Origin: Pseudomonadota bacterium
GTDB taxonomy: Bacteria; Pseudomonadota; Gammaproteobacteria; Burkholderiales; Burkholderiaceae_C
NCBI GenBank assembly: GCA_029779845.1
Contig: JAKOZT010000044.1
Location: forward strand, 1-64,000
Reading direction: 5' to 3'
DNA length: 64,000 nucleotides
The notes below the pieces were generated by a model that was not told the DNA's origin, ran no database searches, and was given only the letters and a program-made list of their open reading frames with translations. The translations under genes and the position numbers were made by a program. Shown piece after piece: positions 1 through 64,000 of this stretch. The number at the start of each line of letters is the position of its first letter. Within the stretch, counting starts at the first letter, position 1.

Positions 1-875
1 TTGCGCGCCAGCACCACTGTGGCCTCCGTGGCTGTCAAGCCTCGTTGCCGCAGAGCCTCGTGCATCGGCCCGAACAGCTTGCTGTGCCCCGCGGAGAACG
101 CCGCCAACCACAGCAGCTTGCGCAGCAACGCCGGCCCGCGCTTGGTCAGCCTTCTGCGCCCTCGATGTGTGCCCGAATCGGCCGGGCGCGGATCCAGCCC
201 GCTGTAGGCCACCACCGCGTCCACGTTGCCGAACGGCAGCCTCCCCAGCACCGCCGTCAGCAACGCCGCGCTCTGTGGCCCGATGCCCGTGATCGTCAGC
301 AGGCGTCGGTAGCCTTCGGCCATCTCGGCCTGCTCGTGCACCACCTCCTGAATCTTGGCATCGAGCTGCGCCAACCACCGGGCCGCTTGCCGCTGCAGCG
401 CCTGGCGTTGCGCTCGCAACGGCGCCACCCCGCGCAGACACTCGCTCAAGGCCTCCAGATGCCGCTGCAACTGCGAGCGCCTGCGCAACAACTCCACCAA
501 GCGCTGCTGCTGCGCACTGCCAGCCCTGTACGGATGCAGTCGCTCGCGGTGCTCCGCCACGTAGCGGGCGATCACCTGGGCGTCCGAACCATCGGTCTTG
601 CCTCGCACGCCCAAGGCCTTGGCGTAGAAGTACACGTCCTTCGCATTGAGCACATAGACCACCCTGCCGGCCTGCTGCGCCAGCCGCACCAGCAACTGGT
701 GATAGCTGCCCGTGGACTCCACCGCGATACACGCTCCAGGCGCCAGCCTGGCCAGCCAGCTGCGAATGGCAACCGTTCGGTTGGCCAGCGTCTGGCGCTC
801 ACCCCGCGGCAGCGTGAAGGCGCAGAGCTCGGCCTTGGCCACATCCACACCGACAACATCCTGGGCAACTTGCAT
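1..875 (-). mobile_element. IS110-family transposase, truncated by window start (5' part of gene present)
   Basis: Reverse strand from ATG at 875 reads MQVAQDVVGVDVAKAELCAF..., with IGPQSAALLTAVLGRLPFGNVDAVVAYSGLDPRPADSGTHRGRRRLTKRGPALLRKLLWLAAF (IS110 transposase-type region). No stop before position 1, so absent from the ORF track. Confidence 0.85.
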
Positions 876-1299
876 GATCGGCACCTCCGGGTCAAGAATC
901 GACCTTGCTGGGGCGAGGCAGCCCGCTCACGTCAGCTTGCTTGCAGATCGGCGCTCAAGCGATCAACTCGCGCGGCGCTCAGTTCCTCATCGACGTTGGG
1001 CGGGCGGGGTGGGAGACCACTCGTTCGGTCAGTCCGCTACTCGCGGCTGAAGCATCGCAGAGTCCCTCCGCCCCAGCCCATACACACTACGTCGGCTGCG
1101 CTGCCTGTTCCAGTTCACGAAGAACCATACAAGCATCACAGCGCAGTCGGCGCGCAGCGCCGACCGCCACCGTAGGAGCCCACACGGGGCCGTGCCTGCC
1201 GCGCCGCTGCGGCGCATCCCCGACAAGAACACGCCCGCCCCGAGCTGCGCTTTGATGCCATTGATCGCAACGTCGTATGAGGCCTCGGCGCGCCGCACG

Positions 1300-1581
1300 T
1301 CAGCCCAGCCAGCCCTCGCGCACGGCGCTGAACGCGAGCGCCAGCGGCGCCAGCGCGGCGAAGGCGCGGATCAGCCGCTCGAACACCGGCCCGGCCTGCG
1401 CCGCGTGCAGGTAGTGGCGCACCAGCAGCTCGGCCTTGAGCGCGCACAGCGCCGCTATCAGCAGCGCCATCGCCAGGCGTGCGCCCGGCGCCGCGCCGTG
1501 CGCCGAGGCTGCCACGCCGGCGAGCGTCAGCGCCAGCAGCGCGAGCCAGGTGAGGGTGGCGGCGTCGAAGAAGCGTTTCAT
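1300..1581 (-). CDS. Small membrane protein, cytochrome c oxidase subunit IV / NorF-like
   Basis: MKRFFDAATLTWLALLALTLAG...ALCALKAELLVRHYLHA; about 93 aa, predicted TM helices, directly downstream of a COX3-like gene. Confidence 0.6.
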   Translation of the reverse strand: MKRFFDAATLTWLALLALTLAGVAASAHGAAPGARLAMALLIAALCALKAELLVRHYLHAAQAGPVFERLIRAFAALAPLALAFSAVREGWLG

Positions 1582-2180
1582 GCGAAGGCGTAGAACAAGG
1601 CGAACAGCATCAGCCAGACCAGATCGGTGGCGTGCCAGTAGGTCGCCAGCGCCACCAGGCCGCGATGGTCCTGCGCGCTGTAGCCGCCGGCGCCGAGGCG
1701 CGCCAGGCACCAGGCCATGCCCATCAGCCCCCAGCTGGCGTGGATGAAGTGGTTAATTGTCAGGTACCAGTAGACGACCACGAAGATGCCCGCGCCGGCC
1801 GTCAGCCCGTGCGCCAGGTTCCATTGCCACTCGAAGACCTTGATCGCCGGGTAGGCGAGCCCCGCCAGCAGCGCCAGCGCGAGCATCGCCATCGCGGCGC
1901 GCTGCCGCCCCGCGCGCATCGCCGCGAGCATGCGCGTCAGCAGCCAGCCGCTGGTGACCATCGCCGCGGTGATGCCGACGCCGCCCCAGGTCCACAGCCG
2001 GTGCGCGCCCTCGCGGAACTCCTGCGGGTGGTGCCAGCGCGCGGTGAAGTAGACGACGAAGAACACCGCGAACTCGATGAACTCCAGGCAGATGCCGACC
2101 CACATCGCGCGGTAGCCGGGGATGTCGGGCCGCGCGGCGGCGACACTTGACTCTGTATCTGCTCCAGGGTTTGCAATCAC
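1578..2180 (-). CDS. Cytochrome c oxidase subunit III-like / NorE-like membrane protein
   Basis: PDIPGYRAMWVGICLEFIEFAVFFVVYFTARWHHP...INHFIHASWGLMGM...ATYWHATDLVWLMLFALFYAFA; heme-copper oxidase subunit III pattern. Start uncertain (GTG 2180, ATG 2192 or internal). Confidence 0.75.
   Translation of the reverse strand: MIANPGADTESSVAAARPDIPGYRAMWVGICLEFIEFAVFFVVYFTARWHHPQEFREGAHRLWTWGGVGITAAMVTSGWLLTRMLAAMRAGRQRAAMAMLALALLAGLAYPAIKVFEWQWNLAHGLTAGAGIFVVVYWYLTINHFIHASWGLMGMAWCLARLGAGGYSAQDHRGLVALATYWHATDLVWLMLFALFYAFA
2147..2177 (+). promoter_or_regulatory. Candidate MerR-family (CadR/PbrR/ZntR-like) operator-promoter with 19-bp spacer
   Basis: TTGACT-CTGTATCTGCTCCAGGGTT(19)-TGCAAT; ACTCT...AGGGT dyad inside an over-long spacer, immediately upstream of the P-type ATPase ATG. 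Confidence 0.7.
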
Positions 2181-2183
2181 GCC

Positions 2184-4172
2184 ATGGCCCATGTCCACCT
2201 TCAAGATCATGCCCACGATCATGCCTGCTGCGGCTCGGCGGCCTGCGCGCCGTCGCCTGCCGCGCATGATCACGATCATGCGCACGGCGACTCCGGCAAC
2301 CACGGGCGCCTCGCCGGCGCGCTGCTGCTGGCGATCGCGGCCGAGGCGATCGGCTATGTCGTGCCGGACACGCTGCCGTGGCGCGGCCTCGGCCTCGCGG
2401 TGGCGGCCGTCGCGATCGCGCTCGCCGGCTTCGACGTCTACAAGGCCGGCCTGCGCGCGCTGCGCCGCGGCCGCCTGAACATCGACGCGCTGATGACGGT
2501 GGCCGTGACCGGCGCCTTCGCGATCGGCCAGTGGCCGGAAGCGGCGATGGTGATGGCGCTGTACGCGATCGCCGAGGCGATCGAGGCGCGCGCCGTCGGC
2601 CGCGCGCGCAACGCGATCCAGAAACTGCTCGACCTCGCGCCCGACGTCGCCTCGCTGCGCCAGGCCGACGGCACGTGGGCCAGCGTGCCGGTGTCGGCCG
2701 TGGCGGTCGGCGCGCGGCTGCGCGTCAAGCCGGGCGAGCGTGTGCCGCTGGACGGCATCGTGCGCGAGGGCCGCAGCAGCGTCGACCAGGCGCCGGTCAC
2801 CGGCGAGAGCATCCCGGTCGACAAGACCCTCGGCGACGCGGTGTTCGCCGGCACGATCAACGCCTCGGGCACGATCGAGGTCGAAGTCACGGCGCCGGCC
2901 TCGGACTCGACGTTGACGCGCATCATCCACGCGGTCGAGCAGGCGCAGGCCACGCGCGCGCCGACGCAGGGTTTCGTCGAGCGCTTCGCGGCGGTGTACA
3001 CGCCCGCGGTGTTCGCGATCGCGCTGGCCGTGGCGCTGCTCGGGCCCTGGCTGGCCGGCTGGAGCTGGCTCGCGGCGATCTACAAGGCGCTGGTGCTGCT
3101 GGTGATCGCCTGCCCCTGCGCGCTGGTGATCTCCACGCCGGTGAGCATCGTCAGCGGCCTGGCCGCGGCGGCGCGGCGCGGCATCCTCATCAAGGGCGGC
3201 ATCCATCTCGAAGAGGCGCGCAAGCTCAAGGCCGTCGCGCTCGACAAGACCGGCACGCTCACCGAGGGCAAGCCGCGCCTGGTGGAGTGGGCCGTGCTGG
3301 AGCCGGATGCGCCGATCGCGCGCCGCGCGCGCATCGAGCACCTCGCCGCCGCGCTGGCGTCGCATTCCGACCACCCGGTGTCGCGCGCGATCGCCGCCGG
3401 GCTCGCGCCGAACAGCGTCGAGGCGCGCGGCTTCGTCGCGCTCGGCGGGCGCGGCGTCGAGGCCGAGGTCGAGGGCGCGCGCTACGTGCTCGGCAACCAC
3501 CGCCTGATCGAAGAGCGCGGCCAGTGCTCGGCGGCGCTGGAGGTGCGGCTCGCGACGCACGAGCAAGCCGGCCGCACCGTGACGATGCTGGCCTCCGAGG
3601 AGCGCGTGCTGGCGCTGTTCGCGGTGGCCGATACGCTCAAGCCGCATGCGCGCGAGGCGGTGCAGGCCTTGCGCGCGCTCGGCATCGCACCGGTGCTGCT
3701 CAGTGGCGACAACCAGGCCACCGCGAGCGCGATCGCCGCCGAGGCCGGCATCGCCGACGCGCGCGGCAACCTGCTGCCGCAGGACAAGCTGGATGCGATC
3801 GAGGCGCTGCAAAAGGAGCACGGCCCGACCGCGATGAGCGGCGACGGCATCAACGACGCGCCGGCGCTGGCGCGCGCCGACATCGGCATCGCGATGGGCG
3901 CGGCCGGCACCGACATCGCGATGGAGGCGGCCGACATCGTCGTGATGAACGACGACCTGCGCCGCATCGCCGAGACGGTGACGCTCTCGCGCGCCACGCA
4001 CGCGGTGCTGTGGCAGAACATCGTGCTGGCGCTGGGCATCAAGGGCGTCTTCCTGCTGCTCGCCGTGGCCGGCAGCGCGACGATGTGGATGGCGGTGTTC
4101 GCCGACATGGGCGCGAGCCTGCTGGTGGTGGCCAATGGTTTGCGGCTGCTGCGAAAGGGCGGCCGCGATTGA
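2184..4172 (+). CDS. Heavy-metal translocating P1B-type ATPase (Cd/Zn/Pb type) with His-rich N-terminus
   Basis: CPCAL motif, DKTGTLTEG phosphorylation site, [11 protein letters not shown]-term [35 protein letters not shown]. Confidence 0.95.
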
Positions 4173-4219
4173 GGCTTCGCCGGCGCGCGCATCATGCGTG
4201 TATCGACGCGGAGGCCACC

Positions 4220-5617
4220 ATGACGCAGACACGTACCGAACACGACAGCTTCGGCCCCATCGACGTGCCGGCCGATCGCCTGTGGGGCGCGCAGACGCAG
4301 CGCTCGTTGGAGCACTTCGACATCTCCGGCGAGCGCATGCCGCGCGAGCTGCTGCGCGCGCTGGCGCAGGTGAAGGGCGCGGCTGCCGAGGTCAACGCCG
4401 CGCTCGGTACGCTCGATACCGCCAAGGCCGACGCGATCCGCCGCGCGGCGCGCGAGGTGCTCGACGGCCGGCACGACGAGCAGTTCCCGCTCGTCGTGTG
4501 GCAGACCGGCTCGGGCACGCAGAGCAACATGAACATGAACGAGGTGCTGGCCAACCGCGCTTCGCAGCTGCTCGGCGGGCCCATCGGGCCGCAGCGGCTG
4601 GTGCATCCGAACGACGAGGTGAACCGCGGGCAATCCTCGAACGACGTGTTCCCGACCGCGATGAACGTCGCCGCCGTGCTCGCGCTCGAAAGCGCGCTGC
4701 TGCCGGCGCTGGACGCGCTGCACGCGACGCTCGCGGCCAAGGCGGGCGAGTTCGCTTCCATCGTCAAGATCGGCCGCACGCATCTGCAGGACGCCACGCC
4801 GCTGACGCTCGGCCAGGAAGTCTCCGGCTGGGCCGCGCAGCTCGCGCATGCGCGCCGCCACGTCGAGGCCGCGCTGCCGCATCTGCGCGAGCTGGCGATC
4901 GGCGGCACCGCGGTGGGCACCGGGCTGAACGCGCATCCCGAGTTCGGCGCGCGCATGGCCGAAGCGCTGTCGCGCGAGTGCGGCACGCGCTTCGTCAGTG
5001 CGCCCAACAAATTCGAGGCGCTGGCCGCGCACGACGCGATCGTGCAGGCGCACGGCGCCTTGAAGGGCCTGGCCGCCGCGCTGACCAAGATCGCCAACGA
5101 CGTGCGCTGGCTCGCCAGCGGCCCGCGCGCCGGCCTGGGCGAGCTGCGCATCCCGGAGAACGAGCCGGGCAGCTCGATCATGCCGGGCAAGGTCAACCCG
5201 ACGCAGTGCGAGGCGCTGACGATGGCCTGCTGCCAGGTGCTGGGCAACGACGTGACGATCGCCGTCGCCGGCGCCTCGGGCGCCTTCGAGCTGAACGTCT
5301 ACAAGCCGGTGATCGCCAACGCGATGCTGCAAAGCGTGCGCCTGCTCGCCGACGGCATGCGCAGCTTCGATGCGCATTGCGCGCGCGGCATCGAGCCCGA
5401 CGAGGCTCGCATCGCCGAGCTGGTGCAGCGCTCGCTGATGCTGGTGACGGCGCTGAACCCGCACATCGGCTACGACAAGGCCGCCGAGATCGCCAAGCGC
5501 GCGCACCGCGAGGGCATTTCGCTGCGCGAGGCGGCGATCGCCTCGGGGCACCTCACGGGCGGGCAGTTCGATGCGTGGGTGCGGGCGGAGCGGATGGTGG
5601 GCGGAGGGCTCCCCTAG
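4220..5617 (+). CDS. fumC: Fumarate hydratase class II
   Basis: [33 protein letters not shown]...[16 protein letters not shown] signature. Confidence 0.96.
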
Positions 5618-5671
5618 CCAGAGGCCGTCCCACGCAGGGCCCCGGTCTCGTCGCGAAGATGTTCATCGACG

Positions 5672-6727
5672 CTACTTCATGACAAGCGCGCAGCAGAGGA
5701 CGAGCACCGCGAGCCAAAGCGTCTCGGCAACCAGCAGCACCATGGGCCGCCAGCCCGCGCGCGCCAGCTGCATGAAGGAGGTCTTCATGCCCAGCGCGGC
5801 GATGGCGACGACCAGGCATGCGCGCGAGACGAGGTTCAGGGAGTCCTGAACTGGCTGCGCGATGAACCCCAGCGAGTTCACCGCCACCATCACGATGAAA
5901 AGCCAAAGGAACCACGGGACGAGCGCCTGGTGCCCTCTGTCCGACGTCTCGGAGGCGGGGTCGCTTGCCTCACGGGAGCGCTTGAACGCCGCGGAGACGG
6001 CAACCACGACGACGGTCAGCATCGCGACGCGGAAGAGCTTGACGACAGTTGCGATATCACCCGTGTGCGGGTCGATCGTGTAGCCCGCGCCGACCACCTG
6101 CGCCACGTCGTGAATGGTTCCTCCGAGGAAGAGGCCGGCCAGCTCGAGTGGCAGGTGAAGCAGCTTGGCAACCAGCGGATAGACGACCATGGCGATGGTC
6201 GAAAGAACGGTCACCGTGACCACGACCATCAACGTGAATCGGTCGCTCTCCTTGTCTCGCGGGAGAACGGCGGAGATCGCAAGAGCGGCCGATGCGCCGC
6301 AGATGGCAACCGCGCCGCCGGAAAGAACAGATTGCGGCTTTGTCATCCCCAGCCGGCGTCCGAACACCAGTGCCATGCCGATGGTTGATGCCACTCCAAG
6401 AATCACAACCGCGGCGGTGGTCCATCCGAGGCCTGCGATCTGTGCTGCGGTGATCCGCGCGCCGAGCAATCCGACGCCCAGGCGCAAGAGCGTGCGGGAG
6501 CAGAACTCGATGCCGGGCTTGCTCTTCGCTTCTCCGCTCAGATGGTTGAGCGCGACGCCGAAGAACAGGGCATAGAGCAACTGCGGCCCTCCATGCACCG
6601 TGGAGACAAATGTCGCTGCCATGGCCAGGAGCGCGGCCAGGAAGAATCCGTGCCATAGCCGCGGCAAGCGCCTTGCGCCGCTGTCGAAGCGTATGGCAAG
6701 GCCTGTAGAAGAGTGGGTGCCAGTCAT
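5672..6727 (-). CDS. YeiH/UPF0324-family putative sulfate exporter membrane protein
   Basis: RLGVGLLGARITAAQIAGLG...LSGGAVAICGASAALAISAV...GGTIHDVAQVVGAG. Confidence 0.9.
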   Translation of the reverse strand: MTGTHSSTGLAIRFDSGARRLPRLWHGFFLAALLAMAATFVSTVHGGPQLLYALFFGVALNHLSGEAKSKPGIEFCSRTLLRLGVGLLGARITAAQIAGLGWTTAAVVILGVASTIGMALVFGRRLGMTKPQSVLSGGAVAICGASAALAISAVLPRDKESDRFTLMVVVTVTVLSTIAMVVYPLVAKLLHLPLELAGLFLGGTIHDVAQVVGAGYTIDPHTGDIATVVKLFRVAMLTVVVVAVSAAFKRSREASDPASETSDRGHQALVPWFLWLFIVMVAVNSLGFIAQPVQDSLNLVSRACLVVAIAALGMKTSFMQLARAGWRPMVLLVAETLWLAVLVLCCALVMK

Positions 6728-7010
6728 TCTTCGGAATCGTAGAGACCTCTTGCTGATCTAAAAAGCACGAAGTATCTATTGTTGTGAGCTGAAAATCAGA
6801 TCATTGGGGAATCGCTGATCGTGCCGGCCTGCGTCGCGTCGTTGACGTTGGCCGGCGCGGCGATCACCGAATGGACGAGTCCGGGCTCGGCATCCACGCT
6901 CGCTCAGGTGCGCCCGAGCCATCGGCGATCACGGGGGTGACGCTCGCGGTCGATTGCGGCGGGCTCTGCGGGTCGCGCCGGGGCGCGTTCCCGCCCTTGC
7001 CGACTGCGGC

Positions 7011-8234
7011 CTAAATGTGCTGCTTCAGCGGCACGGCGGCATCGCAGGCCAGCGCCGGCGCCGGGCTCTTGCCGGCTTCGAGCAGCTTGCGCGCGGCCAT
7101 GTGGTCGAGCGGGGCGTTGACGCTCTCGACGCACATCAGCCGCTCGCCTGCGTAGTGCAGGATCGAGAAGCTCGCCGGCGTGGCGCCGGGGCGCCGGTGG
7201 CGCGTGCCCTCGGGCGGCATCAGGCCGGCCATCTGCAGGCGCATCGAACCCTGCTCCGACCAGAACCACGGCAGTGCGCGGTACGAGTCGCTCGCACCCT
7301 GGATCGTCGCCAGCGCGGTGCGCGCCTGGTCGTTGGCGTTCTGCACCGATTCGAGCCGCAGGCGGCGCGCACCGCCGTGTTCGGGGAAGGCGGCGCAGTC
7401 GCCGATCGCGAGGATGGCGGGGTCGGAGGTGCGCAGCGAGGCGTCGACGACGATGCCGTTGTTGCACTCCAGCCCGGCCGCTTGCGCGAGCTGCACGTCG
7501 GGCGCGGCGCCTATGCCCATCACCAGCAGCTCGACCGGCTCGCGCACACCGTCCACCGACAGCGCGGCGATGCGCTCGCCTTCGATCACGAAGTCGCCCA
7601 CCGTCGCGCCGAGGCGGACGTCGATGCCATTGGCGCGATGCGTGGCCAGCACATGCTCGGCCAGCTCCGGCGACAGCGAGCGCTGCAGCAGGCGCGGCGC
7701 GGCTTCAAGCACCGCCACCGACTTGCCGAGCGCGTTGGCGGTCGCGGCGATTTCGAGCCCGATGAAGCCGCCGCCCAGCACGGTCACGCGCGATGCCGCC
7801 GTGAGCAGATCGCGCAGCCGCAGCGCATCGGCCGCGCTGCGCAGCACGGCGACGTTGGCCAGCCCCGCCGGCAGCCCCGGCAGCGTGCGCGCCGTCGCGC
7901 CGGTGGCGAGCACCAGCCATTCGTAGGGCAGCACGGCGCCGGAGCGCAGCGTCAGCGTGCGTGCCGCGCGGGCTATCGAATGCGCCGCATCGCCGCGATG
8001 CAGCGTGACACCGGCCTCGGCGAACCAGCCCTCGCCGCGATGCAGCTGCAGCGCCTCGGCCGGGTTCTTCAGAAAGGCCTTGGACAGCGGCGGCCGCTGG
8101 TAGGGCAGCTCGCTCTCGGCGCACACGAGGTGCGTGCGCGCCGCGAGGCCGGCGGCCGCGAGCGCGTTGGCGAGCGCCGCACCGGCATGGCCGCCGCCGA
8201 CGATCACGATCCTGTCCTGCCGTGCTTCACTCAT
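7011..8234 (-). CDS. FAD-dependent NAD(P)H:ferredoxin reductase (putidaredoxin/rhodocoxin reductase type)
   Basis: IVIVGGGHAGAALANAL (FAD Rossmann), VTVLGGGFIGLEIA (NAD Rossmann), ILAIGDCAAF. Confidence 0.93.
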   Translation of the reverse strand: MSEARQDRIVIVGGGHAGAALANALAAAGLAARTHLVCAESELPYQRPPLSKAFLKNPAEALQLHRGEGWFAEAGVTLHRGDAAHSIARAARTLTLRSGAVLPYEWLVLATGATARTLPGLPAGLANVAVLRSAADALRLRDLLTAASRVTVLGGGFIGLEIAATANALGKSVAVLEAAPRLLQRSLSPELAEHVLATHRANGIDVRLGATVGDFVIEGERIAALSVDGVREPVELLVMGIGAAPDVQLAQAAGLECNNGIVVDASLRTSDPAILAIGDCAAFPEHGGARRLRLESVQNANDQARTALATIQGASDSYRALPWFWSEQGSMRLQMAGLMPPEGTRHRRPGATPASFSILHYAGERLMCVESVNAPLDHMAARKLLEAGKSPAPALACDAAVPLKQHI

Positions 8235-8757
8235 TCTCGTTCTCCGCCGCGGCGCGCGTGCGGCGCCGTTTCGCCTTCGGGAAACGCTGCGCCACGTAGC
8301 GCGCCGTGGCCGTCTCCACCGCCGGCAGGTTCTCGTGCAGGCGCTTGAGCAGGCCGATCAGCGTCTCGACTTCGTCGGGGTTCAGCACCGACAGGAAGGC
8401 GCGCTCGCGCTCCAGCGCGATGCCGAGGATCTGGTCGTGCAGCGCGCGGCCCTTCTTCGTCAGCGTGGCGATGCGCAGCCGCCCGTCCTCGGCGTCCAGC
8501 GCCATCGTGATCAGGCCCTTGGCGTGCATGCTCTTGAAGCAGCGGCTCACCGAGGCCTTGTCCATGCCGATCACGCGCGACACCTGCTGCGCCGAGATCG
8601 AGCCGTGGATCGCCAGCAGCACCAGGCAGCGCCAGGTCTCGATGCCGACGTCGAAGGCCGCCAGGTAGTTCTGCGAGGCGCCGCGCGAGAGCTTGTTGGC
8701 GATCCAGGTCAGGAAGGCCGGGACGTAGCGTTCGAGGTCGACGTTGCGCGAAGCCAT
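8227..8757 (-). CDS. MarR-family transcriptional regulator
   Basis: ISAQQVSRVIGMDKASVSRCFKSMHAKGLITMALDAEDGRLRIATLTKKG winged-helix; overlaps the reductase start by 8 nt. Confidence 0.9.
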   Translation of the reverse strand: MASRNVDLERYVPAFLTWIANKLSRGASQNYLAAFDVGIETWRCLVLLAIHGSISAQQVSRVIGMDKASVSRCFKSMHAKGLITMALDAEDGRLRIATLTKKGRALHDQILGIALERERAFLSVLNPDEVETLIGLLKRLHENLPAVETATARYVAQRFPKAKRRRTRAAAENENE

Positions 8758-8761
8758 CGCG

Positions 8762-9085
8762 CTATTGTTGCCGGTCCGGAATGTGCACGACCAGGCCTTG
8801 CAGCGCCGCCGTCAATTTGAGCTGGCACGACAGCCGGCTGGTCGGCCGGCGCTCGGCGGCCGTGCACTCCAGCATCTCGAGCTCGTTGGCCAGCGGCGCG
8901 GGCAGCTTGTCGGCCCAGGCTTCGTCGACGTAGACGTGGCAGGTGGCGCACATCGCCGAGCCGCCGCACTCGGCGACGATGCCGGGCACGCCGGCGCCGG
9001 TGGCCGCGGCCATGACGCTGACGCCCTCGGGCGCTTCCAGGCCGCGCTCGCCGCCGTCGGCGAGGATGAAGGTGATGTCGGGCAT
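8762..9085 (-). CDS. 2Fe-2S ferredoxin (putidaredoxin type)
   Basis: CGGSAMCATCHVYVDEAW...LSCQLKL: [2Fe-2S] cysteine pattern. Confidence 0.93.
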   Translation of the reverse strand: MPDITFILADGGERGLEAPEGVSVMAAATGAGVPGIVAECGGSAMCATCHVYVDEAWADKLPAPLANELEMLECTAAERRPTSRLSCQLKLTAALQGLVVHIPDRQQ

Positions 9086-9098
9086 GGCGGGGTCTCGT

Positions 9099-10298
9099 TC
9101 AGGCAGGAATCAATCGCAGGGGCAGCGTGTCGAGCGCACGCAGCGTGTTGTTCAGGCGCCGGGTGTGCGGCCCGGCGACTTCGATGCGCTTGACGCGCTT
9201 GGCCAGCGCCGTCAGCACCACCTCGCCTTCGAGCCGCGCCACCGCCTGGCCCACGCAGCCGTGGATGCCGGCGCCGAAGGCCACGTGGCCGCTCGGGCGG
9301 CGCTCGATATCGTAGCGGTCCGGGTTCGGCCACTTGCGCGGGTCGCGGTTGGCGGCGGCCAGCATGCACAGCACCTTGGTGTTCGCGGCCAGCGGCACGC
9401 CGGCGATCTCGCAGTCGCGCGCGGCGGTGCGGTAGAAGGTCTGCGCGGTCGATTCCCAGCGCAGGCCTTCTTCGAAGGCCGGGCGCGCCAGCGTAGGGTC
9501 GGCGTGCAGCTTGGCGTACTGCTCGGGGTGGTGGGCCAGCGCGTACAGCACGTTGCCGATGCCGTTGATGGTGGTGTCCACGCCGGCCGAGAGAAAGCTG
9601 CGCACCAGCATCGGCGCCTGCTCGTGCGTGATCTCGCCGGCGTCGGCGGCCTGCCAGATCTGGTCGCCGAAGCCGCCGGGGCGCAGATGCTCGCGCCGGC
9701 AGTGTTCCATGATCCAGCCGGTCACCGCCTCGACGCGCTGCGTAGCGCGCGCCAGCAGCTCGTTGCGCGGGCCCATCGAGTTGAACACCATGTCGCCGTA
9801 GACCAGCAGGTTCTCGCGGCCGTCTTCCTCGACGCCCACCGCGTCGGGGAACACCTTCAGCGGATAAAGCTGCGCGAGGTCGTGGATGCCGCAGATCGTT
9901 CCCTTGTCGACGCAGCGATCGAGCAGCGCCTCGGCCTCGGCGGTGAAGGTGGCGCGGATCTGCATGACCGCCTTCGGACTGAGGATGCGCGAGAGCACCG
10001 CGCGTGTCTGCGTGTGCAGCGGCGGGTCGGCTTCGAGGATCAGGCTCTTGGGGCGGAAGGGTTTTTCGAGGTTGAAGTTCGTCAGCCCCACGCCGGCGCC
10101 GGAGATGAAGGTGGCATGGTCGTTGAACACCGCATGCACCTGCTCGTGGCGCGCGCAGGCCACCACGCCGGGGTAGGGCGTGAGCCTGACCACCGGGCCG
10201 GCTTCGCGCAGCCGCTCATGCATCGGGTAAGGGTCGATCAGGTTCTCGCTGGAATAGGGGTCGATGTCCAGTTCGGCGATCGCTGCGGTTTCGTTCAT
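9099..10298 (-). CDS. Cytochrome P450
   Basis: LVRSFLSAGVDTTINGIGN (I-helix), EGLRWES, HVAFGAGIHGCVGQAVARLEGE (heme Cys loop). Confidence 0.95.
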   Translation of the reverse strand: MNETAAIAELDIDPYSSENLIDPYPMHERLREAGPVVRLTPYPGVVACARHEQVHAVFNDHATFISGAGVGLTNFNLEKPFRPKSLILEADPPLHTQTRAVLSRILSPKAVMQIRATFTAEAEALLDRCVDKGTICGIHDLAQLYPLKVFPDAVGVEEDGRENLLVYGDMVFNSMGPRNELLARATQRVEAVTGWIMEHCRREHLRPGGFGDQIWQAADAGEITHEQAPMLVRSFLSAGVDTTINGIGNVLYALAHHPEQYAKLHADPTLARPAFEEGLRWESTAQTFYRTAARDCEIAGVPLAANTKVLCMLAAANRDPRKWPNPDRYDIERRPSGHVAFGAGIHGCVGQAVARLEGEVVLTALAKRVKRIEVAGPHTRRLNNTLRALDTLPLRLIPA

Positions 10299-10317
10299 GC
10301 GTTGTCTCCGGTTGTCT

Positions 10318-11025
10318 TCAATGCACGGCCATGCCGACAAGGCGTTCGAGCGCTGCTGCGTCTTCGCGCAGCGCGGCGGCGCTGTCTTCGTGCACCAGCG
10401 CGCCGCGCTCCAGCACCAGCGCCCGGTCGGCGTAGCCGAGCGCCTCCTGCACCTGCTGCTCGACGATCACGACGGTGATGCCGCGCTCGCGGGCGAGAAG
10501 CGCGAACGCGGCCAGCAGCTCCTGGCGGATCAGCGGCGCCAGGCCTTCGAGCGGCTCGTCGAGCAGCAGCAGGCGCGGCTGGCCCAGCAGCGCGCGCGCC
10601 ACCGACAGCATCTGCTGCTCGCCGCCGGAGAGCTGCGCGCCGCCATTGCGGCGCCGCTCGGCCAGGCGCGGGAAGAGGGCGTAGGCCTCATCGAGTGCGC
10701 CGCGCGGCCGGCGCTTCAGGCCGGCGACCAGGTTCTCCTCGACCGTCAGCGAGGGGAAGATGTCGCGCGTCTGCGGCACCAGCCCGAGGCCGCGCGCGGC
10801 GCGCTGGTGCGGCGCCAGGCCGGCGAGGTCTTCGCCGTCGAAGACGATGCGGCCGCGCGTCAGTTGCGCGAGGCCCATGATGGCGGCCAGCGTGGTGGTC
10901 TTGCCGACGCCGTTGCGGCCGATCAGCGCAAGCTTCTCGCGCGGCGCGACCGTGAAGCTCAGGCCGTTGAGCACGGTGATCGGGCCGTAGCCGGCGACGA
11001 CGTCGTGCAGTTCCAGCAATGCCAT
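10318..11025 (-). CDS. livF: Branched-chain amino acid-type ABC transporter ATP-binding protein
   Basis: GRNGVGKTTTLAAIMGL, LSGGEQQMLSVARALLGQPRLLLLDEP. Confidence 0.93.
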   Translation of the reverse strand: MALLELHDVVAGYGPITVLNGLSFTVAPREKLALIGRNGVGKTTTLAAIMGLAQLTRGRIVFDGEDLAGLAPHQRAARGLGLVPQTRDIFPSLTVEENLVAGLKRRPRGALDEAYALFPRLAERRRNGGAQLSGGEQQMLSVARALLGQPRLLLLDEPLEGLAPLIRQELLAAFALLARERGITVVIVEQQVQEALGYADRALVLERGALVHEDSAAALREDAAALERLVGMAVH

Positions 11026-11045
11026 GTCAGTGCCTCACCCGCCAC

Positions 11046-11143
11046 CCGTTCGCCCTGAGCAGGGGACCGAGCTTGACGAGGGCCTCGTGTCGAAGGGGCA
11101 CCGAGGTTCGCGAATGGGCTTCGACAGGCTCAGCCCGAACGGG
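11046..11143. repeat. REP-like inverted repeat (CGTTCGCCCTGAGC ... GGCTTCGACAGGCTCAGCCCGAACG)
   Basis: Arms with the same words occur at 56061-56127; located between livF and livG. Confidence 0.7.
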
Positions 11144-11161
11144 ATCGTGGTGGGGTGCATC

Positions 11162-11905
11162 TCAATGCCCCAGGTAAGCCGCGCGCACGCGCGCATCGTT
11201 GCGGATCGCCTCGGGCGTGCCGTCGGCGATCACCGCGCCTTCGGCGAGCACGACGATGCGCCTGGCGAAGCGGAACACCAGGTCCATGTCGTGTTCGATG
11301 ATCAGCACGGCGAGGTCCTTCGGCAACGCATCCAGCGCGGCGAGCAGGCGCGCGCCTTCGCCTTGCGGCACGCCGGCCATCGGCTCGTCGAGCAGCAGTA
11401 CTTTCGGCCGCAGCGCGAGGGCCAGCGCCATCTCCACCAGGCGCTGCTCGCCGTAGGCCAGGCGCTCGGTGGGCCAGCCGGCGTGTTCGCCCAGGCCGAG
11501 GTCGCGCAGCAGCGCGCGCGCTTCGGTGGCCAGCGCCGGGTAGGCGTCGATCGAACGCCAGAAACTCTTCGTCAGCCCCTCGCGCTCGAAGAGGGCCAGC
11601 TCCACCTGCCGCTGCACCGGCAGATGCGGCGCCAGCGTGGTGATCTGGAAGGTGCGCGCCAGGCCGGCGCGCACGCGCTGCGCCTGCGAGCGGCGTGTCA
11701 CGTCCTCGCCGTTCAGCCAGACGCTGCCCGCGCTCGGCGCGACGGTGCCGCTGAGCTGGTTGACCAGCGTGGTCTTGCCGGCGCCGTTCGGGCCGATCAG
11801 CGCGAGGCGGTCGCCGGCGTGCAGCTTCAGCGACACGCCGCGCGTGACGTGCAGGCCGCCGTAGCGTTTGTCGAGATCGCGGGTTTCGAGCAGGACCGCG
11901 CTCAT
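11162..11905 (-). CDS. livG: ABC transporter ATP-binding protein (LivG type)
   Basis: MSAVLLETRDLDKRYGGLHVTRGVSLKL...GPNGAGKTTLVNQLSGTV...VLLLDEPMAGV. Confidence 0.92.
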   Translation of the reverse strand: MSAVLLETRDLDKRYGGLHVTRGVSLKLHAGDRLALIGPNGAGKTTLVNQLSGTVAPSAGSVWLNGEDVTRRSQAQRVRAGLARTFQITTLAPHLPVQRQVELALFEREGLTKSFWRSIDAYPALATEARALLRDLGLGEHAGWPTERLAYGEQRLVEMALALALRPKVLLLDEPMAGVPQGEGARLLAALDALPKDLAVLIIEHDMDLVFRFARRIVVLAEGAVIADGTPEAIRNDARVRAAYLGH

Positions 11906-12870
11906 GCCTTCGCTCCCAGCCGCCCACGCAGCCAGCCCCAGGCCCGGGCCGGCGGCACCAGCACCACCGCCATCAGCGCGGCGCCGATCACGAACAGCCA
12001 GTGGTACGGGTTGATCGACGCGGCGGTGTGGTGCAGCAGCGTGAAGACGACCGCGCCGACCAGCGCGCCATGTAGCCGCCCGGCGCCGCCGAGGATCAGC
12101 ATCACCAGCGCCTCGGCCGAGAGCGCGAACGACAGGCTGTCGAGCGCGACGATCGCATTGGTCTGCGCCGAGAGCGCGCCCGCCGCGCCGGCCAGCGCGC
12201 CGGCGAAGCCGTACATCGCCAGCAGCCGCGCGCGCACCGGCGTGCCCAGCGCGGCCATGCGCGCGCGGTTCTCGTGGATGCCGCGCACCGCCAGGCCGAA
12301 GGGCGAGTCGACGATGCGCCGCGCGGCGTAGTAGCCGAGCGCGAGCACCGCGAGCGCGTACAGCGCGGCGGTGCGGCCTTCGAGGTCGAAGGCGAAGCGG
12401 CCGAACAGCGGCTCGACCGTGAAGCCGCTCAGGCCGTCGTCGCCGCCGGTCCAGTCGCGCGCCTTCTGCGCCAGGCCGGCGGCGATCTGAGCCACCGCGA
12501 CGGTCAGCATCAGGAAGGTGAAGCCGTGGTAGCGCAGCAGGAAGGCGCCCGAGACCAGCGCCAGCAGCGCGCCCGCGCCCACGCCCACCGCGAGGCCGAG
12601 CAGCGGATCGCCGTGCACGCGCAGCGCGAAGATGCCGGCCGCGTAGGCGCCGGCGCCGAACAGCGCGGCGTGGCCCAGCGTCGCCAGCCCGGCAACGCCG
12701 ACGACGAGGTCGAGCGAGAGCACGAACAGCGCGGTGATCGTGATGCGCGTCAGCAGGCCGAGCTGCTCGGGCAGCAGCCACCAGGCGGCGAGGCCGAGCG
12801 CGAAAGCGATCAGCGGCGCGCGCCAGGCCGGCGCCACGCGCGGCGCCTGTGAATCGGCGGACGTGTTCAT
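11902..12870 (-). CDS. livM: Branched-chain amino acid-type ABC transporter permease (LivM type)
   Basis: VVGVAGLATLGHAALFGAGAYAAGI...RIVDSPFGLAVRGIHENRARMAALGTPV. Confidence 0.92.
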   Translation of the reverse strand: MNTSADSQAPRVAPAWRAPLIAFALGLAAWWLLPEQLGLLTRITITALFVLSLDLVVGVAGLATLGHAALFGAGAYAAGIFALRVHGDPLLGLAVGVGAGALLALVSGAFLLRYHGFTFLMLTVAVAQIAAGLAQKARDWTGGDDGLSGFTVEPLFGRFAFDLEGRTAALYALAVLALGYYAARRIVDSPFGLAVRGIHENRARMAALGTPVRARLLAMYGFAGALAGAAGALSAQTNAIVALDSLSFALSAEALVMLILGGAGRLHGALVGAVVFTLLHHTAASINPYHWLFVIGAALMAVVLVPPARAWGWLRGRLGAKA

Positions 12871-13724
12871 CGCTTCAACAAGCCGTTCGGACGCCACGCC
12901 AGCAGCAGCGCCATCGCGATGAAGAAGAACAGGCTGCCCCAGTCGGACGCGAGGTATTTGCTCGCCGTCTCGACGATGCCCAGCGCCACCGCCGCCAGCA
13001 GCGAGCCCGCCAGGCTGCCCATGCCGCCGACCGCGACCACCACCAGCACCAGCACGAGGTATTTCAGCGCGTAGTAGGGCTCCAGCGGCATCAGCTCGGC
13101 GCCGAGCACGCCGCCGAGCGCGGCCAGCGCGGCGCCGGCGGCGAAGCTCATGCACTGCACGGTGCGGATCGGGATGCCCAGCGTCGCCGCGGTGTCGGGG
13201 TGGTCGACCGCGGCGCGCAGCCACACGCCGAAGCGTGTGCGCGCCACCGTCCAGGCCGCGCCCGCCGCGACCAGCAGGCCCGCGACGATCACCAGCAGCC
13301 GCTGCGCCGGCAGCGTGCGAAAGCCGAGGTCGACCGACTGCGCGATCGCCGGCGGCAGCACGATCAGCTGCACCTGCGGCCCGGCCAGCGCGTTGGTCAG
13401 CGCGATCAGGAAGAAGGCCAGGCCGATCGTGAACAGCACCTGCTCCAGCTCGCTGCGGCGGTAGAGGTGGCGCAGCACCAGCGCTTCGAGCAGCGCGCCG
13501 AGCGCGGCCGTGATCACCAGCGCCGCCGGCAGCGCGAGCCAGAAGCTCCACTGCGCCTCGCGCGTCAGCAGCGCCGCCGCGTAGCCGCCGATCATCGCGA
13601 AGGCGCCGTGCGCGAGGTTCACGAAGCGCATCAGCCCGAGCGTGACCGTCAGCCCCACGGCGATGATGAACAGCACCATGCCGTAGGCCAGGCCGTCGAT
13701 CGCCACGTTGGCGAGCAGCTGCAT
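12867..13724 (-). CDS. livH: Branched-chain amino acid-type ABC transporter permease (LivH type)
   Basis: GLAYGMVLFIIAVGLTVTLGLMRFVNLAHGAFAMIGGYAAAL. Confidence 0.94.
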   Translation of the reverse strand: MQLLANVAIDGLAYGMVLFIIAVGLTVTLGLMRFVNLAHGAFAMIGGYAAALLTREAQWSFWLALPAALVITAALGALLEALVLRHLYRRSELEQVLFTIGLAFFLIALTNALAGPQVQLIVLPPAIAQSVDLGFRTLPAQRLLVIVAGLLVAAGAAWTVARTRFGVWLRAAVDHPDTAATLGIPIRTVQCMSFAAGAALAALGGVLGAELMPLEPYYALKYLVLVLVVVAVGGMGSLAGSLLAAVALGIVETASKYLASDWGSLFFFIAMALLLAWRPNGLLKR

Positions 13725-13731
13725 CGCGGGC

Positions 13732-14907
13732 TTACTTGTCGAGGCCGTGGTCGCCTTGCGGCCCGAAGCTCTGCACTTCCTTGTTGACGAGCTGGCCGCC
13801 GGCCTTCTCCACCGTGCGCAGGTAGACGTTCTGCACGATGTGGCGCGTCTTCGGGTCGATGCGCACCGGCCCGCGCGGGCTCTCCCATTGCAGCGAGCGC
13901 GCGGCGGCGAGCGCCTTCAGGCCGTCCTTCTGGCCGCCGGTCGCCTTGATCATCTCGTGGATCACGTGCATGCCGTCCCACGCGCCCACCGAGGCGTAGT
14001 TGGCGATGGCGTTCGCGTCCTTCTTCTTCAGCGCCGCGACGAAGGCCTTGTTGGCCGGCGAATCGTGCGCCGCCGAGTAGTGGAAGGCGGTGGTCAGGCC
14101 GAGCGCCGAATCGCCGAACTTCTGCAGGTCGAACTCGTCCATCTCGGCCGTGCCGAGGAAGCGGATGCCGGCCTTGGCCAGCCCGTTTTCGTTGTAGGCC
14201 TTGACGAAGCCGAGGTTCGGCGGGCCGCCGGGCAGGAAGGTGTAGACCGCCTGCGCGCCGCTGGCCTTGATGCGCTGCACGAAGGGCGCGAAGTCGGTGG
14301 TGGCCATCGGCATGCGGATGCTCTCGACCACCGTGCCGCCCTGCTTGGTGAACTCGCTCTTCCAGGCCGTTTCGGCGTCGATGCCGGGGCCGTAGTCGGT
14401 CACCGCGGTGACGACCTTCTTGATGTCGTTCTTCGCCGCCCACTGCGCCAGCGGCACGGTCACCTGCCACAGCGTGTAGCTGGTGCGCAGGAAGAACTCG
14501 CTCTTGTCGGTGATCGCCGAGGTGGCGGCGTTGAAGATCACCGTGGGCGTCTGCGACTGCTGGATCAGCGGCGCCACCGCGAAGGCGTTGGGCGTGAAGA
14601 CGAAGCCGCCGAGGTAGTCGACCTTGTCCTTGACGATCAGCTCCTGCACCAGCGTCTTGGTCTGGCCCGGGTTGGGGCCGCCGGTGTCGCGGTAGATCAG
14701 CTCCACGTCCTTGCCGGCGAGCTTGCCGCCCTGCGACGCGATGTAGGCCTCGGCGCCGTTCTTGAACAGCGTGCCGTAGTGGGCGAACGGGCCCGAGAAC
14801 GGGCCGACGATGCCGACCTTGACGGTCTGCGCCGCGGCGCCGGCGGCGCTGAAGGCGAGGGTGGCGGCGGTCAGCGCGGCGGCGCCGCAGCGGGTGCACG
14901 AACTCAT
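13732..14907 (-). CDS. livK: ABC transporter periplasmic substrate-binding protein (LivK/Peripla_BP_6 type)
   Basis: Signal peptide then VKVGIVGPFSGPFAHYGTLFKNGAEAYIASQGGKLAGKDVELIYRDTGG. Confidence 0.92.
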   Translation of the reverse strand: MSSCTRCGAAALTAATLAFSAAGAAAQTVKVGIVGPFSGPFAHYGTLFKNGAEAYIASQGGKLAGKDVELIYRDTGGPNPGQTKTLVQELIVKDKVDYLGGFVFTPNAFAVAPLIQQSQTPTVIFNAATSAITDKSEFFLRTSYTLWQVTVPLAQWAAKNDIKKVVTAVTDYGPGIDAETAWKSEFTKQGGTVVESIRMPMATTDFAPFVQRIKASGAQAVYTFLPGGPPNLGFVKAYNENGLAKAGIRFLGTAEMDEFDLQKFGDSALGLTTAFHYSAAHDSPANKAFVAALKKKDANAIANYASVGAWDGMHVIHEMIKATGGQKDGLKALAAARSLQWESPRGPVRIDPKTRHIVQNVYLRTVEKAGGQLVNKEVQSFGPQGDHGLDK

Positions 14908-14960
14908 CGTCCTGTCTCCGTGTGTTGGTGTTGATCTGGCGCAATGGTCGGCGCAAAAGG

Positions 14961-14989
14961 TTGGTATGTCAACCAATTGGTATATCAAC
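14961..14989. promoter_or_regulatory. Tandem operator-like repeat TTGGTATRTCAAC x2
   Basis: TTGGTATGTCAAC (14961-14973) and TTGGTATATCAAC (14977-14989), 16-bp period, each with imperfect dyad symmetry, upstream of livK. Confidence 0.65.
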
Positions 14990-15034
14990 TTCAGATAGCT
15001 GATATGCGCGCCGGGCGCGAACGCCTCGAAGATC

Positions 15035-15922
15035 TCAGGGCTCCGTCGCCCGCAACTCGTCGTGCAGCCAGTCCACCAGCTTCACCACGTCCGGCCGCCG
15101 GCTCAGATGCGGCGCGAGCCAGATCGCCAGCCGGTTCGGCCCGCGCACGAAGCCCAGCGGCGCCACCAGCGTGCCGCTGGCGAGGTCGTCGCGCACCAGC
15201 ATGCGCGGCACGTTGGCCAGGCCCAGGCCGCAGCGCGCGCCCTGGATCAGCAGGTAGAAGTGGTCGAAGGCTTCGTCGACGCGCAGCTCGGTGCCCTCCG
15301 CCAGCGCCGCGCAGCGTGCCCAGTCGGCCCAGGCGCTGGGGCGCGTGCGCGACACCATCAATCGTGCGCGCGCCAGGTCGGCCACGCTGGCGATGCGCAG
15401 CTGGCGCAGGTAGTCGGGCGAGCACACCGGGCCGATCCATTCGCTCGCCACGTCGTGGCGCAGCGCGTCCTTCGGCGCTTCGATCGAGGACAGCCGGATC
15501 GCCACGCTGACGTTGTCGCGCGCGAAGTCCAGCGGGCCGGAGCTCATGTTGAAGCGCAGCGCGACCTCGGGGTGCGCCTCCTCGAAGCGCGCCAGCCGCG
15601 GGATCAGCCAGTACATCATGATCGACTCGGAGCACGACAGCGTCAGCGGCCCGGGCTCGAGCTGCTCGATGCTGGCCTGGATCAGCGCGAAGGCCTTCGA
15701 GAGCCCGTCGGCCAGGCGCTGCCCTTCGGCGGTGGGCAGCGCGCCGTGCGCGCCGCGTGTCAGCAGCGCGAGGCCGAGCGTGTCTTCCAGCATGCGCACG
15801 TGGCGGCTCACCGCGCCGTGCGTCACCGCCAGCTCGTCGGCCGCGGCGCTGAAGCTGCGCAGCCGCGCGGTGGCCTCGAAGGCGCGCAGCGCGTTCAGCG
15901 ACAGGCGGGGGGTGGTGCTCAT
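15035..15922 (-). CDS. LysR-family regulator (GcvA-like)
   Basis: LSLNALRAFEATARLRSFSAAADELAVTHGAVSRHVRMLEDTLGLALLTR. Confidence 0.93.
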   Translation of the reverse strand: MSTTPRLSLNALRAFEATARLRSFSAAADELAVTHGAVSRHVRMLEDTLGLALLTRGAHGALPTAEGQRLADGLSKAFALIQASIEQLEPGPLTLSCSESIMMYWLIPRLARFEEAHPEVALRFNMSSGPLDFARDNVSVAIRLSSIEAPKDALRHDVASEWIGPVCSPDYLRQLRIASVADLARARLMVSRTRPSAWADWARCAALAEGTELRVDEAFDHFYLLIQGARCGLGLANVPRMLVRDDLASGTLVAPLGFVRGPNRLAIWLAPHLSRRPDVVKLVDWLHDELRATEP

Positions 15923-15950
15923 CGTGGACCTCGGGTTGACCCGCATGCGA

Positions 15951-15967
15951 TGTGAGTAGAACTCACA
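15951..15967. promoter_or_regulatory. Perfect inverted repeat TGTGAGT-AGA-ACTCACA containing a T-N11-A LysR box
   Basis: Located between the divergent LysR gene and the RLP gene; TGAGTAGAACTCA fits T-N11-A. Confidence 0.75.
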
Positions 15968-16032
15968 GCATGGCGAAATCATATCGTTTGCCGCCATAGG
16001 AAGACGTGCCTATTCTTCGCCCCGAAGTCTGC

Positions 16033-17325
16033 ATGAAGCTCACAAGCCCGATGTCCCGCCCCACCCCCCGCGCCGAGTTCAGCGCGCGCTATCTGGTCGA
16101 AAGCTCGGTCGCCTCCGAGAAGGTCGCGCAGGTGATCGCCGGCGAGCAGTCGAGCGGCACCTTCCTGGCGCTGCCGGGCGAGAGCGATGAACTGAAGGAG
16201 CGCTCGCGCGCCCGCGTCGTCGCCATCGAGCCGCTCGCGCCCGCGCTTGCGCCCGCGCTGCCCAGCGCCTTCGTCGAGCGCCATGCGCACGGCGGCGTGT
16301 TCCACCGCGCCGAGATCGAAATCGCCTTTCCGGTCGACAACGTCGGCGCCAACCTGCCCAGCCTGCTCGCCACCGTGGCGGGCAACCTGTTCGAGCTGGG
16401 CGAGGTGACGGGCCTGCGCCTGCTCGACATCGAACTCTCGCCCGACTACGCCGCGCGCTTCGCCGGCCCGGCCTTCGGCATCCCCGGCACGCGGCGTCTC
16501 GCCGGCGTGCAGGGCCGGCCGCTGATCGGCACCATCGTCAAGCCGAGCATCGGCCTGACGCCGGCGCAGACCGCAGAGCTGGTCGACAGCCTGTGCGCCG
16601 CCGGCATCGACTTCGTCAAGGACGACGAGCTGATCGCCGACCCGCCCTATGCGCCCTTCGACGAACGCCTGCGCGCGGTGATGCCGGTGCTGCACCGCCA
16701 TGCCGACCGCCTCGGCCGCATGCCGATGTACGCGATCAACATCTCCGGCTCGGTCGACGAGATGCTGCGCCGCCACGACGCGGTGCTGGCCGCCGGCGGC
16801 AGCTGCGTGATGGTGAGCGTCAACTGGGCCGGCTTCGCCGCGGTGGAGCACCTGCGCCGCCATGCGCAGCTGCCGATTCACGGCCACCGCAACGGCTGGG
16901 GCGCGTTCACGCGCCACGCGGCGCTGGGCTTCTCGTTCACCGCCTACCAGAAGCTGTGGCGGCTGGCCGGCGTGGACCACCTGCACGTCAACGGCATCCG
17001 CAGCAAGTTCTGGGAGGCCGACGAGTCGGTGATCGCCTCGGCGCGCGCCTGCCTCGCGCCCTGGGCCGGCTTGCAGCCGCTGATGCCGGTGTTCTCGTCG
17101 GGCCAGTGGGCCGGCCAGGCCCCCGATCTCTACGCGGCGCTGGGCAGCACCGACCTGATGCACCTGGCCGGCGGCGGCATCATCGGCCACCCCGACGGCA
17201 TCGCCGCCGGCGTGGCCAGCATGCGCGAAGGCTGGGAAGCCGCGGTGGCCGGCACCGGGCTGGACACGTATGCCGAATCGCACGCGGCGCTGCGGCGCGC
17301 GCTGGTGCACTTCGGCACGCTGTAG
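16033..17325 (+). CDS. RuBisCO-like protein (form IV; OiaX-like decarboxylase candidate)
   Basis: PLIGTIVKPSIGLTPAQTAELV...GIDFVKDDELIADPPYAPFDERL...LMHLAGGGIIGHPDGIAAG; KDDE motif retained. Alternative ATG at 16051. Confidence 0.9.
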   Translation: MKLTSPMSRPTPRAEFSARYLVESSVASEKVAQVIAGEQSSGTFLALPGESDELKERSRARVVAIEPLAPALAPALPSAFVERHAHGGVFHRAEIEIAFPVDNVGANLPSLLATVAGNLFELGEVTGLRLLDIELSPDYAARFAGPAFGIPGTRRLAGVQGRPLIGTIVKPSIGLTPAQTAELVDSLCAAGIDFVKDDELIADPPYAPFDERLRAVMPVLHRHADRLGRMPMYAINISGSVDEMLRRHDAVLAAGGSCVMVSVNWAGFAAVEHLRRHAQLPIHGHRNGWGAFTRHAALGFSFTAYQKLWRLAGVDHLHVNGIRSKFWEADESVIASARACLAPWAGLQPLMPVFSSGQWAGQAPDLYAALGSTDLMHLAGGGIIGHPDGIAAGVASMREGWEAAVAGTGLDTYAESHAALRRALVHFGTL

Positions 17326-17345
17326 CGCGTGGGGCGACGACGACC

Positions 17346-18758
17346 ATGCTGAAGCTGGCCTTCTACGGCGACGACTTCACCGGCTCCACCGACGCGCTCG
17401 AGGTGCTGGCCTTCGCCGGCCTGAACTGCGCGCTGTTTCTCAACGTGCCCGATGCGGCCACGCTGCGCGAACTGGGGCCGTTCGACGCCATCGGCGTGGC
17501 CGGCGCGAGCCGCGCGATGTCGCCCGCCGAGATGGACGAACAGCTCGCGCCGGTGCTCGCCGCGATGGCGCAGCTGAGCGTGCCGCTGGTGCACTACAAG
17601 GTCTGCTCGACCTTCGACAGCTCGCCGGCCATCGGCAGCATCGGCCGCGTGATGGAGCTGTCGCGCGCGGCCTTCGGCGCGGGCGCGATTCCGGTCGTCG
17701 CCGCGACGCCGGCGCTGGGCCGCTACGGCCTGTTCGGCAATTTGTTCGCGCGCTCGGGCACCGACGGCCGCGTGCACCGCATCGACCGCCATCCGATCAT
17801 GAGCGTGCACCCGGTGACGCCGATGCACGAGGCCGACCTGGCGCGCCACCTGGCCGCGCAGATGCGGGCGCCGCTGCCGTTCGCCAACTTCACGCTGCCG
17901 ATGTTCGAGCTGGAGCGTGCGGCGATGGACGCCGAGCTGCAACGCGCCGTCGAGGCCGCCACGCCGGCCGGCGCCGTGCTGTTCGATGGCGCGACGGCGG
18001 CTCATCTCACCGCCACCGGCCGCCTGCTGGAATCGCTGACGCAGGGCCGCGACAAGCCGCTCTTCTGCATCGGCGGTTCGGGCCTCGAATACGCGCTGAC
18101 GCAGTGGTGGCGCGAGGCCGGCACGCTGCCGGCGGCGAGCGCGGCGATGGACAGCTTCGATGCCGTGCCGCAGGTGCTGGCCGTCTCGGGCAGCGCCTCG
18201 CCGCTGAGCGCCTTGCAGATCGACGCCGCGCTCGCCGCCGGCTTCGCCGAGCTGCCGGTGGATGCCGCCGCACTGGTGGCCGGGCGCGATGCCGAAGGTG
18301 AACTCGCGCGCCTCGCCGAGCAGGCGCTGCAAGCGCTGCGCAGCGGCCGCAGCGTGATGCTGCACACCGCGCGCGGCCCGCAGGATTTGCGCATCGCCGC
18401 GATGCTCGATGCGCTGGCCGTGCAGGGCATGAGCCGCGAGCAGGCCCGCCACGAAGGCGGCCGCCGCCTCGGCGAGCGCCTCGGCGCGCTGGTCGACGCG
18501 CTGCTGCGCGCGCACCCGCTGCGGCGCCTGCTGCTGTCCGGCGGCGACACCTCCAGCCAGATCACGCAGCGCCTCGCACCCGATGCGCTGCGCGTCGCCG
18601 CGCGCCTCGCGCCCGGCGCGCCGCTGTGCCGCTCGATCGCGCGCGCGCCGCATTTGAAAGACCTCGAGATCGCCTTGAAGGGCGGCCAGATGGGGCAACC
18701 CGACTACTTCGTCAAGGCGCTGCACGGCACGCGCCGAGACCTCTTCATCCCGCTTTGA
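17346..18758 (+). CDS. Four-carbon acid sugar kinase family (DUF1537)
   Basis: MLKLAFYGDDFTGSTDALEVLA...HYKVCSTFDSSPAIGSIGR...LLLSGGDTSSQI. Confidence 0.92.
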   Translation: MLKLAFYGDDFTGSTDALEVLAFAGLNCALFLNVPDAATLRELGPFDAIGVAGASRAMSPAEMDEQLAPVLAAMAQLSVPLVHYKVCSTFDSSPAIGSIGRVMELSRAAFGAGAIPVVAATPALGRYGLFGNLFARSGTDGRVHRIDRHPIMSVHPVTPMHEADLARHLAAQMRAPLPFANFTLPMFELERAAMDAELQRAVEAATPAGAVLFDGATAAHLTATGRLLESLTQGRDKPLFCIGGSGLEYALTQWWREAGTLPAASAAMDSFDAVPQVLAVSGSASPLSALQIDAALAAGFAELPVDAAALVAGRDAEGELARLAEQALQALRSGRSVMLHTARGPQDLRIAAMLDALAVQGMSREQARHEGGRRLGERLGALVDALLRAHPLRRLLLSGGDTSSQITQRLAPDALRVAARLAPGAPLCRSIARAPHLKDLEIALKGGQMGQPDYFVKALHGTRRDLFIPL

Positions 18759-18773
18759 CCAAGGAGACATGAC

Positions 18774-19796
18774 ATGACGTCGTTGCCGAACCGCCGCCGC
18801 GCCCTGCTGCAAGGCGCCACCCTGCTGGCCGCGCCCGCGCTCGTGCTGCCGCGCTACGCGCGCGCGGCCGAGTTCACCTACAAGTTCGGCTCCAACGTGC
18901 CGGCCACGCACCCGCTGAACGTGCGCGCGATGGAAGCCTGCGAGCGCATCCTGAAGGAGACCAACGGGCAGGTGCAGATCAACGTCTTCCCGAACAACCA
19001 GCTCGGCAACGATGCCGACATGCTCTCGCAGCTGCGTGCCGGCGGGCTGGAGTTCTTCACGATCTCGGGCGTCAACGTGCTCTCGCAGCTGGTGCCGATC
19101 GCCTCGATGTGGGGCCTGGGCTTCGCCTGGGCGAACGACGACGCGGTGCATAAGGCGCTCGACGGCGAGCTGGGCAGGTTCCTGCGCGCGCAGTTCCCCA
19201 AGGTCGGGCTGATGGCCTTCGACACGGTGTGGAGCTCGGGCTTCCGCCAGATGACCAACAGCGTGCGGCCGATCACCTCGCCCGACGATCTGAAGGGCCT
19301 GAAGATGCGCGTGCCGGTGAGCCCGCTGTGGACTTCGCTGTTCAAGCACCTGGGCGCCGCGCCGGCCTCGATCAACTTCGCCGAGACCTACTCGTCGCTG
19401 CAGACCAAGGTGGTCGACGGGCAGGAGAACCCGCTGGCGATCATCTCGATCGCCAAGCTCTACGAGGTGCAGAAGTACTGCTCGATGACCAACCACATGT
19501 GGGACGGCTGGTGGTGCATGACCAACCAGAAGCTGTGGGAGCGCATGCCGGAGAAGGCGCGCCCGATCATCGCCAAGCACTTCAACCAGGCCGCGCTCGA
19601 CATGCGCGCCGACGGCGCGAAGCTGAACGCCTCGCTGCGCCCCGAACTCTCCGCCAAGGGCCTGGCCTTCAACGACCCCAAGCTCGACGCCTTCCGTCAG
19701 AAGCTGATCGCCTCGGGCTTCTACGCCGAGTGGAAGCAGAAGTACGGCGACGAAGCCTGGGCGCTGCTGGAAAAGCACACCGGCAAGCTGGGCTGA
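18774..19796 (+). CDS. TRAP transporter substrate-binding protein (DctP), Tat-type signal
   Basis: NRRRALLQGATLLAAPALVLP...YKFGSNVPATHPLNVRAMEACERILKETNGQVQINVFPNNQLG. Confidence 0.93.
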   Translation: MTSLPNRRRALLQGATLLAAPALVLPRYARAAEFTYKFGSNVPATHPLNVRAMEACERILKETNGQVQINVFPNNQLGNDADMLSQLRAGGLEFFTISGVNVLSQLVPIASMWGLGFAWANDDAVHKALDGELGRFLRAQFPKVGLMAFDTVWSSGFRQMTNSVRPITSPDDLKGLKMRVPVSPLWTSLFKHLGAAPASINFAETYSSLQTKVVDGQENPLAIISIAKLYEVQKYCSMTNHMWDGWWCMTNQKLWERMPEKARPIIAKHFNQAALDMRADGAKLNASLRPELSAKGLAFNDPKLDAFRQKLIASGFYAEWKQKYGDEAWALLEKHTGKLG

Positions 19797-19800
19797 AGCC

Positions 19801-21672
19801 ATGCACGCCGCAACGCTTGACAACGACGAGCTGCCGCGCGGCGCGGCGGCCGAATGGGCGGGGCGCGCGCACGCTGCGCTCGGCCGGCTGCTCGGCGTGC
19901 CGGTGGCGCTGCTGGTGGCCGCCGAGATCGTGGTGCTGCTGGCCGGCGTGGTGGCGCGCTACGTGTTCCACCACCCGCTGATCTGGTCCGACGAGGTCGC
20001 CTCCATCCTGTTCCTGTGGCTGGCGATGCTGGGCTCGGCCGTGGCCTTCCAGCGCGGCGAGCACATGCGCATGACGGCGGTGGTGGGCAAGCTGTCGCCT
20101 TCGCGGCGCGCCTTCCTCGACGTGCTCGCCACCGCGGCGGCGCTCGCCTTTCTCGCGCTGATCCTGCCGCATGCCTGGGAGTACGCGGTCGAGGAAGCGA
20201 TGATGCGCACGCCGGCGCTGGACATCCAGAACTCCTGGCGCGTCGCCGCGATGGCCGCGGGCTTCGGCGCGATGGCGCTGCTCGCGGTGCTACGCCTCGC
20301 GCAGGTGGGGCGGCCGCGCCAGGTGCTGGCGGCGGTGGGCGTGGTGATCGCGCTGATCGCCGTGATGACGCTGCTGCAGCCGCTGTGGCGCCAGCTCGGC
20401 AACGGCAACCTGATCGTGTTCTTCGTCATCGTGGTCGCCGGCGCGGTGTTCGCCGGCGTGCCGATCGCCTTCGCCTTCGGGCTGGCGACGCTGGGCTACG
20501 TGATGCTGACCACCAGCACGCCGGTGCTGATCGTCGTCGGCCGCATGGACGAGGGTGTCAGCCACCTGATCCTGCTGTCGGTGCCGCTGTTCGTCTTCCT
20601 CGGCCAGCTGATCGAGATGACCGGCATGGCGCGCGCGATGGTGGCCTTTCTCGCCAGCCTGCTCGGCCATGTGCGCGGCGGTCTGCACTACGTGCTGGTC
20701 GGCGCGATGTACCTGGTGTCGGGCATCTCGGGCTCGAAGGCGGCCGACATGGCGGCCGTGGCGCCGGTGCTGTTCCCCGAGATGAAGCAGCGCGGCGCGA
20801 AGGAGGGCGACCTGGTCGCGCTGCTGTCGGCCACCGGCGCGCAGACCGAGACGATTCCGCCCTCGATCGTGCTGATCACGATCGGCTCGGTCACGGGCGT
20901 GTCGATCGCCGCGCTGTTCACCGGCGGCCTGCTGCCCGGCCTGGTGCTGGCGGCCACGCTGGTGGCGGTGGTGTGGTGGCGCTACCGCAACGAAGACCTC
21001 AGCGGCGTGCGCCGCGCCAGCCGCCGCGAGGTCGGCCGCGCCTTCGTGATCGCGGTGCCGGCCATCGCGCTGCCCTTCATCATCCGCGCCGCGGTGGTGG
21101 AGGGCGTGGCCACCGCCACCGAGGTCTCGACCATCGGCATCGCCTACGGCGTGCTCGCCGGCCTGCTGATCTACCGCCAGTTCGACTGGAAGCGCGTCTA
21201 CCCGATGCTGGTGGACACCGCGAGCCTGTCCGGCTCGATCCTGCTGATCATCGGCGCGGCCACCGCGATGGCCTGGGGGCTGACGCAATCGGGTTTCTCG
21301 CGCTCGCTCAGCGAAGCGATGCGCGCGCTGCCGGGCGGCTCGGCCACCTTCATGGCGGTGTCGGTGCTGGCCTTCATCGTGCTGGGCAGCGTGCTCGAAG
21401 GCATCCCGGCGATCGTGCTGTTCGGCCCGCTGCTGTTCCCGATCGCGCGCGCGGTGGGCATCCACGAGGTGCACTACGCGATGGTGGTGATCCTGGCGAT
21501 GGGCATCGGCCTGTTCGCGCCGCCGTTCGGCGTGGGCTACTACGCCGCCTGCGCGATCGGGCGCGTCAACCCCGACGAGGGCATACGGCCCATCGGCGCC
21601 TACATGCTGGCGCTGTTCATCGGCCTGGTGGTCGTCGCGCTGGTGCCGTGGATCTCGATCGGCTTCCTCTGA
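19801..21672 (+). CDS. TRAP transporter fused permease (DctQ-DctM)
   Basis: N-terminal DctQ-like region (WSDEVASILFLWLAMLGSAVAFQRGEHMRM) fused to DctM (GVPIAFAFGLATLGYVML...SGSKAADMAAVAPVLFPEMKQRG). Confidence 0.93.
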   Translation: MHAATLDNDELPRGAAAEWAGRAHAALGRLLGVPVALLVAAEIVVLLAGVVARYVFHHPLIWSDEVASILFLWLAMLGSAVAFQRGEHMRMTAVVGKLSPSRRAFLDVLATAAALAFLALILPHAWEYAVEEAMMRTPALDIQNSWRVAAMAAGFGAMALLAVLRLAQVGRPRQVLAAVGVVIALIAVMTLLQPLWRQLGNGNLIVFFVIVVAGAVFAGVPIAFAFGLATLGYVMLTTSTPVLIVVGRMDEGVSHLILLSVPLFVFLGQLIEMTGMARAMVAFLASLLGHVRGGLHYVLVGAMYLVSGISGSKAADMAAVAPVLFPEMKQRGAKEGDLVALLSATGAQTETIPPSIVLITIGSVTGVSIAALFTGGLLPGLVLAATLVAVVWWRYRNEDLSGVRRASRREVGRAFVIAVPAIALPFIIRAAVVEGVATATEVSTIGIAYGVLAGLLIYRQFDWKRVYPMLVDTASLSGSILLIIGAATAMAWGLTQSGFSRSLSEAMRALPGGSATFMAVSVLAFIVLGSVLEGIPAIVLFGPLLFPIARAVGIHEVHYAMVVILAMGIGLFAPPFGVGYYAACAIGRVNPDEGIRPIGAYMLALFIGLVVVALVPWISIGFL

Positions 21673-21694
21673 ACCTTTTTCCTTCCTCTTCGAC

Positions 21695-22465
21695 ATGGCC
21701 AATACATCCGACACTCGCGTCGCCCTCGTCACCGGCGGCGCCAAGGGCATAGGCGCCGAGGTCTGCGCGCGCCTCGCGGCGGCCGGGCACACCGTGCTCG
21801 TCGCCGACCTCGACCTCGATGCCGCCTCCGCCACCGCGCGCCAGCTGAGCGACGCCGGCGGCCGCGCCGCTGCCGTCGCGCTCGACGTCGGCAGCCCGGA
21901 CTCCATCGCCGCGCTGTTCGCGCAGGTCGAGCGCGAGTACGGCCGCTGCGACATCCTCGTCAACTGCGCCGGCATCGCGAAGGTGTTTCCCTTCCTCGAC
22001 TTTCCGCTCGACAACTTCCTCGCGACGATGAACGTCAACGTCACCGGCACGCTGCTGTGCGCGCAGGCGGCGGCGCGGCTGATGGTGAAACGGCGCTGGG
22101 GCCGCATCGTCAACATCGCCTCGGTGGCCGGCATGCGCGCGGTGGGCTCGGGGCGCACCGCCTACGGCACCTCCAAGGGCGCGGTGATCGCGCTGACGCG
22201 TCAGATGGCGGTGGAGCTGGCCGAGCACGGCGTGACCGCCAACGCGGTGTCGCCCGGGCCGGTGGACACGCCGATGACGCAGGTGCTGCACACCGAGAAG
22301 TTCCGCCAGGAGTATTCGAAGGCGATCCCGATGAACCGCTACGGCAGCGTCGGCGAGATCGCCTCGGCGGTGATGTACCTGGTGTCGGAGGACGCGCGCT
22401 ACGTCACCGGGATCTCGATGCCGGTGGACGGCGGCTTCCTCGCCTCGGGCGCGCGCGGGCTGTGA
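21695..22465 (+). CDS. SDR-family NAD(P)-dependent oxidoreductase
   Basis: VALVTGGAKGIGAEV, NCAGIA, YGTSKGAV. Confidence 0.92.
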   Translation: MANTSDTRVALVTGGAKGIGAEVCARLAAAGHTVLVADLDLDAASATARQLSDAGGRAAAVALDVGSPDSIAALFAQVEREYGRCDILVNCAGIAKVFPFLDFPLDNFLATMNVNVTGTLLCAQAAARLMVKRRWGRIVNIASVAGMRAVGSGRTAYGTSKGAVIALTRQMAVELAEHGVTANAVSPGPVDTPMTQVLHTEKFRQEYSKAIPMNRYGSVGEIASAVMYLVSEDARYVTGISMPVDGGFLASGARGL

Positions 22466-22484
22466 ACGAATCGGGGAACACGGC

Positions 22485-23208
<724 letters not shown>

Positions 23209-23234
<26 letters not shown>

Positions 23235-24108
23235 AGAAGGCCTCGATCGCCGCCGCGGCGGCGTCGGGCCGTTCGAGGTGCACGAAGTGGCCGGCGTCGG
23301 CCTGCACGCCGAGCTGCAGGTCGGTGAAGAACTCGCCGAGGCGGTCGGTCCACTCGACTTTCAGCACCGGGTCGTGCGCGCCCCACAGCACACGCGCCGG
23401 CAGCGCGATCGGCGTGGCCGCCGGTGCGCGGCCTTCGATCACCGCTAGGCGCGCCTCCCAGACGCTGCCGTACCAGTTGAAGCCGCCTTGCAGCCGGCCC
23501 GGCTGCAGGAAGTGATCGACCCAGCGCTCCAGCTCGGGCTCTATCCAGCCCTGCTGGTGCGACCAGTGCGAGAGGAAGTGGCGCAGGTAGATCCGGCAGG
23601 CCTCGCGCGACGAGCCCACCAGCGCGGCCGCCCAGGGCTGCTGGTGGAAGAACTGGTACCAGATCTCGCCGAGGTGGCCGGGCGCCGCCCAGCGCGCTCC
23701 GATGCCGGGGTAGGCGCAGTTGAAGAAGAACAGCCCCGCGAGCCGCTCCGGCGCGCGGCGCGCCAGCGCCTGCGCGACGAAGGAGCCCACGTCGTGCGCC
23801 ACCACGCCGAAGCGCGGCCAGCCGAGCGCGTCGGCGAGTGCCAGCAGGTCCTCGGCATGGCGCTCCGGCCCCGCGTCGCGGGCGGGCGCGAGCACCGCCG
23901 GCGCCGTGTCGCCGAAGCCGCGCAGATCGGGCGCCACCAGCTCGAATCGGTGCGCGAGCCGGCTCATGACCGGACGCCACGCATGCGACCACTCCGGCCA
24001 GCCGTGCAGCAGCAGGAGGGGCACCGCAGCGCGGCCGGCCCGCAGGCCATGGACCTGCAGACCGGCGCCCGGGAGCCCGACTGAAAACGCGTCGATCGTG
24101 TGATTCAT
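23209..24108 (-). CDS. Alpha/beta hydrolase (epoxide hydrolase-like)
   Basis: LLLLHGWPEWSHAW (HGxP), VVAHDVGSFVAQ nucleophile elbow, DAGHFVHLERPD; tail-to-tail overlap with the SDR gene. Confidence 0.88.
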
Positions 24109-24136
24109 CTCCCGCAGTCTGCCGCAGCGCCGCGCT

Positions 24137-25573
24137 TCAGGCCGGCGTCTGCAGGTAGACCACCTGCGTCTCCATGTACTCGTACAGGCCGTGCTTGCCG
24201 TCGGCGCCGCCGATGCCGCTCTTGCGCCGCCCGGCGTGGAAGCCCTGCATCGCCTCGAAGTGCTCGCGGTTGATGTAGGTCTCGCCGAAGCGCAGCTCGC
24301 GCGCCGCCTTCATCGCGGCGTTCAGGTTCTGCGTGAACACCGAGGAGGTCAGCCCGTACTCGGAGTCGTTGGCCAGCGCCAGCGCCTCGTCGAGATCGTC
24401 GACCACGCGGATCGGCAGCACCGGGCCGAAGATCTCCTTGGTCATCACGTCCATGTCGTCCTTGCAGCCCACCAGCACCGTCGGCTCGTAGTGGAAGCCG
24501 GGCCGGTCGGCCACGCGCCCGCCGGTGCGCACCTGCGCGCCCTGCTTCTTCGCCGACTCGACCAGCGCGGCCACCTTGTCCAGCCCGGCCTGGTTCATCA
24601 GCGGGCCCATGTGCAGGTTCTGCTCGGCCAGCGGGTTGCCGTACTGCGTCTCGGCCATCAGGCGCGTCACGCGCTCGGCCAGCTTGTCGGCGATGCCCTT
24701 CTGCACGTAGACGCGCTCGGCGGCGTTGCACACCTGGCCGGTGTTGAGCACGCGGCTGTTGAACAGGGCGTTGGCGGTCAGCTCGAGGTCGCAGTCGTCG
24801 AGCACGATGGCCGGCGCCTTGCCGCCCAGTTCGAGGTTCACGCGCGTCAGGTTCTTGGCCGCGGCCTCCATGATGCGCATGCCGGTGCCGACGTGGCCGG
24901 TGAAGGAGATCAGCCCCACGTCCTTGTGCGCCGACAGCGCCGCGCCGGTCTCGCGCCCGCCGGTGACGAGGTTGAACACGCCCTTGGGCAGCCCGCACTC
25001 GGCCAGCAGCTCGGTGAAGTCGAAGGCGTTCAGCGGCGTCTCCTCGCTCGACTTGATCACGATGGTGTTGCCCGCGACGAGCGCCGGCGCCATCTTGCGG
25101 GCGATCAGGAAGAACGGGAAGTTCCACGGCAGGATGCCGGCCACCACGCCGATGGCGCGGCGGTGCAGGTAGATCGTCTCGCCGGGGCGGTCGCTGTTGA
25201 GGATCTCGCCCTCGATGCGGCGCGCCCACTCGGCCATGTAGTCCATGTAGCTGGCGGTGAAGTCGATCTCGACCTCGGCCAGCGGCAGGATCTTGCCCTG
25301 CTCGAGCGAGATGCGCCGCGCCAGCCGCGTCTTGTGCTCGCGCAGCTTCTGCGCCACCGCGCGGATGTGGCCGGCGCGCTGGATCGCCGGCAGCCGCTCC
25401 CAGGCCGGCTGCGCGGCGCGCGCGGCGGCCACCGCGCGGGCGACGTCGGCGGCGTCGGAGTCGGGCACCGTGGCGATCTGCTCGCGCGTCGAGGGGTTGT
25501 CCACGCGCAGCGTGCGGGTGGACGAGGGCTTGACCCACTCGCCGGCGATGTAATTGCGTTCGAACTTGTCCAT
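24137..25573 (-). CDS. NAD-dependent aldehyde dehydrogenase
   Basis: GILPWNFPFF, VNLELGGKAPAIV, NTGQVCNAAERV, EIFGPVLP. Confidence 0.94.
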   Translation of the reverse strand: MDKFERNYIAGEWVKPSSTRTLRVDNPSTREQIATVPDSDAADVARAVAAARAAQPAWERLPAIQRAGHIRAVAQKLREHKTRLARRISLEQGKILPLAEVEIDFTASYMDYMAEWARRIEGEILNSDRPGETIYLHRRAIGVVAGILPWNFPFFLIARKMAPALVAGNTIVIKSSEETPLNAFDFTELLAECGLPKGVFNLVTGGRETGAALSAHKDVGLISFTGHVGTGMRIMEAAAKNLTRVNLELGGKAPAIVLDDCDLELTANALFNSRVLNTGQVCNAAERVYVQKGIADKLAERVTRLMAETQYGNPLAEQNLHMGPLMNQAGLDKVAALVESAKKQGAQVRTGGRVADRPGFHYEPTVLVGCKDDMDVMTKEIFGPVLPIRVVDDLDEALALANDSEYGLTSSVFTQNLNAAMKAARELRFGETYINREHFEAMQGFHAGRRKSGIGGADGKHGLYEYMETQVVYLQTPA

Positions 25574-25635
25574 GTCGTCGTGCTCCTGTTGCGGAAGTTG
25601 CGGACGGGCCGTCGCGGCCCGGATCGCGGCTGTCG

Positions 25636-27381
25636 TCATTTCCCGAGGCGGTAGACCATCACCGTGCCGCCTTGCGGCACCGGCGTCGGCTTGCCCATCA
25701 GCGTGTCGATGCCGGCGCTCATGCGCTGCGCGTCGACGCCCCAGCCGGACTGCACGGCGACGTACTGCTCGCCGTTGACCTCGAAGGTGGTGGGCACGCC
25801 GGTCACGCCCGACGGCGTCGGCGCCTCCCAGAGGATCTTGCCGTTGCGGGCGTCGAAGGCGCGGAACATGCGGTCGTTGGTGCCGCCGGCGAAGATCAGG
25901 TTGCCGCCGGTGGTCAGCAGCGGTGCCCACATGAAGGTGGGGAACTTCGTCGTCCAGACCTTCTTGCCGGTCTTCAGGTCCCACGCCTGCAGCTCGCCGA
26001 TGGTCTTGGGCGCCGCGGCGTTGTTGCCGCCCTGGTAGCGCAGGCTGCCCAGCACGGCCTCGATCGAGTAGCCGATGTAGAGGTCGCCCTTCTTGTACTT
26101 GACCGGATCGGGCTCGGGCATCTCGGCGCACAGGTTGTTGTTGGCCGGGATGTAGAACAGCCCCGTCTTCGGGTTCCAGGCCTCCGGCGGCCAGTCCTTG
26201 CCACCCCACAGCGACGGACAGAAGCTGACCATGCCCTTGCCCAGGCCGGGGCGCTTGCTCTCGTCGTAGGTCGGCCGGCCCGTGGTCTTGTCGACGGCGG
26301 TGAAGACGTTGTTGTTGACGTAGGAGATGGCGTCGACGAAGCCGATCGGGCCGTCCTTGCGCTCGAGCATCCACAGGTAGCCGTTGCGGCCGGCGTGGAT
26401 CGCGGCCTTCATCCGGCGGCCCTTGACCTCGGTGTCGATCAGCACCGGCGCGGAGACTTCGTCCCAGTCCCAGGCGTCGTTGGGCGTGTACTGGTGGTGG
26501 CCCTTGATGGCGCCGGTGTCGACGTCCAGCGCGATGGTCGAGGTGGTGTAGAGGTTGTCGCCCTTGCGGCCCTCGGTGGGCCAGGGCGACGGGTTGCCGG
26601 TGCCCCAGTAGGCGAGGTTGGTCTGCGGGTCGTAGGTGCCGGTGATCCAGATGCTGCCGCCGCCGTTCTTGTAGGTCTCGCCGGGCCAGGTGTCTCCGCC
26701 GGGCTGGTCGGGCGCCGGCACGGTGTAGGTGCGCCAGGCCTCGGCGCCGGTCTGCGCATCGAAGGCCGCGACGAAGCCGCGCACGCCGGTCTCGCCGCCC
26801 GAGGAGCCGACCATGATCTTGCCCCGGGCCGCCAGCGGCGCCAGCGTCATGTAGTGGATCGCCTTCCAGTCGCTGACCGGCTTGGACCACACGACCTTGC
26901 CCGTCTTGGCGTCGAGCGCGACGAGGTGGCAGTCGACGGTGGCGACATAGACCTTGTCGCCGTACAGCGCCACGCCGCGGTTGGTGGGGTGAAGCTGCAT
27001 CAGCTCGGCCGGCAGCTCCTTCTTGTAGCGCCACAGCTCGGCGCCGGTGGCGGCGTCGAGCGCGATCACCTGCGCCCCCGGGGTGGTCACGTACATGTAG
27101 CCGTTGTTGACGATGGGCGGCGCCTGGTGACCGTCGACCTGGCCGGTGGTCAGCGCCCATGCCAGCGTGAGCTTGCCCACGTTGCGGCTGTTGATGCGCT
27201 CCAGCGGGCTGTAGCCCCAGCCGGCGTAGTTGCCGCGGTACTGCAGCCAGTTGGCCGGCTCGGGGTTGGCCAGGCGCGCGTCGGTCACCGGCGCGTAGGG
27301 GCCGAGCTCGCCGGCCGCCTGCGCGGCCAGCGCGCAGGTGGCCAGCGCGGCGGCGGCCAGGGGTTTGATCGTTTGCATCAT
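25636..27381 (-). CDS. PQQ-dependent alcohol dehydrogenase (quinoprotein, no heme c domain)
   Basis: WLQYRGNYAGWGYSPLERI, GGETGVRGFVAAFDAQTG, WGTGNPSPWPTEGR, NDAWDWDEVSAPVL, WDLKTGKKVW repeats; no CxxCH. Confidence 0.93.
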   Translation of the reverse strand: MMQTIKPLAAAALATCALAAQAAGELGPYAPVTDARLANPEPANWLQYRGNYAGWGYSPLERINSRNVGKLTLAWALTTGQVDGHQAPPIVNNGYMYVTTPGAQVIALDAATGAELWRYKKELPAELMQLHPTNRGVALYGDKVYVATVDCHLVALDAKTGKVVWSKPVSDWKAIHYMTLAPLAARGKIMVGSSGGETGVRGFVAAFDAQTGAEAWRTYTVPAPDQPGGDTWPGETYKNGGGSIWITGTYDPQTNLAYWGTGNPSPWPTEGRKGDNLYTTSTIALDVDTGAIKGHHQYTPNDAWDWDEVSAPVLIDTEVKGRRMKAAIHAGRNGYLWMLERKDGPIGFVDAISYVNNNVFTAVDKTTGRPTYDESKRPGLGKGMVSFCPSLWGGKDWPPEAWNPKTGLFYIPANNNLCAEMPEPDPVKYKKGDLYIGYSIEAVLGSLRYQGGNNAAAPKTIGELQAWDLKTGKKVWTTKFPTFMWAPLLTTGGNLIFAGGTNDRMFRAFDARNGKILWEAPTPSGVTGVPTTFEVNGEQYVAVQSGWGVDAQRMSAGIDTLMGKPTPVPQGGTVMVYRLGK

Positions 27382-27421
27382 CGGGTCGTCTCCTTGTGGT
27401 TGTCGGGGGTGTCGGTGCGGG

Positions 27422-28012
27422 TCAGGCCGCGCTGCCGCCCGGCGGCGCGCTGAAGGCGCCGGCGAGCACGAGCTGATCGCCGTCGAGCGCCAGCGCCACC
27501 GCCGGCAGCGCGCGCGAGGCCGGGCCGCCGACGACCGTGCCGCCGTCGAGCAGCGCGAACTTCGACGAGTGGCAGAAGCACACCAGCGCCTTCTCCTTGG
27601 CGAGCCAGGTCTTCACGTCGCAGCCCTGGTGGGTGCAGATCGCCGAGTAGGCGAGCACGCCGCCGGCCGAGCGCGCGCGCGTCTCGGGCGTCATCTCGGC
27701 CTCGGGCAGGCGGATCAGCACGATCTTGTTCAGGCGCGTCTCGTCGCGGCGCGCGCCGCGCTTCGGGTCGAAGGGGTAGGCCAGCAGCGGCTTGCCGGGC
27801 TTCAGGTCGGACACGCGCAGCGGCGCGGGCGCGCCCTCGGCGTCTTCCTCGACCAGGCGGTCGCCGGCGACGACGGCGGCGGCCGGGCGCGTGACCAGCG
27901 CCAGCGGCGCGGCGAAGCCGGCGGCGGCGATGCGGATGATGCGGCGGCGCGGCGCATTCACCGCGGCGGCTGCGCAGCCGCAGGCGGGGGAGAGGGTGTC
28001 GGAACAGCTCAT
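27422..28012 (-). CDS. Rieske-type [2Fe-2S] protein with Tat-like signal
   Basis: RRRIIRIAAAGFAAPLALV; CTHQGC...CFCHSS. Confidence 0.85.
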   Translation of the reverse strand: MSCSDTLSPACGCAAAAVNAPRRRIIRIAAAGFAAPLALVTRPAAAVVAGDRLVEEDAEGAPAPLRVSDLKPGKPLLAYPFDPKRGARRDETRLNKIVLIRLPEAEMTPETRARSAGGVLAYSAICTHQGCDVKTWLAKEKALVCFCHSSKFALLDGGTVVGGPASRALPAVALALDGDQLVLAGAFSAPPGGSAA

Positions 28013-28042
28013 GCGGACTCCTCGTGGCGTCCGGCTCAATGT

Positions 28043-28097
28043 ACTCTGAATTCAGAGTTCTACACCTCGGGAAATCCCGGAATACTGAATTCAGAGT
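28043..28097. promoter_or_regulatory. Palindromic operator pair: ACTCTGAATTCAGAGT (28043-28058) and (AC)TGAATTCAGAGT (28084-28097)
   Basis: First site is a perfect 16-bp palindrome; second shares CTGAATTCAG core and right arm. Upstream of the Rieske/PQQ-ADH/ALDH operon. Confidence 0.8.
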
Positions 28098-29131
28098 TCT
28101 GCTGTCGTTCCGGTTGCCGCCTGCCGCCAGCCGGCCTCGGCCATTGCGCGGGCCCGCTCGCCGGTGGCGCGCGCATCGGCCGCCGCCGCGTTGCCTTGCA
28201 GCGCGCGCGCCAGGATGCCTTGCAGGATGGCCGCCATGCGGAACATGTTGAAGGCCAGCGCGTAGTCCAGCGCCGCGGCCGGCGGCGCGGGCGTACCGGC
28301 GCGCTCCGAATAACCTATCAGATGAGCGGCTTCGTCGGGAATGCCGAGCGCGGCGAGGTCGTGTCCCTTCAGGCCGCGGAACTCGCCGGGCGTCACGCGC
28401 CAGGCCATCAGGTGGTAGGCGAGGTCGGCCAGCGGATGGCCGAGCGTCGACAGCTCCCAGTCGATCACCGCCAGCACGCGCGGCTCGCTGGGGTGGAAGA
28501 TCAGGTTGTCGATGCGGAAGTCGCCGTGCACCAGCGTGCCGGGCGCGTCGTCCAGCTCCGCGCTCAGCTGCGCGGGCAGCCATTCGATCAGCCGCTCCAT
28601 CGCGTCGATGCGTTCGGTCTCGCTGGCGCGGTACTGGCGCGTCCAGCGCTCGATCTGGCGCGACAGATAGCGCTGCGGTTTGCCGTGGTCGGCGAGGCCC
28701 GCGGCGGCCACGTCGACGCGGTGGATGGACGCCAGCGCCCGCGCCATCGCCGCGTAGACCGTGGCGCGCTCGGCGTTCTCGAGTCCCGGCAGCGCCGGAT
28801 CGGCGAACACGCGCCCCTCGACATGCTCCATCACGACGAAGGTCGAGCCGATCACGCCGGCGTCTTCGCACAGCGCATGCATGCGCGGCACCGGCACGCC
28901 GCTGCCGGCCAGCGCCGCCATCACGCGGTATTCGCGCTCCACCGCATGCGCCGAGGCGAGCAGCACGCCCGGCGGCTTGCGGCGCAGCACCCAGCGGTGC
29001 TCGCCGGCCTCGACGCGGTAGGTCGGGTTCGATTGCCCGCCGGCCAGCGGCGTCAGGCGCACGCCGCCGCGGAAGTCCGCCACGTGTGTGCGCAGCCAGC
29101 CGGCCAGCCGCGCCTGTTCGTCCGGCGTCAC
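28091..29131 (-). CDS. APH-family phosphotransferase (ACAD10/11 N-domain-like, acyl-CoA-associated)
   Basis: LVHGDFRIDNLIFHP...VLAVIDWELSTLGHPLADLAYH; GTG start overlapping the ACAD stop. Confidence 0.9.
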   Translation of the reverse strand: MTPDEQARLAGWLRTHVADFRGGVRLTPLAGGQSNPTYRVEAGEHRWVLRRKPPGVLLASAHAVEREYRVMAALAGSGVPVPRMHALCEDAGVIGSTFVVMEHVEGRVFADPALPGLENAERATVYAAMARALASIHRVDVAAAGLADHGKPQRYLSRQIERWTRQYRASETERIDAMERLIEWLPAQLSAELDDAPGTLVHGDFRIDNLIFHPSEPRVLAVIDWELSTLGHPLADLAYHLMAWRVTPGEFRGLKGHDLAALGIPDEAAHLIGYSERAGTPAPPAAALDYALAFNMFRMAAILQGILARALQGNAAAADARATGERARAMAEAGWRQAATGTTAEL

Positions 29132-30297
29132 TCGGGCAGGCCCTTGAGGATGCGCTTGGCCAGGCTCCAGCGGTGCACTTCCGAAGGGCCGTCGTAGATG
29201 CGGAAGGCACGCATGTCGGCGAAGATGCGCGCCACCACGGTCTCCGAGGTGGTGCCCTGGCCGCCGAGGATCTGCACGCAGCGGTCGGCGACGCGCCACA
29301 CCGCTTCGGAGACGATCACCTTGGCGCGGCTCGATTCGGCCAGCCCCAGCCCGCCCTGGTCGAGCACCCAGGCAGCGTGCCAGGTGGCCAGCCGCGCGAC
29401 GTGCAGGTCCATCTGGTTGTCGGCCAGCATGAAGCCCACGCCTTCGTGCCGGCCTATCGCCTGGCCGAAGGCGTGGCGCTCGCGCGCGTAGGCGGCGGCC
29501 ACCTCGTGCGCGCGGCGCGCCGCGCCCAGCCAGCGCATGCAGTGCGTCAGGCGCGCCGGCGACAGCCGCACCTGCGCGTAGCGGAATCCCTGGCCGATCT
29601 CGCCGAGCACGTCGTTGCGGTGCACGCGCAGGCCGTCGAAGCGCACGACGCCGTGGCCGCCGGGGAAGCAGCGGTCCAGCGTGTCCATGTTGCGTTCGAG
29701 CACGATGCCGGGCGCGTCCATCGGCGCCAGGAACATCGTCGCGCCGGCCTCGGGCACCTTGGCCATCACGATCGCCAGGCTCGCGCCGTCGGCGCCGGTG
29801 ATGAACCACTTGCGGCCGCGGATCACGAAGTGCTCGCCGTCGGGCTCGGCGGTGCTGGCGAGCATCGAGGGGTCGGAGCCCGCGCCGGGCGCCGGCTCGG
29901 TCATGCAGAAGCACGAGCGGATGCGCGCGGCCGCCAGCGGCGCGAGCCAGCGCTGTTTCTGCGCCGGCGTGGCGACTTCTTCGAGCAGGTGCATGTTGCC
30001 CTCGTCGGGCGCGAACACGTTCAGCGCCACCGGGCCGAGCAGCGAGACGCCGGCCTCCTCGAACACCAGCGCGCGGCCGACGTGCGAGAGGCCCAGGCCA
30101 CCGTATTCCGGCGCCACGTGCGGCGAGAGCAGGCCGGCGCGGCGCGCGCGTTCGACCAGTTCGGCGCGCAGTGATGCGTCGGGGCCGTGCGCACCCTGGC
30201 GTGGGTCGGATTCGAGCGGGATCACCTCGTCGGCGACGAAGCGGCGCACCCGCGCCTGGAGATCCGCCAGCTCGCTGGGCAGGCTGAAGTCGATCAT
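29128..30297 (-). CDS. Acyl-CoA dehydrogenase
   Basis: CFCMTEPAPGAGSDPSML, GRKWFITGADGA, QILGGQGTTSETVVARIFADMRAFRIYDGPSEVHR. Confidence 0.94.
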   Translation of the reverse strand: MIDFSLPSELADLQARVRRFVADEVIPLESDPRQGAHGPDASLRAELVERARRAGLLSPHVAPEYGGLGLSHVGRALVFEEAGVSLLGPVALNVFAPDEGNMHLLEEVATPAQKQRWLAPLAAARIRSCFCMTEPAPGAGSDPSMLASTAEPDGEHFVIRGRKWFITGADGASLAIVMAKVPEAGATMFLAPMDAPGIVLERNMDTLDRCFPGGHGVVRFDGLRVHRNDVLGEIGQGFRYAQVRLSPARLTHCMRWLGAARRAHEVAAAYARERHAFGQAIGRHEGVGFMLADNQMDLHVARLATWHAAWVLDQGGLGLAESSRAKVIVSEAVWRVADRCVQILGGQGTTSETVVARIFADMRAFRIYDGPSEVHRWSLAKRILKGLPE

Positions 30298-30313
30298 GGT
30301 CTTCCTCTGAATA

Positions 30314-32056
30314 TCAGGTGCCGGCGCGCCAGGCGCGCTCGGCGTCGTCCCAGGCCGCCAGCGGCTGCAGGTCGGGCACCCAGGCGAGGCCGGACTTCGC
30401 ATCCGACGACGCCGCCTCGGGCGTCACCAGCACGTCGAGCAGAGCCGGCCTTCCTTCGGCGAGCGCCGCTTGGGCGCGCGCGATCGCGTCGGGCAGATCC
30501 TCGGCGCGCTCGACACGTTCGCCGTGCGCGCCGAAAGCGCGCGCCATCGCCGCGTGGTCGGCGAACTGCAGGCGCGTGCCGACCACCTTGCCGTGCGTCT
30601 CCTGCTGGTCGCGCACCTCGATGGCCCAGCTGCCGTTGTTGGCGACGACGATCAGCACCGGCGCGCGGTGCCGCACCGCGGTGTCGATCTCCATCGCGTT
30701 GAAGCCGAACGAGCCGTCGCCGGTGGCGACCAGCACGAGGCGGCCGGGGCAGGCCAGCGCGGCGGCGACGCCGAAGGGCGTGCCGACGCCGATGCAGCCG
30801 AGCGGGCCGGGGTCGAGGTAAGTGGCGGCGCTCAGACCCACGCGCGCGAAGCTGAGGAAGTCGCCGCCGTCGGCGACCACCACCGCGTCGGCGGGCAGCG
30901 CATCGCGCAGCGCGGCGATCAGGCGGTTCGGGTGCATCAGGCCGTCGCTGCCGGGCTTGGCATCGGCCATGGATGCCGCCAGCTTCGCGGCGCGCGCGAG
31001 GTGCTGGCGGCGCTGCTCGGCGGCCCAGGCGCGGTCGGTCGCGCTCTCGCGTTTGCCGGCGGCGCTCAGCATCGCGCGCAGCGCTTCGTCGGGCGTGGCG
31101 AGGATCTCGGCCGCGCCGCGCCGGTTGTCGCGCAGCTCGGCCGCGTTGTCGGCGATGCGCAGGAAGCGCGCCTGCCCGAACACCGCCGGCGAGCCGTAGG
31201 CCAGCTGGAAGTCGAGCTTGCGCCCGAGCGTGACGATCAGGTCGGCCTGCTGCATCACCGCGCCGCGCATCGCCGCCACCACCGAGGCGTGCTCCTCGGG
31301 CACCAGGCCGCGGCTCTCGCCGGTGTCGAGGTAGAGCGCGCCGGTGCGATCCAGCAATTTCGTCAGCGCGTCGCCGCAGCCGCGCGCGCCGCGGCCGGAG
31401 ATCACCAGCGGGCGCTTCGCGCTCCACAGCAGCTCGACGGCCTGCCGCACCGCCTCCGGATCGGGCAGCAGCCGCGCGCGCGGCGGCGGCGCGAAGCGCT
31501 CGGGCAGTTGCAGCGCGGCCGGCACCTCGGCGCGCTGGGTGTCGACCGGAAAGTCGAGGAACACCGGCCCCGGCTCGCCGCCCTGGCCGAGCGCGCGCGC
31601 CAGCGCCTCGTCGAGTTCCTGCAACACCAGCTCGGGCTCGCGCACCGTGCGCGCGTAGCGCGTCAGCGGCGCGACGAAGGCGCAGTGCGCCATGTCCTGC
31701 AAGGCGCCGCGGTTCTCCTGCGCGCGCGGCGGCGTGCCCGACAGCACCAGCACCGATGCGCGCGCCACGTGCGCGTTGGCGATGCCGGTCATCGCGTTGG
31801 TGACGCCCGGGCCGGCGGTGACCAGCGCGACGCCCAGGCCGCCACTCAGCTCGGCATGCGCGTGCGCCATGTAGACGGCGGCGCGCTCGTCGCGCACGTC
31901 GACGATCGCGATGCCCTCGGCATCCAGCCGCATCCACAGCGGCATGATGTGGCCGCCGCACAGCGCGAACACGCGCGTGACGCCGCGCGCCTTCAGGAAG
32001 CGCGCGATCAGCGCGGCGGCGCTGTGCTCGGAAATCTTGGGGGGAGAGGTGGTCAT
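30314..32056 (-). CDS. Thiamine pyrophosphate-dependent enzyme (acetolactate synthase-like/2-hydroxyacyl-CoA lyase-like)
   Basis: VFALCGGHIMPLW...VRDERAAVYMAHAHAELSG...TAGPGVTNAMTGIANAH; GDGSFGFNAMEIDTAVRHRAPVLIVVANNGSW. Confidence 0.9.
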   Translation of the reverse strand: MTTSPPKISEHSAAALIARFLKARGVTRVFALCGGHIMPLWMRLDAEGIAIVDVRDERAAVYMAHAHAELSGGLGVALVTAGPGVTNAMTGIANAHVARASVLVLSGTPPRAQENRGALQDMAHCAFVAPLTRYARTVREPELVLQELDEALARALGQGGEPGPVFLDFPVDTQRAEVPAALQLPERFAPPPRARLLPDPEAVRQAVELLWSAKRPLVISGRGARGCGDALTKLLDRTGALYLDTGESRGLVPEEHASVVAAMRGAVMQQADLIVTLGRKLDFQLAYGSPAVFGQARFLRIADNAAELRDNRRGAAEILATPDEALRAMLSAAGKRESATDRAWAAEQRRQHLARAAKLAASMADAKPGSDGLMHPNRLIAALRDALPADAVVVADGGDFLSFARVGLSAATYLDPGPLGCIGVGTPFGVAAALACPGRLVLVATGDGSFGFNAMEIDTAVRHRAPVLIVVANNGSWAIEVRDQQETHGKVVGTRLQFADHAAMARAFGAHGERVERAEDLPDAIARAQAALAEGRPALLDVLVTPEAASSDAKSGLAWVPDLQPLAAWDDAERAWRAGT

Positions 32057-32090
32057 GGCGCGGCTCCTGTCGGCGTCCCCGGACTGTAGC

Positions 32091-32148
32091 ATTCTGAATT
32101 CAGAGTACGAAAGTACGGGATTCCACGCATGCACTTTGAATTCAGAGT
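32091..32148. promoter_or_regulatory. Palindromic operator pair: ATTCTGAATTCAGAGT (32091-32106) and ACTTTGAATTCAGAGT (32133-32148)
   Basis: Same palindrome family as 28043; in the divergent ThDP-enzyme/acyl-CoA ligase intergenic region. Confidence 0.8.
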
Positions 32149-32179
32149 TCTAAAATCGAAGCATCGCCGGAGCCCGACC

Positions 32180-33730
32180 ATGAACCACCTGCTCACCCTG
32201 GCCGACGCCGTGGCCGCCCACGCCCGCCTGACCCCCGCCAAGCCGGCCGTGCGCGACTCGCGCCGCAGCCTCAGCTACGCGCAGTGGCACGAGCGCGCCT
32301 GCCGGCTCGCCAACGGCCTGCTGGCGCTCGGCCTGCAGAAGGGCGACCGCGTCGCGCTGCTGGCCTACAACTGCGCCGAGTGGATGGAGATCTACGCCGG
32401 CCTGGCCGCCGCGGGGCTGGTGGCGGTGCCGATCAACTTCCGCCTGACGCCGCCGGAGATCGCCTACATCGTGCAGCACAGCGAGGCGCGCGCGCTGATC
32501 GCGCAGGACGAGCTGGCCGAGCGCATCGACGCGGTGCGCGCCGGGCTGCCGGTGCCGGCGGACGCCTACGTCGCCTTCGGCCCCGAGCTGCCGGCCGGCT
32601 GGCGCGCCTACGAGGCGCTGATCGGCGCCGCCGCCGCGAGCGCGCTGCGGGTGCCGGTGCGCCCCGGCGACCCGAGCGCGCTGATGTACACCTCGGGCAC
32701 CACCGGAAAGCCCAAGGGCGCGATCCGCAGCCACGAGGGCAGCACGCTGATCGCGCTGGCCACGGCCCTGGAGATGCGCTTCACGCGCGACGACAGCGCG
32801 CTGCTGGTGATGCCGATGTGCCACGCCAACTCGCTGTACTTCAGCCACACCTTCGCGCACCTGGGCGCCACCTGCGTGATCGACGACCGCCGCAGCTTCG
32901 ACCCCGAGGCGCTGCTGGCCACGCTGGCCGGGCAGAAGATCACCTTCACCTCGCTGGTGCCGACGCACTACATCATGATGCTCGGCCTGCCCGACGCCGT
33001 GAAGGCCAGGTACGACGTCAGCCGCGTCGAGAAGCTGATGATCTCGTCGGCGCCGGCGCGGCGCGAGACCAAGCTGGCGATCCTGGAGCACTTCCGCAAC
33101 GGCCGGCTGCACGAGCTGTACGGCTCCACCGAGGCCGGCTGGGTGACGCTGCTGCGCCCCGAGGAGCAGCTCGACAAGCTCGGCTCGGTGGGGCGCGAGT
33201 GGGCCGGCTCGGGGCCGATCCGCCTGCTCGACGCGCAGGGCAACGAAGTGCCCGACGGCGAGGTCGGCGAGCTGTACTCGCGCACGCCCTATGTCTTCGA
33301 CGGCTACTGGAAGAACCCCGAGAAGACCGCCGAGGCCTTCCGCGGCGCGTGGTGCTCGGTGGGCGACATGGCGCGGCGCGACGAACACGGCTACATCCAC
33401 CTCGTCGACCGCAAGAGCAACATGATCATCAGCGGCGGCGAGAACGTCTACCCGTCGGAGGTGGAGGGCGTGCTGGGCGCGCACCCGAAGGTGAAGGACG
33501 TGGCGGTGGTCGGCGTGCCGCACGACAAGTGGGGCGAGGCGGTGCACGCCGTGGTGGTGCTGCACCAGCACGCCGAAGCGACCGAGGCCGAATTGCTCGA
33601 CTGGTGCCGCGGCCGCATCGCCGGCTACAAGCGGCCGCAGTCGGTGCGTTTCGTCGCCGACGCCGAGATGCCGCGCACCGCGACGGGCAAGATCCTGCAC
33701 CGAACCTTGCGCGACCGGCTGGCGGCCTGA
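32180..33730 (+). CDS. AMP-dependent acyl-CoA synthetase/ligase
   Basis: YTSGTTGKPKGAIRSHEG, ELYGSTEAGW, GDMARRDEHGYIHLVDRKSNMIISGGENVYPSEVE. Confidence 0.95.
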   Translation: MNHLLTLADAVAAHARLTPAKPAVRDSRRSLSYAQWHERACRLANGLLALGLQKGDRVALLAYNCAEWMEIYAGLAAAGLVAVPINFRLTPPEIAYIVQHSEARALIAQDELAERIDAVRAGLPVPADAYVAFGPELPAGWRAYEALIGAAAASALRVPVRPGDPSALMYTSGTTGKPKGAIRSHEGSTLIALATALEMRFTRDDSALLVMPMCHANSLYFSHTFAHLGATCVIDDRRSFDPEALLATLAGQKITFTSLVPTHYIMMLGLPDAVKARYDVSRVEKLMISSAPARRETKLAILEHFRNGRLHELYGSTEAGWVTLLRPEEQLDKLGSVGREWAGSGPIRLLDAQGNEVPDGEVGELYSRTPYVFDGYWKNPEKTAEAFRGAWCSVGDMARRDEHGYIHLVDRKSNMIISGGENVYPSEVEGVLGAHPKVKDVAVVGVPHDKWGEAVHAVVVLHQHAEATEAELLDWCRGRIAGYKRPQSVRFVADAEMPRTATGKILHRTLRDRLAA

Positions 33731-33776
33731 GGCGGCGCGGGGCTAGACTACGCCGGACTCAGGATTCGGCATTCAG

Positions 33777-34448
33777 ATGAAAGCCCTGCCCACCGCCCCC
33801 AACCTCGTCGAGCAGGTGCGCGACGCGATCCTCGAGGAGATCGCCTCCGGCGCGCTGTCGCCCGGCGAGCGCATCATCCAGGAGCAGATCGCGCAGGCGC
33901 TCGGCGTCTCGCGCCAGCCGGTGCAGCAGGCGCTGGCGCTGCTGCGCAACCAGGGCGTGCTGCAGGACGCGCCGGGCCGCGGCCTGCTGGTGGCGCAGAT
34001 CGACCCCGACTACGTGCAGCACATGTACGACATGCGCGCGGTGATCGAGGGGCTGGCCGCGCGCCGCGCCGCCGAGCTGGGCGCCGAGCGCGCCGCCAGG
34101 CAGGGCCCGGCGCTGATCGAGGCCGGCCGCAAGGCGGTGGCGGCCGGCTCGGTGGCGAAGATGATCGCCGCCGACATGAAGTTCCACGAGTTCATCTACG
34201 GCCTGTCGGGCAACCCGCTGATCGCGCCGGCGCTGGACACGCACCTGACCTACACGCAGCGCGTGATGGGCGAGGTGCTGATCCGCGACGAGACGCCGCG
34301 CGACATCTGGGACCAGCACGAGGCGATCCTGAAAGCGATCGCCAAGGGCGACGGCGAGCGCGCCGAGACGCTGGTGCGCAAGCACCTGACGCTGGCCGCC
34401 GGCTTCATGGTCGCGCGGCTGCGCGGCCTGGCGAAGGACGCGGCCTAA
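33777..34448 (+). CDS. GntR-family regulator (FCD/VanR-type)
   Basis: VRDAILEEIASGALSPGERIIQEQIAQALGVSRQPVQQALALLRNQGVLQ. Confidence 0.93.
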   Translation: MKALPTAPNLVEQVRDAILEEIASGALSPGERIIQEQIAQALGVSRQPVQQALALLRNQGVLQDAPGRGLLVAQIDPDYVQHMYDMRAVIEGLAARRAAELGAERAARQGPALIEAGRKAVAAGSVAKMIAADMKFHEFIYGLSGNPLIAPALDTHLTYTQRVMGEVLIRDETPRDIWDQHEAILKAIAKGDGERAETLVRKHLTLAAGFMVARLRGLAKDAA

Positions 34449-34455
34449 CCGCCGT

Positions 34456-34713
34456 TCATCCGCCGCTCAGCGCCAGCACGATCGCGACGAAGTCGTCGGG
34501 CTGCAGCGCCTGGCCCATGTCGCGCACGTTCGCGCCATTGACGAACACGCGCATGTTCGCCCGCAGCAGCCCCTGCTCGTCGACGACGCGAAAGCGCAGC
34601 CCGGGGAATTGGCGCTGCAGGTCATCGAACAACGCGGCCAGCGTGTCGCCTTGCGCCTCGACCTGAGCAGCATGCGTGTACGAACGCAGCGCCGCCGGCA
34701 CCAGCACCTTCAT
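34456..34713 (-). CDS. MoaD/ThiS-family ubiquitin-fold protein ending in Gly-Gly
   Basis: MKVLVPAALRSYTHAAQVEAQGDTLAALFDDLQRQFPGLRFRVVDEQGLLRANMRVFVNGANVRDMGQALQPDDFVAIVLALSGG-stop. Confidence 0.85.
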   Translation of the reverse strand: MKVLVPAALRSYTHAAQVEAQGDTLAALFDDLQRQFPGLRFRVVDEQGLLRANMRVFVNGANVRDMGQALQPDDFVAIVLALSGG

Positions 34714-35837
34714 GCCGGCAGCGCCGCCACCTCGACGGCGTAGATCTCCGGCAGGTGGCGCGCGAGGTTCTGCCAGCGCGCGCCCTCGTCGTGGCCGATC
34801 CATAGCTCGCCGCCGGTGGTGCCGAGGTAGAGCGCCGGCGTCGCTTGGTCATCCACCGCCATCGCCTGGCGCTTGATCGTCCACCAGGCCTGTTCCTCGG
34901 GCAGGCCCTCGGCCAGCCGCTGCCAGTGCTCGCCGCCGTCGCGCGTCACGTAGGCCGCCGGCCGGCCGAGCGGCGCGGTGCGCGGCCAGACGTCGCTGCC
35001 GTCCATCGGGAACACCCAGGCGGTGTCGGCATCGCGCGGATGCACCAGCATCGGAAAGCCGATGTCGCCGACGCGCTCGGGCATCGCCCGGCCGACGCGC
35101 TGCCAGCGCCGGCCGGGGCCGTCGAGGCGGTAGATGCCGCAGTGGTTCTGCTGCCAGAGCCGGTCGGGGTTGCTCGCGCACAGGCGCAGGCAATGCGGGT
35201 CGTGGCAGCTGATGTCGTTGACATCGAAGCCTTCGACGACTTCCATGCCCTCGACGCGCGGCGTCCAGCTGCGCCCGGCGTCGTGCGATTCGTGCACGCC
35301 GCCGCCGGACATGCCGAAGACCAGGTGCGCCGCGTCGCGCGGGTCGACGAGGATGGAGTGCAGCTTCGGGCCGTCGGGCGTGCCGTCCTGCTGCGTGCCC
35401 ATCCAGGCGCGGAACTGCGCGTCGTCGTTGACCGAGGGCAGCGGCGTCCACGTCGCGCCACCGTCTTCGCTGCGGAACAGCCCCTGCGGCGAGGTGCCGG
35501 CGTACCACGTGCCGCGTTCGCTCGCATGGCCGGGCGTCAGCCAGAAGGTGTGGTCGACCGACCGCGCCGGCAGCCCCGGCAGGTTGGCGAAGGCGGGCGG
35601 CTGCTTCGCCTCGGTCCAGCTGCGGCCGAGATCGGTGGAGCGGAAGATCGTCGGCCCCAGATGCCCGGTCTTCGCCGCGGCCAGCAGCGTGCGGCCGTCG
35701 CGCGGGTCGAGTTGCAGATGGGTGATCACGTGGCCGAGGAAGTGCGGCCCGTCGACGCGCCAGTCGCGCCGCGCCGCGTCGCCATGGAACAGCCAGGCGC
35801 CCTTGCGCGTGGCGACGAGGATGACGACCTGGCTCAT
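34710..35837 (-). CDS. BNR/WD40-like beta-propeller protein (exo-sialidase-like fold)
   Basis: Repeated FRSTDLGRSWTEA, FRSEDGGATWTPL, HESHDAGRSWTPR, VTRDGGEHWQRL Asp-box motifs; ATGA overlap with the MoaD-like gene. Confidence 0.85.
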   Translation of the reverse strand: MSQVVILVATRKGAWLFHGDAARRDWRVDGPHFLGHVITHLQLDPRDGRTLLAAAKTGHLGPTIFRSTDLGRSWTEAKQPPAFANLPGLPARSVDHTFWLTPGHASERGTWYAGTSPQGLFRSEDGGATWTPLPSVNDDAQFRAWMGTQQDGTPDGPKLHSILVDPRDAAHLVFGMSGGGVHESHDAGRSWTPRVEGMEVVEGFDVNDISCHDPHCLRLCASNPDRLWQQNHCGIYRLDGPGRRWQRVGRAMPERVGDIGFPMLVHPRDADTAWVFPMDGSDVWPRTAPLGRPAAYVTRDGGEHWQRLAEGLPEEQAWWTIKRQAMAVDDQATPALYLGTTGGELWIGHDEGARWQNLARHLPEIYAVEVAALPA

Positions 35838-35910
35838 GAGCGGCTCCCGGAAGGCGATGCCCCCACGACGATCGAAGCGCGCCGCTTTCGACATCGGCCT
35901 GCCGGGTAGC

Positions 35911-37047
35911 ATGTCCGGCATGAAATCCTTCGGCAAGCGCGCCGCCGGGCTGCGCCTGGAGCGCATGCAGGCCTCGCCGCTGTGGAACGGCCAGTCGTTC
36001 CGCAACGTGCACCCGGTGCTGCCCGGCCTGCGCGACGCGGGCGCGCCGCGGCCGACGCTCGCCGACTTCCTGCGCCCCGACGGCCGGCGCCTGCCGCCGG
36101 GGCCGCTGCCCTCGGTCGACCCGCGCGAGGCCTGGCAGCGCCCGATCGGCAGCGGGTTGCGCGCCACCTGGCTGGGCCACTCGACGGTGCTGATCGAGAT
36201 CGACGGCCTGCGCGTGCTCACCGACCCGGTGTGGGGCCCGCGCGCCTCGCCCTCGCGGCTGGCCGGGCCGAAGCGCTTCCAGCCGGTGCCGCTGCCGCTG
36301 CGCGCGCTGCCCCCCATCGACCTCGTGCTGGTCTCGCACGACCACTACGACCACCTCGACTACCCGACGATCCGCGAGCTGGCGAAGCAGCCGGTGCCCT
36401 TTGTCACCTCGCTGGGCGTGGGCGCGCACCTCGAAGCCTGGGGCGTGCAGCCCGAGCGCATCACCGAGCTGGACTGGTGGGAGAGCGCCGCGCTGCCGGG
36501 CGCGGAACTGCGTGTGCACGCCGCGCCCTCGCAGCATTTTTCCGGCCGCGCGCTGAACGACCGCAACGCGACGCTGTGGTCCTCGTTCGTGATCGAGACG
36601 CCGCGGCATCGCGTGTTCTTCAGCGGCGACACCGGGCTGACGAACGAATACGCCGCGATCCGCGAGCGCTTCGGCAACTTCGATCTGGTGATGCTGGAGG
36701 TGGGCGCCTTCCATCCTTCGTGGGGCGACATCCACCTCGGCCCGCGCAACGCGCTGCGGGCGCTGGAACTGCTCGGCGGCGGCGCCTTCCTGCCGGTGCA
36801 CTGGGGCACCTTCGCGCTGGCGATGCACGACTGGGACGAACCCGCCGAAACGCTGCTCGCGCTGGCGCCGCAGCAGGGCGCGCGGCTGGTGATGCCGCGC
36901 CTGGGCGAGCCGGTGGAGCCGGCGCACGCCGAGACGCCGCTGCCGTGGTGGCGCGCGGCGGGGGCGAAGCGGCACGGCCATCACCACGCCGCGCATTCCG
37001 ACACGGCGGCGGCGCCGCCCAAGGCCATGCCCTGGCCGCTCGACTGA
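35911..37047 (+). CDS. Metallo-beta-lactamase fold hydrolase (NAPE-PLD/UlaG-like)
   Basis: ATWLGHSTVLIEIDGLRVLTDPVW, SHDHYDHLD, FSGDTGLTNEY; alternative ATG 35920. Confidence 0.92.
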   Translation: MSGMKSFGKRAAGLRLERMQASPLWNGQSFRNVHPVLPGLRDAGAPRPTLADFLRPDGRRLPPGPLPSVDPREAWQRPIGSGLRATWLGHSTVLIEIDGLRVLTDPVWGPRASPSRLAGPKRFQPVPLPLRALPPIDLVLVSHDHYDHLDYPTIRELAKQPVPFVTSLGVGAHLEAWGVQPERITELDWWESAALPGAELRVHAAPSQHFSGRALNDRNATLWSSFVIETPRHRVFFSGDTGLTNEYAAIRERFGNFDLVMLEVGAFHPSWGDIHLGPRNALRALELLGGGAFLPVHWGTFALAMHDWDEPAETLLALAPQQGARLVMPRLGEPVEPAHAETPLPWWRAAGAKRHGHHHAAHSDTAAAPPKAMPWPLD

Positions 37048-37098
37048 GGGTAAACCCTAGAATCCCGCGCTTCATTCATCGAAGCGAAGGGGGCGCTC

Positions 37099-38631
37099 TT
37101 GAGTCTCGAGTCCCGGGTGCTGCATGCCGGCATGCGGCGCAAGATCATGTCGGCGCAGGAGGCTGCCGCGCTCATCCGCCACGGCGACAACATCGGCATG
37201 AGCGGCTTCACCGGCGCGGGCTATCCGAAGGCGGTGCCGCCCGCGCTGGCGCAGCGCATCGCGAGCGCCAACGCCGCCGGCGACGCCTTCCGCGTCGGCG
37301 TGTGGACCGGCGCCTCCACCGCGCCCGAACTCGACGGCGCGCTCGCCCAGGTCGGCGGCATCGAGCTGCGCCTGCCCTACCAGTCCGACCCCGTCTGCCG
37401 CCAGCGCATCAACGCCGGCGAGATGGAGTACATCGACATCCACCTCTCGCACGTGGCGCAGTTCGTCTGGTTCGGCTTCCTCGGCCGGCTCGACGTGGCG
37501 CTGGTGGAAGTGGCCGGCATCCGCGAGGACGGCAGCCTGATCCCGGCCACCTCGGTGGGCAACAACAAGACCTGGCTCGACCAGGCCTCGCGCGTGATCC
37601 TCGAAGTGAACCGCCGCCACCCGGCGGGCCTGCAGGGCATGCACGACATCTACTACGGCACGCAGCGCCCGCCGCTGCGCAAGCCGATCCCGATCACCGG
37701 CGCGGCCGACCGCATCGGCGAGCCCTGGCTGCGCGTCGACCCCGACAAGGTGGTGGCGATCGTCGAGACCGATCTGCCCGACCGCAACTCGGCGTTCGCG
37801 CCGCCGGACGACACCTCGCAGCGCATCGCCGGCCACATCCTCGACTTCCTGGCGCACGAGGTGAAGCACGGCCGCCTGCCCGACACGCTGCTGCCGCTGC
37901 AATCGGGCGTGGGCAACACCGCCAACGCGGTGCTGGCCGGGCTGGACGCAGGCCCGTGGCACGGCCTGGCGGCCTACACCGAGGTGCTGCAGGACGGCAT
38001 GCTGCAGATGCTGGCCAGCGGCACGCTGGCCAGCGTCTCGGCGACCGCGCTGTCGCTCAGCCCCGAGGGCATGCGCGAGTTCCTGGAGCGCCTGGACTTC
38101 TACCGCGAGCGCATCGTGCTGCGGCCGCAGGAGATCTCGAACCACCCCGAGGTGATCCGCCGCCTCGGCGTGATCGCGATGAACGGGATGATCGAAGCGG
38201 ACCTCTACGGCAACGTCAACTCGACGCACCTGATGGGCACGCGCATCATGAACGGCATCGGCGGCTCGGGCGACTTCGCGCGCAACGCCTACCTGTCGAT
38301 CTTCATGACCGGCTCGACCGCCAAGAACGGGCGCATCTCCTGCATCGTGCCGATGGCCAGCCACGTCGACCACACCGAGCACGACGTGCAGGTGATCGTC
38401 ACCGAGCAGGGCCTGGCCGACCTGCGCGGCCTCGCGCCGCGCGCGCGGGCGCGGCAGGTGATCGCGCGCTGCGCACATCCCGACTACCGGCCGATGCTGC
38501 TCGACTACCTGGAGCGCGCCGAGGCCGCCGGCCGCGCGGGGAAGTCCGGCCTGCACACCCCGCACCTGCTGGCCGAGGCGCTGAGCTGGCACGAGCGCTA
38601 CGAGCGCACGGGCGACATGCGCGGCTCATGA
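37099..38631 (+). CDS. Acetyl-CoA hydrolase/transferase family (succinyl/acetate CoA-transferase)
   Basis: IRHGDNIGMSGFTGAGYPKAVPPAL..., GVGNTANAVLAGL, MGTRIMNGIGGSGDFARNAYLSIF; TTG start. Confidence 0.92.
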   Translation: MSLESRVLHAGMRRKIMSAQEAAALIRHGDNIGMSGFTGAGYPKAVPPALAQRIASANAAGDAFRVGVWTGASTAPELDGALAQVGGIELRLPYQSDPVCRQRINAGEMEYIDIHLSHVAQFVWFGFLGRLDVALVEVAGIREDGSLIPATSVGNNKTWLDQASRVILEVNRRHPAGLQGMHDIYYGTQRPPLRKPIPITGAADRIGEPWLRVDPDKVVAIVETDLPDRNSAFAPPDDTSQRIAGHILDFLAHEVKHGRLPDTLLPLQSGVGNTANAVLAGLDAGPWHGLAAYTEVLQDGMLQMLASGTLASVSATALSLSPEGMREFLERLDFYRERIVLRPQEISNHPEVIRRLGVIAMNGMIEADLYGNVNSTHLMGTRIMNGIGGSGDFARNAYLSIFMTGSTAKNGRISCIVPMASHVDHTEHDVQVIVTEQGLADLRGLAPRARARQVIARCAHPDYRPMLLDYLERAEAAGRAGKSGLHTPHLLAEALSWHERYERTGDMRGS

Positions 38632-38772
38632 CGATCCGTTCGCCCTGAGTGGGTCGACGGGCGCGGCGTCGAGCCGCGCCAGCTTGCGGTACAGGATGTG
38701 CGGTTCGGGTAGGCTGTCGAGGTAGGACACCAGCTCGGCCGGGGCCCGGGCGTCGGGGCGGCGCGGATTCAT
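38626..38772 (-). pseudogene. Possible remnant of the N-terminal PAS region of a sigma-54-dependent regulator
   Basis: 48-aa ORF MNPRRPDARAPAELVSYLDSLPEPHILYRKLARLDAA...; the LDSLPEPHIL segment resembles PAS starts of sigma-54 activators, but the rest is missing. Confidence 0.35.
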
Positions 38773-38893
38773 CGCGGCGATGCTGCCATGAAGTGCCATC
38801 GAAGTGCCGTGACTGACATTAATGGCAGCGACGTCGTCCCGGCGCGCGCGAGCAAGTGCTTGTCGCGCCGATGCTTTCCGGCGCCCGCCGGGC

Positions 38894-38909
38894 TGGCACG
38901 CGACTTGAT
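38894..38909 (+). promoter_or_regulatory. Sigma-54-like -24/-12 promoter (near consensus)
   Basis: TGGCACGCGACTTGAT; GG-N10-GA (consensus GG-N10-GC), 34 bp upstream of the Rieske ATG. Confidence 0.45.
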
Positions 38910-38943
38910 ACCGGTCAGGGTACCAACTTCGAGAGGATCCGCG

Positions 38944-39552
38944 ATGACCGACTCCAGCCTGCCCGCGCCGCATGTCGACGACGCCGAACGGCGCACCTGG
39001 CTGCTGGCCACCGGCGCCGCCGGCGCGGTGGCGGGCGTGGCCACCGCCGTGCCCTTCGTCGCCAGCTTCGCGCCCAGCGAGCGCGCCCGCGCGATGGGCG
39101 CCTCGGTGGAGGTCGACATCGGCGATCTCGCGCCCGGCGCGATGAAAACCGTCGAGTGGCGCGGCAAGCCGGTGTGGATCGTGCGCCGCACGCCGGAGAT
39201 GCTCGCCGCGCTGGCCGGCCACGACGCGCAGCTGGCCGACCCGGCGTCGGACAAGGACCAGCAGCCCGAGTACGCGAAGAACGCCACGCGCTCGGCGAAG
39301 CCGGAGCTGTTCGTCGCCGTCGGCATCTGCACCCACCTGGGCTGCTCGCCGAGCAGCGTGCCGGCCGGCAGCAACAACCCCAGCCTGCCGGCCGACTGGC
39401 CGGGCGGCTTCTTCTGCCCCTGCCACGGCTCCACCTTCGACGGCGCCGGTCGCGTGTTCAAGAACAAGCCCGCGCCGACCAACCTGGAGATCCCGCCGTA
39501 CCGCTATCTCAGCGAGACGCGGCTGCTGATCGGCGAGGACGGCGCGGCATGA
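38944..39552 (+). CDS. petA: Ubiquinol-cytochrome c reductase-type Rieske iron-sulfur subunit
   Basis: RRTWLLATGAAGAVAGVATAVPFVASFAPS...CTHLGCSPSS...FFCPCHGSTFDGAGRVFKNKPAPTNLEIPPY. Confidence 0.92.
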   Translation: MTDSSLPAPHVDDAERRTWLLATGAAGAVAGVATAVPFVASFAPSERARAMGASVEVDIGDLAPGAMKTVEWRGKPVWIVRRTPEMLAALAGHDAQLADPASDKDQQPEYAKNATRSAKPELFVAVGICTHLGCSPSSVPAGSNNPSLPADWPGGFFCPCHGSTFDGAGRVFKNKPAPTNLEIPPYRYLSETRLLIGEDGAA

Positions 39553-40931
39553 ACGAGACGGTTTCGCTCTATGCCGCGCATGCCAAGATCCAGCCGCGCG
39601 CCGTCAGCGGACGCTTCGCGCGCTGGCGATGGGCGGCCGTCTGGCTGACGCAGCTCGCCTTCTACGGCCTGCCCTGGCTGAGCTGGAACGGCCGCCCCGC
39701 GCTGCTCTTCGAACTCGCCTCGCGGCGCTTCTACATCTTCGATCTGGTCCTCTACCCGCAGGACTTCATCTACCTGACCGCGCTGCTGCTGCTCGCGGCC
39801 TATGCGCTGTTCTTCTTCACCGCGCTGGCCGGGCGGCTGTGGTGCGGCTACGCCTGCCCGCAGACCGTCTACACCGAGATCTTCATGTGGGTCGAGCGGC
39901 GCATCGAGGGCGACCGGCCGCAGCGCATCAAGCTCGATGCCGCGCCGTGGAGTCTCAACAAGCTCGCGCGCAAAGGCGGCAAGCACGCGGCGTGGATCGT
40001 CATCGCGCTGTGGACCGGCTTCACCTTCGCCGGCTACTTCACGCCGATCCGCGATCTGGCACACGCCACGCTCGCCTTCGAACTCGGCTCGTGGCAGACC
40101 TTCTGGGTGCTGTTCTACGCCTTCGCCACCTGGGGCAACGCCGGCTTCATGCGCGAGCAGGTGTGCAAGTACATGTGCCCGTACGCGCGCTTCCAGAGCG
40201 CGATGTTCGACCGCGACACGCTGATCATCAGCTACGACAACCAGCGCGGCGAGCCGCGCGGCGCGCGCCAGCGCAAGGGCGACCCGGCCGCCGCCGCGCA
40301 GGGCGAATGCGTCGACTGCGGGCTGTGCGTGCAGGTCTGCCCGACCGGCATCGACATCCGCAAGGGGCTGCAGTACGAATGCATCGGCTGCGCCGCCTGC
40401 ATCGACGCCTGCGACGCGATGATGACGAAGATCGGCCAGCCCACCGGGCTGGTGCGCTACGACACGCTCAACGGCATGGAGCAGGGCCTCACGCCCGCGC
40501 AGCGGCTGCGCCGCGTGCTGCGCCCGCGCGTGCTGGTGTACGGCGGCGTGTTGCTGGCGATCACCACGGCGGTGGCGGCCAGCCTCGCGCTGCGCGCGCC
40601 CTTCAAGGTCGACGTGGTGCGCGACCGCAGCACGCTGGCACGCATCGTCGACGACGGCTGGGTCGAGAACGTCTACCGCCTGCAGGTGATGAACGCCACC
40701 GAGGCGGCGCAGCGTTATGCCGTGCGCGCCGACGGGCTGGACGGCCTGGCGCTGGCGGCGCCGCCCGCGCTCGAACTCGGCCCGGCCGAGGCGCGCTGGC
40801 TGGTGGTGGCGCTGCGCGTGCCGCCGCGGACCGCGGACGCGGCGGGCAGCGGCGCGCATCCGATCGTGTTCCACGTCTCCGCGCCGGGGCGCGAGCTGGC
40901 AGAGAAGTCGACCTTCGTGGTCCCGCGCTGA
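39549..40931 (+). CDS. ccoG: Cytochrome c oxidase accessory protein CcoG (FixG/RdxA)
   Basis: LWCGYACPQTVYTEIFMWVERRIEGDR..., KYMCPYARFQSAMFD, CVDCGLCVQVCPTGIDIRKGLQYECIGCAACIDACD. Confidence 0.95.
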   Translation: MNETVSLYAAHAKIQPRAVSGRFARWRWAAVWLTQLAFYGLPWLSWNGRPALLFELASRRFYIFDLVLYPQDFIYLTALLLLAAYALFFFTALAGRLWCGYACPQTVYTEIFMWVERRIEGDRPQRIKLDAAPWSLNKLARKGGKHAAWIVIALWTGFTFAGYFTPIRDLAHATLAFELGSWQTFWVLFYAFATWGNAGFMREQVCKYMCPYARFQSAMFDRDTLIISYDNQRGEPRGARQRKGDPAAAAQGECVDCGLCVQVCPTGIDIRKGLQYECIGCAACIDACDAMMTKIGQPTGLVRYDTLNGMEQGLTPAQRLRRVLRPRVLVYGGVLLAITTAVAASLALRAPFKVDVVRDRSTLARIVDDGWVENVYRLQVMNATEAAQRYAVRADGLDGLALAAPPALELGPAEARWLVVALRVPPRTADAAGSGAHPIVFHVSAPGRELAEKSTFVVPR

Positions 40932-40938
40932 ACGAGGC

Positions 40939-41958
40939 TCAAGGCGCATCCATCGCCAGGCGGATGCCCACCAGCGTGTAGCGCGTGGCGGCCGAGTTCC
41001 AGTTGCGGTAGGCGCAGCGCGCGTACAGCGGCCAGGTGTGCCAGGAGCCGCCGCGCCGCACACGCACGGTGCCGTCGGGCGGGCCGCGCGGGTCGTCCCG
41101 CGGCGAGTGCGCGTAGTAGTGCTCGTCGTGCCAGTCGGCCGTCCACTCCCAGACGTTGCCGAGCATGTCGAACAGGCCGAAGGCGTTCGGCGCGAAGCTG
41201 CCCACCGGCGCGGTGAAGGCATGGCCGTCGTGCGCGGCCAGCGCGAAGGCCGACCAGCGCGGCCAGTTCGGCGCCGCGTCGGCGTCGAACACGTTGGCCG
41301 TGCCGGCCAGCGCGGCGGGCACCGCCGGCGCCTCGCTGCCGGCGCGGCAGGCGTACTCCCACTCGGCCTCGCTGGGCAGGCGGTAGCGGCGGCCTTCGAT
41401 GGCGCTCAGCCAGCGTGCCAGCGCCATCGCGTCGTTCCACGTGACGTTGACCACCGGGTGCGCGTCGCCCTGCGCGAAGCCGGGGTCGCGCCAGGACCAG
41501 CGCGGGTCGCGTCCGGCGAAGGCGTCGCCGCGCGGGCTGGTCGCGGGGTCGTAGGCGGCGTCGTAGCCGTAGCCGCCAGTGCCGTCGGCCACCGACTCGG
41601 GCACGTGGCCGGAGGCGAGCAGGAAGGCGCGGAACTGCCCGACCGTGACCTCGTGGCGCGCCAGGTAGAAGGCGTGGGTGATGCGCACGCGGTGCGCCGG
41701 CGTCTCGTCGGCCAGTTCCTCGAAGCGGCGCGCCTCGTAGCCCGGAAAGCGCGCCGCCAGCTCGGCCGGCGTGGCCGTGCGGCCCATCGTGAACTCGCCG
41801 GCCGGCACGCGCACCATCTGCATGCCCAGCCGGTTGGTCAGCACAGCGGCCGGCTCGCCACGCTGTGAGTGGGGACTTCCTTCGTCGGCAAACGAGAAGT
41901 TACAAGCGCAGACCACCAGACAGACGAGGGCGGCCGGAGACAGGGCGGTGCGGGGCAT
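40939..41958 (-). CDS. Formylglycine-generating enzyme/NirV-family protein
   Basis: MVRVPAGEFTMGRTATPAEL...YRLPSEAEWEYACRAGS...FGLFDMLGNVWEWTADW...RVRRGGSW. Confidence 0.9.
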   Translation of the reverse strand: MPRTALSPAALVCLVVCACNFSFADEGSPHSQRGEPAAVLTNRLGMQMVRVPAGEFTMGRTATPAELAARFPGYEARRFEELADETPAHRVRITHAFYLARHEVTVGQFRAFLLASGHVPESVADGTGGYGYDAAYDPATSPRGDAFAGRDPRWSWRDPGFAQGDAHPVVNVTWNDAMALARWLSAIEGRRYRLPSEAEWEYACRAGSEAPAVPAALAGTANVFDADAAPNWPRWSAFALAAHDGHAFTAPVGSFAPNAFGLFDMLGNVWEWTADWHDEHYYAHSPRDDPRGPPDGTVRVRRGGSWHTWPLYARCAYRNWNSAATRYTLVGIRLAMDAP

Positions 41959-42085
41959 GGGCGCGGCGGGCTGGCGCGCCATTGTCGGCAGCGCCCGCGC
42001 GGGCGGCCATCGGGACAAAACATGAAAACGGGGCGTGGTGCCTGCGCACGACGCCCCGATCGGATTGGGAGGAAAGCGGGCCGGC

Positions 42086-42256
42086 TCAGCGCTTGCGGTC
42101 GGCGATCAGTTCCTGGGCCAGCGAGCGCCGTACCGATGCGGCGCCGCTGTAGAAGGCGCTTTCCTGCTTGGCGTCGCGGCGCTCGCCGATCGGCAAGGGG
42201 TTGCGCAGCGGCTGCTGCTTGGGCGCGCTGGGAGGGTGGGACGAGGTGGTTGGCAT
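42086..42256 (-). CDS. Small hypothetical protein
   Basis: MPTTSSHPPSAPKQQPLRNPLPIGERRDAKQESAFYSGAASVRRSLAQELIADRKR; ORF only. Confidence 0.4.
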   Translation of the reverse strand: MPTTSSHPPSAPKQQPLRNPLPIGERRDAKQESAFYSGAASVRRSLAQELIADRKR

Positions 42257-42425
42257 GGGCAGAGAGAGCGACCGTCGCCTTGTTCGGGAACACGGGCTTT
42301 GTGATTTGTCCACCCGAAACGCCCGCTTCGGCTGGCTGGTTGACATGTTGACCGCCCGCGCCGGCGCTGTCGGCGTGTGCGCTCGCAACAAGTGCAACCG
42401 GGGCCGGCGCCTGTCTGCGCGCCGC

Positions 42426-42593
42426 CTACGGCATGCGCCGCAGCAGCAGCGAGGCCCCGACGGCGATCAGGATCAGCGGCCAGCCGCGCGCGAACAGCGG
42501 GCCCAGCGGCGGCAGCAGGCCGAGGTTGGAGAGCAGGAACAGCGTGCCGAGCGTGATCAGGATCAGCGGGGCGACGAGGGTGCGGGTCTTCAT
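42426..42593 (-). CDS. Small two-TM protein (LiaF N-terminal TM / DUF5668-like)
   Basis: MKTRTLVAPLILITLGTLFLLSNLGLLPPLGPLFARGWPLILIAVGASLLLRRMP. Confidence 0.75.
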   Translation of the reverse strand: MKTRTLVAPLILITLGTLFLLSNLGLLPPLGPLFARGWPLILIAVGASLLLRRMP

Positions 42594-42754
42594 GGCGGGG
42601 CTCCTGGATGCGGATGGGATGCACGCAGTGTCCGGCCCGCGCACGCCGGCGCGGCATGCCGTGCGACGAAACGCCGCCGCGCGGCGCGAGCCGCTCGCGG
42701 CGAAGCGCGAATGGCCTGCAAGAATGCGCCACCCATCAGCCGAGGAGACCCACG

Positions 42755-43564
42755 ATGACGATCCGATCCGCCCTGCGCGCGCTGTCCCTGCTCGCCGCCG
42801 CGCTGCTGCTCGCCGCCTGCGCTTCCAAGCCGATGCCGCCGGCCCGTTCGGTCGAACCGGTGAAGACGGCGCTGTGGGTGGGCAACAGCTTCTTCTACTA
42901 CAACAACAGCATGCACGGCCACGTCGGCGCGCTGATCGCGGCGGCCGACCCGGGCACCAAGGGCTACCGCGCCACCTCGGTGACGATCAGCGGCTCGGGC
43001 ATCAACTGGCACGACCTCGAATCGCACTTCAAGCCCGGCGGCGTGGCCTCGTATTCGTTCGACGCGAACAACAACGTCGTCTTCAACACCTTCGACAAGC
43101 CGTTCGACGCGGTGATCATGATGGATTGCAGCCAGTGCCCGATCCATCCGCAGCTGTCGAAGTACTTCACCGAATACGCCGCGAAGAACAGCGCGATCGC
43201 GCGCAGCCACGGCGCCGAGCCGGTGTTCTTCATGTCCTGGGCCTACGCCGACAAGCCCGAGATGACCGAGCAGCTCGCTGCCGCCTACCTGAAGGCCGGC
43301 GCGGAGCAGCACGCCAAGGTGGTGCCCGCGGGCCTGGCCTTCGCGCGCTCGATCGCGAAGCGGCCCGACGTGAACCTCTACGTGGCCGACAAGCGCCACC
43401 CGAGCCTGGCCGGCACCTACCTCGCCGCCTGCACGGTGCTGGCGACGGTGTACGGCTTCTCGCCGGTGGGCAACAAGTACACCGCCGGGCTGCCGGCCGA
43501 CGTGGCCGAGCATCTGCAGGCGGTCGCGTGGGAGACGGTGCAGGGCTTCAAGCAGCCCTTGTGA
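42755..43564 (+). CDS. Putative lipoprotein, SGNH-hydrolase-like
   Basis: Lipobox LLLAACAS; VGNSFFYYNNSMH opening and terminal D-x-x-H-type motif VADKRHPSLAGTYLAAC. Confidence 0.7.
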   Translation: MTIRSALRALSLLAAALLLAACASKPMPPARSVEPVKTALWVGNSFFYYNNSMHGHVGALIAAADPGTKGYRATSVTISGSGINWHDLESHFKPGGVASYSFDANNNVVFNTFDKPFDAVIMMDCSQCPIHPQLSKYFTEYAAKNSAIARSHGAEPVFFMSWAYADKPEMTEQLAAAYLKAGAEQHAKVVPAGLAFARSIAKRPDVNLYVADKRHPSLAGTYLAACTVLATVYGFSPVGNKYTAGLPADVAEHLQAVAWETVQGFKQPL

Positions 43565-43585
43565 TCGCGTGAAGCGCGCTGCGGC

Positions 43586-45073
43586 TCAGGTGCCGCAGAA
43601 GGTCTGGTAGCCGGCCGTGACGTCGGCCGGCGCCGGCTCGGCGTAGCGCGCGGCTTCCGGCCGCTCGTCGAAGGGCCGTCGCAGCGCGGCGAGCAGTTGC
43701 TCGAAGGGCGCGAGATCGCCTTCGGTGGCGGCGGCCAGCGCCTCTTCGACGCGCTGGTTGCGCGGGATGATCCACGGGTTGGCGCGCCGCAGGCTGGCGG
43801 CGCGGGCTTCGGGCGCGAACGCATCGCGCGCGCAGCGTTCTCGCCAGCGCGAGAGCCACGCATCGGCAGCAGCGGGCTCGGCGAGCAATGCGCGCAGCGG
43901 CTGCTCGTCGCCCTCGGCCGCATTCGCCAGGGACCGCCAGGCGAGCGTGAAATCGGCGCGCTGCGCGTGCAGCAGCGCCAGCCAGTCGGCGGCCAGCGCG
44001 GCGTCTTCGTCGCCGTGTCCTTCGGCCAGACCGAGCTTGGCGCGCTGCCCGCGCAGCAGCTCGGCGGCGTACCAGGCCGGGAAGGCGTCGATCACCTCCA
44101 TCGCCTGCGCCACCGCGCGCTGCACCGCCGGCTCGTCGTCGGCCTTCGCCACCAGCGGCAGCAGGGCTTCGGCGAAGCGCGCCAGGTTCCAGCGCGCGAT
44201 CGCCGGCTGGTTGCCGTAGGCATAGCGCCCGCCGTGGTCGATGCTGCTGAACACCGCGGCCGGGTCGTAGGCTTCGAGGAAGGCGCAGGGGCCGTAGTCG
44301 ATGGTCTCGCCCGAGATCGCCATGTTGTCGGTGTTCATCACGCCGTGGATGAAGCCGGCGTTCATCCACATCGCGATCAGCGCCGCCTGGCGTCGCGCCA
44401 CCGCGCGCAGCAGCGCGAGCGGCGCATCGGGCGCGCCGATCAGCTCCGGGTCGTGGCGCGCGATCGTGTAGTCGAGCAGGCGCCGCAGCGCCTCGAGGTC
44501 GCCGCGCGCCGCGAAGAACTGGAAGCTGCCGACGCGCAGGTGGCTGGCCGCCACGCGCGTCAGCACCGCGCCGGGCAGCGGCCGCTCGCGATGGACCGGC
44601 TCGCCGGTGGCCGCCACCGCGAGCGCGCGCGTGGTCGGGATGCGCAGAGCGTGCATCGCCTCGCCGATCAGCACCTCGCGCAGCATCGGGCCGACGGCGG
44701 CCTTGCCGTCGCCGCCGCGCGAGAAGGGCGTGCGCCCCGAGCCCTTGAAGGCGATGTCGCGGCGCTTGCCGCTGCGATCGATCAGCTCGCCCAGCAGCAG
44801 CGCGCGCCCGTCGCCGAGCTGCGGCGAGAAGCCGCCGAACTGGTGCCCCGCATAGGCCTGCGCGATCGGCTGCGCGTCGCTCGGCAGCGCATTGCCGGAG
44901 AACAGCGCGGCGGCGTCGCCTGCACGCAGCGCGGCCGCGTCGAGGCCGAGTTCATCGGCCAGCGCGTCGTTGAAGAACAGCAGGCGCGGCGCCGCGGCGG
45001 GCGTCGGCTGCCAGGCGACGGAGGCGCCCGGCAGCTCGCGGGCGTAGGAGTGGTCGAAGCCGAAGGCGGGCAT
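43586..45073 (-). CDS. selO: SelO/YdiU-family protein adenylyltransferase
   Basis: [63 protein letters not shown]-term YQTFCGT. Confidence 0.94.
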
Positions 45074-45156
45074 GCGCGAGAGTGTGCCCGGCTTGCTCCG
45101 GCCTTGCTGCGCTCTGGGATGATCGCGGTCTGTTCGAGACCGAGATCGCCGCCGTC

Positions 45157-46185
45157 ATGGACCTCTCCCGCTTCCCGCGCCGCCGCTACACGCCCTACGC
45201 CACGCCGATCGAGCCGCTGCCGCATCTCTCGGCGGCGCTCGCCGCCGGCTGCCCCGGCGGGCGCGGCCCCGAACTCTGGGCCAAGCGCGACGACCAGCTC
45301 GGGCTCTTTCCCGGCGGCAACAAGACGCGCAAGCTCGAGTTCCTCGTCGCCGACGCGCTCGCGCAGGGCGCCGACACGCTGATCACCTGCGGCGCGCCGC
45401 AGAGCAACCATTGCCGCATCACGCTCGCCGCGGCGCTGAAGGAGGGGCTGAAGTGCCGCTTCGTCATCGAAGAGCGCGTGCCGGACAGCTACGACGAACA
45501 CGCCAGCGGCAACCACTTCATGTTCCGCCTGATGGGCGTGGAGGCGATCACCGTGGTGCCGGCCGGCACCGACATGGCCGCGGCGATGTCGAAAGTGGCC
45601 GACGAGCTGAAGGCGCAGGGCCGCCAAGGCTACATCATTCCCGGCGGCGGCTCCAACGCGCTCGGCGGCCTGGGCTACGTGGCCTGCGCGCAGGAGCTGC
45701 AGCAGCAGTGCTTCGAGCAGGGGCTGGGCTTCGACCGCATCGTCGTCGGTTCGGGCAGCTCGGGCACGCACGGCGGGCTGGTCGCAGGTTTTCTCGGCAA
45801 CCACATCCGCATTCCGATCACCGGCATCGGCGTCAGCCGCGACCCCGGGCAGCAGGCGCCGCTGGTGCTGAAGGAAGCGCAGGCGGTGGTCGATCTGCTC
45901 GGCCTCGGCTTCACGGTGCCGGCCGAGGCGGTGCAGTGCATCGGCGGTTTCTGGCAGCCGAAGTACTCGGTGCCGAACGCCGGCATGGTGGAGGCGGTGC
46001 AGCTCGCCGCGCGCACCGAGGGCCTGCTGCTCGACCCGGTCTACACCGGCAAGGTGATGGCCGGGCTGATCGGCCTGGCGCGGCGCGGCGAGATAGCCGC
46101 GAACGAGCGCGTGCTGTTCATCCACACCGGCGGGCTGCCGGCGCTGCACGCCTACGAGCGCATCGTGCTGGGAGAGGCCGCATGA
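45157..46185 (+). CDS. D-cysteine desulfhydrase/ACC deaminase-like PLP enzyme
   Basis: LWAKRDDQLGLFPGGNKTRKLEFLVADAL, CGAPQSNHCR, GSSGTHGGLVAG. Confidence 0.88.
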   Translation: MDLSRFPRRRYTPYATPIEPLPHLSAALAAGCPGGRGPELWAKRDDQLGLFPGGNKTRKLEFLVADALAQGADTLITCGAPQSNHCRITLAAALKEGLKCRFVIEERVPDSYDEHASGNHFMFRLMGVEAITVVPAGTDMAAAMSKVADELKAQGRQGYIIPGGGSNALGGLGYVACAQELQQQCFEQGLGFDRIVVGSGSSGTHGGLVAGFLGNHIRIPITGIGVSRDPGQQAPLVLKEAQAVVDLLGLGFTVPAEAVQCIGGFWQPKYSVPNAGMVEAVQLAARTEGLLLDPVYTGKVMAGLIGLARRGEIAANERVLFIHTGGLPALHAYERIVLGEAA

Positions 46186-46568
46186 GCGCACGCAGATTGA
46201 TCAGCTCCGGCTCGCCCTACGAAGCGCAGATCGGCTACAGCCGCGCGGTGGCCGACGGCGACTGGGTGTTCGTCTCCGGCACCACCGGCTTCGACTACGC
46301 GACGATGAGCATCCCCGACGGGGCCGCCGCGCAGGCCGAGCAGTGCTGGCGCAACATCGAGCGCGCGCTGGCCGAGGCCGGCGCCGCGCTCGCCGACATC
46401 GTGCGCGTGCGCTACATCGTGCCTTCGCGCGAAGACTTCGAAGCCGCGATGCCGGTGCTCGCGCGCGTGATGGGCGACGTGCGCCCGGCCGCGACGATGA
46501 TCTGCGCCGGGCTGCTCGATCCGCGCATGCGCATCGAGATCGAGGTGACGGCGCGCAAGCGCGCTTGA
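46182..46568 (+). CDS. RidA (YjgF/YER057c) family protein
   Basis: ISSGSPYEAQIGYSRAVADGDWVFVSGTTGFD...RPAATMICAGLLDPRMRIEIEV. Confidence 0.92.
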   Translation: MSARRLISSGSPYEAQIGYSRAVADGDWVFVSGTTGFDYATMSIPDGAAAQAEQCWRNIERALAEAGAALADIVRVRYIVPSREDFEAAMPVLARVMGDVRPAATMICAGLLDPRMRIEIEVTARKRA

Positions 46569-46584
46569 AGAGGAGGCGACGGCG

Positions 46585-47751
46585 ATGGACGCGCTCGCGG
46601 GACTGAAAGTGCTCGAACTCGGCCAGCTGATCGCCGGGCCCTTCGCCGGCAAGACGCTGGCCGACTTCGGTGCCGACGTGATCAAGATCGAGCCGCTCGA
46701 CGGCGGCGACCCGCTGCGCACGTGGCGGCTGCTGCGCGAGGGCACCTCGGTGTGGTGGGAGGTGCAGTCGCGCAACAAGCGATCGGTGGCGCTCGACCTG
46801 CGCAGCGCCGAAGGCCAGGCCGCGGTGCGCGCGCTCGCCGCCGAGGCCGACGTGCTGATCGAGAACTTCAAGCCTGGCACGCTGGAGGGCTGGGGCCTGG
46901 GCTGGGAGGCGCTGCACGCGGCCAACCCGAAGCTGATCATGCTGCGCGTCTCCGGCTATGGGCAGACCGGGCCCTACCGCGACAAGCCCGGCTTCGGCGT
47001 GCTCGGCGAGGCGATGGGCGGCCTGCGCCACCTCACCGGCGAGCCGGCTCGCGTGCCGGTGCGCTGCGGCGTCTCGATCGGCGACACGCTGGCCGCGCTG
47101 CACGGCGTGATCGGCGTGCTGATGGCGCTGCGCCATCGCGAGGTCAACGGTGGGCAGGGCCAGGTGGTCGACGTGGCGCTCTACGAGAGCGTGTTCAACG
47201 TGATGGAGAGCCTGCTGCCCGAGTACGACGCCTTCGGCGCGGTGCGCGGCGCGGCCGGCTCGGCGCTGCCGGGCATCGCGCCGAGCAACGCCTACCCCTG
47301 CGCCGGCGGCGCCTACGTGCTGATCGGCGGCAACGGCGACGGCATCTTCAAGCGCCTGATGCGCGCCATCGGCCGCGCCGACCTCGCCGACGACCCAGGC
47401 CTGGCGCGCAACGACGGCCGCGTCGCGCGCGTCGCCGAGATCGACGCGGCGATAGTCGCGTGGACTTCGCAGCGCGCCATCGAGGACGTGCTCGCCGCGC
47501 TAGCCGCCGCCGCGGTGCCGGCCGGGCGCATCTACACGGTGGCCGACATCGCGGCCGATGCGCAGTACCAGGCGCGCGGCATGATCGTGCAGACGCACGA
47601 TGCCGACGGCCGGCCGCTCAAGGTGCCGGGCATCGTGCCCAAGCTGTCGGACACGCCGGGGCGGCTGCGCACGCCGGCGCCGAAGCTGGGGGAGCACGGC
47701 GAGGCGGTGCGAGGCGCACGCGGCTGGCCGGCGCGCGAGGGCGAGGGCTGA
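46585..47751 (+). CDS. CaiB/BaiF-family CoA-transferase
   Basis: LKVLELGQLIAGPFAGKTLADFGADVIKIEPLDGGDPLR, NFKPGTLEGWGLGW, RVSGYGQTGPYRDKPGF. Confidence 0.95.
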   Translation: MDALAGLKVLELGQLIAGPFAGKTLADFGADVIKIEPLDGGDPLRTWRLLREGTSVWWEVQSRNKRSVALDLRSAEGQAAVRALAAEADVLIENFKPGTLEGWGLGWEALHAANPKLIMLRVSGYGQTGPYRDKPGFGVLGEAMGGLRHLTGEPARVPVRCGVSIGDTLAALHGVIGVLMALRHREVNGGQGQVVDVALYESVFNVMESLLPEYDAFGAVRGAAGSALPGIAPSNAYPCAGGAYVLIGGNGDGIFKRLMRAIGRADLADDPGLARNDGRVARVAEIDAAIVAWTSQRAIEDVLAALAAAAVPAGRIYTVADIAADAQYQARGMIVQTHDADGRPLKVPGIVPKLSDTPGRLRTPAPKLGEHGEAVRGARGWPAREGEG

Positions 47752-47763
47752 ACGCGCACGAAC

Positions 47764-48675
47764 CTACAGGTGGAAGTCGCCCGCGGCTTCCGGCTGGTAC
47801 AGCACCTTCCCGATGCGGATGCAGCACGTCCGCTGCGGAATCCGCCAGTCGAAGGCGTCGCCCTCGCGGCAGCCCAGGATCGCGGTGCCGATGCCCGAGC
47901 AGACCGACAGCTTCCCGGCGCCGTCGTCCGCATGCTCGGGGTAGACCAGCGCCACTTCCACTTCCTCGTCGTCCAGGTGCAGCAAGGCCCTGGAGTTCAT
48001 CGTGACGACGTCCCGCGGCACCTGGCGCGCATCGACGACGATGGCGCGCTCGATCTCGTGCTCCAGTTCGAAAACGGCCGAGGCCTGTTCGAGTGCGACC
48101 AGCGTTCTGAGGCGGGCCTGGTCGATCTCGGTGATGTGGATGCTGCCGGCAGGGCCTGAAGGACTGTCGCGCAGCAGCCGCAGGTAGCGCGGCGCGGTCA
48201 TGGCGAAGGACAGCAGCGCCGGCGTCTCGCGTTCGAGCAGGAAGCCGCAACGCTGGAAGAGCTTCAGCGAGCGCGCGTTGTCCGGCTGGATCCTGGCGAC
48301 GAGCTTCTCGGCGCGCATCTCGAAGAACGCCAGCTTCATGGCTTCGCGGAGGAGGCCGGCGCCGAGCCGGCGGCCCCAGTCGCGGCGGTTGCCGATGACC
48401 AGGACCATCTCCCAGTCCGACCCCGCCTTGACGAGACGCACGAAGCCCACCGGCGCGTCGTGCCGGTCGCAGGCCATGAAGAACCGGCCGCCCTGGTTGA
48501 ACAGAGGGGTCAGGACAGGCAGCTGGACCCGGCTGACGGCCTGCTCGATGAAGCGGGAGACATGCCGCGAATCGCTCAGGTGGCGGGTGATGCGCTCGTC
48601 TTCCAGCCAGTCCATCAGCGTCAACGCGTCGGCCCGGGTGATCTCGGGCCGCAGCGAAACGAAGGGCGGGTTCAT
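47764..48675 (-). CDS. GNAT acetyltransferase fused to a C-terminal GreA/Rnk-like domain
   Basis: N-term ...VLVIGNRRDWGRRLGAGLLREAMKLAFFEMRAEKLVARIQPDNARSLKLFQRCGF (GNAT); C-term VVTMNSRALLHLDDEEVEVALVYPEHADDGAGKLSVCSGIGTAILGCREGDAFDW...VLYQPEAAGDFHL (Rnk/GreA_GreB C). Confidence 0.88.
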   Translation of the reverse strand: MNPPFVSLRPEITRADALTLMDWLEDERITRHLSDSRHVSRFIEQAVSRVQLPVLTPLFNQGGRFFMACDRHDAPVGFVRLVKAGSDWEMVLVIGNRRDWGRRLGAGLLREAMKLAFFEMRAEKLVARIQPDNARSLKLFQRCGFLLERETPALLSFAMTAPRYLRLLRDSPSGPAGSIHITEIDQARLRTLVALEQASAVFELEHEIERAIVVDARQVPRDVVTMNSRALLHLDDEEVEVALVYPEHADDGAGKLSVCSGIGTAILGCREGDAFDWRIPQRTCCIRIGKVLYQPEAAGDFHL

Positions 48676-48677
48676 CT

Positions 48678-49562
48678 TCACGCCGGCAACGCTTCGCAGG
48701 GAGCGCCGTCCCAGAAGCCGCTGAGCAGGTTGTCGGGGCGCGTGCGCGACACCACACGGCCGCACGAAGGCCATGCATCGCGCCGGGCACTCAGTCCGGC
48801 GTAGAGGCTGAATCCGGCGCCGGTGCGGATGCTGCCGCCGCTGACGACGCATTCGCCGGCGCGGATGGCGCCCTCGCCCGTGATGTCCGATCCCGCAACG
48901 ATGCCCCAGCCGGCGTCGATGTGCATGCCGCTGCGAATCGAGCCGCCGGCCTGGATCCCGTGCCCGGCGCGCAGGCCCTCCGTGCACGCCAGATCGCCGC
49001 CGACCTGCAGGCTCCTGGCGCAATGAACCATGCCCTCGACCTCGAGATCCTCGGCCACCACGATCGACCCCTCGCCACGCAACGCCGCCCCGCAGGCCAG
49101 GGCCCCGCGGACGCGCAGATCGCCGCCGCACGTCAAGGCGCCGTGCACCTCGACGCTCCAGGACGAGACCAGATGGCCCCCGGTTCGCAGCGAGCCGAGT
49201 GTGCGCAGGCCCGCGCCGGCGTGCAGGTCGTCGCCGACCGAGACGGCATTGCCGGCGCGAATGCTGCCGCCGGCCCGCAGCGAGCCGCCCGTGCGAAGCA
49301 CCGAGTCGACGTCCACCTCGCCGCGCACCTGGACCGAGCCCGCATGGACGAAGGCGTCCGCAGAGATGGCATCGACCACGAGAACGGAGTCGATGGGGCC
49401 GAACCGGTCCAGCAGCCAGCAGGCGTCGTCGACGCGTCCGTCCGCAACGAGCGCGTCGATCACGCTCTGGTACTCGGACGGGCTGTCGAAACGCCGTGCG
49501 AACCAGCGGTAGCCGCTGACACAGGAGCGCTTGGCCCGCAGTGCGGTTGAACTGATCTTCAT
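48678..49562 (-). CDS. Hexad-repeat beta-solenoid protein of unknown function
   Basis: 27 uninterrupted six-residue repeats, [L/I/V]xxxxx, from LRTGGS to IRTGAG. Confidence 0.85.
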   Translation of the reverse strand: MKISSTALRAKRSCVSGYRWFARRFDSPSEYQSVIDALVADGRVDDACWLLDRFGPIDSVLVVDAISADAFVHAGSVQVRGEVDVDSVLRTGGSLRAGGSIRAGNAVSVGDDLHAGAGLRTLGSLRTGGHLVSSWSVEVHGALTCGGDLRVRGALACGAALRGEGSIVVAEDLEVEGMVHCARSLQVGGDLACTEGLRAGHGIQAGGSIRSGMHIDAGWGIVAGSDITGEGAIRAGECVVSGGSIRTGAGFSLYAGLSARRDAWPSCGRVVSRTRPDNLLSGFWDGAPCEALPA

Positions 49563-49804
49563 CGGGCACCGCCCCGCGGCTCGGCGGCCGCCGGCGCACC
49601 CGCCCGCAGCCACCAGTCCATGCAGGCCTGGAGGTTGAGCATGTGCTCACGCTCGATGCATCCGTAGAGGAACCAGGCGAGCTGCCAGCATCTCTGCGGA
49701 TGCCAGGCTGTCGGGCCGAGCGTGCGCTCGACAAAGAAGATTTCCACGAGGCGATCCTTCAGTGGCAGGGTGCGCGTTTGCCGAAGGCGGATGCACACCG
49801 ACAC
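49559..49804 (-). CDS. 81-aa hypothetical protein
   Basis: (GTG)SVCIRLRQTRTLPLKDRLVEIFFVERTLGPTAWHPQRCWQLAWFLYGCIEREHMLNLQACMDWWLRAG...; ATGA overlap with the solenoid gene. Confidence 0.6.
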   Translation of the reverse strand: MSVCIRLRQTRTLPLKDRLVEIFFVERTLGPTAWHPQRCWQLAWFLYGCIEREHMLNLQACMDWWLRAGAPAAAEPRGGAR

Positions 49805-49815
49805 GCGGGTTGGGA

Positions 49816-49864
49816 GCCCGGCGATCTGAAGTTTGCGAGAGTGACGTGGAGGTGATCGCCGGGC
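49816..49864. repeat. Perfect 11-bp inverted repeat GCCCGGCGATC-N27-GATCGCCGGGC
   Basis: Directly upstream of the 49804-start operon. Confidence 0.8.
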
Positions 49865-50013
49865 CTAGGAATGTGCGGCCGGCTGAGGAAGGGTGAATGC
49901 CATGGCGGCAGTCTAGGGCTGGCGTCCGGCTTGGGCAATTCAGCCGGGGGCAAGTCGCACTGGGGCGTAGGCGTATTGCGTCGCCAAGGTCCGCCTCGCT
50001 TCCCGACGCTGTC

Positions 50014-51525
50014 TCAGCGCCCGAGCGAGATGCGCGTCGCCGCGAAGCCGTGCTGCGCGCCCGGATTCACCATCGGCAGCGTGTCCTTGAAGGCCGCGCT
50101 GGGCATGGTCTGCGCCAGCGTGCTGGCGGCGTCGGCGGCCCACATCAGCACCGCGCGCGCGCTCATCGGCCGCGCGATCAGGTAGCCCTGCAGCTGATGG
50201 CAGCCCAGGCGCACCGCGGCGTCGCGTTGCGCCTCGGTCTCCACGCCCTCGGCCACCACGCGCAGGCCCAGCTCGCGCGCGGCCCGCACGGCGCTCTCGA
50301 CCATCGCGCGCGCGTCGTGGCTGCGCGCCAGCGCGGCCACGGTGGCGCGGTCGATCTGCAGCTCGCGCACCGGCTGGTGCGCGAGCGCCGCCAGCCCGGC
50401 CGCGCCGGCCGCGAAGTCGTCGATCGCCACCTCCACGCCCAGCGCCGCCAGCCGCGCGAAGGCCTTGCGCGTGGCTTCGGTGTTCTCCATCGCCACCGCC
50501 TGCGTCAGCTCGCACAGCAGGCCGTCGGCCGGCACGCCGTGCGCCTTCATGCCGCGCTCCAGGCGCGCCGCGAAATCGTCCTGGCGGAACTGCATGCCCG
50601 ACACGTTCACCGCCACGCGCAGCTTCACGTCGGCCTGGCGCCACGCGGCGGCCTGGCGCAGCGCGGCGTCGAGCGCCCAGCCGCCGATGGTCTCGATCAG
50701 GCCATGGCGCTCGGCCACGGGGATGAAGCGCGCCGGGCTGACCAGCCCGAGCGTCGGGTGGCGCCAGCGCAGCAGCGCCTCGACGGCGCTGACCTTGAGC
50801 GTCGCCGCGTCGATGCGCGGCTGGAAGAACAGCTCGAGCTGGCGCTTGACCACCGCGTGCTGCAGCTCGCGCGCGATCAGCACTTCCTCGTTGTGCGTGG
50901 CGTCGATGCGCGCGTCGAACACCGCGTGGGCGTGGCCGCCGCTGCGGCGCACCGCCTGCATCGCCGCCGCGGCGCGGCCGATCAGGCGCGCGCCGCCGCC
51001 GTGCTCGGGCGCGACGGCCAGGCCGACCGAGAGCGGCACGGCGAGCGCGCGGCCGTCGACGTCCAGCGGCGCGTCGAAGGTCTGCACGAGGCGCTGCGCG
51101 AGCTTCTCGCCGGCCTCGCGCGGCGCGTCGAGCCAGACGCCGAAGGCATCGGCATCGATGCGCGCCAGCAGCGTCGTGGCGCCGACCGCGCCGCGCAGCG
51201 CGGCCGCCGCGGCCGCCAGCGCGCGCTCGGCGCAGGCCGCGCCGGCGTCGTCGCGCAGCAGGCGCAGGTCGTCGACGCCGATCGCCAGCAGGCAGGCGTC
51301 GCGCCCGGCCTTCTCGACGGCGGCGCAGCGCTCCTGCACCAGCCGCTCGAAGCTGGCCAGCGCCGGCAGGCCGGTGAGGGTGTCGAGCACGGCGGTGTTC
51401 GCGGGGCTCTGCGCGGCGGCCGGCTTGGCCGGGGCGCGCCGGCGCCGCCATGCGACGGCGCCGAGGGCGGCGGCGGCCAGCGCGATGGCGGCGGCGCCGG
51501 CGATCGGGAGAAGATCGAAGTTCAT
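50014..51525 (-). CDS. GGDEF-EAL domain protein, degenerate GGDEF and altered EAL
   Basis: LDTLTGLPALASFERL; ARIDADAFGVWL in the GGDEF position; VEALLRWRHPTLGLVSPARFIPVAERHGLI; CELTQ; IDDFAAGAAGL; ELQIDR; VAEGVET. Confidence 0.92.
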   Translation of the reverse strand: MNFDLLPIAGAAAIALAAAALGAVAWRRRRAPAKPAAAQSPANTAVLDTLTGLPALASFERLVQERCAAVEKAGRDACLLAIGVDDLRLLRDDAGAACAERALAAAAAALRGAVGATTLLARIDADAFGVWLDAPREAGEKLAQRLVQTFDAPLDVDGRALAVPLSVGLAVAPEHGGGARLIGRAAAAMQAVRRSGGHAHAVFDARIDATHNEEVLIARELQHAVVKRQLELFFQPRIDAATLKVSAVEALLRWRHPTLGLVSPARFIPVAERHGLIETIGGWALDAALRQAAAWRQADVKLRVAVNVSGMQFRQDDFAARLERGMKAHGVPADGLLCELTQAVAMENTEATRKAFARLAALGVEVAIDDFAAGAAGLAALAHQPVRELQIDRATVAALARSHDARAMVESAVRAARELGLRVVAEGVETEAQRDAAVRLGCHQLQGYLIARPMSARAVLMWAADAASTLAQTMPSAAFKDTLPMVNPGAQHGFAATRISLGR

Positions 51526-51641
51526 GGGTGGGTCTCGGGCACGTGTCTCCAGAGCAGCATCGGCCGCGCTGTGCCGCCATGTAGCCCTGTTTGCGTGACG
51601 GAAGTCGTCGTGCCCGGCGCGGCCGCTATAGTTCGGACGCC

Positions 51642-52178
51642 ATGAACGCTCCGCTGCACGCCGCCGCCATCGTCTACGACGCCGGGGACGAGGTCGATGC
51701 GCTGCTCGCCGAGGTGGTGCAGGCGCAGCGGCAAGCCGGCCGGCGCGTGCGCGGCCTGCTGATGGCGCGCAGCGAGCCCGGCCCCGGCTGCGCCGCCGAG
51801 ATGGTGATGGTCGACATCGCGAGCGGCGAGCGCTACCTCGTCTCGCAGCCGCTGGGGCGCGACTCCAGCGCCTGCCGCGCCGACCCGCAGGGCTTCGCGC
51901 GCGCCGGTGGCGTGCTGCGCGCGGCGGCCGGCGACGCGCCCGAACTCGTGGTGGTCAACCGCTTCGGCAAGCTCGAAGCCGAAGGCGGCGGCCTGCGCGC
52001 CGAGCTGCTCGAAATCCTCTCGCGCGACATCCCGCTGCTGACCTCGGTGTCGCGCGGCCTGGTCGACGAATGGCAGCACTTCACCGGCGGCGCGTCGCAA
52101 CTGCTCGCGCCGACGCGCGCGGCGGTCGACGGCTGGCTCGCATCGACGGCATCCGCATGCAACTCGACACCTGGCTGA
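51642..52178 (+). CDS. DUF2478-family protein
   Basis: AAIVYDAGDEVDALLAEVVQAQRQAGRRVRGLLMAR...ELVVVNRFGKLEAEGGGLR. Confidence 0.8.
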   Translation: MNAPLHAAAIVYDAGDEVDALLAEVVQAQRQAGRRVRGLLMARSEPGPGCAAEMVMVDIASGERYLVSQPLGRDSSACRADPQGFARAGGVLRAAAGDAPELVVVNRFGKLEAEGGGLRAELLEILSRDIPLLTSVSRGLVDEWQHFTGGASQLLAPTRAAVDGWLASTASACNSTPG

Positions 52179-52771
52179 TCTACTTCGCGGCGGCGCTCGG
52201 CCTGTCGCTCTCGCCCGGGCCGAACGGCCTGCTGGCGCTGACGCACGGCGCGTTGCACGGCCGGCGCAAGACGCTGTGGACCATCTTCGGCGGCTCGTTC
52301 GGCTTCATCGCCGTCGTCGCGCTGTCGATGTTCGGCATCGGCGCGCTGCTGCAGGCCTCGCTGCTGTGGCTGACGGTGCTGAAGTGGGTCGGCGGCGCCT
52401 ACCTCGTCTGGCTGGGCATCCAGGTGTGGCGTGCCCCACCGGTGGGCGTCGAATGGCAGCCGGGCGAAGGCGGCGAGCGCGGCGGCTGGTCGATGTTCCG
52501 CCAGGGCGCGCTGTCGGCGATGACCAACCCCAAGGGCATCCTCTTCTTCGCCGCCTTCCTGCCGCAGTTCATCGACCCGGCGCGCAGCCTGGTGCTGCAG
52601 TTCGCGATCATGGCCGGCACCTTCGCGGGCATCGAGGTGGTCACCGAGTTCGTCATCGCCAGCACGGCGCACCGCATCCGACCCTGGCTGAAGCGCAGCG
52701 GCAAGCGCTTCAACCGCGCCTGCGGCGGCATCTTCGTGGCGATCGGCGCGGCGCTGCCGCTGCGCGCCTGA
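52157..52771 (+). CDS. LysE-family translocator
   Basis: LGLSLSPGPNGLLALTHGALHGRRKTLW...KWVGGAYLVWLGIQVWR...MTNPKGILFFAAFLPQFID. Confidence 0.93.
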   Translation: MQLDTWLIYFAAALGLSLSPGPNGLLALTHGALHGRRKTLWTIFGGSFGFIAVVALSMFGIGALLQASLLWLTVLKWVGGAYLVWLGIQVWRAPPVGVEWQPGEGGERGGWSMFRQGALSAMTNPKGILFFAAFLPQFIDPARSLVLQFAIMAGTFAGIEVVTEFVIASTAHRIRPWLKRSGKRFNRACGGIFVAIGAALPLRA

Positions 52772-52783
52772 GCTTCTTCTCGT

Positions 52784-53251
52784 TCAGCGCCGCCCCAGCG
52801 GCAGCGCGGTCTTGTAGCGCACCTGCTTGAGCGCGAAGCTGGAGCGGATCTTCTCCACCTCCTTCATCGGCGTGAGCTGCTCGATGATGAAGCGCTCCAG
52901 CGCCGCCATGTCGGGCACGGCCACGCGCATCAGGTAGTCGGCGTCGCCGGTCATCAGGTAGCACTCCATCACCTCGTCGCGCGCGGCCACCTTGGCCTCG
53001 AAGGCCTCGAGCGCGGCGCGCGTCTGCTGCTTCAGGCTGATCGAGATGAACACGTTCAGGTGCAGCCCGAGCTGCTTGGCATCGAGCAACGCGACCACCT
53101 GGCGGATCACGCCGGCGCGTTCGAGCGCCTTGACGCGCGCGAGGCAGGGCGACGGCGACAGCCCGACGCGCCGCGCCAGCTCGACGTTGGCGATGCTGGC
53201 GTCGGATTGCAGCTCGCGCAGGATGCGCAGGTCGGTGGCGTCGAGGTTCAT
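52784..53251 (-). CDS. Lrp/AsnC-family regulator
   Basis: [47 protein letters not shown]. Confidence 0.94.
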
Positions 53252-53274
53252 CGTGCCGTGAAATCGTTGAGATG

Positions 53275-53289
53275 CAGCATTTTGTGCTG
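53275..53289. promoter_or_regulatory. Inverted repeat CAGCA-TTTTG-TGCTG, candidate Lrp-type site
   Basis: In the divergent Lrp/AceE-like intergenic region. Confidence 0.5.
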
Positions 53290-53372
53290 TGCTGTGTCCG
53301 GTGCACCAGCCATTTCGATCACCCCTGCCGCCGCTCCCCGCCTACAGTGCGCAGCAGGAGACGAACCAAGGC

Positions 53373-56051
53373 ATGAGCGACAAGAACGACCCCGCCGAGA
53401 CGGCCCTCGAGAACGCCGAGTGGCGCGACGCGCTCGCTTCGCTGCTGCACGCCGCCGGGCCGCAGCGCGTGCGCGAGATCATGGACATGCTCGCCGCCGC
53501 GGCGCGTGCGCCCGAGGTCGGCTGGCAGCCGGCGCTGGGCACGCCCTACGTCAACACGATTCCGGCCGCGCGCCAGCCGGCTTTTCCCGGCGACCTCGCG
53601 ATCGAGGAGCGCCTTGCCTCGCTGATGCGCTGGAACGCGCTGGCGATGGTGGTGCGCGCCAACCAGGCCTATGGCGAGCTCGGCGGGCACATCGCCAGCT
53701 ACGCCAGCGCGGCCGATCTGTTCGAGGTCGGTTTCAACCACTTCTTTCGCGGCGGCGCCGATGCGGGCGGAGGTGACCTCGTCTTCTACCAGCCGCACAG
53801 CGCGCCGGGTGTCTACGCGCGCGCCTTTCTCGAAGGGCGCCTGAGCGAAGACGACCTCGCCCACTACCGCCAGGAGATCGGCGCACGCGCACGCGGCGTC
53901 AAGGGGCTTTCGAGCTACCCGCATCCCTGGCTGATGCCCGAGTTCTGGCAGTTCCCGACCGGCTCGATGGGCCTGGGCCCGATCAGCTCGATCTACCAGG
54001 CGCGCTTCATGCGCTACCTGCAGCACCGCGCGCTGCTCGACACCTCGGCGCGCAAGGTGTGGGGCGTGTTCGGCGACGGCGAGATGGACGAGCCCGAGAG
54101 CATGAGCGCGCTGACGCTGGCCGCGCGCGAGAAGCTCGACAACCTGATCTGGGTGGTCAACTGCAACCTGCAGCGCCTGGACGGCCCGGTGCGCGGCAAC
54201 GGCCGCATCATCGACGAGCTGGAGGCCCTCTTCGCCGGCGCCGGCTGGCGCGTCATCAAGCTGGTGTGGGGCTCGGACTGGGACGGCCTGTTCGCGCGCG
54301 ACAGCGAGGGCGCCTTGCCGCGCGCCTTCGCCAACACCGTCGACGGCCAGTTCCAGACCTTCGCCGCCAAGGACGGCCGCTACAACCGCGAGCATTTCTT
54401 CGGCCAGGATCCGGCGCTCGCCGCGCTGGCGCAAGGCCTGACCGACGAGCAGATCGACCGCCTGAAGCGCGGAGGCCACGACCTCGTGAAGATCCACGCC
54501 GCCTACCACGCGGCGCTGTCCACGCGCGGCCAACCGACGGTGATCCTCGCGCAGACCAAGAAGGGCTACGGCATGGGCCAGGCGGGCCAGGGCCGCATGA
54601 CCACGCACCAGCAGAAGAAGCTCGAACGCGAAGACCTGATCGCCTTCCGCAACCGCTTCGACCTGCCGCTGTCCGACGAGCAGGCCGCGTCGCTGGCCTT
54701 CTACAAGCCGGCCGGCGACAGCCCCGAGATGCGCTACCTGCACGCGCGCCGCGCGGCGCTGGGCGGGGCGATTCCGGCGCGGCGCAGCGAGGCGCCGCCG
54801 CTGGCGGTGCCGCCGCTGACGCGCTACGCCGAGTTCGCGCTGAACGCGGAAGGCAAGGAGATGAGCACCACGATGGCCTTCGTGCGCATGCTCACCGCGC
54901 TGCTGAAGGACGCGCAACTCGGCGCGCGCATCGTGCCCATCGTCGCCGACGAGGCGCGCACCTTCGGCATGGCCAATCTCTTCAAGCAGGTCGGCATCTA
55001 TTCGCACAACGGCCAGACCTACGAACCCGAGGACATCGGCTCGCTGATGAGCTACCGCGAGGCCGAGAACGGCCAGATCCTCGAAGAAGGCATCAGCGAG
55101 GCCGGCGCGATCAGCAGCTGGACGGCGGCCGCCACCAGCTACTCGGTGCACGGCCTGGCGATGCTGCCCTTCTACATCTACTACTCGATGTTCGGCTTCC
55201 AGCGCATCGGCGATCTGATCTGGGCAGCCGCCGACCAGCGTTCGCGCGGCTTCCTGCTCGGCGCCACCGCCGGCCGCACCACGCTGGGCGGCGAGGGCTT
55301 GCAGCACCAGGATGGATCGAGCCTGCTGCAGGCCGCCGCGGTGCCCAACTGCCGCGCCTGGGACCCGTGCAACGCCTTCGAGCTGGCGGTGATCCTCGAC
55401 CACGGCATGCGCGAGATGATGGAAGCGCAGCGCGACGTCTTCCACTACCTGACGCTGGGCAACGAGAGTTATGCGCAGCCCTCGCTGCCGGCGGGCGTGC
55501 AGGGCGATCTGATCAAGGGCCTGTACCGCTACGCCGTGCATTCGCCCGCGCAGGCGAAGGGCAGGGTGCGGCTGCTCGGCTCGGGCGCGATCCTGCGCGA
55601 AGTGATCGCGGCGGCGGAACTGCTGGCGAACGACTGGGGCATCGAAGCCGAGGTGTGGAGCGCCACCAGCTTCAGCGAACTGGCACGCGAGGCGCGCGAG
55701 GTCGAGCGCTTCAACCGCCTGCACCCGGGCGACGCGCAGCGCACCAGCCATGTGCAGACCTGTCTGGCCGGCGGCGCGCCGGTGATCGCGGCGAGCGACT
55801 ACGTGCGCGCCTGGCCGCAGCTGATCGCTTGCTACGTCGAGGCACCCTTCACCGCGCTGGGCACCGACGGCTTCGGCCGCAGCGACACGCGCGCGGCGCT
55901 GCGGCGCTTCTTCGAGGTGGACCGCGCGCACGTCGTGCTGGCCGCGCTGACGGCGCTGCGGATGCAGGGCAAGGTGGAGGCCGGCGTGTGTGCCGAGGCG
56001 ATCGCGCGCTATGGGCTCGACCCCGACGCGGCGGCGTCGTGGAGTGCCTGA
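53373..56051 (+). CDS. AceE-like 2-oxoacid dehydrogenase E1 (pyruvate or 2-oxobutyrate dehydrogenase)
   Basis: YVNTIPAARQPAFPGDLAIEERLASLMRWNALAMVVRAN...GVFGDGEMDEPES...GLQHQDGSSLLQAAAVPNCRAWDPCNAFELAVI. Confidence 0.93.
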   Translation: MSDKNDPAETALENAEWRDALASLLHAAGPQRVREIMDMLAAAARAPEVGWQPALGTPYVNTIPAARQPAFPGDLAIEERLASLMRWNALAMVVRANQAYGELGGHIASYASAADLFEVGFNHFFRGGADAGGGDLVFYQPHSAPGVYARAFLEGRLSEDDLAHYRQEIGARARGVKGLSSYPHPWLMPEFWQFPTGSMGLGPISSIYQARFMRYLQHRALLDTSARKVWGVFGDGEMDEPESMSALTLAAREKLDNLIWVVNCNLQRLDGPVRGNGRIIDELEALFAGAGWRVIKLVWGSDWDGLFARDSEGALPRAFANTVDGQFQTFAAKDGRYNREHFFGQDPALAALAQGLTDEQIDRLKRGGHDLVKIHAAYHAALSTRGQPTVILAQTKKGYGMGQAGQGRMTTHQQKKLEREDLIAFRNRFDLPLSDEQAASLAFYKPAGDSPEMRYLHARRAALGGAIPARRSEAPPLAVPPLTRYAEFALNAEGKEMSTTMAFVRMLTALLKDAQLGARIVPIVADEARTFGMANLFKQVGIYSHNGQTYEPEDIGSLMSYREAENGQILEEGISEAGAISSWTAAATSYSVHGLAMLPFYIYYSMFGFQRIGDLIWAAADQRSRGFLLGATAGRTTLGGEGLQHQDGSSLLQAAAVPNCRAWDPCNAFELAVILDHGMREMMEAQRDVFHYLTLGNESYAQPSLPAGVQGDLIKGLYRYAVHSPAQAKGRVRLLGSGAILREVIAAAELLANDWGIEAEVWSATSFSELAREAREVERFNRLHPGDAQRTSHVQTCLAGGAPVIAASDYVRAWPQLIACYVEAPFTALGTDGFGRSDTRAALRRFFEVDRAHVVLAALTALRMQGKVEAGVCAEAIARYGLDPDAAASWSA

Positions 56052-56060
56052 TACCCACCC

Positions 56061-56127
56061 GTTCGAGCTGAGCCTGTCGAAGCCCTAGCGTGCCACGCGC
56101 GTCCCTTCGACAAGCTCAGCGCGAACG
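56061..56127. repeat. REP-like hairpin CGTTCGAGCTGAGCCTGTCGAAG ... CTTCGACAAGCTCAGCGCGAACG between convergent genes
   Basis: 23-nt arms complementary at 21 of 23 positions. Confidence 0.8.
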
Positions 56128-56132
56128 GAGGT

Positions 56133-56609
56133 CTACGACGAACGCAGCCAGGCCGCGAGCCGCTCGCCGACCAGCGCATCGGCACGCCCGAAGCCTGCGA
56201 CCAGGCGTGCCGACACCGGTTCGAGCACGACGATCGAAAAGTCGGCCAGCTCGAAGGTCATTGCCGCGTCGGGAAAGCGCGCGAGGTAGAGCGCCTTCGC
56301 CGCCTCGTACTCCTCGCCCTCGCGCGGCAGCACCCGCGCATCGGCCTGCAAGGCCACACGCGGCAGCGCCTGCGGCATCGTCTCGGGCGTGGCCTCGGCC
56401 ATCACCATCAGGCTGACACGCGCATGCTCCTGCATGTCGCGCGTGTGCGTGGCCAGGCCGCTGACGTGGATCAGCAGCGCATGGTCGTCCGCGCGCAGCA
56501 CGAAGGGCACCATCGACAAGGCCGGCTCGCCGCGGTGCAGCGTGGCGAGTGCAGCCACCGGCCGCACGTCGAGCAGGCGGCGCAGCAGCAGCGTGTCTTG
56601 CGCTTCCAC
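56133..56609 (-). CDS. Pyridoxamine 5'-phosphate oxidase family (HugZ-like)
   Basis: VRPVAALATLHRGEPALSMVPFVLRADDHALLIHVSGLATHTRDMQEHARVSLMV; GTG start. Confidence 0.85.
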   Translation of the reverse strand: MEAQDTLLLRRLLDVRPVAALATLHRGEPALSMVPFVLRADDHALLIHVSGLATHTRDMQEHARVSLMVMAEATPETMPQALPRVALQADARVLPREGEEYEAAKALYLARFPDAAMTFELADFSIVVLEPVSARLVAGFGRADALVGERLAAWLRSS

Positions 56610-56614
56610 GGTCT

Positions 56615-57211
56615 TCAGGCCGCGCGCGCCAGCGCCATCACGCCCAGCAGCGCGATGCCCGCGCCCAGTCCGCGCACTGCGATGAGGCCGGCAGGCCGGC
56701 GCGCCAGCAGCCCGAGCGCGATGCCGGACAGGTGCAGCAGCACGGTGGACAGCACGAAGCCCAGGCCGTAGCCGAACGGGCTGGCCGCCTGCGGCAGTTC
56801 GGTGCCGTGCGCGTGGCCGTGGAAGACCGCAAACAGCGCCACCAGCAGCGCGGCCAGCGCGAGCGGCGCGCGCCGCCCGCTGGCGACCATCGCGCCCAGC
56901 GCCACCGCCGAGGCGGCGATGCCGATTTCCACCGCCGGCAGCGGCACACCCGCGATGCCCAGCGCGGCGCCGGCCGCCATCACCAGCGGGAAGGCCAGCG
57001 GCAGCAGCCACAGCGCCGGCGCACCGAGCAGCGCGCCCCACAGGCCGACGGCCAGCATCGCGACGGCATGGTCCCAGCCCAGCAGCGGGTGGGCGAAGCC
57101 GCTCGCGAAGCCGCCGGCAAAGCCGTGCGCGTCGTGCGCCTGGGCCAGCGGCGCGGCGAGCGCGAGGGTGAGCAGCAGGGCGGCGGCGCGCAGCGGATGT
57201 CGGGTTGTCAT
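56615..57211 (-). CDS. HupE/UreJ-family membrane protein
   Basis: GFAHPLLGWDHAVAMLAVGLWGALLG...FAVFHGHAHGTELPQAASPFGYGLGFVLSTVLLHLSGI. Confidence 0.93.
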   Translation of the reverse strand: MTTRHPLRAAALLLTLALAAPLAQAHDAHGFAGGFASGFAHPLLGWDHAVAMLAVGLWGALLGAPALWLLPLAFPLVMAAGAALGIAGVPLPAVEIGIAASAVALGAMVASGRRAPLALAALLVALFAVFHGHAHGTELPQAASPFGYGLGFVLSTVLLHLSGIALGLLARRPAGLIAVRGLGAGIALLGVMALARAA

Positions 57212-57424
57212 GGCGTTCCTCGGCGGATCGGTTGGGGCGCAGTGTAGGCCGCGGCATGCAAGCGGCATGCCCTGCCGACAATCTCAGGAGGACGGTGAAC
57301 AGGCGTCAGCCGCGCTCTCGCTTCGAGGCACCATCCGGCAGCGCGGCGATCACGGACAAACCCTGAGCCGCGCTGTGCCACCGTGCGTTGCGCAGCGCGG
57401 CATGCTTCTTGTGTCGCGAGCGCC

Positions 57425-59434
57425 ATGCTCAGGAAGATCCCCGCCGCCTGCGCCGCCGCGGCAGCCTTCACCGCCGCGCAGGCGCAGACCACGGAACTGG
57501 AGCGCGTCGAGATCACCGCGCGCCACTACGACAACGCCGTTGGCACGTCCGACGCGGCCTCGCAGGGCACGGTGCGCGCCGAGCTGCTGAAGAGCCTGCC
57601 AGCGCTGCGCACCGGCGAGCTGCTGGAGTTCGTGCCCGGGCTGGTCGTCACGCAGCACTCGGGCGACGGCAAGGCCAACCAGTACTTCCTGCGCGGCTTC
57701 AACCTCGACCACGGCACCGACTTCGCCACCACGGTCGACGGCCTGCCGGTCAACATGCCCTCGCACGGCCACGGGCAGGGCTATGCGGACCTCAACTTCC
57801 TGATCCCCGAGCTGGTCGATCGCATCGAGTACCGCAAGGGGCCGTACTTCGCACGCAATGGCGACTTCGCCGCGGCCGGCTCGGCCGACATCCTCTACCG
57901 CCGCACGCTGGACGTGCCCTTCGCCGCGCTGACGCTCGGGCAGCGCCAGTACCGGCGCCTCGTCGGCGGCGGCTCGGGCGAGGTGGGCGAGGGGCTGCAA
58001 CTGCTCGGGGCGATCGAGGTCATGCACAACGACGGGCCGTGGGTCGTGCCCGAGCACCTGCGCAAGAGCAACGCGCTGCTGACGCTGAGCGGCGGCACGC
58101 GCGTCGAGGGCTGGAGCGGCAGCCTGATGGCCTACGACGCGACATGGGACTCGACCGACCAGATCCCGCAGCGCGCGATAGCCGCCGGCATGAACCGGTT
58201 CGGCACGCTCGATGCCAGCGATGGCGGCAGCACGCGTCGCGCCAGCCTGTCGGGCGAGTGGCATCGCGACACGAGCACGAGCGCAACCCGGCTCGCCGCT
58301 TACGCAATCGACTACCGGCTCAAGCTGTTCTCCAACTTCACCTATGTGCTCGAACGGCCGGCCACCGGCGACCAGTTCTCGCAGCAGGACCGGCGCAGCA
58401 TCTACGGCGTCAGCGCCAGCCATGCGGTCGATCACGCGCTCGCCGGCTTCGCGGCGCGCAGCGAGATCGGCGCGCAGCTGCGCCACGACCACATCCGCGT
58501 CGGCCTGTTCGACACGCAATCGCGCGAGACCATCGCGACCACGCGCGACGACAAGGTGCGCGAGACGCAGCTCGGCCTCTACGGCCAGACCTCGGTGGAG
58601 CTGACGCCGTGGCTGCGCGGCGTGGCCGGCCTGCGCGCCGACCAGGCGCGTTTCGAGGTCGACAGCCTCTTCAACGCGGCCGACTCGGGCAGTGCGTCGG
58701 ACCACCTGCTCTCGCCCAAGCTCTCGCTGATCCTCGGGCCGTGGGCGAAGACCGAGTTCTTCTTCAATGCGGGCAAGGGCTTCCACAGCAACGACGCGCG
58801 CGGCGTGGTCGTCGATGCGCCCGGCCTGGTGGCCGCGCGCGGCCTCGAACTCGGCGCGCGCAGCGAGTGGCTGCCCGGCCTGCAAAGCTCGCTGGCGCTG
58901 TGGAAGCTCGACTTCGACTCGGAACTCGTCTACGTCGGCGATGCCGGCGCCACCGAGCCGAACCGCCCGAGCACGCGCCGCGGCGTCGAGTGGAACAACC
59001 GGTACATCCCGCTGCCCTGGCTGCTGGTCGATGCCGACCTGGCCTGGACGCACGCCCGCTTCGCGAATGCCGATCCGGCCGGCAGGCGCATCCCGAACGC
59101 CGTCGACAAGGTGGCCTCGCTGGCGGTGTCGCTGCGCGACTTCGGCCCGTGGTCGGGCAGCCTGCAATGGCGCTACCTCGGCAGCGGCGCGCTGATCGAG
59201 GACGACAGCGTGCGCTCGAAGTCGTCATTGACCACCAACCTGCGCATCGCGCGCCAACTGGGCGCAAAAGCCGAGCTGACGCTGGACGTGTTCAACCTGT
59301 TCGACCGCAAGCTCGACGACATCCAGTACTTCTACGAATCGCAGCTGCCCGGCGAAACCGCGCCGGTGGCGGACCGCCACGTGCACCCCGCCGAGCCGCG
59401 CACCTTACGCCTCACGCTGCGTGTCGATTTCTAG
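57425..59434 (+). CDS. TonB-dependent outer membrane receptor
   Basis: RTGELLEFVPGLVVTQHSGDGKANQYFLRGFNLDHGTDFATTVDGLPVNMPSHGHGQGYADLNFLIPELVDRIEYRKGPYFARNGDFAAAG; C-terminal RTLRLTLRVDF. Confidence 0.94.
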   Translation: MLRKIPAACAAAAAFTAAQAQTTELERVEITARHYDNAVGTSDAASQGTVRAELLKSLPALRTGELLEFVPGLVVTQHSGDGKANQYFLRGFNLDHGTDFATTVDGLPVNMPSHGHGQGYADLNFLIPELVDRIEYRKGPYFARNGDFAAAGSADILYRRTLDVPFAALTLGQRQYRRLVGGGSGEVGEGLQLLGAIEVMHNDGPWVVPEHLRKSNALLTLSGGTRVEGWSGSLMAYDATWDSTDQIPQRAIAAGMNRFGTLDASDGGSTRRASLSGEWHRDTSTSATRLAAYAIDYRLKLFSNFTYVLERPATGDQFSQQDRRSIYGVSASHAVDHALAGFAARSEIGAQLRHDHIRVGLFDTQSRETIATTRDDKVRETQLGLYGQTSVELTPWLRGVAGLRADQARFEVDSLFNAADSGSASDHLLSPKLSLILGPWAKTEFFFNAGKGFHSNDARGVVVDAPGLVAARGLELGARSEWLPGLQSSLALWKLDFDSELVYVGDAGATEPNRPSTRRGVEWNNRYIPLPWLLVDADLAWTHARFANADPAGRRIPNAVDKVASLAVSLRDFGPWSGSLQWRYLGSGALIEDDSVRSKSSLTTNLRIARQLGAKAELTLDVFNLFDRKLDDIQYFYESQLPGETAPVADRHVHPAEPRTLRLTLRVDF

Positions 59435-60456
59435 GCCACGTGCAGCAGCGTGCGCCGGATCTTCCCGCCCACGCGCTCGATGCGCCGCCAGCCGCTGTCG
59501 TCGTTCATCGTGATCCAGCGGCGCTCCTCGGCGCGGTAGAACCAGTCCTTGTCCTGCTGGTAGAACACCTGCGTGCCGGCGGCCTCCCAGATGTTGACGA
59601 TCTCGTTGCCGTGCGCGCGCATCTCGTCGAAGTCCGTGGTGGCCTTCTGGCCCATCTCGCTGTAGTGCGCGTTCAGTTCGAGCAGCAGCGTGTTGACGTC
59701 GGCCGGCATGCGCTCGGCCTTCAGGCCGATCTTCACCGCCTCGTCGAGCAGGATCGGGTAGCTGTGCGAGGGGTACTTCGAGTTCAGTGTCGTCGCGATG
59801 CGCTCGGCCGCCGCCTCGTCGGCGATGTGATTCGCCAGCAGCTCGCGGCACAGCATGATCGACAGCGACTCGGCCCGGTCCACCGCGCCGATCACCAGCG
59901 GGTGCACGTACTGGAACAGCGAGCGGTACGGGTTCTCGGCCGTGTCGCCCTGCTGTTCGCGCCACAGGCGGATCACGCGCGTCAGCTCGTCGAGGCTGAC
60001 GCTGACGCGCTCGTTGTCGCGGTCCACCGGCGAGAGCGCGTGGTTCAGCGAGGTGTCCACCGCGGTCAGGTAGGCCGTCGGGCCCATCAGGATGCGGTCG
60101 GCGCCCAGCGCGATCATCGTCGCGGCCGAGGCGCATTCGAGCGGCACCAGCGCGACGAGCTGGCGGCAATGCTGGCGCAGCAGGTTGACCAGGCGCAGCG
60201 ACACCTGGCCGCTGCCGCCGTCGGATTTGATGAAGAGATGGATCGTGTCGTGCTGCCCGAGCCGGCCCAGCACGTCGTACAGCGCCAGCACGTCGGAGTG
60301 GCACACCGAGCCGCGCGGGTTGTTCCAGTAGCTGACGATCGGCCCGCCCAGGCGCTCGGCGAGCTTGGCGATCACCGCCTGCGTCTTGGCGAACAGCACC
60401 GGCGGCTGCTTGATGCGGGGCTTGCGGCTGTCCAGGGTCGGGTCGGTGTCGGTCAT
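59431..60456 (-). CDS. ClpP-superfamily / SDH-type serine protease-like protein
   Basis: IHLFIKSDGGSGQVSLRLVNLLRQHCRQLVALVPLECASAATMIALGADRILMGPTAYLTAVD. Confidence 0.8.
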   Translation of the reverse strand: MTDTDPTLDSRKPRIKQPPVLFAKTQAVIAKLAERLGGPIVSYWNNPRGSVCHSDVLALYDVLGRLGQHDTIHLFIKSDGGSGQVSLRLVNLLRQHCRQLVALVPLECASAATMIALGADRILMGPTAYLTAVDTSLNHALSPVDRDNERVSVSLDELTRVIRLWREQQGDTAENPYRSLFQYVHPLVIGAVDRAESLSIMLCRELLANHIADEAAAERIATTLNSKYPSHSYPILLDEAVKIGLKAERMPADVNTLLLELNAHYSEMGQKATTDFDEMRAHGNEIVNIWEAAGTQVFYQQDKDWFYRAEERRWITMNDDSGWRRIERVGGKIRRTLLHVA

Positions 60457-60530
60457 GGGCGGCGGTCGTCGGGTGGAGCGGCGAGCCTAACCGAGCGGCG
60501 CGGCGCCGCTGCCGGCATACTGCGCCGGCC

Positions 60531-61466
60531 ATGAACGATCCCACGAGTTTTCAACGCATCGCCGTCGTCGGCGCCGGTGCGGTCGGCAGCTGGTTCGGCG
60601 CGATGCTGGCGCGTGCCGGGCATTCCGTCGTGCTGATCGGCCGGCCGGCGCACGTCGAGGCGATCCGGCGCGGCGGGCTGCGGCTGCAATCGCAGGCCGG
60701 CAGCGAGGTCGTGCGAGTCGAGGCCGACACCGACATCGCCGCGGTGCGCGGCGCCGACCTCGTGCTCGTCTGCGTGAAGTCGCCCGACACCGAGGCGGCG
60801 GCGCGTGCGATGGCGCCGCATCTCGATGCGCAAGCGCTGGTGCTGAGCCTGCAGAACGGCGTGGACAACGCCGCGGCGATCGCGCGCCACGTGCCGTGCG
60901 CGGTGGTGCCCACGGTGGTCTACGTCGCCACCGCGCTGCCCGAGCCCGGCACGGTCGTGCACCACGGCCGCGGCGATCTGGTGATCGGCTCGAGCGACGC
61001 GACCCTGCAGCCGCGCCTGCGCGCCGTGGCCGAGCTGTTCGTCGCTGCGCAGGTGCCGGTGGCGATCTCTCCCGACGTGATGGGCGCGTTGTGGCGCAAG
61101 CTGATGCTCAACTGCGCCTACAACGCGATCTCGGCGATCGCGCAGCAGCCCTACGGCCGCATGGCCGCGGTGCCGGAGATCCACCTGCTGATGCGCGAGG
61201 TGGTCGAGGAAGTGGTGGCCGTGGCGCGCGCCGACGGCCAGGCGCTCGCGCTGGCCGAATGCGTGCAGGCGATGGAAGCGCTCGCGCCGGCGATGCCGGC
61301 GCAGTTCTCGTCCACCGCGCAGGACGTGGCGCGCGGCAAGCGCAGCGAGATCGACCACCTCAACGGCTTCATCGCCCGGCGCGGCGCCGAACTCGGCGTG
61401 GCCACGCCGGTGAACCGCGCGCTGCATGCGCTGGTGAAGCTGATCGAGGCGCAGCGCACTCCCTAG
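60531..61466 (+). CDS. panE: 2-dehydropantoate 2-reductase
   Basis: IAVVGAGAVGSWFGAMLARAGHSVVLIGR, CVKSPDTEAAA, NGVDN, WRKLMLNCAYNAISAI. Confidence 0.92.
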   Translation: MNDPTSFQRIAVVGAGAVGSWFGAMLARAGHSVVLIGRPAHVEAIRRGGLRLQSQAGSEVVRVEADTDIAAVRGADLVLVCVKSPDTEAAARAMAPHLDAQALVLSLQNGVDNAAAIARHVPCAVVPTVVYVATALPEPGTVVHHGRGDLVIGSSDATLQPRLRAVAELFVAAQVPVAISPDVMGALWRKLMLNCAYNAISAIAQQPYGRMAAVPEIHLLMREVVEEVVAVARADGQALALAECVQAMEALAPAMPAQFSSTAQDVARGKRSEIDHLNGFIARRGAELGVATPVNRALHALVKLIEAQRTP

Positions 61467-61543
61467 GCTGTCGCGGCTCGCTAGGGGTGGGAGCGGCGCG
61501 TGCCGCCGCCTAGGGTGGAGGCACGCAACCCCGAGGAGCTTCC

Positions 61544-63211
61544 ATGCCCAAAACAAGCAAGGCCGCGACGCCTGTCGCCCGCGATCTCACGCGCATCGAC
61601 ATCCGCCGCCCGCCGTGGCTGGACGAGATCCTCGTGCCCTGGCACCAGTGCGCGCAGCGCATCCTCGTCGTCGCCGACGGGCTCGACTTCAACGAGGGCA
61701 ACGGCTTCGGCCTGACGCGCTTCCTGCTCGCGCTGGAGACCGCGTCGCCCTACGGCCTGGCGCCGGTGATCCACATCGCGCACCGCGACGACAGCGACGC
61801 CGTGGCGAGCGCGGCGATGAAGGCGAAGTTCACGTTCCACAAGAACTTCCGCTTCGTCAACTCGACCGCCGCGCACGCGCTGATGAACGGCAGCACGCGC
61901 CGCTTCGACCAGCTGTGGATCTTCGGCATAGCCTCGGCGCCGATTCCCGACGACGAGGTGCGCGTGATCGCCGCCTTCATGGCCGCGCGCGGCGGCGTGT
62001 TCGCCACCGGCGACCACGAGAACCTCGGCCAGGGCATCAGCGGGCGGCTGCCGCGCATCCGCAAGATGCGCGAGTGGGCCGGCGTGCCGGTCGGCGGACC
62101 GAACCGCATCGACACGGTCAACCAGCCTTCGCCCGACGGCGAGTGGAACTTCGACAGCCAGTCCGACGTGCTGCCGCAGCGCATCTTCCCGCACTTCGAC
62201 ACCTCGACCGGCAGCCCGCTCGCGCACCCGCTGCTGCGCCTGCCCGGCAGCACCGACCCGCGCTTCGGCGTGATCGACGTGCTGCCCGACCATCCGCACG
62301 AAAGCGAGTGCTACGCCGGCACCGCGCTGCACCAGCCCTACAACCTCGTCAGCGGCGTCGACGGCAACGAGTTCCCGACGCTGCCGGGCAGCAGCACGCG
62401 TCTCTCGCCGCAGATCGTCGCCACCTCGATGTCGGGCGGGCGCATCTTCGAGAAGGGGCCGGTCGCGCCGCGCTGCTTCGGCGCGATCTCGGCCTACGAC
62501 GGGCACCGCGTGTCGCTCGGGCGCATCGTCTGCGACGCCACCTGGCATCACTTCGTCAACATCAACCTCGATGGCACCGGCTCGGGCCGCAGCGGGCTGG
62601 GCGCCTTCGTGCCGCCGGGCTCCGGCAACTTCGTGCCCAACGCCGAGTTCGCCAAGATCGCCCAGTACTACCGCAACATCGCCCAGTGGATCGCGCCGGT
62701 GCGCTGGTGCCGCTGGTACCTCGACCTGGTGGCGATCCGCTACACCTTCCCGCTGTTCGAGGAGGTGCGCGAAGTGCCGCCGCGCCCGCCCTGGCCGTGG
62801 CCGGAGCTGGTGGCGCTGGGCGCGCGCGTCGAGGCCGCGCTCGATCTGCGCGACGGGCGCGGCACGGCGGCCGGCTTGGTCGGCGAGCTGCTCGCGGCGC
62901 AGCCGGCCTTCGAGGCGCTGGCCGGCGTCAACGGCGCGGCCAGCCCGGCGCCGCTGCTGCCCGCGGCGGAGTTCCGCCTCGGTGTACTGGGCGCGCTGGC
63001 GCAAGCGGTGTTCGCCGGCCTGCCGCCGGCGCCCTGGGCGCTGCGCGCGCAGTTCGAGAAGTCGCGCGACCCGCATGCCGAGGTCGACAAGCTGTTCGCG
63101 CGCGCCGTGGCGCAGGCGCTGCGCGACGGCCCGGCGCACTACGCGAAGGCGGCACGCGGCACGCTGGCGGTGCTGGAGAAGCTGGGGACGCTGGAGAAGG
63201 CGGCGCGCTGA
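61544..63211 (+). CDS. Uncharacterised 555-aa protein
   Basis: Long ORF; GGVFATGDHENLGQGISGRLPRIRKMREWAG region vaguely like glutamine-amidotransferase/ThuA-like folds; no family I can name confidently. Confidence 0.8.
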   Translation: MPKTSKAATPVARDLTRIDIRRPPWLDEILVPWHQCAQRILVVADGLDFNEGNGFGLTRFLLALETASPYGLAPVIHIAHRDDSDAVASAAMKAKFTFHKNFRFVNSTAAHALMNGSTRRFDQLWIFGIASAPIPDDEVRVIAAFMAARGGVFATGDHENLGQGISGRLPRIRKMREWAGVPVGGPNRIDTVNQPSPDGEWNFDSQSDVLPQRIFPHFDTSTGSPLAHPLLRLPGSTDPRFGVIDVLPDHPHESECYAGTALHQPYNLVSGVDGNEFPTLPGSSTRLSPQIVATSMSGGRIFEKGPVAPRCFGAISAYDGHRVSLGRIVCDATWHHFVNINLDGTGSGRSGLGAFVPPGSGNFVPNAEFAKIAQYYRNIAQWIAPVRWCRWYLDLVAIRYTFPLFEEVREVPPRPPWPWPELVALGARVEAALDLRDGRGTAAGLVGELLAAQPAFEALAGVNGAASPAPLLPAAEFRLGVLGALAQAVFAGLPPAPWALRAQFEKSRDPHAEVDKLFARAVAQALRDGPAHYAKAARGTLAVLEKLGTLEKAAR

Positions 63212-63254
63212 ACGCGGGGCAGGGCTCGCGCAGGCGAGGGCAGAATGCGGCGCC

Positions 63255-64000
63255 ATGCCGCACCGCCTTCGCCTCGCCTGCGCCGCGCTGGCCGCCATCT
63301 TGCTGATTGCCGGCTGCGCGACGCCGCCCGCCGCGCCGCAAGGCATGGGCCCGAGCGACGCGCGCGAGGCGGTGCTGCGCGTGCTGCCGGCGAGCCTGCC
63401 CGACCGCGCCGGCTGGGCCGCCGACATCCACGCCGCGCTGGCCGCGCAGGAACTGCCCTCCACGGCACAGAACCTGTGCGCGGTGATGGCCGTCGCCGAG
63501 CAGGAGTCGGGCTACCGCGCCGACCCGGCGGTGCCGGGCCTGTCGGCGATCGCCTGGAAGGAGATCGAGCGCCGTGCCGACTCGGCCGGCGTGCCGATGT
63601 TCGCGCTGCGCGGCGCGCTGGCGCTGTCGTCGCCGAACGGGCGCAGCTACGCCGAGCGCATCGACGCGGTGAAGACCGAGCGCCAGCTCAGCGAGGTGTT
63701 CGAGGATTTCATCGGCATGGTGCCGATGGGCCGGAGCCTGCTCGCCGACCGCAACCCGGTGCGCACCGGCGGGCCGATGCAGGTGAGCATCGCCTTCGCC
63801 GAAGCGCAGGCGAAGCAGCGGCCTTATCCCTACGAGCTGCGCGAGTCGGTGCGGCGCGAGGTGTTCACGCGCCGCGGCGGCCTGTACTTCGGCGCGGCGC
63901 ACCTGCTCGGCTACGAGGCGCCGTACGAGCAGACCATCTACCGCTTCGCCGACTTCAACGCCGGGCGTTGGGCGAGCCGCAACGCGGCGTTCCAGAACGC
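63255..64000 (+). CDS. DUF1615-family lipoprotein, truncated by window end
   Basis: Lipobox LLIAGCAT; NLCAVMAVAEQESGYRADPAVPGLSAIAWKEIERRA...DRNPVRTGGPMQVSIAFAEAQAKQRPYPY; no stop before 64000. Confidence 0.85.
   Translation, partial: MPHRLRLACAALAAILLIAGCATPPAAPQGMGPSDAREAVLRVLPASLPDRAGWAADIHAALAAQELPSTAQNLCAVMAVAEQESGYRADPAVPGLSAIAWKEIERRADSAGVPMFALRGALALSSPNGRSYAERIDAVKTERQLSEVFEDFIGMVPMGRSLLADRNPVRTGGPMQVSIAFAEAQAKQRPYPYELRESVRREVFTRRGGLYFGAAHLLGYEAPYEQTIYRFADFNAGRWASRNAAFQN

What the first reader, a model, noticed from the sequence alone, without database searches (positions are those of the whole stretch)
47764..49804. Three-gene coupled operon: 81-aa protein, hexad-repeat solenoid, GNAT-Rnk fusion
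Seen: 49804-49559 overlaps 49562-48678 by ATGA, and 48675-47764 starts 2 nt after the solenoid stop. None of the three parts is a standard partner of the others as far as I know. A repetitive scaffold plus an acetyltransferase tethered to an RNA polymerase-binding-type domain suggests a regulatory or assembly module (inference). This is my leading candidate for an undescribed system.
Basis: partly seen in the sequence, partly recalled or inferred. Interest (0 to 1): 0.72.

Follow-up and report, generated by a model that had tools for sequence, protein, structure and literature searches.

The report
Beta-solenoid beside GNAT-Rnk stress gene
Three neighbouring bacterial genes make a small protein, a rigid rod-like repeat protein and an acetyltransferase fused to an RNA-polymerase-binding domain; the trio is not a fixed system, but the rod protein repeatedly sits next to the same kind of RNA-polymerase-binding gene in other bacteria, which suggests they work together in a stress response nobody appears to have studied.

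Summary
In detail: three same-strand ORFs, ATGA overlap, then a 2-nt gap. The 303-aa protein is an N-acetyltransferase fold joined to an Rnk/GreA C-terminal domain. It is widespread, highly conserved (70-79% identity) and usually stands alone. The 294-aa protein is an unnamed family: a 55-aa helical cap shared with E. coli YdhT, a 30-strand hexad beta-solenoid (AlphaFold2 pLDDT 90) and a conserved tail. The 81-aa protein is seen only in this genome and three Roseateles/Pelomonas-type loci. The contiguous trio occurs here and in one relative. In two other relatives a universal stress protein (Usp) gene splits it, and all three relatives carry Rnk and Usp genes upstream, so the trio looks like a trimmed Rnk-Usp stress cluster. 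The reproducible signal is solenoid with Rnk-domain gene: linked in 6 of 26 surveyed solenoid loci (about 1.4% expected), scattered over the solenoid tree in differing gene orders. GNAT-Rnk and solenoid also co-occur in nine genera, usually unlinked. Best guess: stress-time RNA-polymerase modulation by Rnk-domain proteins, with the solenoid as a non-enzymatic scaffold. That mechanism is inferred. Verdict: new variant of a known kind, moderate interest.

The parts
49559..49804 (-). 81-aa small protein, first gene (GTG start at 49804 uncertain; an in-frame GTG lies at 49750)
   Evidence: core PQRxxQ(L/I)AWF(L/V)YGxxEREHxLNxxACxxWW conserved in L003, L018, L037; between these homologs differences fall mainly in third codon positions of the core, e.g. 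11/3/15 at positions 1/2/3 against L018; no family in Pfam, NCBIfam, PHROGs or PADLOC
48678..49562 (-). 294-aa hexad-repeat beta-solenoid protein, second gene; start overlaps the previous stop (ATGA)
   Evidence: AlphaFold2 pLDDT 90.0, pTM 0.85
49395..49562 (-). N-terminal helical cap domain of the solenoid protein (residues 1-56), shared with E. coli YdhT
   Evidence: BLASTP E 9e-6 to YdhT; hhalign probability 93.7, E 2e-7; bridging protein in L137; alignment A6
48840..49385 (-). beta-solenoid, about residues 60-241, period 6, about 30 short strands
   Evidence: DSSP on model; periodicity
48678..48839 (-). conserved C-terminal tail of the solenoid protein (G(Y/F)xxYAGL...W...LxSGxW)
   Evidence: alignments
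47764..48675 (-). 303-aa GNAT-Rnk fusion, third gene, 2 nt after the solenoid stop
48226..48654 (-). N-acetyltransferase (GNAT, Acetyltransf_3 / SpeG-like fold) domain, residues 8-150
   Evidence: Pfam PF13302 E 5.8e-14; Foldseek to SpeG structures E about 2e-9
47767..48144 (-). Rnk-like domain (Rnk_N + GreA/GreB C-terminal), residues 178-303
   Evidence: Pfam PF14760, PF01272; NF004396 E 1.7e-27, just below its cut-off; PDB 3bmb and 2pn0 by sequence and fold

Best explanation
The three genes are a trimmed, translationally coupled remnant of a Rnk/universal-stress-protein gene cluster. The Rnk half of the third protein most likely binds RNA polymerase as E. coli Rnk does and so brings the acetyltransferase half to the polymerase, where it would modify the polymerase or a neighbouring factor, or compete with GreA/GreB/DksA, under stress. 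The solenoid protein is most likely a non-enzymatic rod: a helical cap plus about ten coils of beta-solenoid that acts as a scaffold for Rnk-domain (and possibly Usp) proteins. The 81-aa protein would be a lineage-specific accessory. SHOWN: gene arrangement, domain identities, predicted solenoid fold, recurrent solenoid/Rnk-domain linkage, co-occurrence in genomes. INFERRED: polymerase binding (from homology), acetylation target, scaffold role, stress setting (from Usp neighbours only), and the trimming of the cluster (from comparison with relatives).
For: Rnk half matches E. coli Rnk (3bmb, E 1.6e-17; fold TM 0.81 of target), and Rnk is reported to bind RNA polymerase and compete with Gre factors and DksA (PMC4598747). 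Three relatives carry the larger cluster: L018/L037 Rnk, Usp, small protein, solenoid, Usp, GNAT-Rnk; L003 the same without the second Usp; a fourth locus, L002, has Rnk, Usp, GNAT-Rnk without solenoid (Usp and GreA_GreB confirmed by Pfam for representatives). In a family survey not chosen for Rnk, 6 of 26 solenoid loci lie near an Rnk-domain gene and 4 near a Usp gene, against about 1.4% expected for Rnk (naive P about 1e-6; about 4e-4 if only four events are independent). Linked loci fall in seven separate places on the solenoid tree with differing gene orders. GNAT-Rnk in 17 of 301 genomes, solenoid in 30, both in 9 genomes of 9 genera (Fisher P about 4e-6, or 5e-6 collapsed by genus). In seven of the nine the two genes are unlinked, so linkage alone does not explain co-occurrence. 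The solenoid has no enzyme-family match above cut-off and a confident all-solenoid model.
Against: 20 of 26 surveyed solenoid loci have no Rnk-domain gene nearby and sit in other neighbourhoods, for example next to a TonB receptor and a putative transporter, so the solenoid also works without a linked Rnk. GNAT-Rnk is usually solitary. GNAT residues are atypical: the glycine of the acetyl-CoA loop is K/R/N/Q in 28 of 28 homologs and the usual tyrosine is F140 in all, so catalysis is not assured. E. coli rnk deletion has no phenotype under normal growth (PMC4598747). Co-occurrence statistics are not fully corrected for phylogeny or shared habitat. No complex was modelled.
Confidence: 0.4

Rival explanations
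1. The two proteins are functionally independent; they share stress or low-energy regulation or habitat, and the operon here is a chance fusion of neighbours within a stress gene cluster.
For: Most solenoid and GNAT-Rnk genes are unlinked to each other; gene order changes between clades; Rnk and Usp genes found upstream in relatives are absent from this window.
Against: Linkage to Rnk-domain genes recurs in seven places on the solenoid tree with different orders, and co-occurrence holds where the genes are unlinked.
Confidence: 0.35
2. The solenoid is a bactofilin-like, self-polymerising cytoskeletal element.
For: Bactofilin profile weakly matches 8 of 14 members (best 1.3e-4; window protein 0.0058, below its 27.9-bit cut-off) and a bactofilin structure (6ria) at 0.0024; similar hexad solenoid.
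Against: Below cut-off for the window protein; the match covers only residues 137-192, leaving a helical cap and long tail unexplained; no Foldseek match to any solved structure below E 0.7; FapA matches more members (9 of 14).
Confidence: 0.15
3. The GNAT half is a pseudo-enzyme or ligand sensor (for example for acyl-CoA or polyamine) that regulates the Rnk half rather than an acetyltransferase. This can hold together with the best explanation's scaffold part.
For: Acetyl-CoA loop glycine replaced by K/R/N/Q and catalytic-type tyrosine replaced by F140 in 28 of 28 homologs; closest folds include allosteric SpeG enzymes.
Against: The rest of the domain is strongly conserved (W100, G101, R102, G105, N133, S136 invariant), and many RimJ-type GNATs lack the tyrosine (own knowledge, not tested).
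Confidence: 0.25

Closest known systems
E. coli Rnk (PDB 3bmb; NF004396)
   Same: C-terminal 125 residues of the third protein align end to end (E 1.6e-17; fold TM 0.81 of target).
   Different: Fused behind a GNAT domain; scores 95.9 bits against a cut-off of 109 for the Rnk equivalog.
SpeG / Acetyltransf_3 GNAT enzymes
   Same: Fold of residues 8-150 (PF13302 E 5.8e-14; Foldseek E about 2e-9).
   Different: Atypical acetyl-CoA loop (W-G-R-[KRNQ]-L-G) and Phe for Tyr; fused to Rnk.
E. coli YdhT (NF007410; last gene of ydhYVWXUT)
   Same: Same N-terminal cap of about 52 residues followed by a glycine-rich repeat.
   Different: YdhT repeats have period 9, here period 6; C-termini unrelated; YdhT sits with an oxidoreductase set, FNR-activated in E. 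coli (PMC3688515); no FNR-like site found upstream of 28 solenoid genes.
Bactofilin (PF04519) and FapA beta-solenoid (PF03961)
   Same: Hexad beta-solenoid; weak profile matches in 8 and 9 of 14 members.
   Different: The window protein is below the bactofilin cut-off and does not match FapA at E 1; helical cap and tail extra; no close solved fold.

Membership tests
Rnk / GreA-GreB C-terminal family | GreA_GreB C-terminal domain above Pfam cut-off | tested here: met
   47.5 bits vs 26.9
Rnk / GreA-GreB C-terminal family | Rnk N-terminal domain above Pfam cut-off | tested here: met
   24.5 bits vs 23.7, marginal
Rnk / GreA-GreB C-terminal family | Rnk equivalog (NF004396) above cut-off | tested here: not met
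   95.9 vs 109 bits: Rnk-like domain, not an Rnk ortholog
Rnk / GreA-GreB C-terminal family | Binds RNA polymerase | not testable with these tools
   inferred from Rnk (PMC4598747)
GNAT acetyltransferase | GNAT fold | tested here: met
   Pfam PF13302 and PF00583 above cut-off; Foldseek
GNAT acetyltransferase | Canonical acetyl-CoA loop with central glycine | tested here: not met
   position 103 is K/R/N/Q in 28 of 28
GNAT acetyltransferase | Acetyl transfer activity | not testable with these tools
   needs assay
Bactofilin | Pfam PF04519 above cut-off | tested here: not met
   17.3 vs 27.9 bits for the window protein
Bactofilin | Solenoid of hexads | tested here: met
Bactofilin | Polymerises into filaments | not testable with these tools
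   needs purified protein
YdhT | Shared N-terminal cap | tested here: met
YdhT | Full-length match to NF007410 | tested here: not met
   only residues 5-46 match, 18.1 vs 300 bits
YdhT | Nine-residue repeats | tested here: not met
   period 6 here, 9 in YdhT
Known anti-phage defence system | PADLOC profile match | tested here: not met
   none for any of the three

The most novel reading that the evidence does not exclude
A so far undescribed polymerase-directed stress module: a beta-solenoid rod that organises Rnk-domain factors, including an acetyltransferase tethered to RNA polymerase, that is, a modification enzyme physically docked on bacterial RNA polymerase.
Probability: 0.15. Interest if true: 0.8.

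Novelty: new variant of a known kind. Interest (0 to 1): 0.42.

Why it matters
A review in the held library lists E. coli Rnk as a secondary-channel binder of unknown function (PMC4598747). A conserved natural fusion of an Rnk domain to an acetyltransferase fold, and a rod-like protein that repeatedly accompanies Rnk-domain and Usp genes, give two concrete partners with which the role of Rnk could be tested. The solenoid family itself has no name in Pfam or NCBIfam.

Tried and rejected
FNR-type regulation, suggested by YdhT: no FNR-like site within 500 bp upstream of any of 28 solenoid genes, and 1 of 82 upstream of GNAT-Rnk, about background. Defence system: no PADLOC match. Plasmid cargo: among plasmid records the solenoid is found only on large Cupriavidus replicons, GNAT-Rnk on none at E 1e-30. 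A class-wide search for the small protein (185 genomes) found only this genome. Foldseek with the solenoid model gave no match below E 0.7. PPR-protein hits of the solenoid profile cover only residues 28-53 inside helical repeats and were judged repeat artefacts. Literature searches for the GNAT/Rnk combination, for Rnk with Usp and hexapeptide, and for ydhT with ydhV found nothing relevant.

Full report
OBSERVATION. Third-position GC is high in all three. The hexad repeat is far beyond chance: in residues 57-250, 97% of one 6-residue phase is aliphatic, and 0 of 500 shuffles reach that.

THIRD GENE. The 303-aa protein carries an Acetyltransf_3 domain (5.8e-14), an Rnk N-terminal domain and a GreA/GreB C-terminal domain (1.8e-12). 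The Rnk half aligns with the E. coli Rnk structure 3bmb and the Nitrosomonas structure 2pn0 by sequence and by predicted fold (the AlphaFold2 model has mean pLDDT 76.8). The GNAT half resembles SpeG spermidine acetyltransferases. Eighty close relatives (70-79% identity) were fetched from Beta- and Gammaproteobacteria. In most of them the gene has no solenoid nearby and no conserved neighbour. It is a well conserved, mostly solitary fusion protein. In alignment with solved GNATs the central glycine of the acetyl-CoA loop is replaced by K, R, N or Q in 28 of 28 homologs, and the usual tyrosine is an invariant phenylalanine at position 140, so activity cannot be taken for granted.

SECOND GENE. 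The 294-aa protein has no family above cut-off in Pfam or NCBIfam. Across 14 members the weak matches are FapA, bactofilin and hexapeptide-type solenoids. AlphaFold2 gives a confident model (pLDDT 90, pTM 0.85): a helical N-terminal region (its first 19 residues at low confidence), about 30 short strands with spacing near six, and a short C-terminal part. Foldseek finds no solved structure below E 0.7, so the exact solenoid type is unsettled. The N-terminal 52-56 residues match E. coli YdhT (BLASTP 9e-6; hhalign 2e-7). A protein in L137 bridges the two: its cap matches the solenoid family (E 1.9e-12) and its repeat and C-terminus are of YdhT type. YdhT and that protein have nine-residue repeats, the window family six-residue ones. 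The same cap is found in a few phage proteins, one annotated ydhT and one 'collagen-like'. The cap is therefore a module found on different glycine-rich repeats.

FIRST GENE. The 81-aa ORF has relatives only in L003, L018 and L037, with a conserved core of about 30 residues whose differences fall mainly in third codon positions. It was not found in 184 other genomes of the class. Its start codon is uncertain.

CONTEXT. In L018 and L037 the order is Rnk, Usp, small protein, solenoid, Usp, GNAT-Rnk; in L003 the second Usp is missing and 124 nt separate solenoid and GNAT-Rnk; in L002 there are Rnk, Usp and GNAT-Rnk without the solenoid (Usp and GreA_GreB by Pfam for representatives). The window has only the last part of this cluster. 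In Rhodocyclales-type genomes the solenoid directly precedes GNAT-Rnk (L028, L033, L039, L053, L056, L078); in L029 the order is reversed. Elsewhere a stand-alone Rnk gene precedes the solenoid (L100, L115, L127), or Rnk then Usp do (L121, L122).

STATISTICS. In 301 genomes of the window's family the solenoid occurs in 30, GNAT-Rnk in 17 and both in 9 genomes of 9 different genera (Fisher P about 4e-6; collapsed by genus 5e-6). In only two of the nine (this one and G478) are the genes adjacent. Of 26 solenoid loci from this survey, 6 have an Rnk-domain gene within the roughly 13-kb stretch examined and 4 a Usp gene; the Rnk expectation from five GreA/Rnk-domain genes in the window's own genome is about 1.4% per locus. 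On the solenoid tree, Rnk-linked members lie in seven separate places (counted by reading the tree, some deep branches weakly supported). Either the linkage is ancestral and often lost, or it arose repeatedly; both point to a functional tie. The figures are not corrected for habitat and only roughly for relatedness.

MECHANISM. E. coli Rnk is reported to bind RNA polymerase and to compete with Gre factors and DksA, with unknown function (PMC4598747). The most economical reading is that the Rnk half docks the acetyltransferase fold at RNA polymerase under stress, and that the solenoid is a rigid, non-enzymatic scaffold for Rnk-domain proteins. Domain identities, linkage and co-occurrence are shown; polymerase docking, acetylation, scaffolding and stress timing are inferred.

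NOVELTY. Each protein falls within, or next to, a known kind: GNAT plus Rnk, and a capped beta-solenoid. The combination and the solenoid family appear undescribed in the sources searched, which hold open-licence papers only. That is a new variant of a known kind, not a categorically new system.

Noticed in passing
L137:751-1710 (-), L149:1192-2739 (+): Proteins with the same N-terminal cap followed by long, near-perfect nine-residue repeats (NARIGSSGY type); YdhT-like proteins with strongly amplified repeats.
   Followed up: partly
LC644975.1 7830-8168; AP014629.1 31410-31571 (phage records): Phage proteins, annotated ydhT and collagen-like, carry the same cap domain.
   Followed up: no
L103 (G011:C1:4298864-4299741): The solenoid gene appears split by a frame change in this relative, possibly a decaying copy.
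   Followed up: no
L028:2870-3064, L033:2895-3044, L039:251-433, L053:3064-3264, L056:2872-3069, L078:728-793 (+): A different short conserved ORF (MNVHNHSIWPPP...) lies just before the solenoid in Rhodocyclales-type genomes; it may be a peptide or conserved upstream DNA. Unrelated to the 81-aa protein.
   Followed up: no
window 50014-51525 (-): The gene upstream of the trio reads like a GGDEF/EAL-type protein (by eye only); its end is 209 nt before the stated start of the 81-aa ORF.
   Followed up: no
L003, L018, L037 vs window: The Rnk and Usp genes present upstream in relatives are missing from this window; a stand-alone Rnk-like gene lies elsewhere in the genome (C47:10657-10875, 62% identical to the L018 Rnk).
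   Followed up: partly
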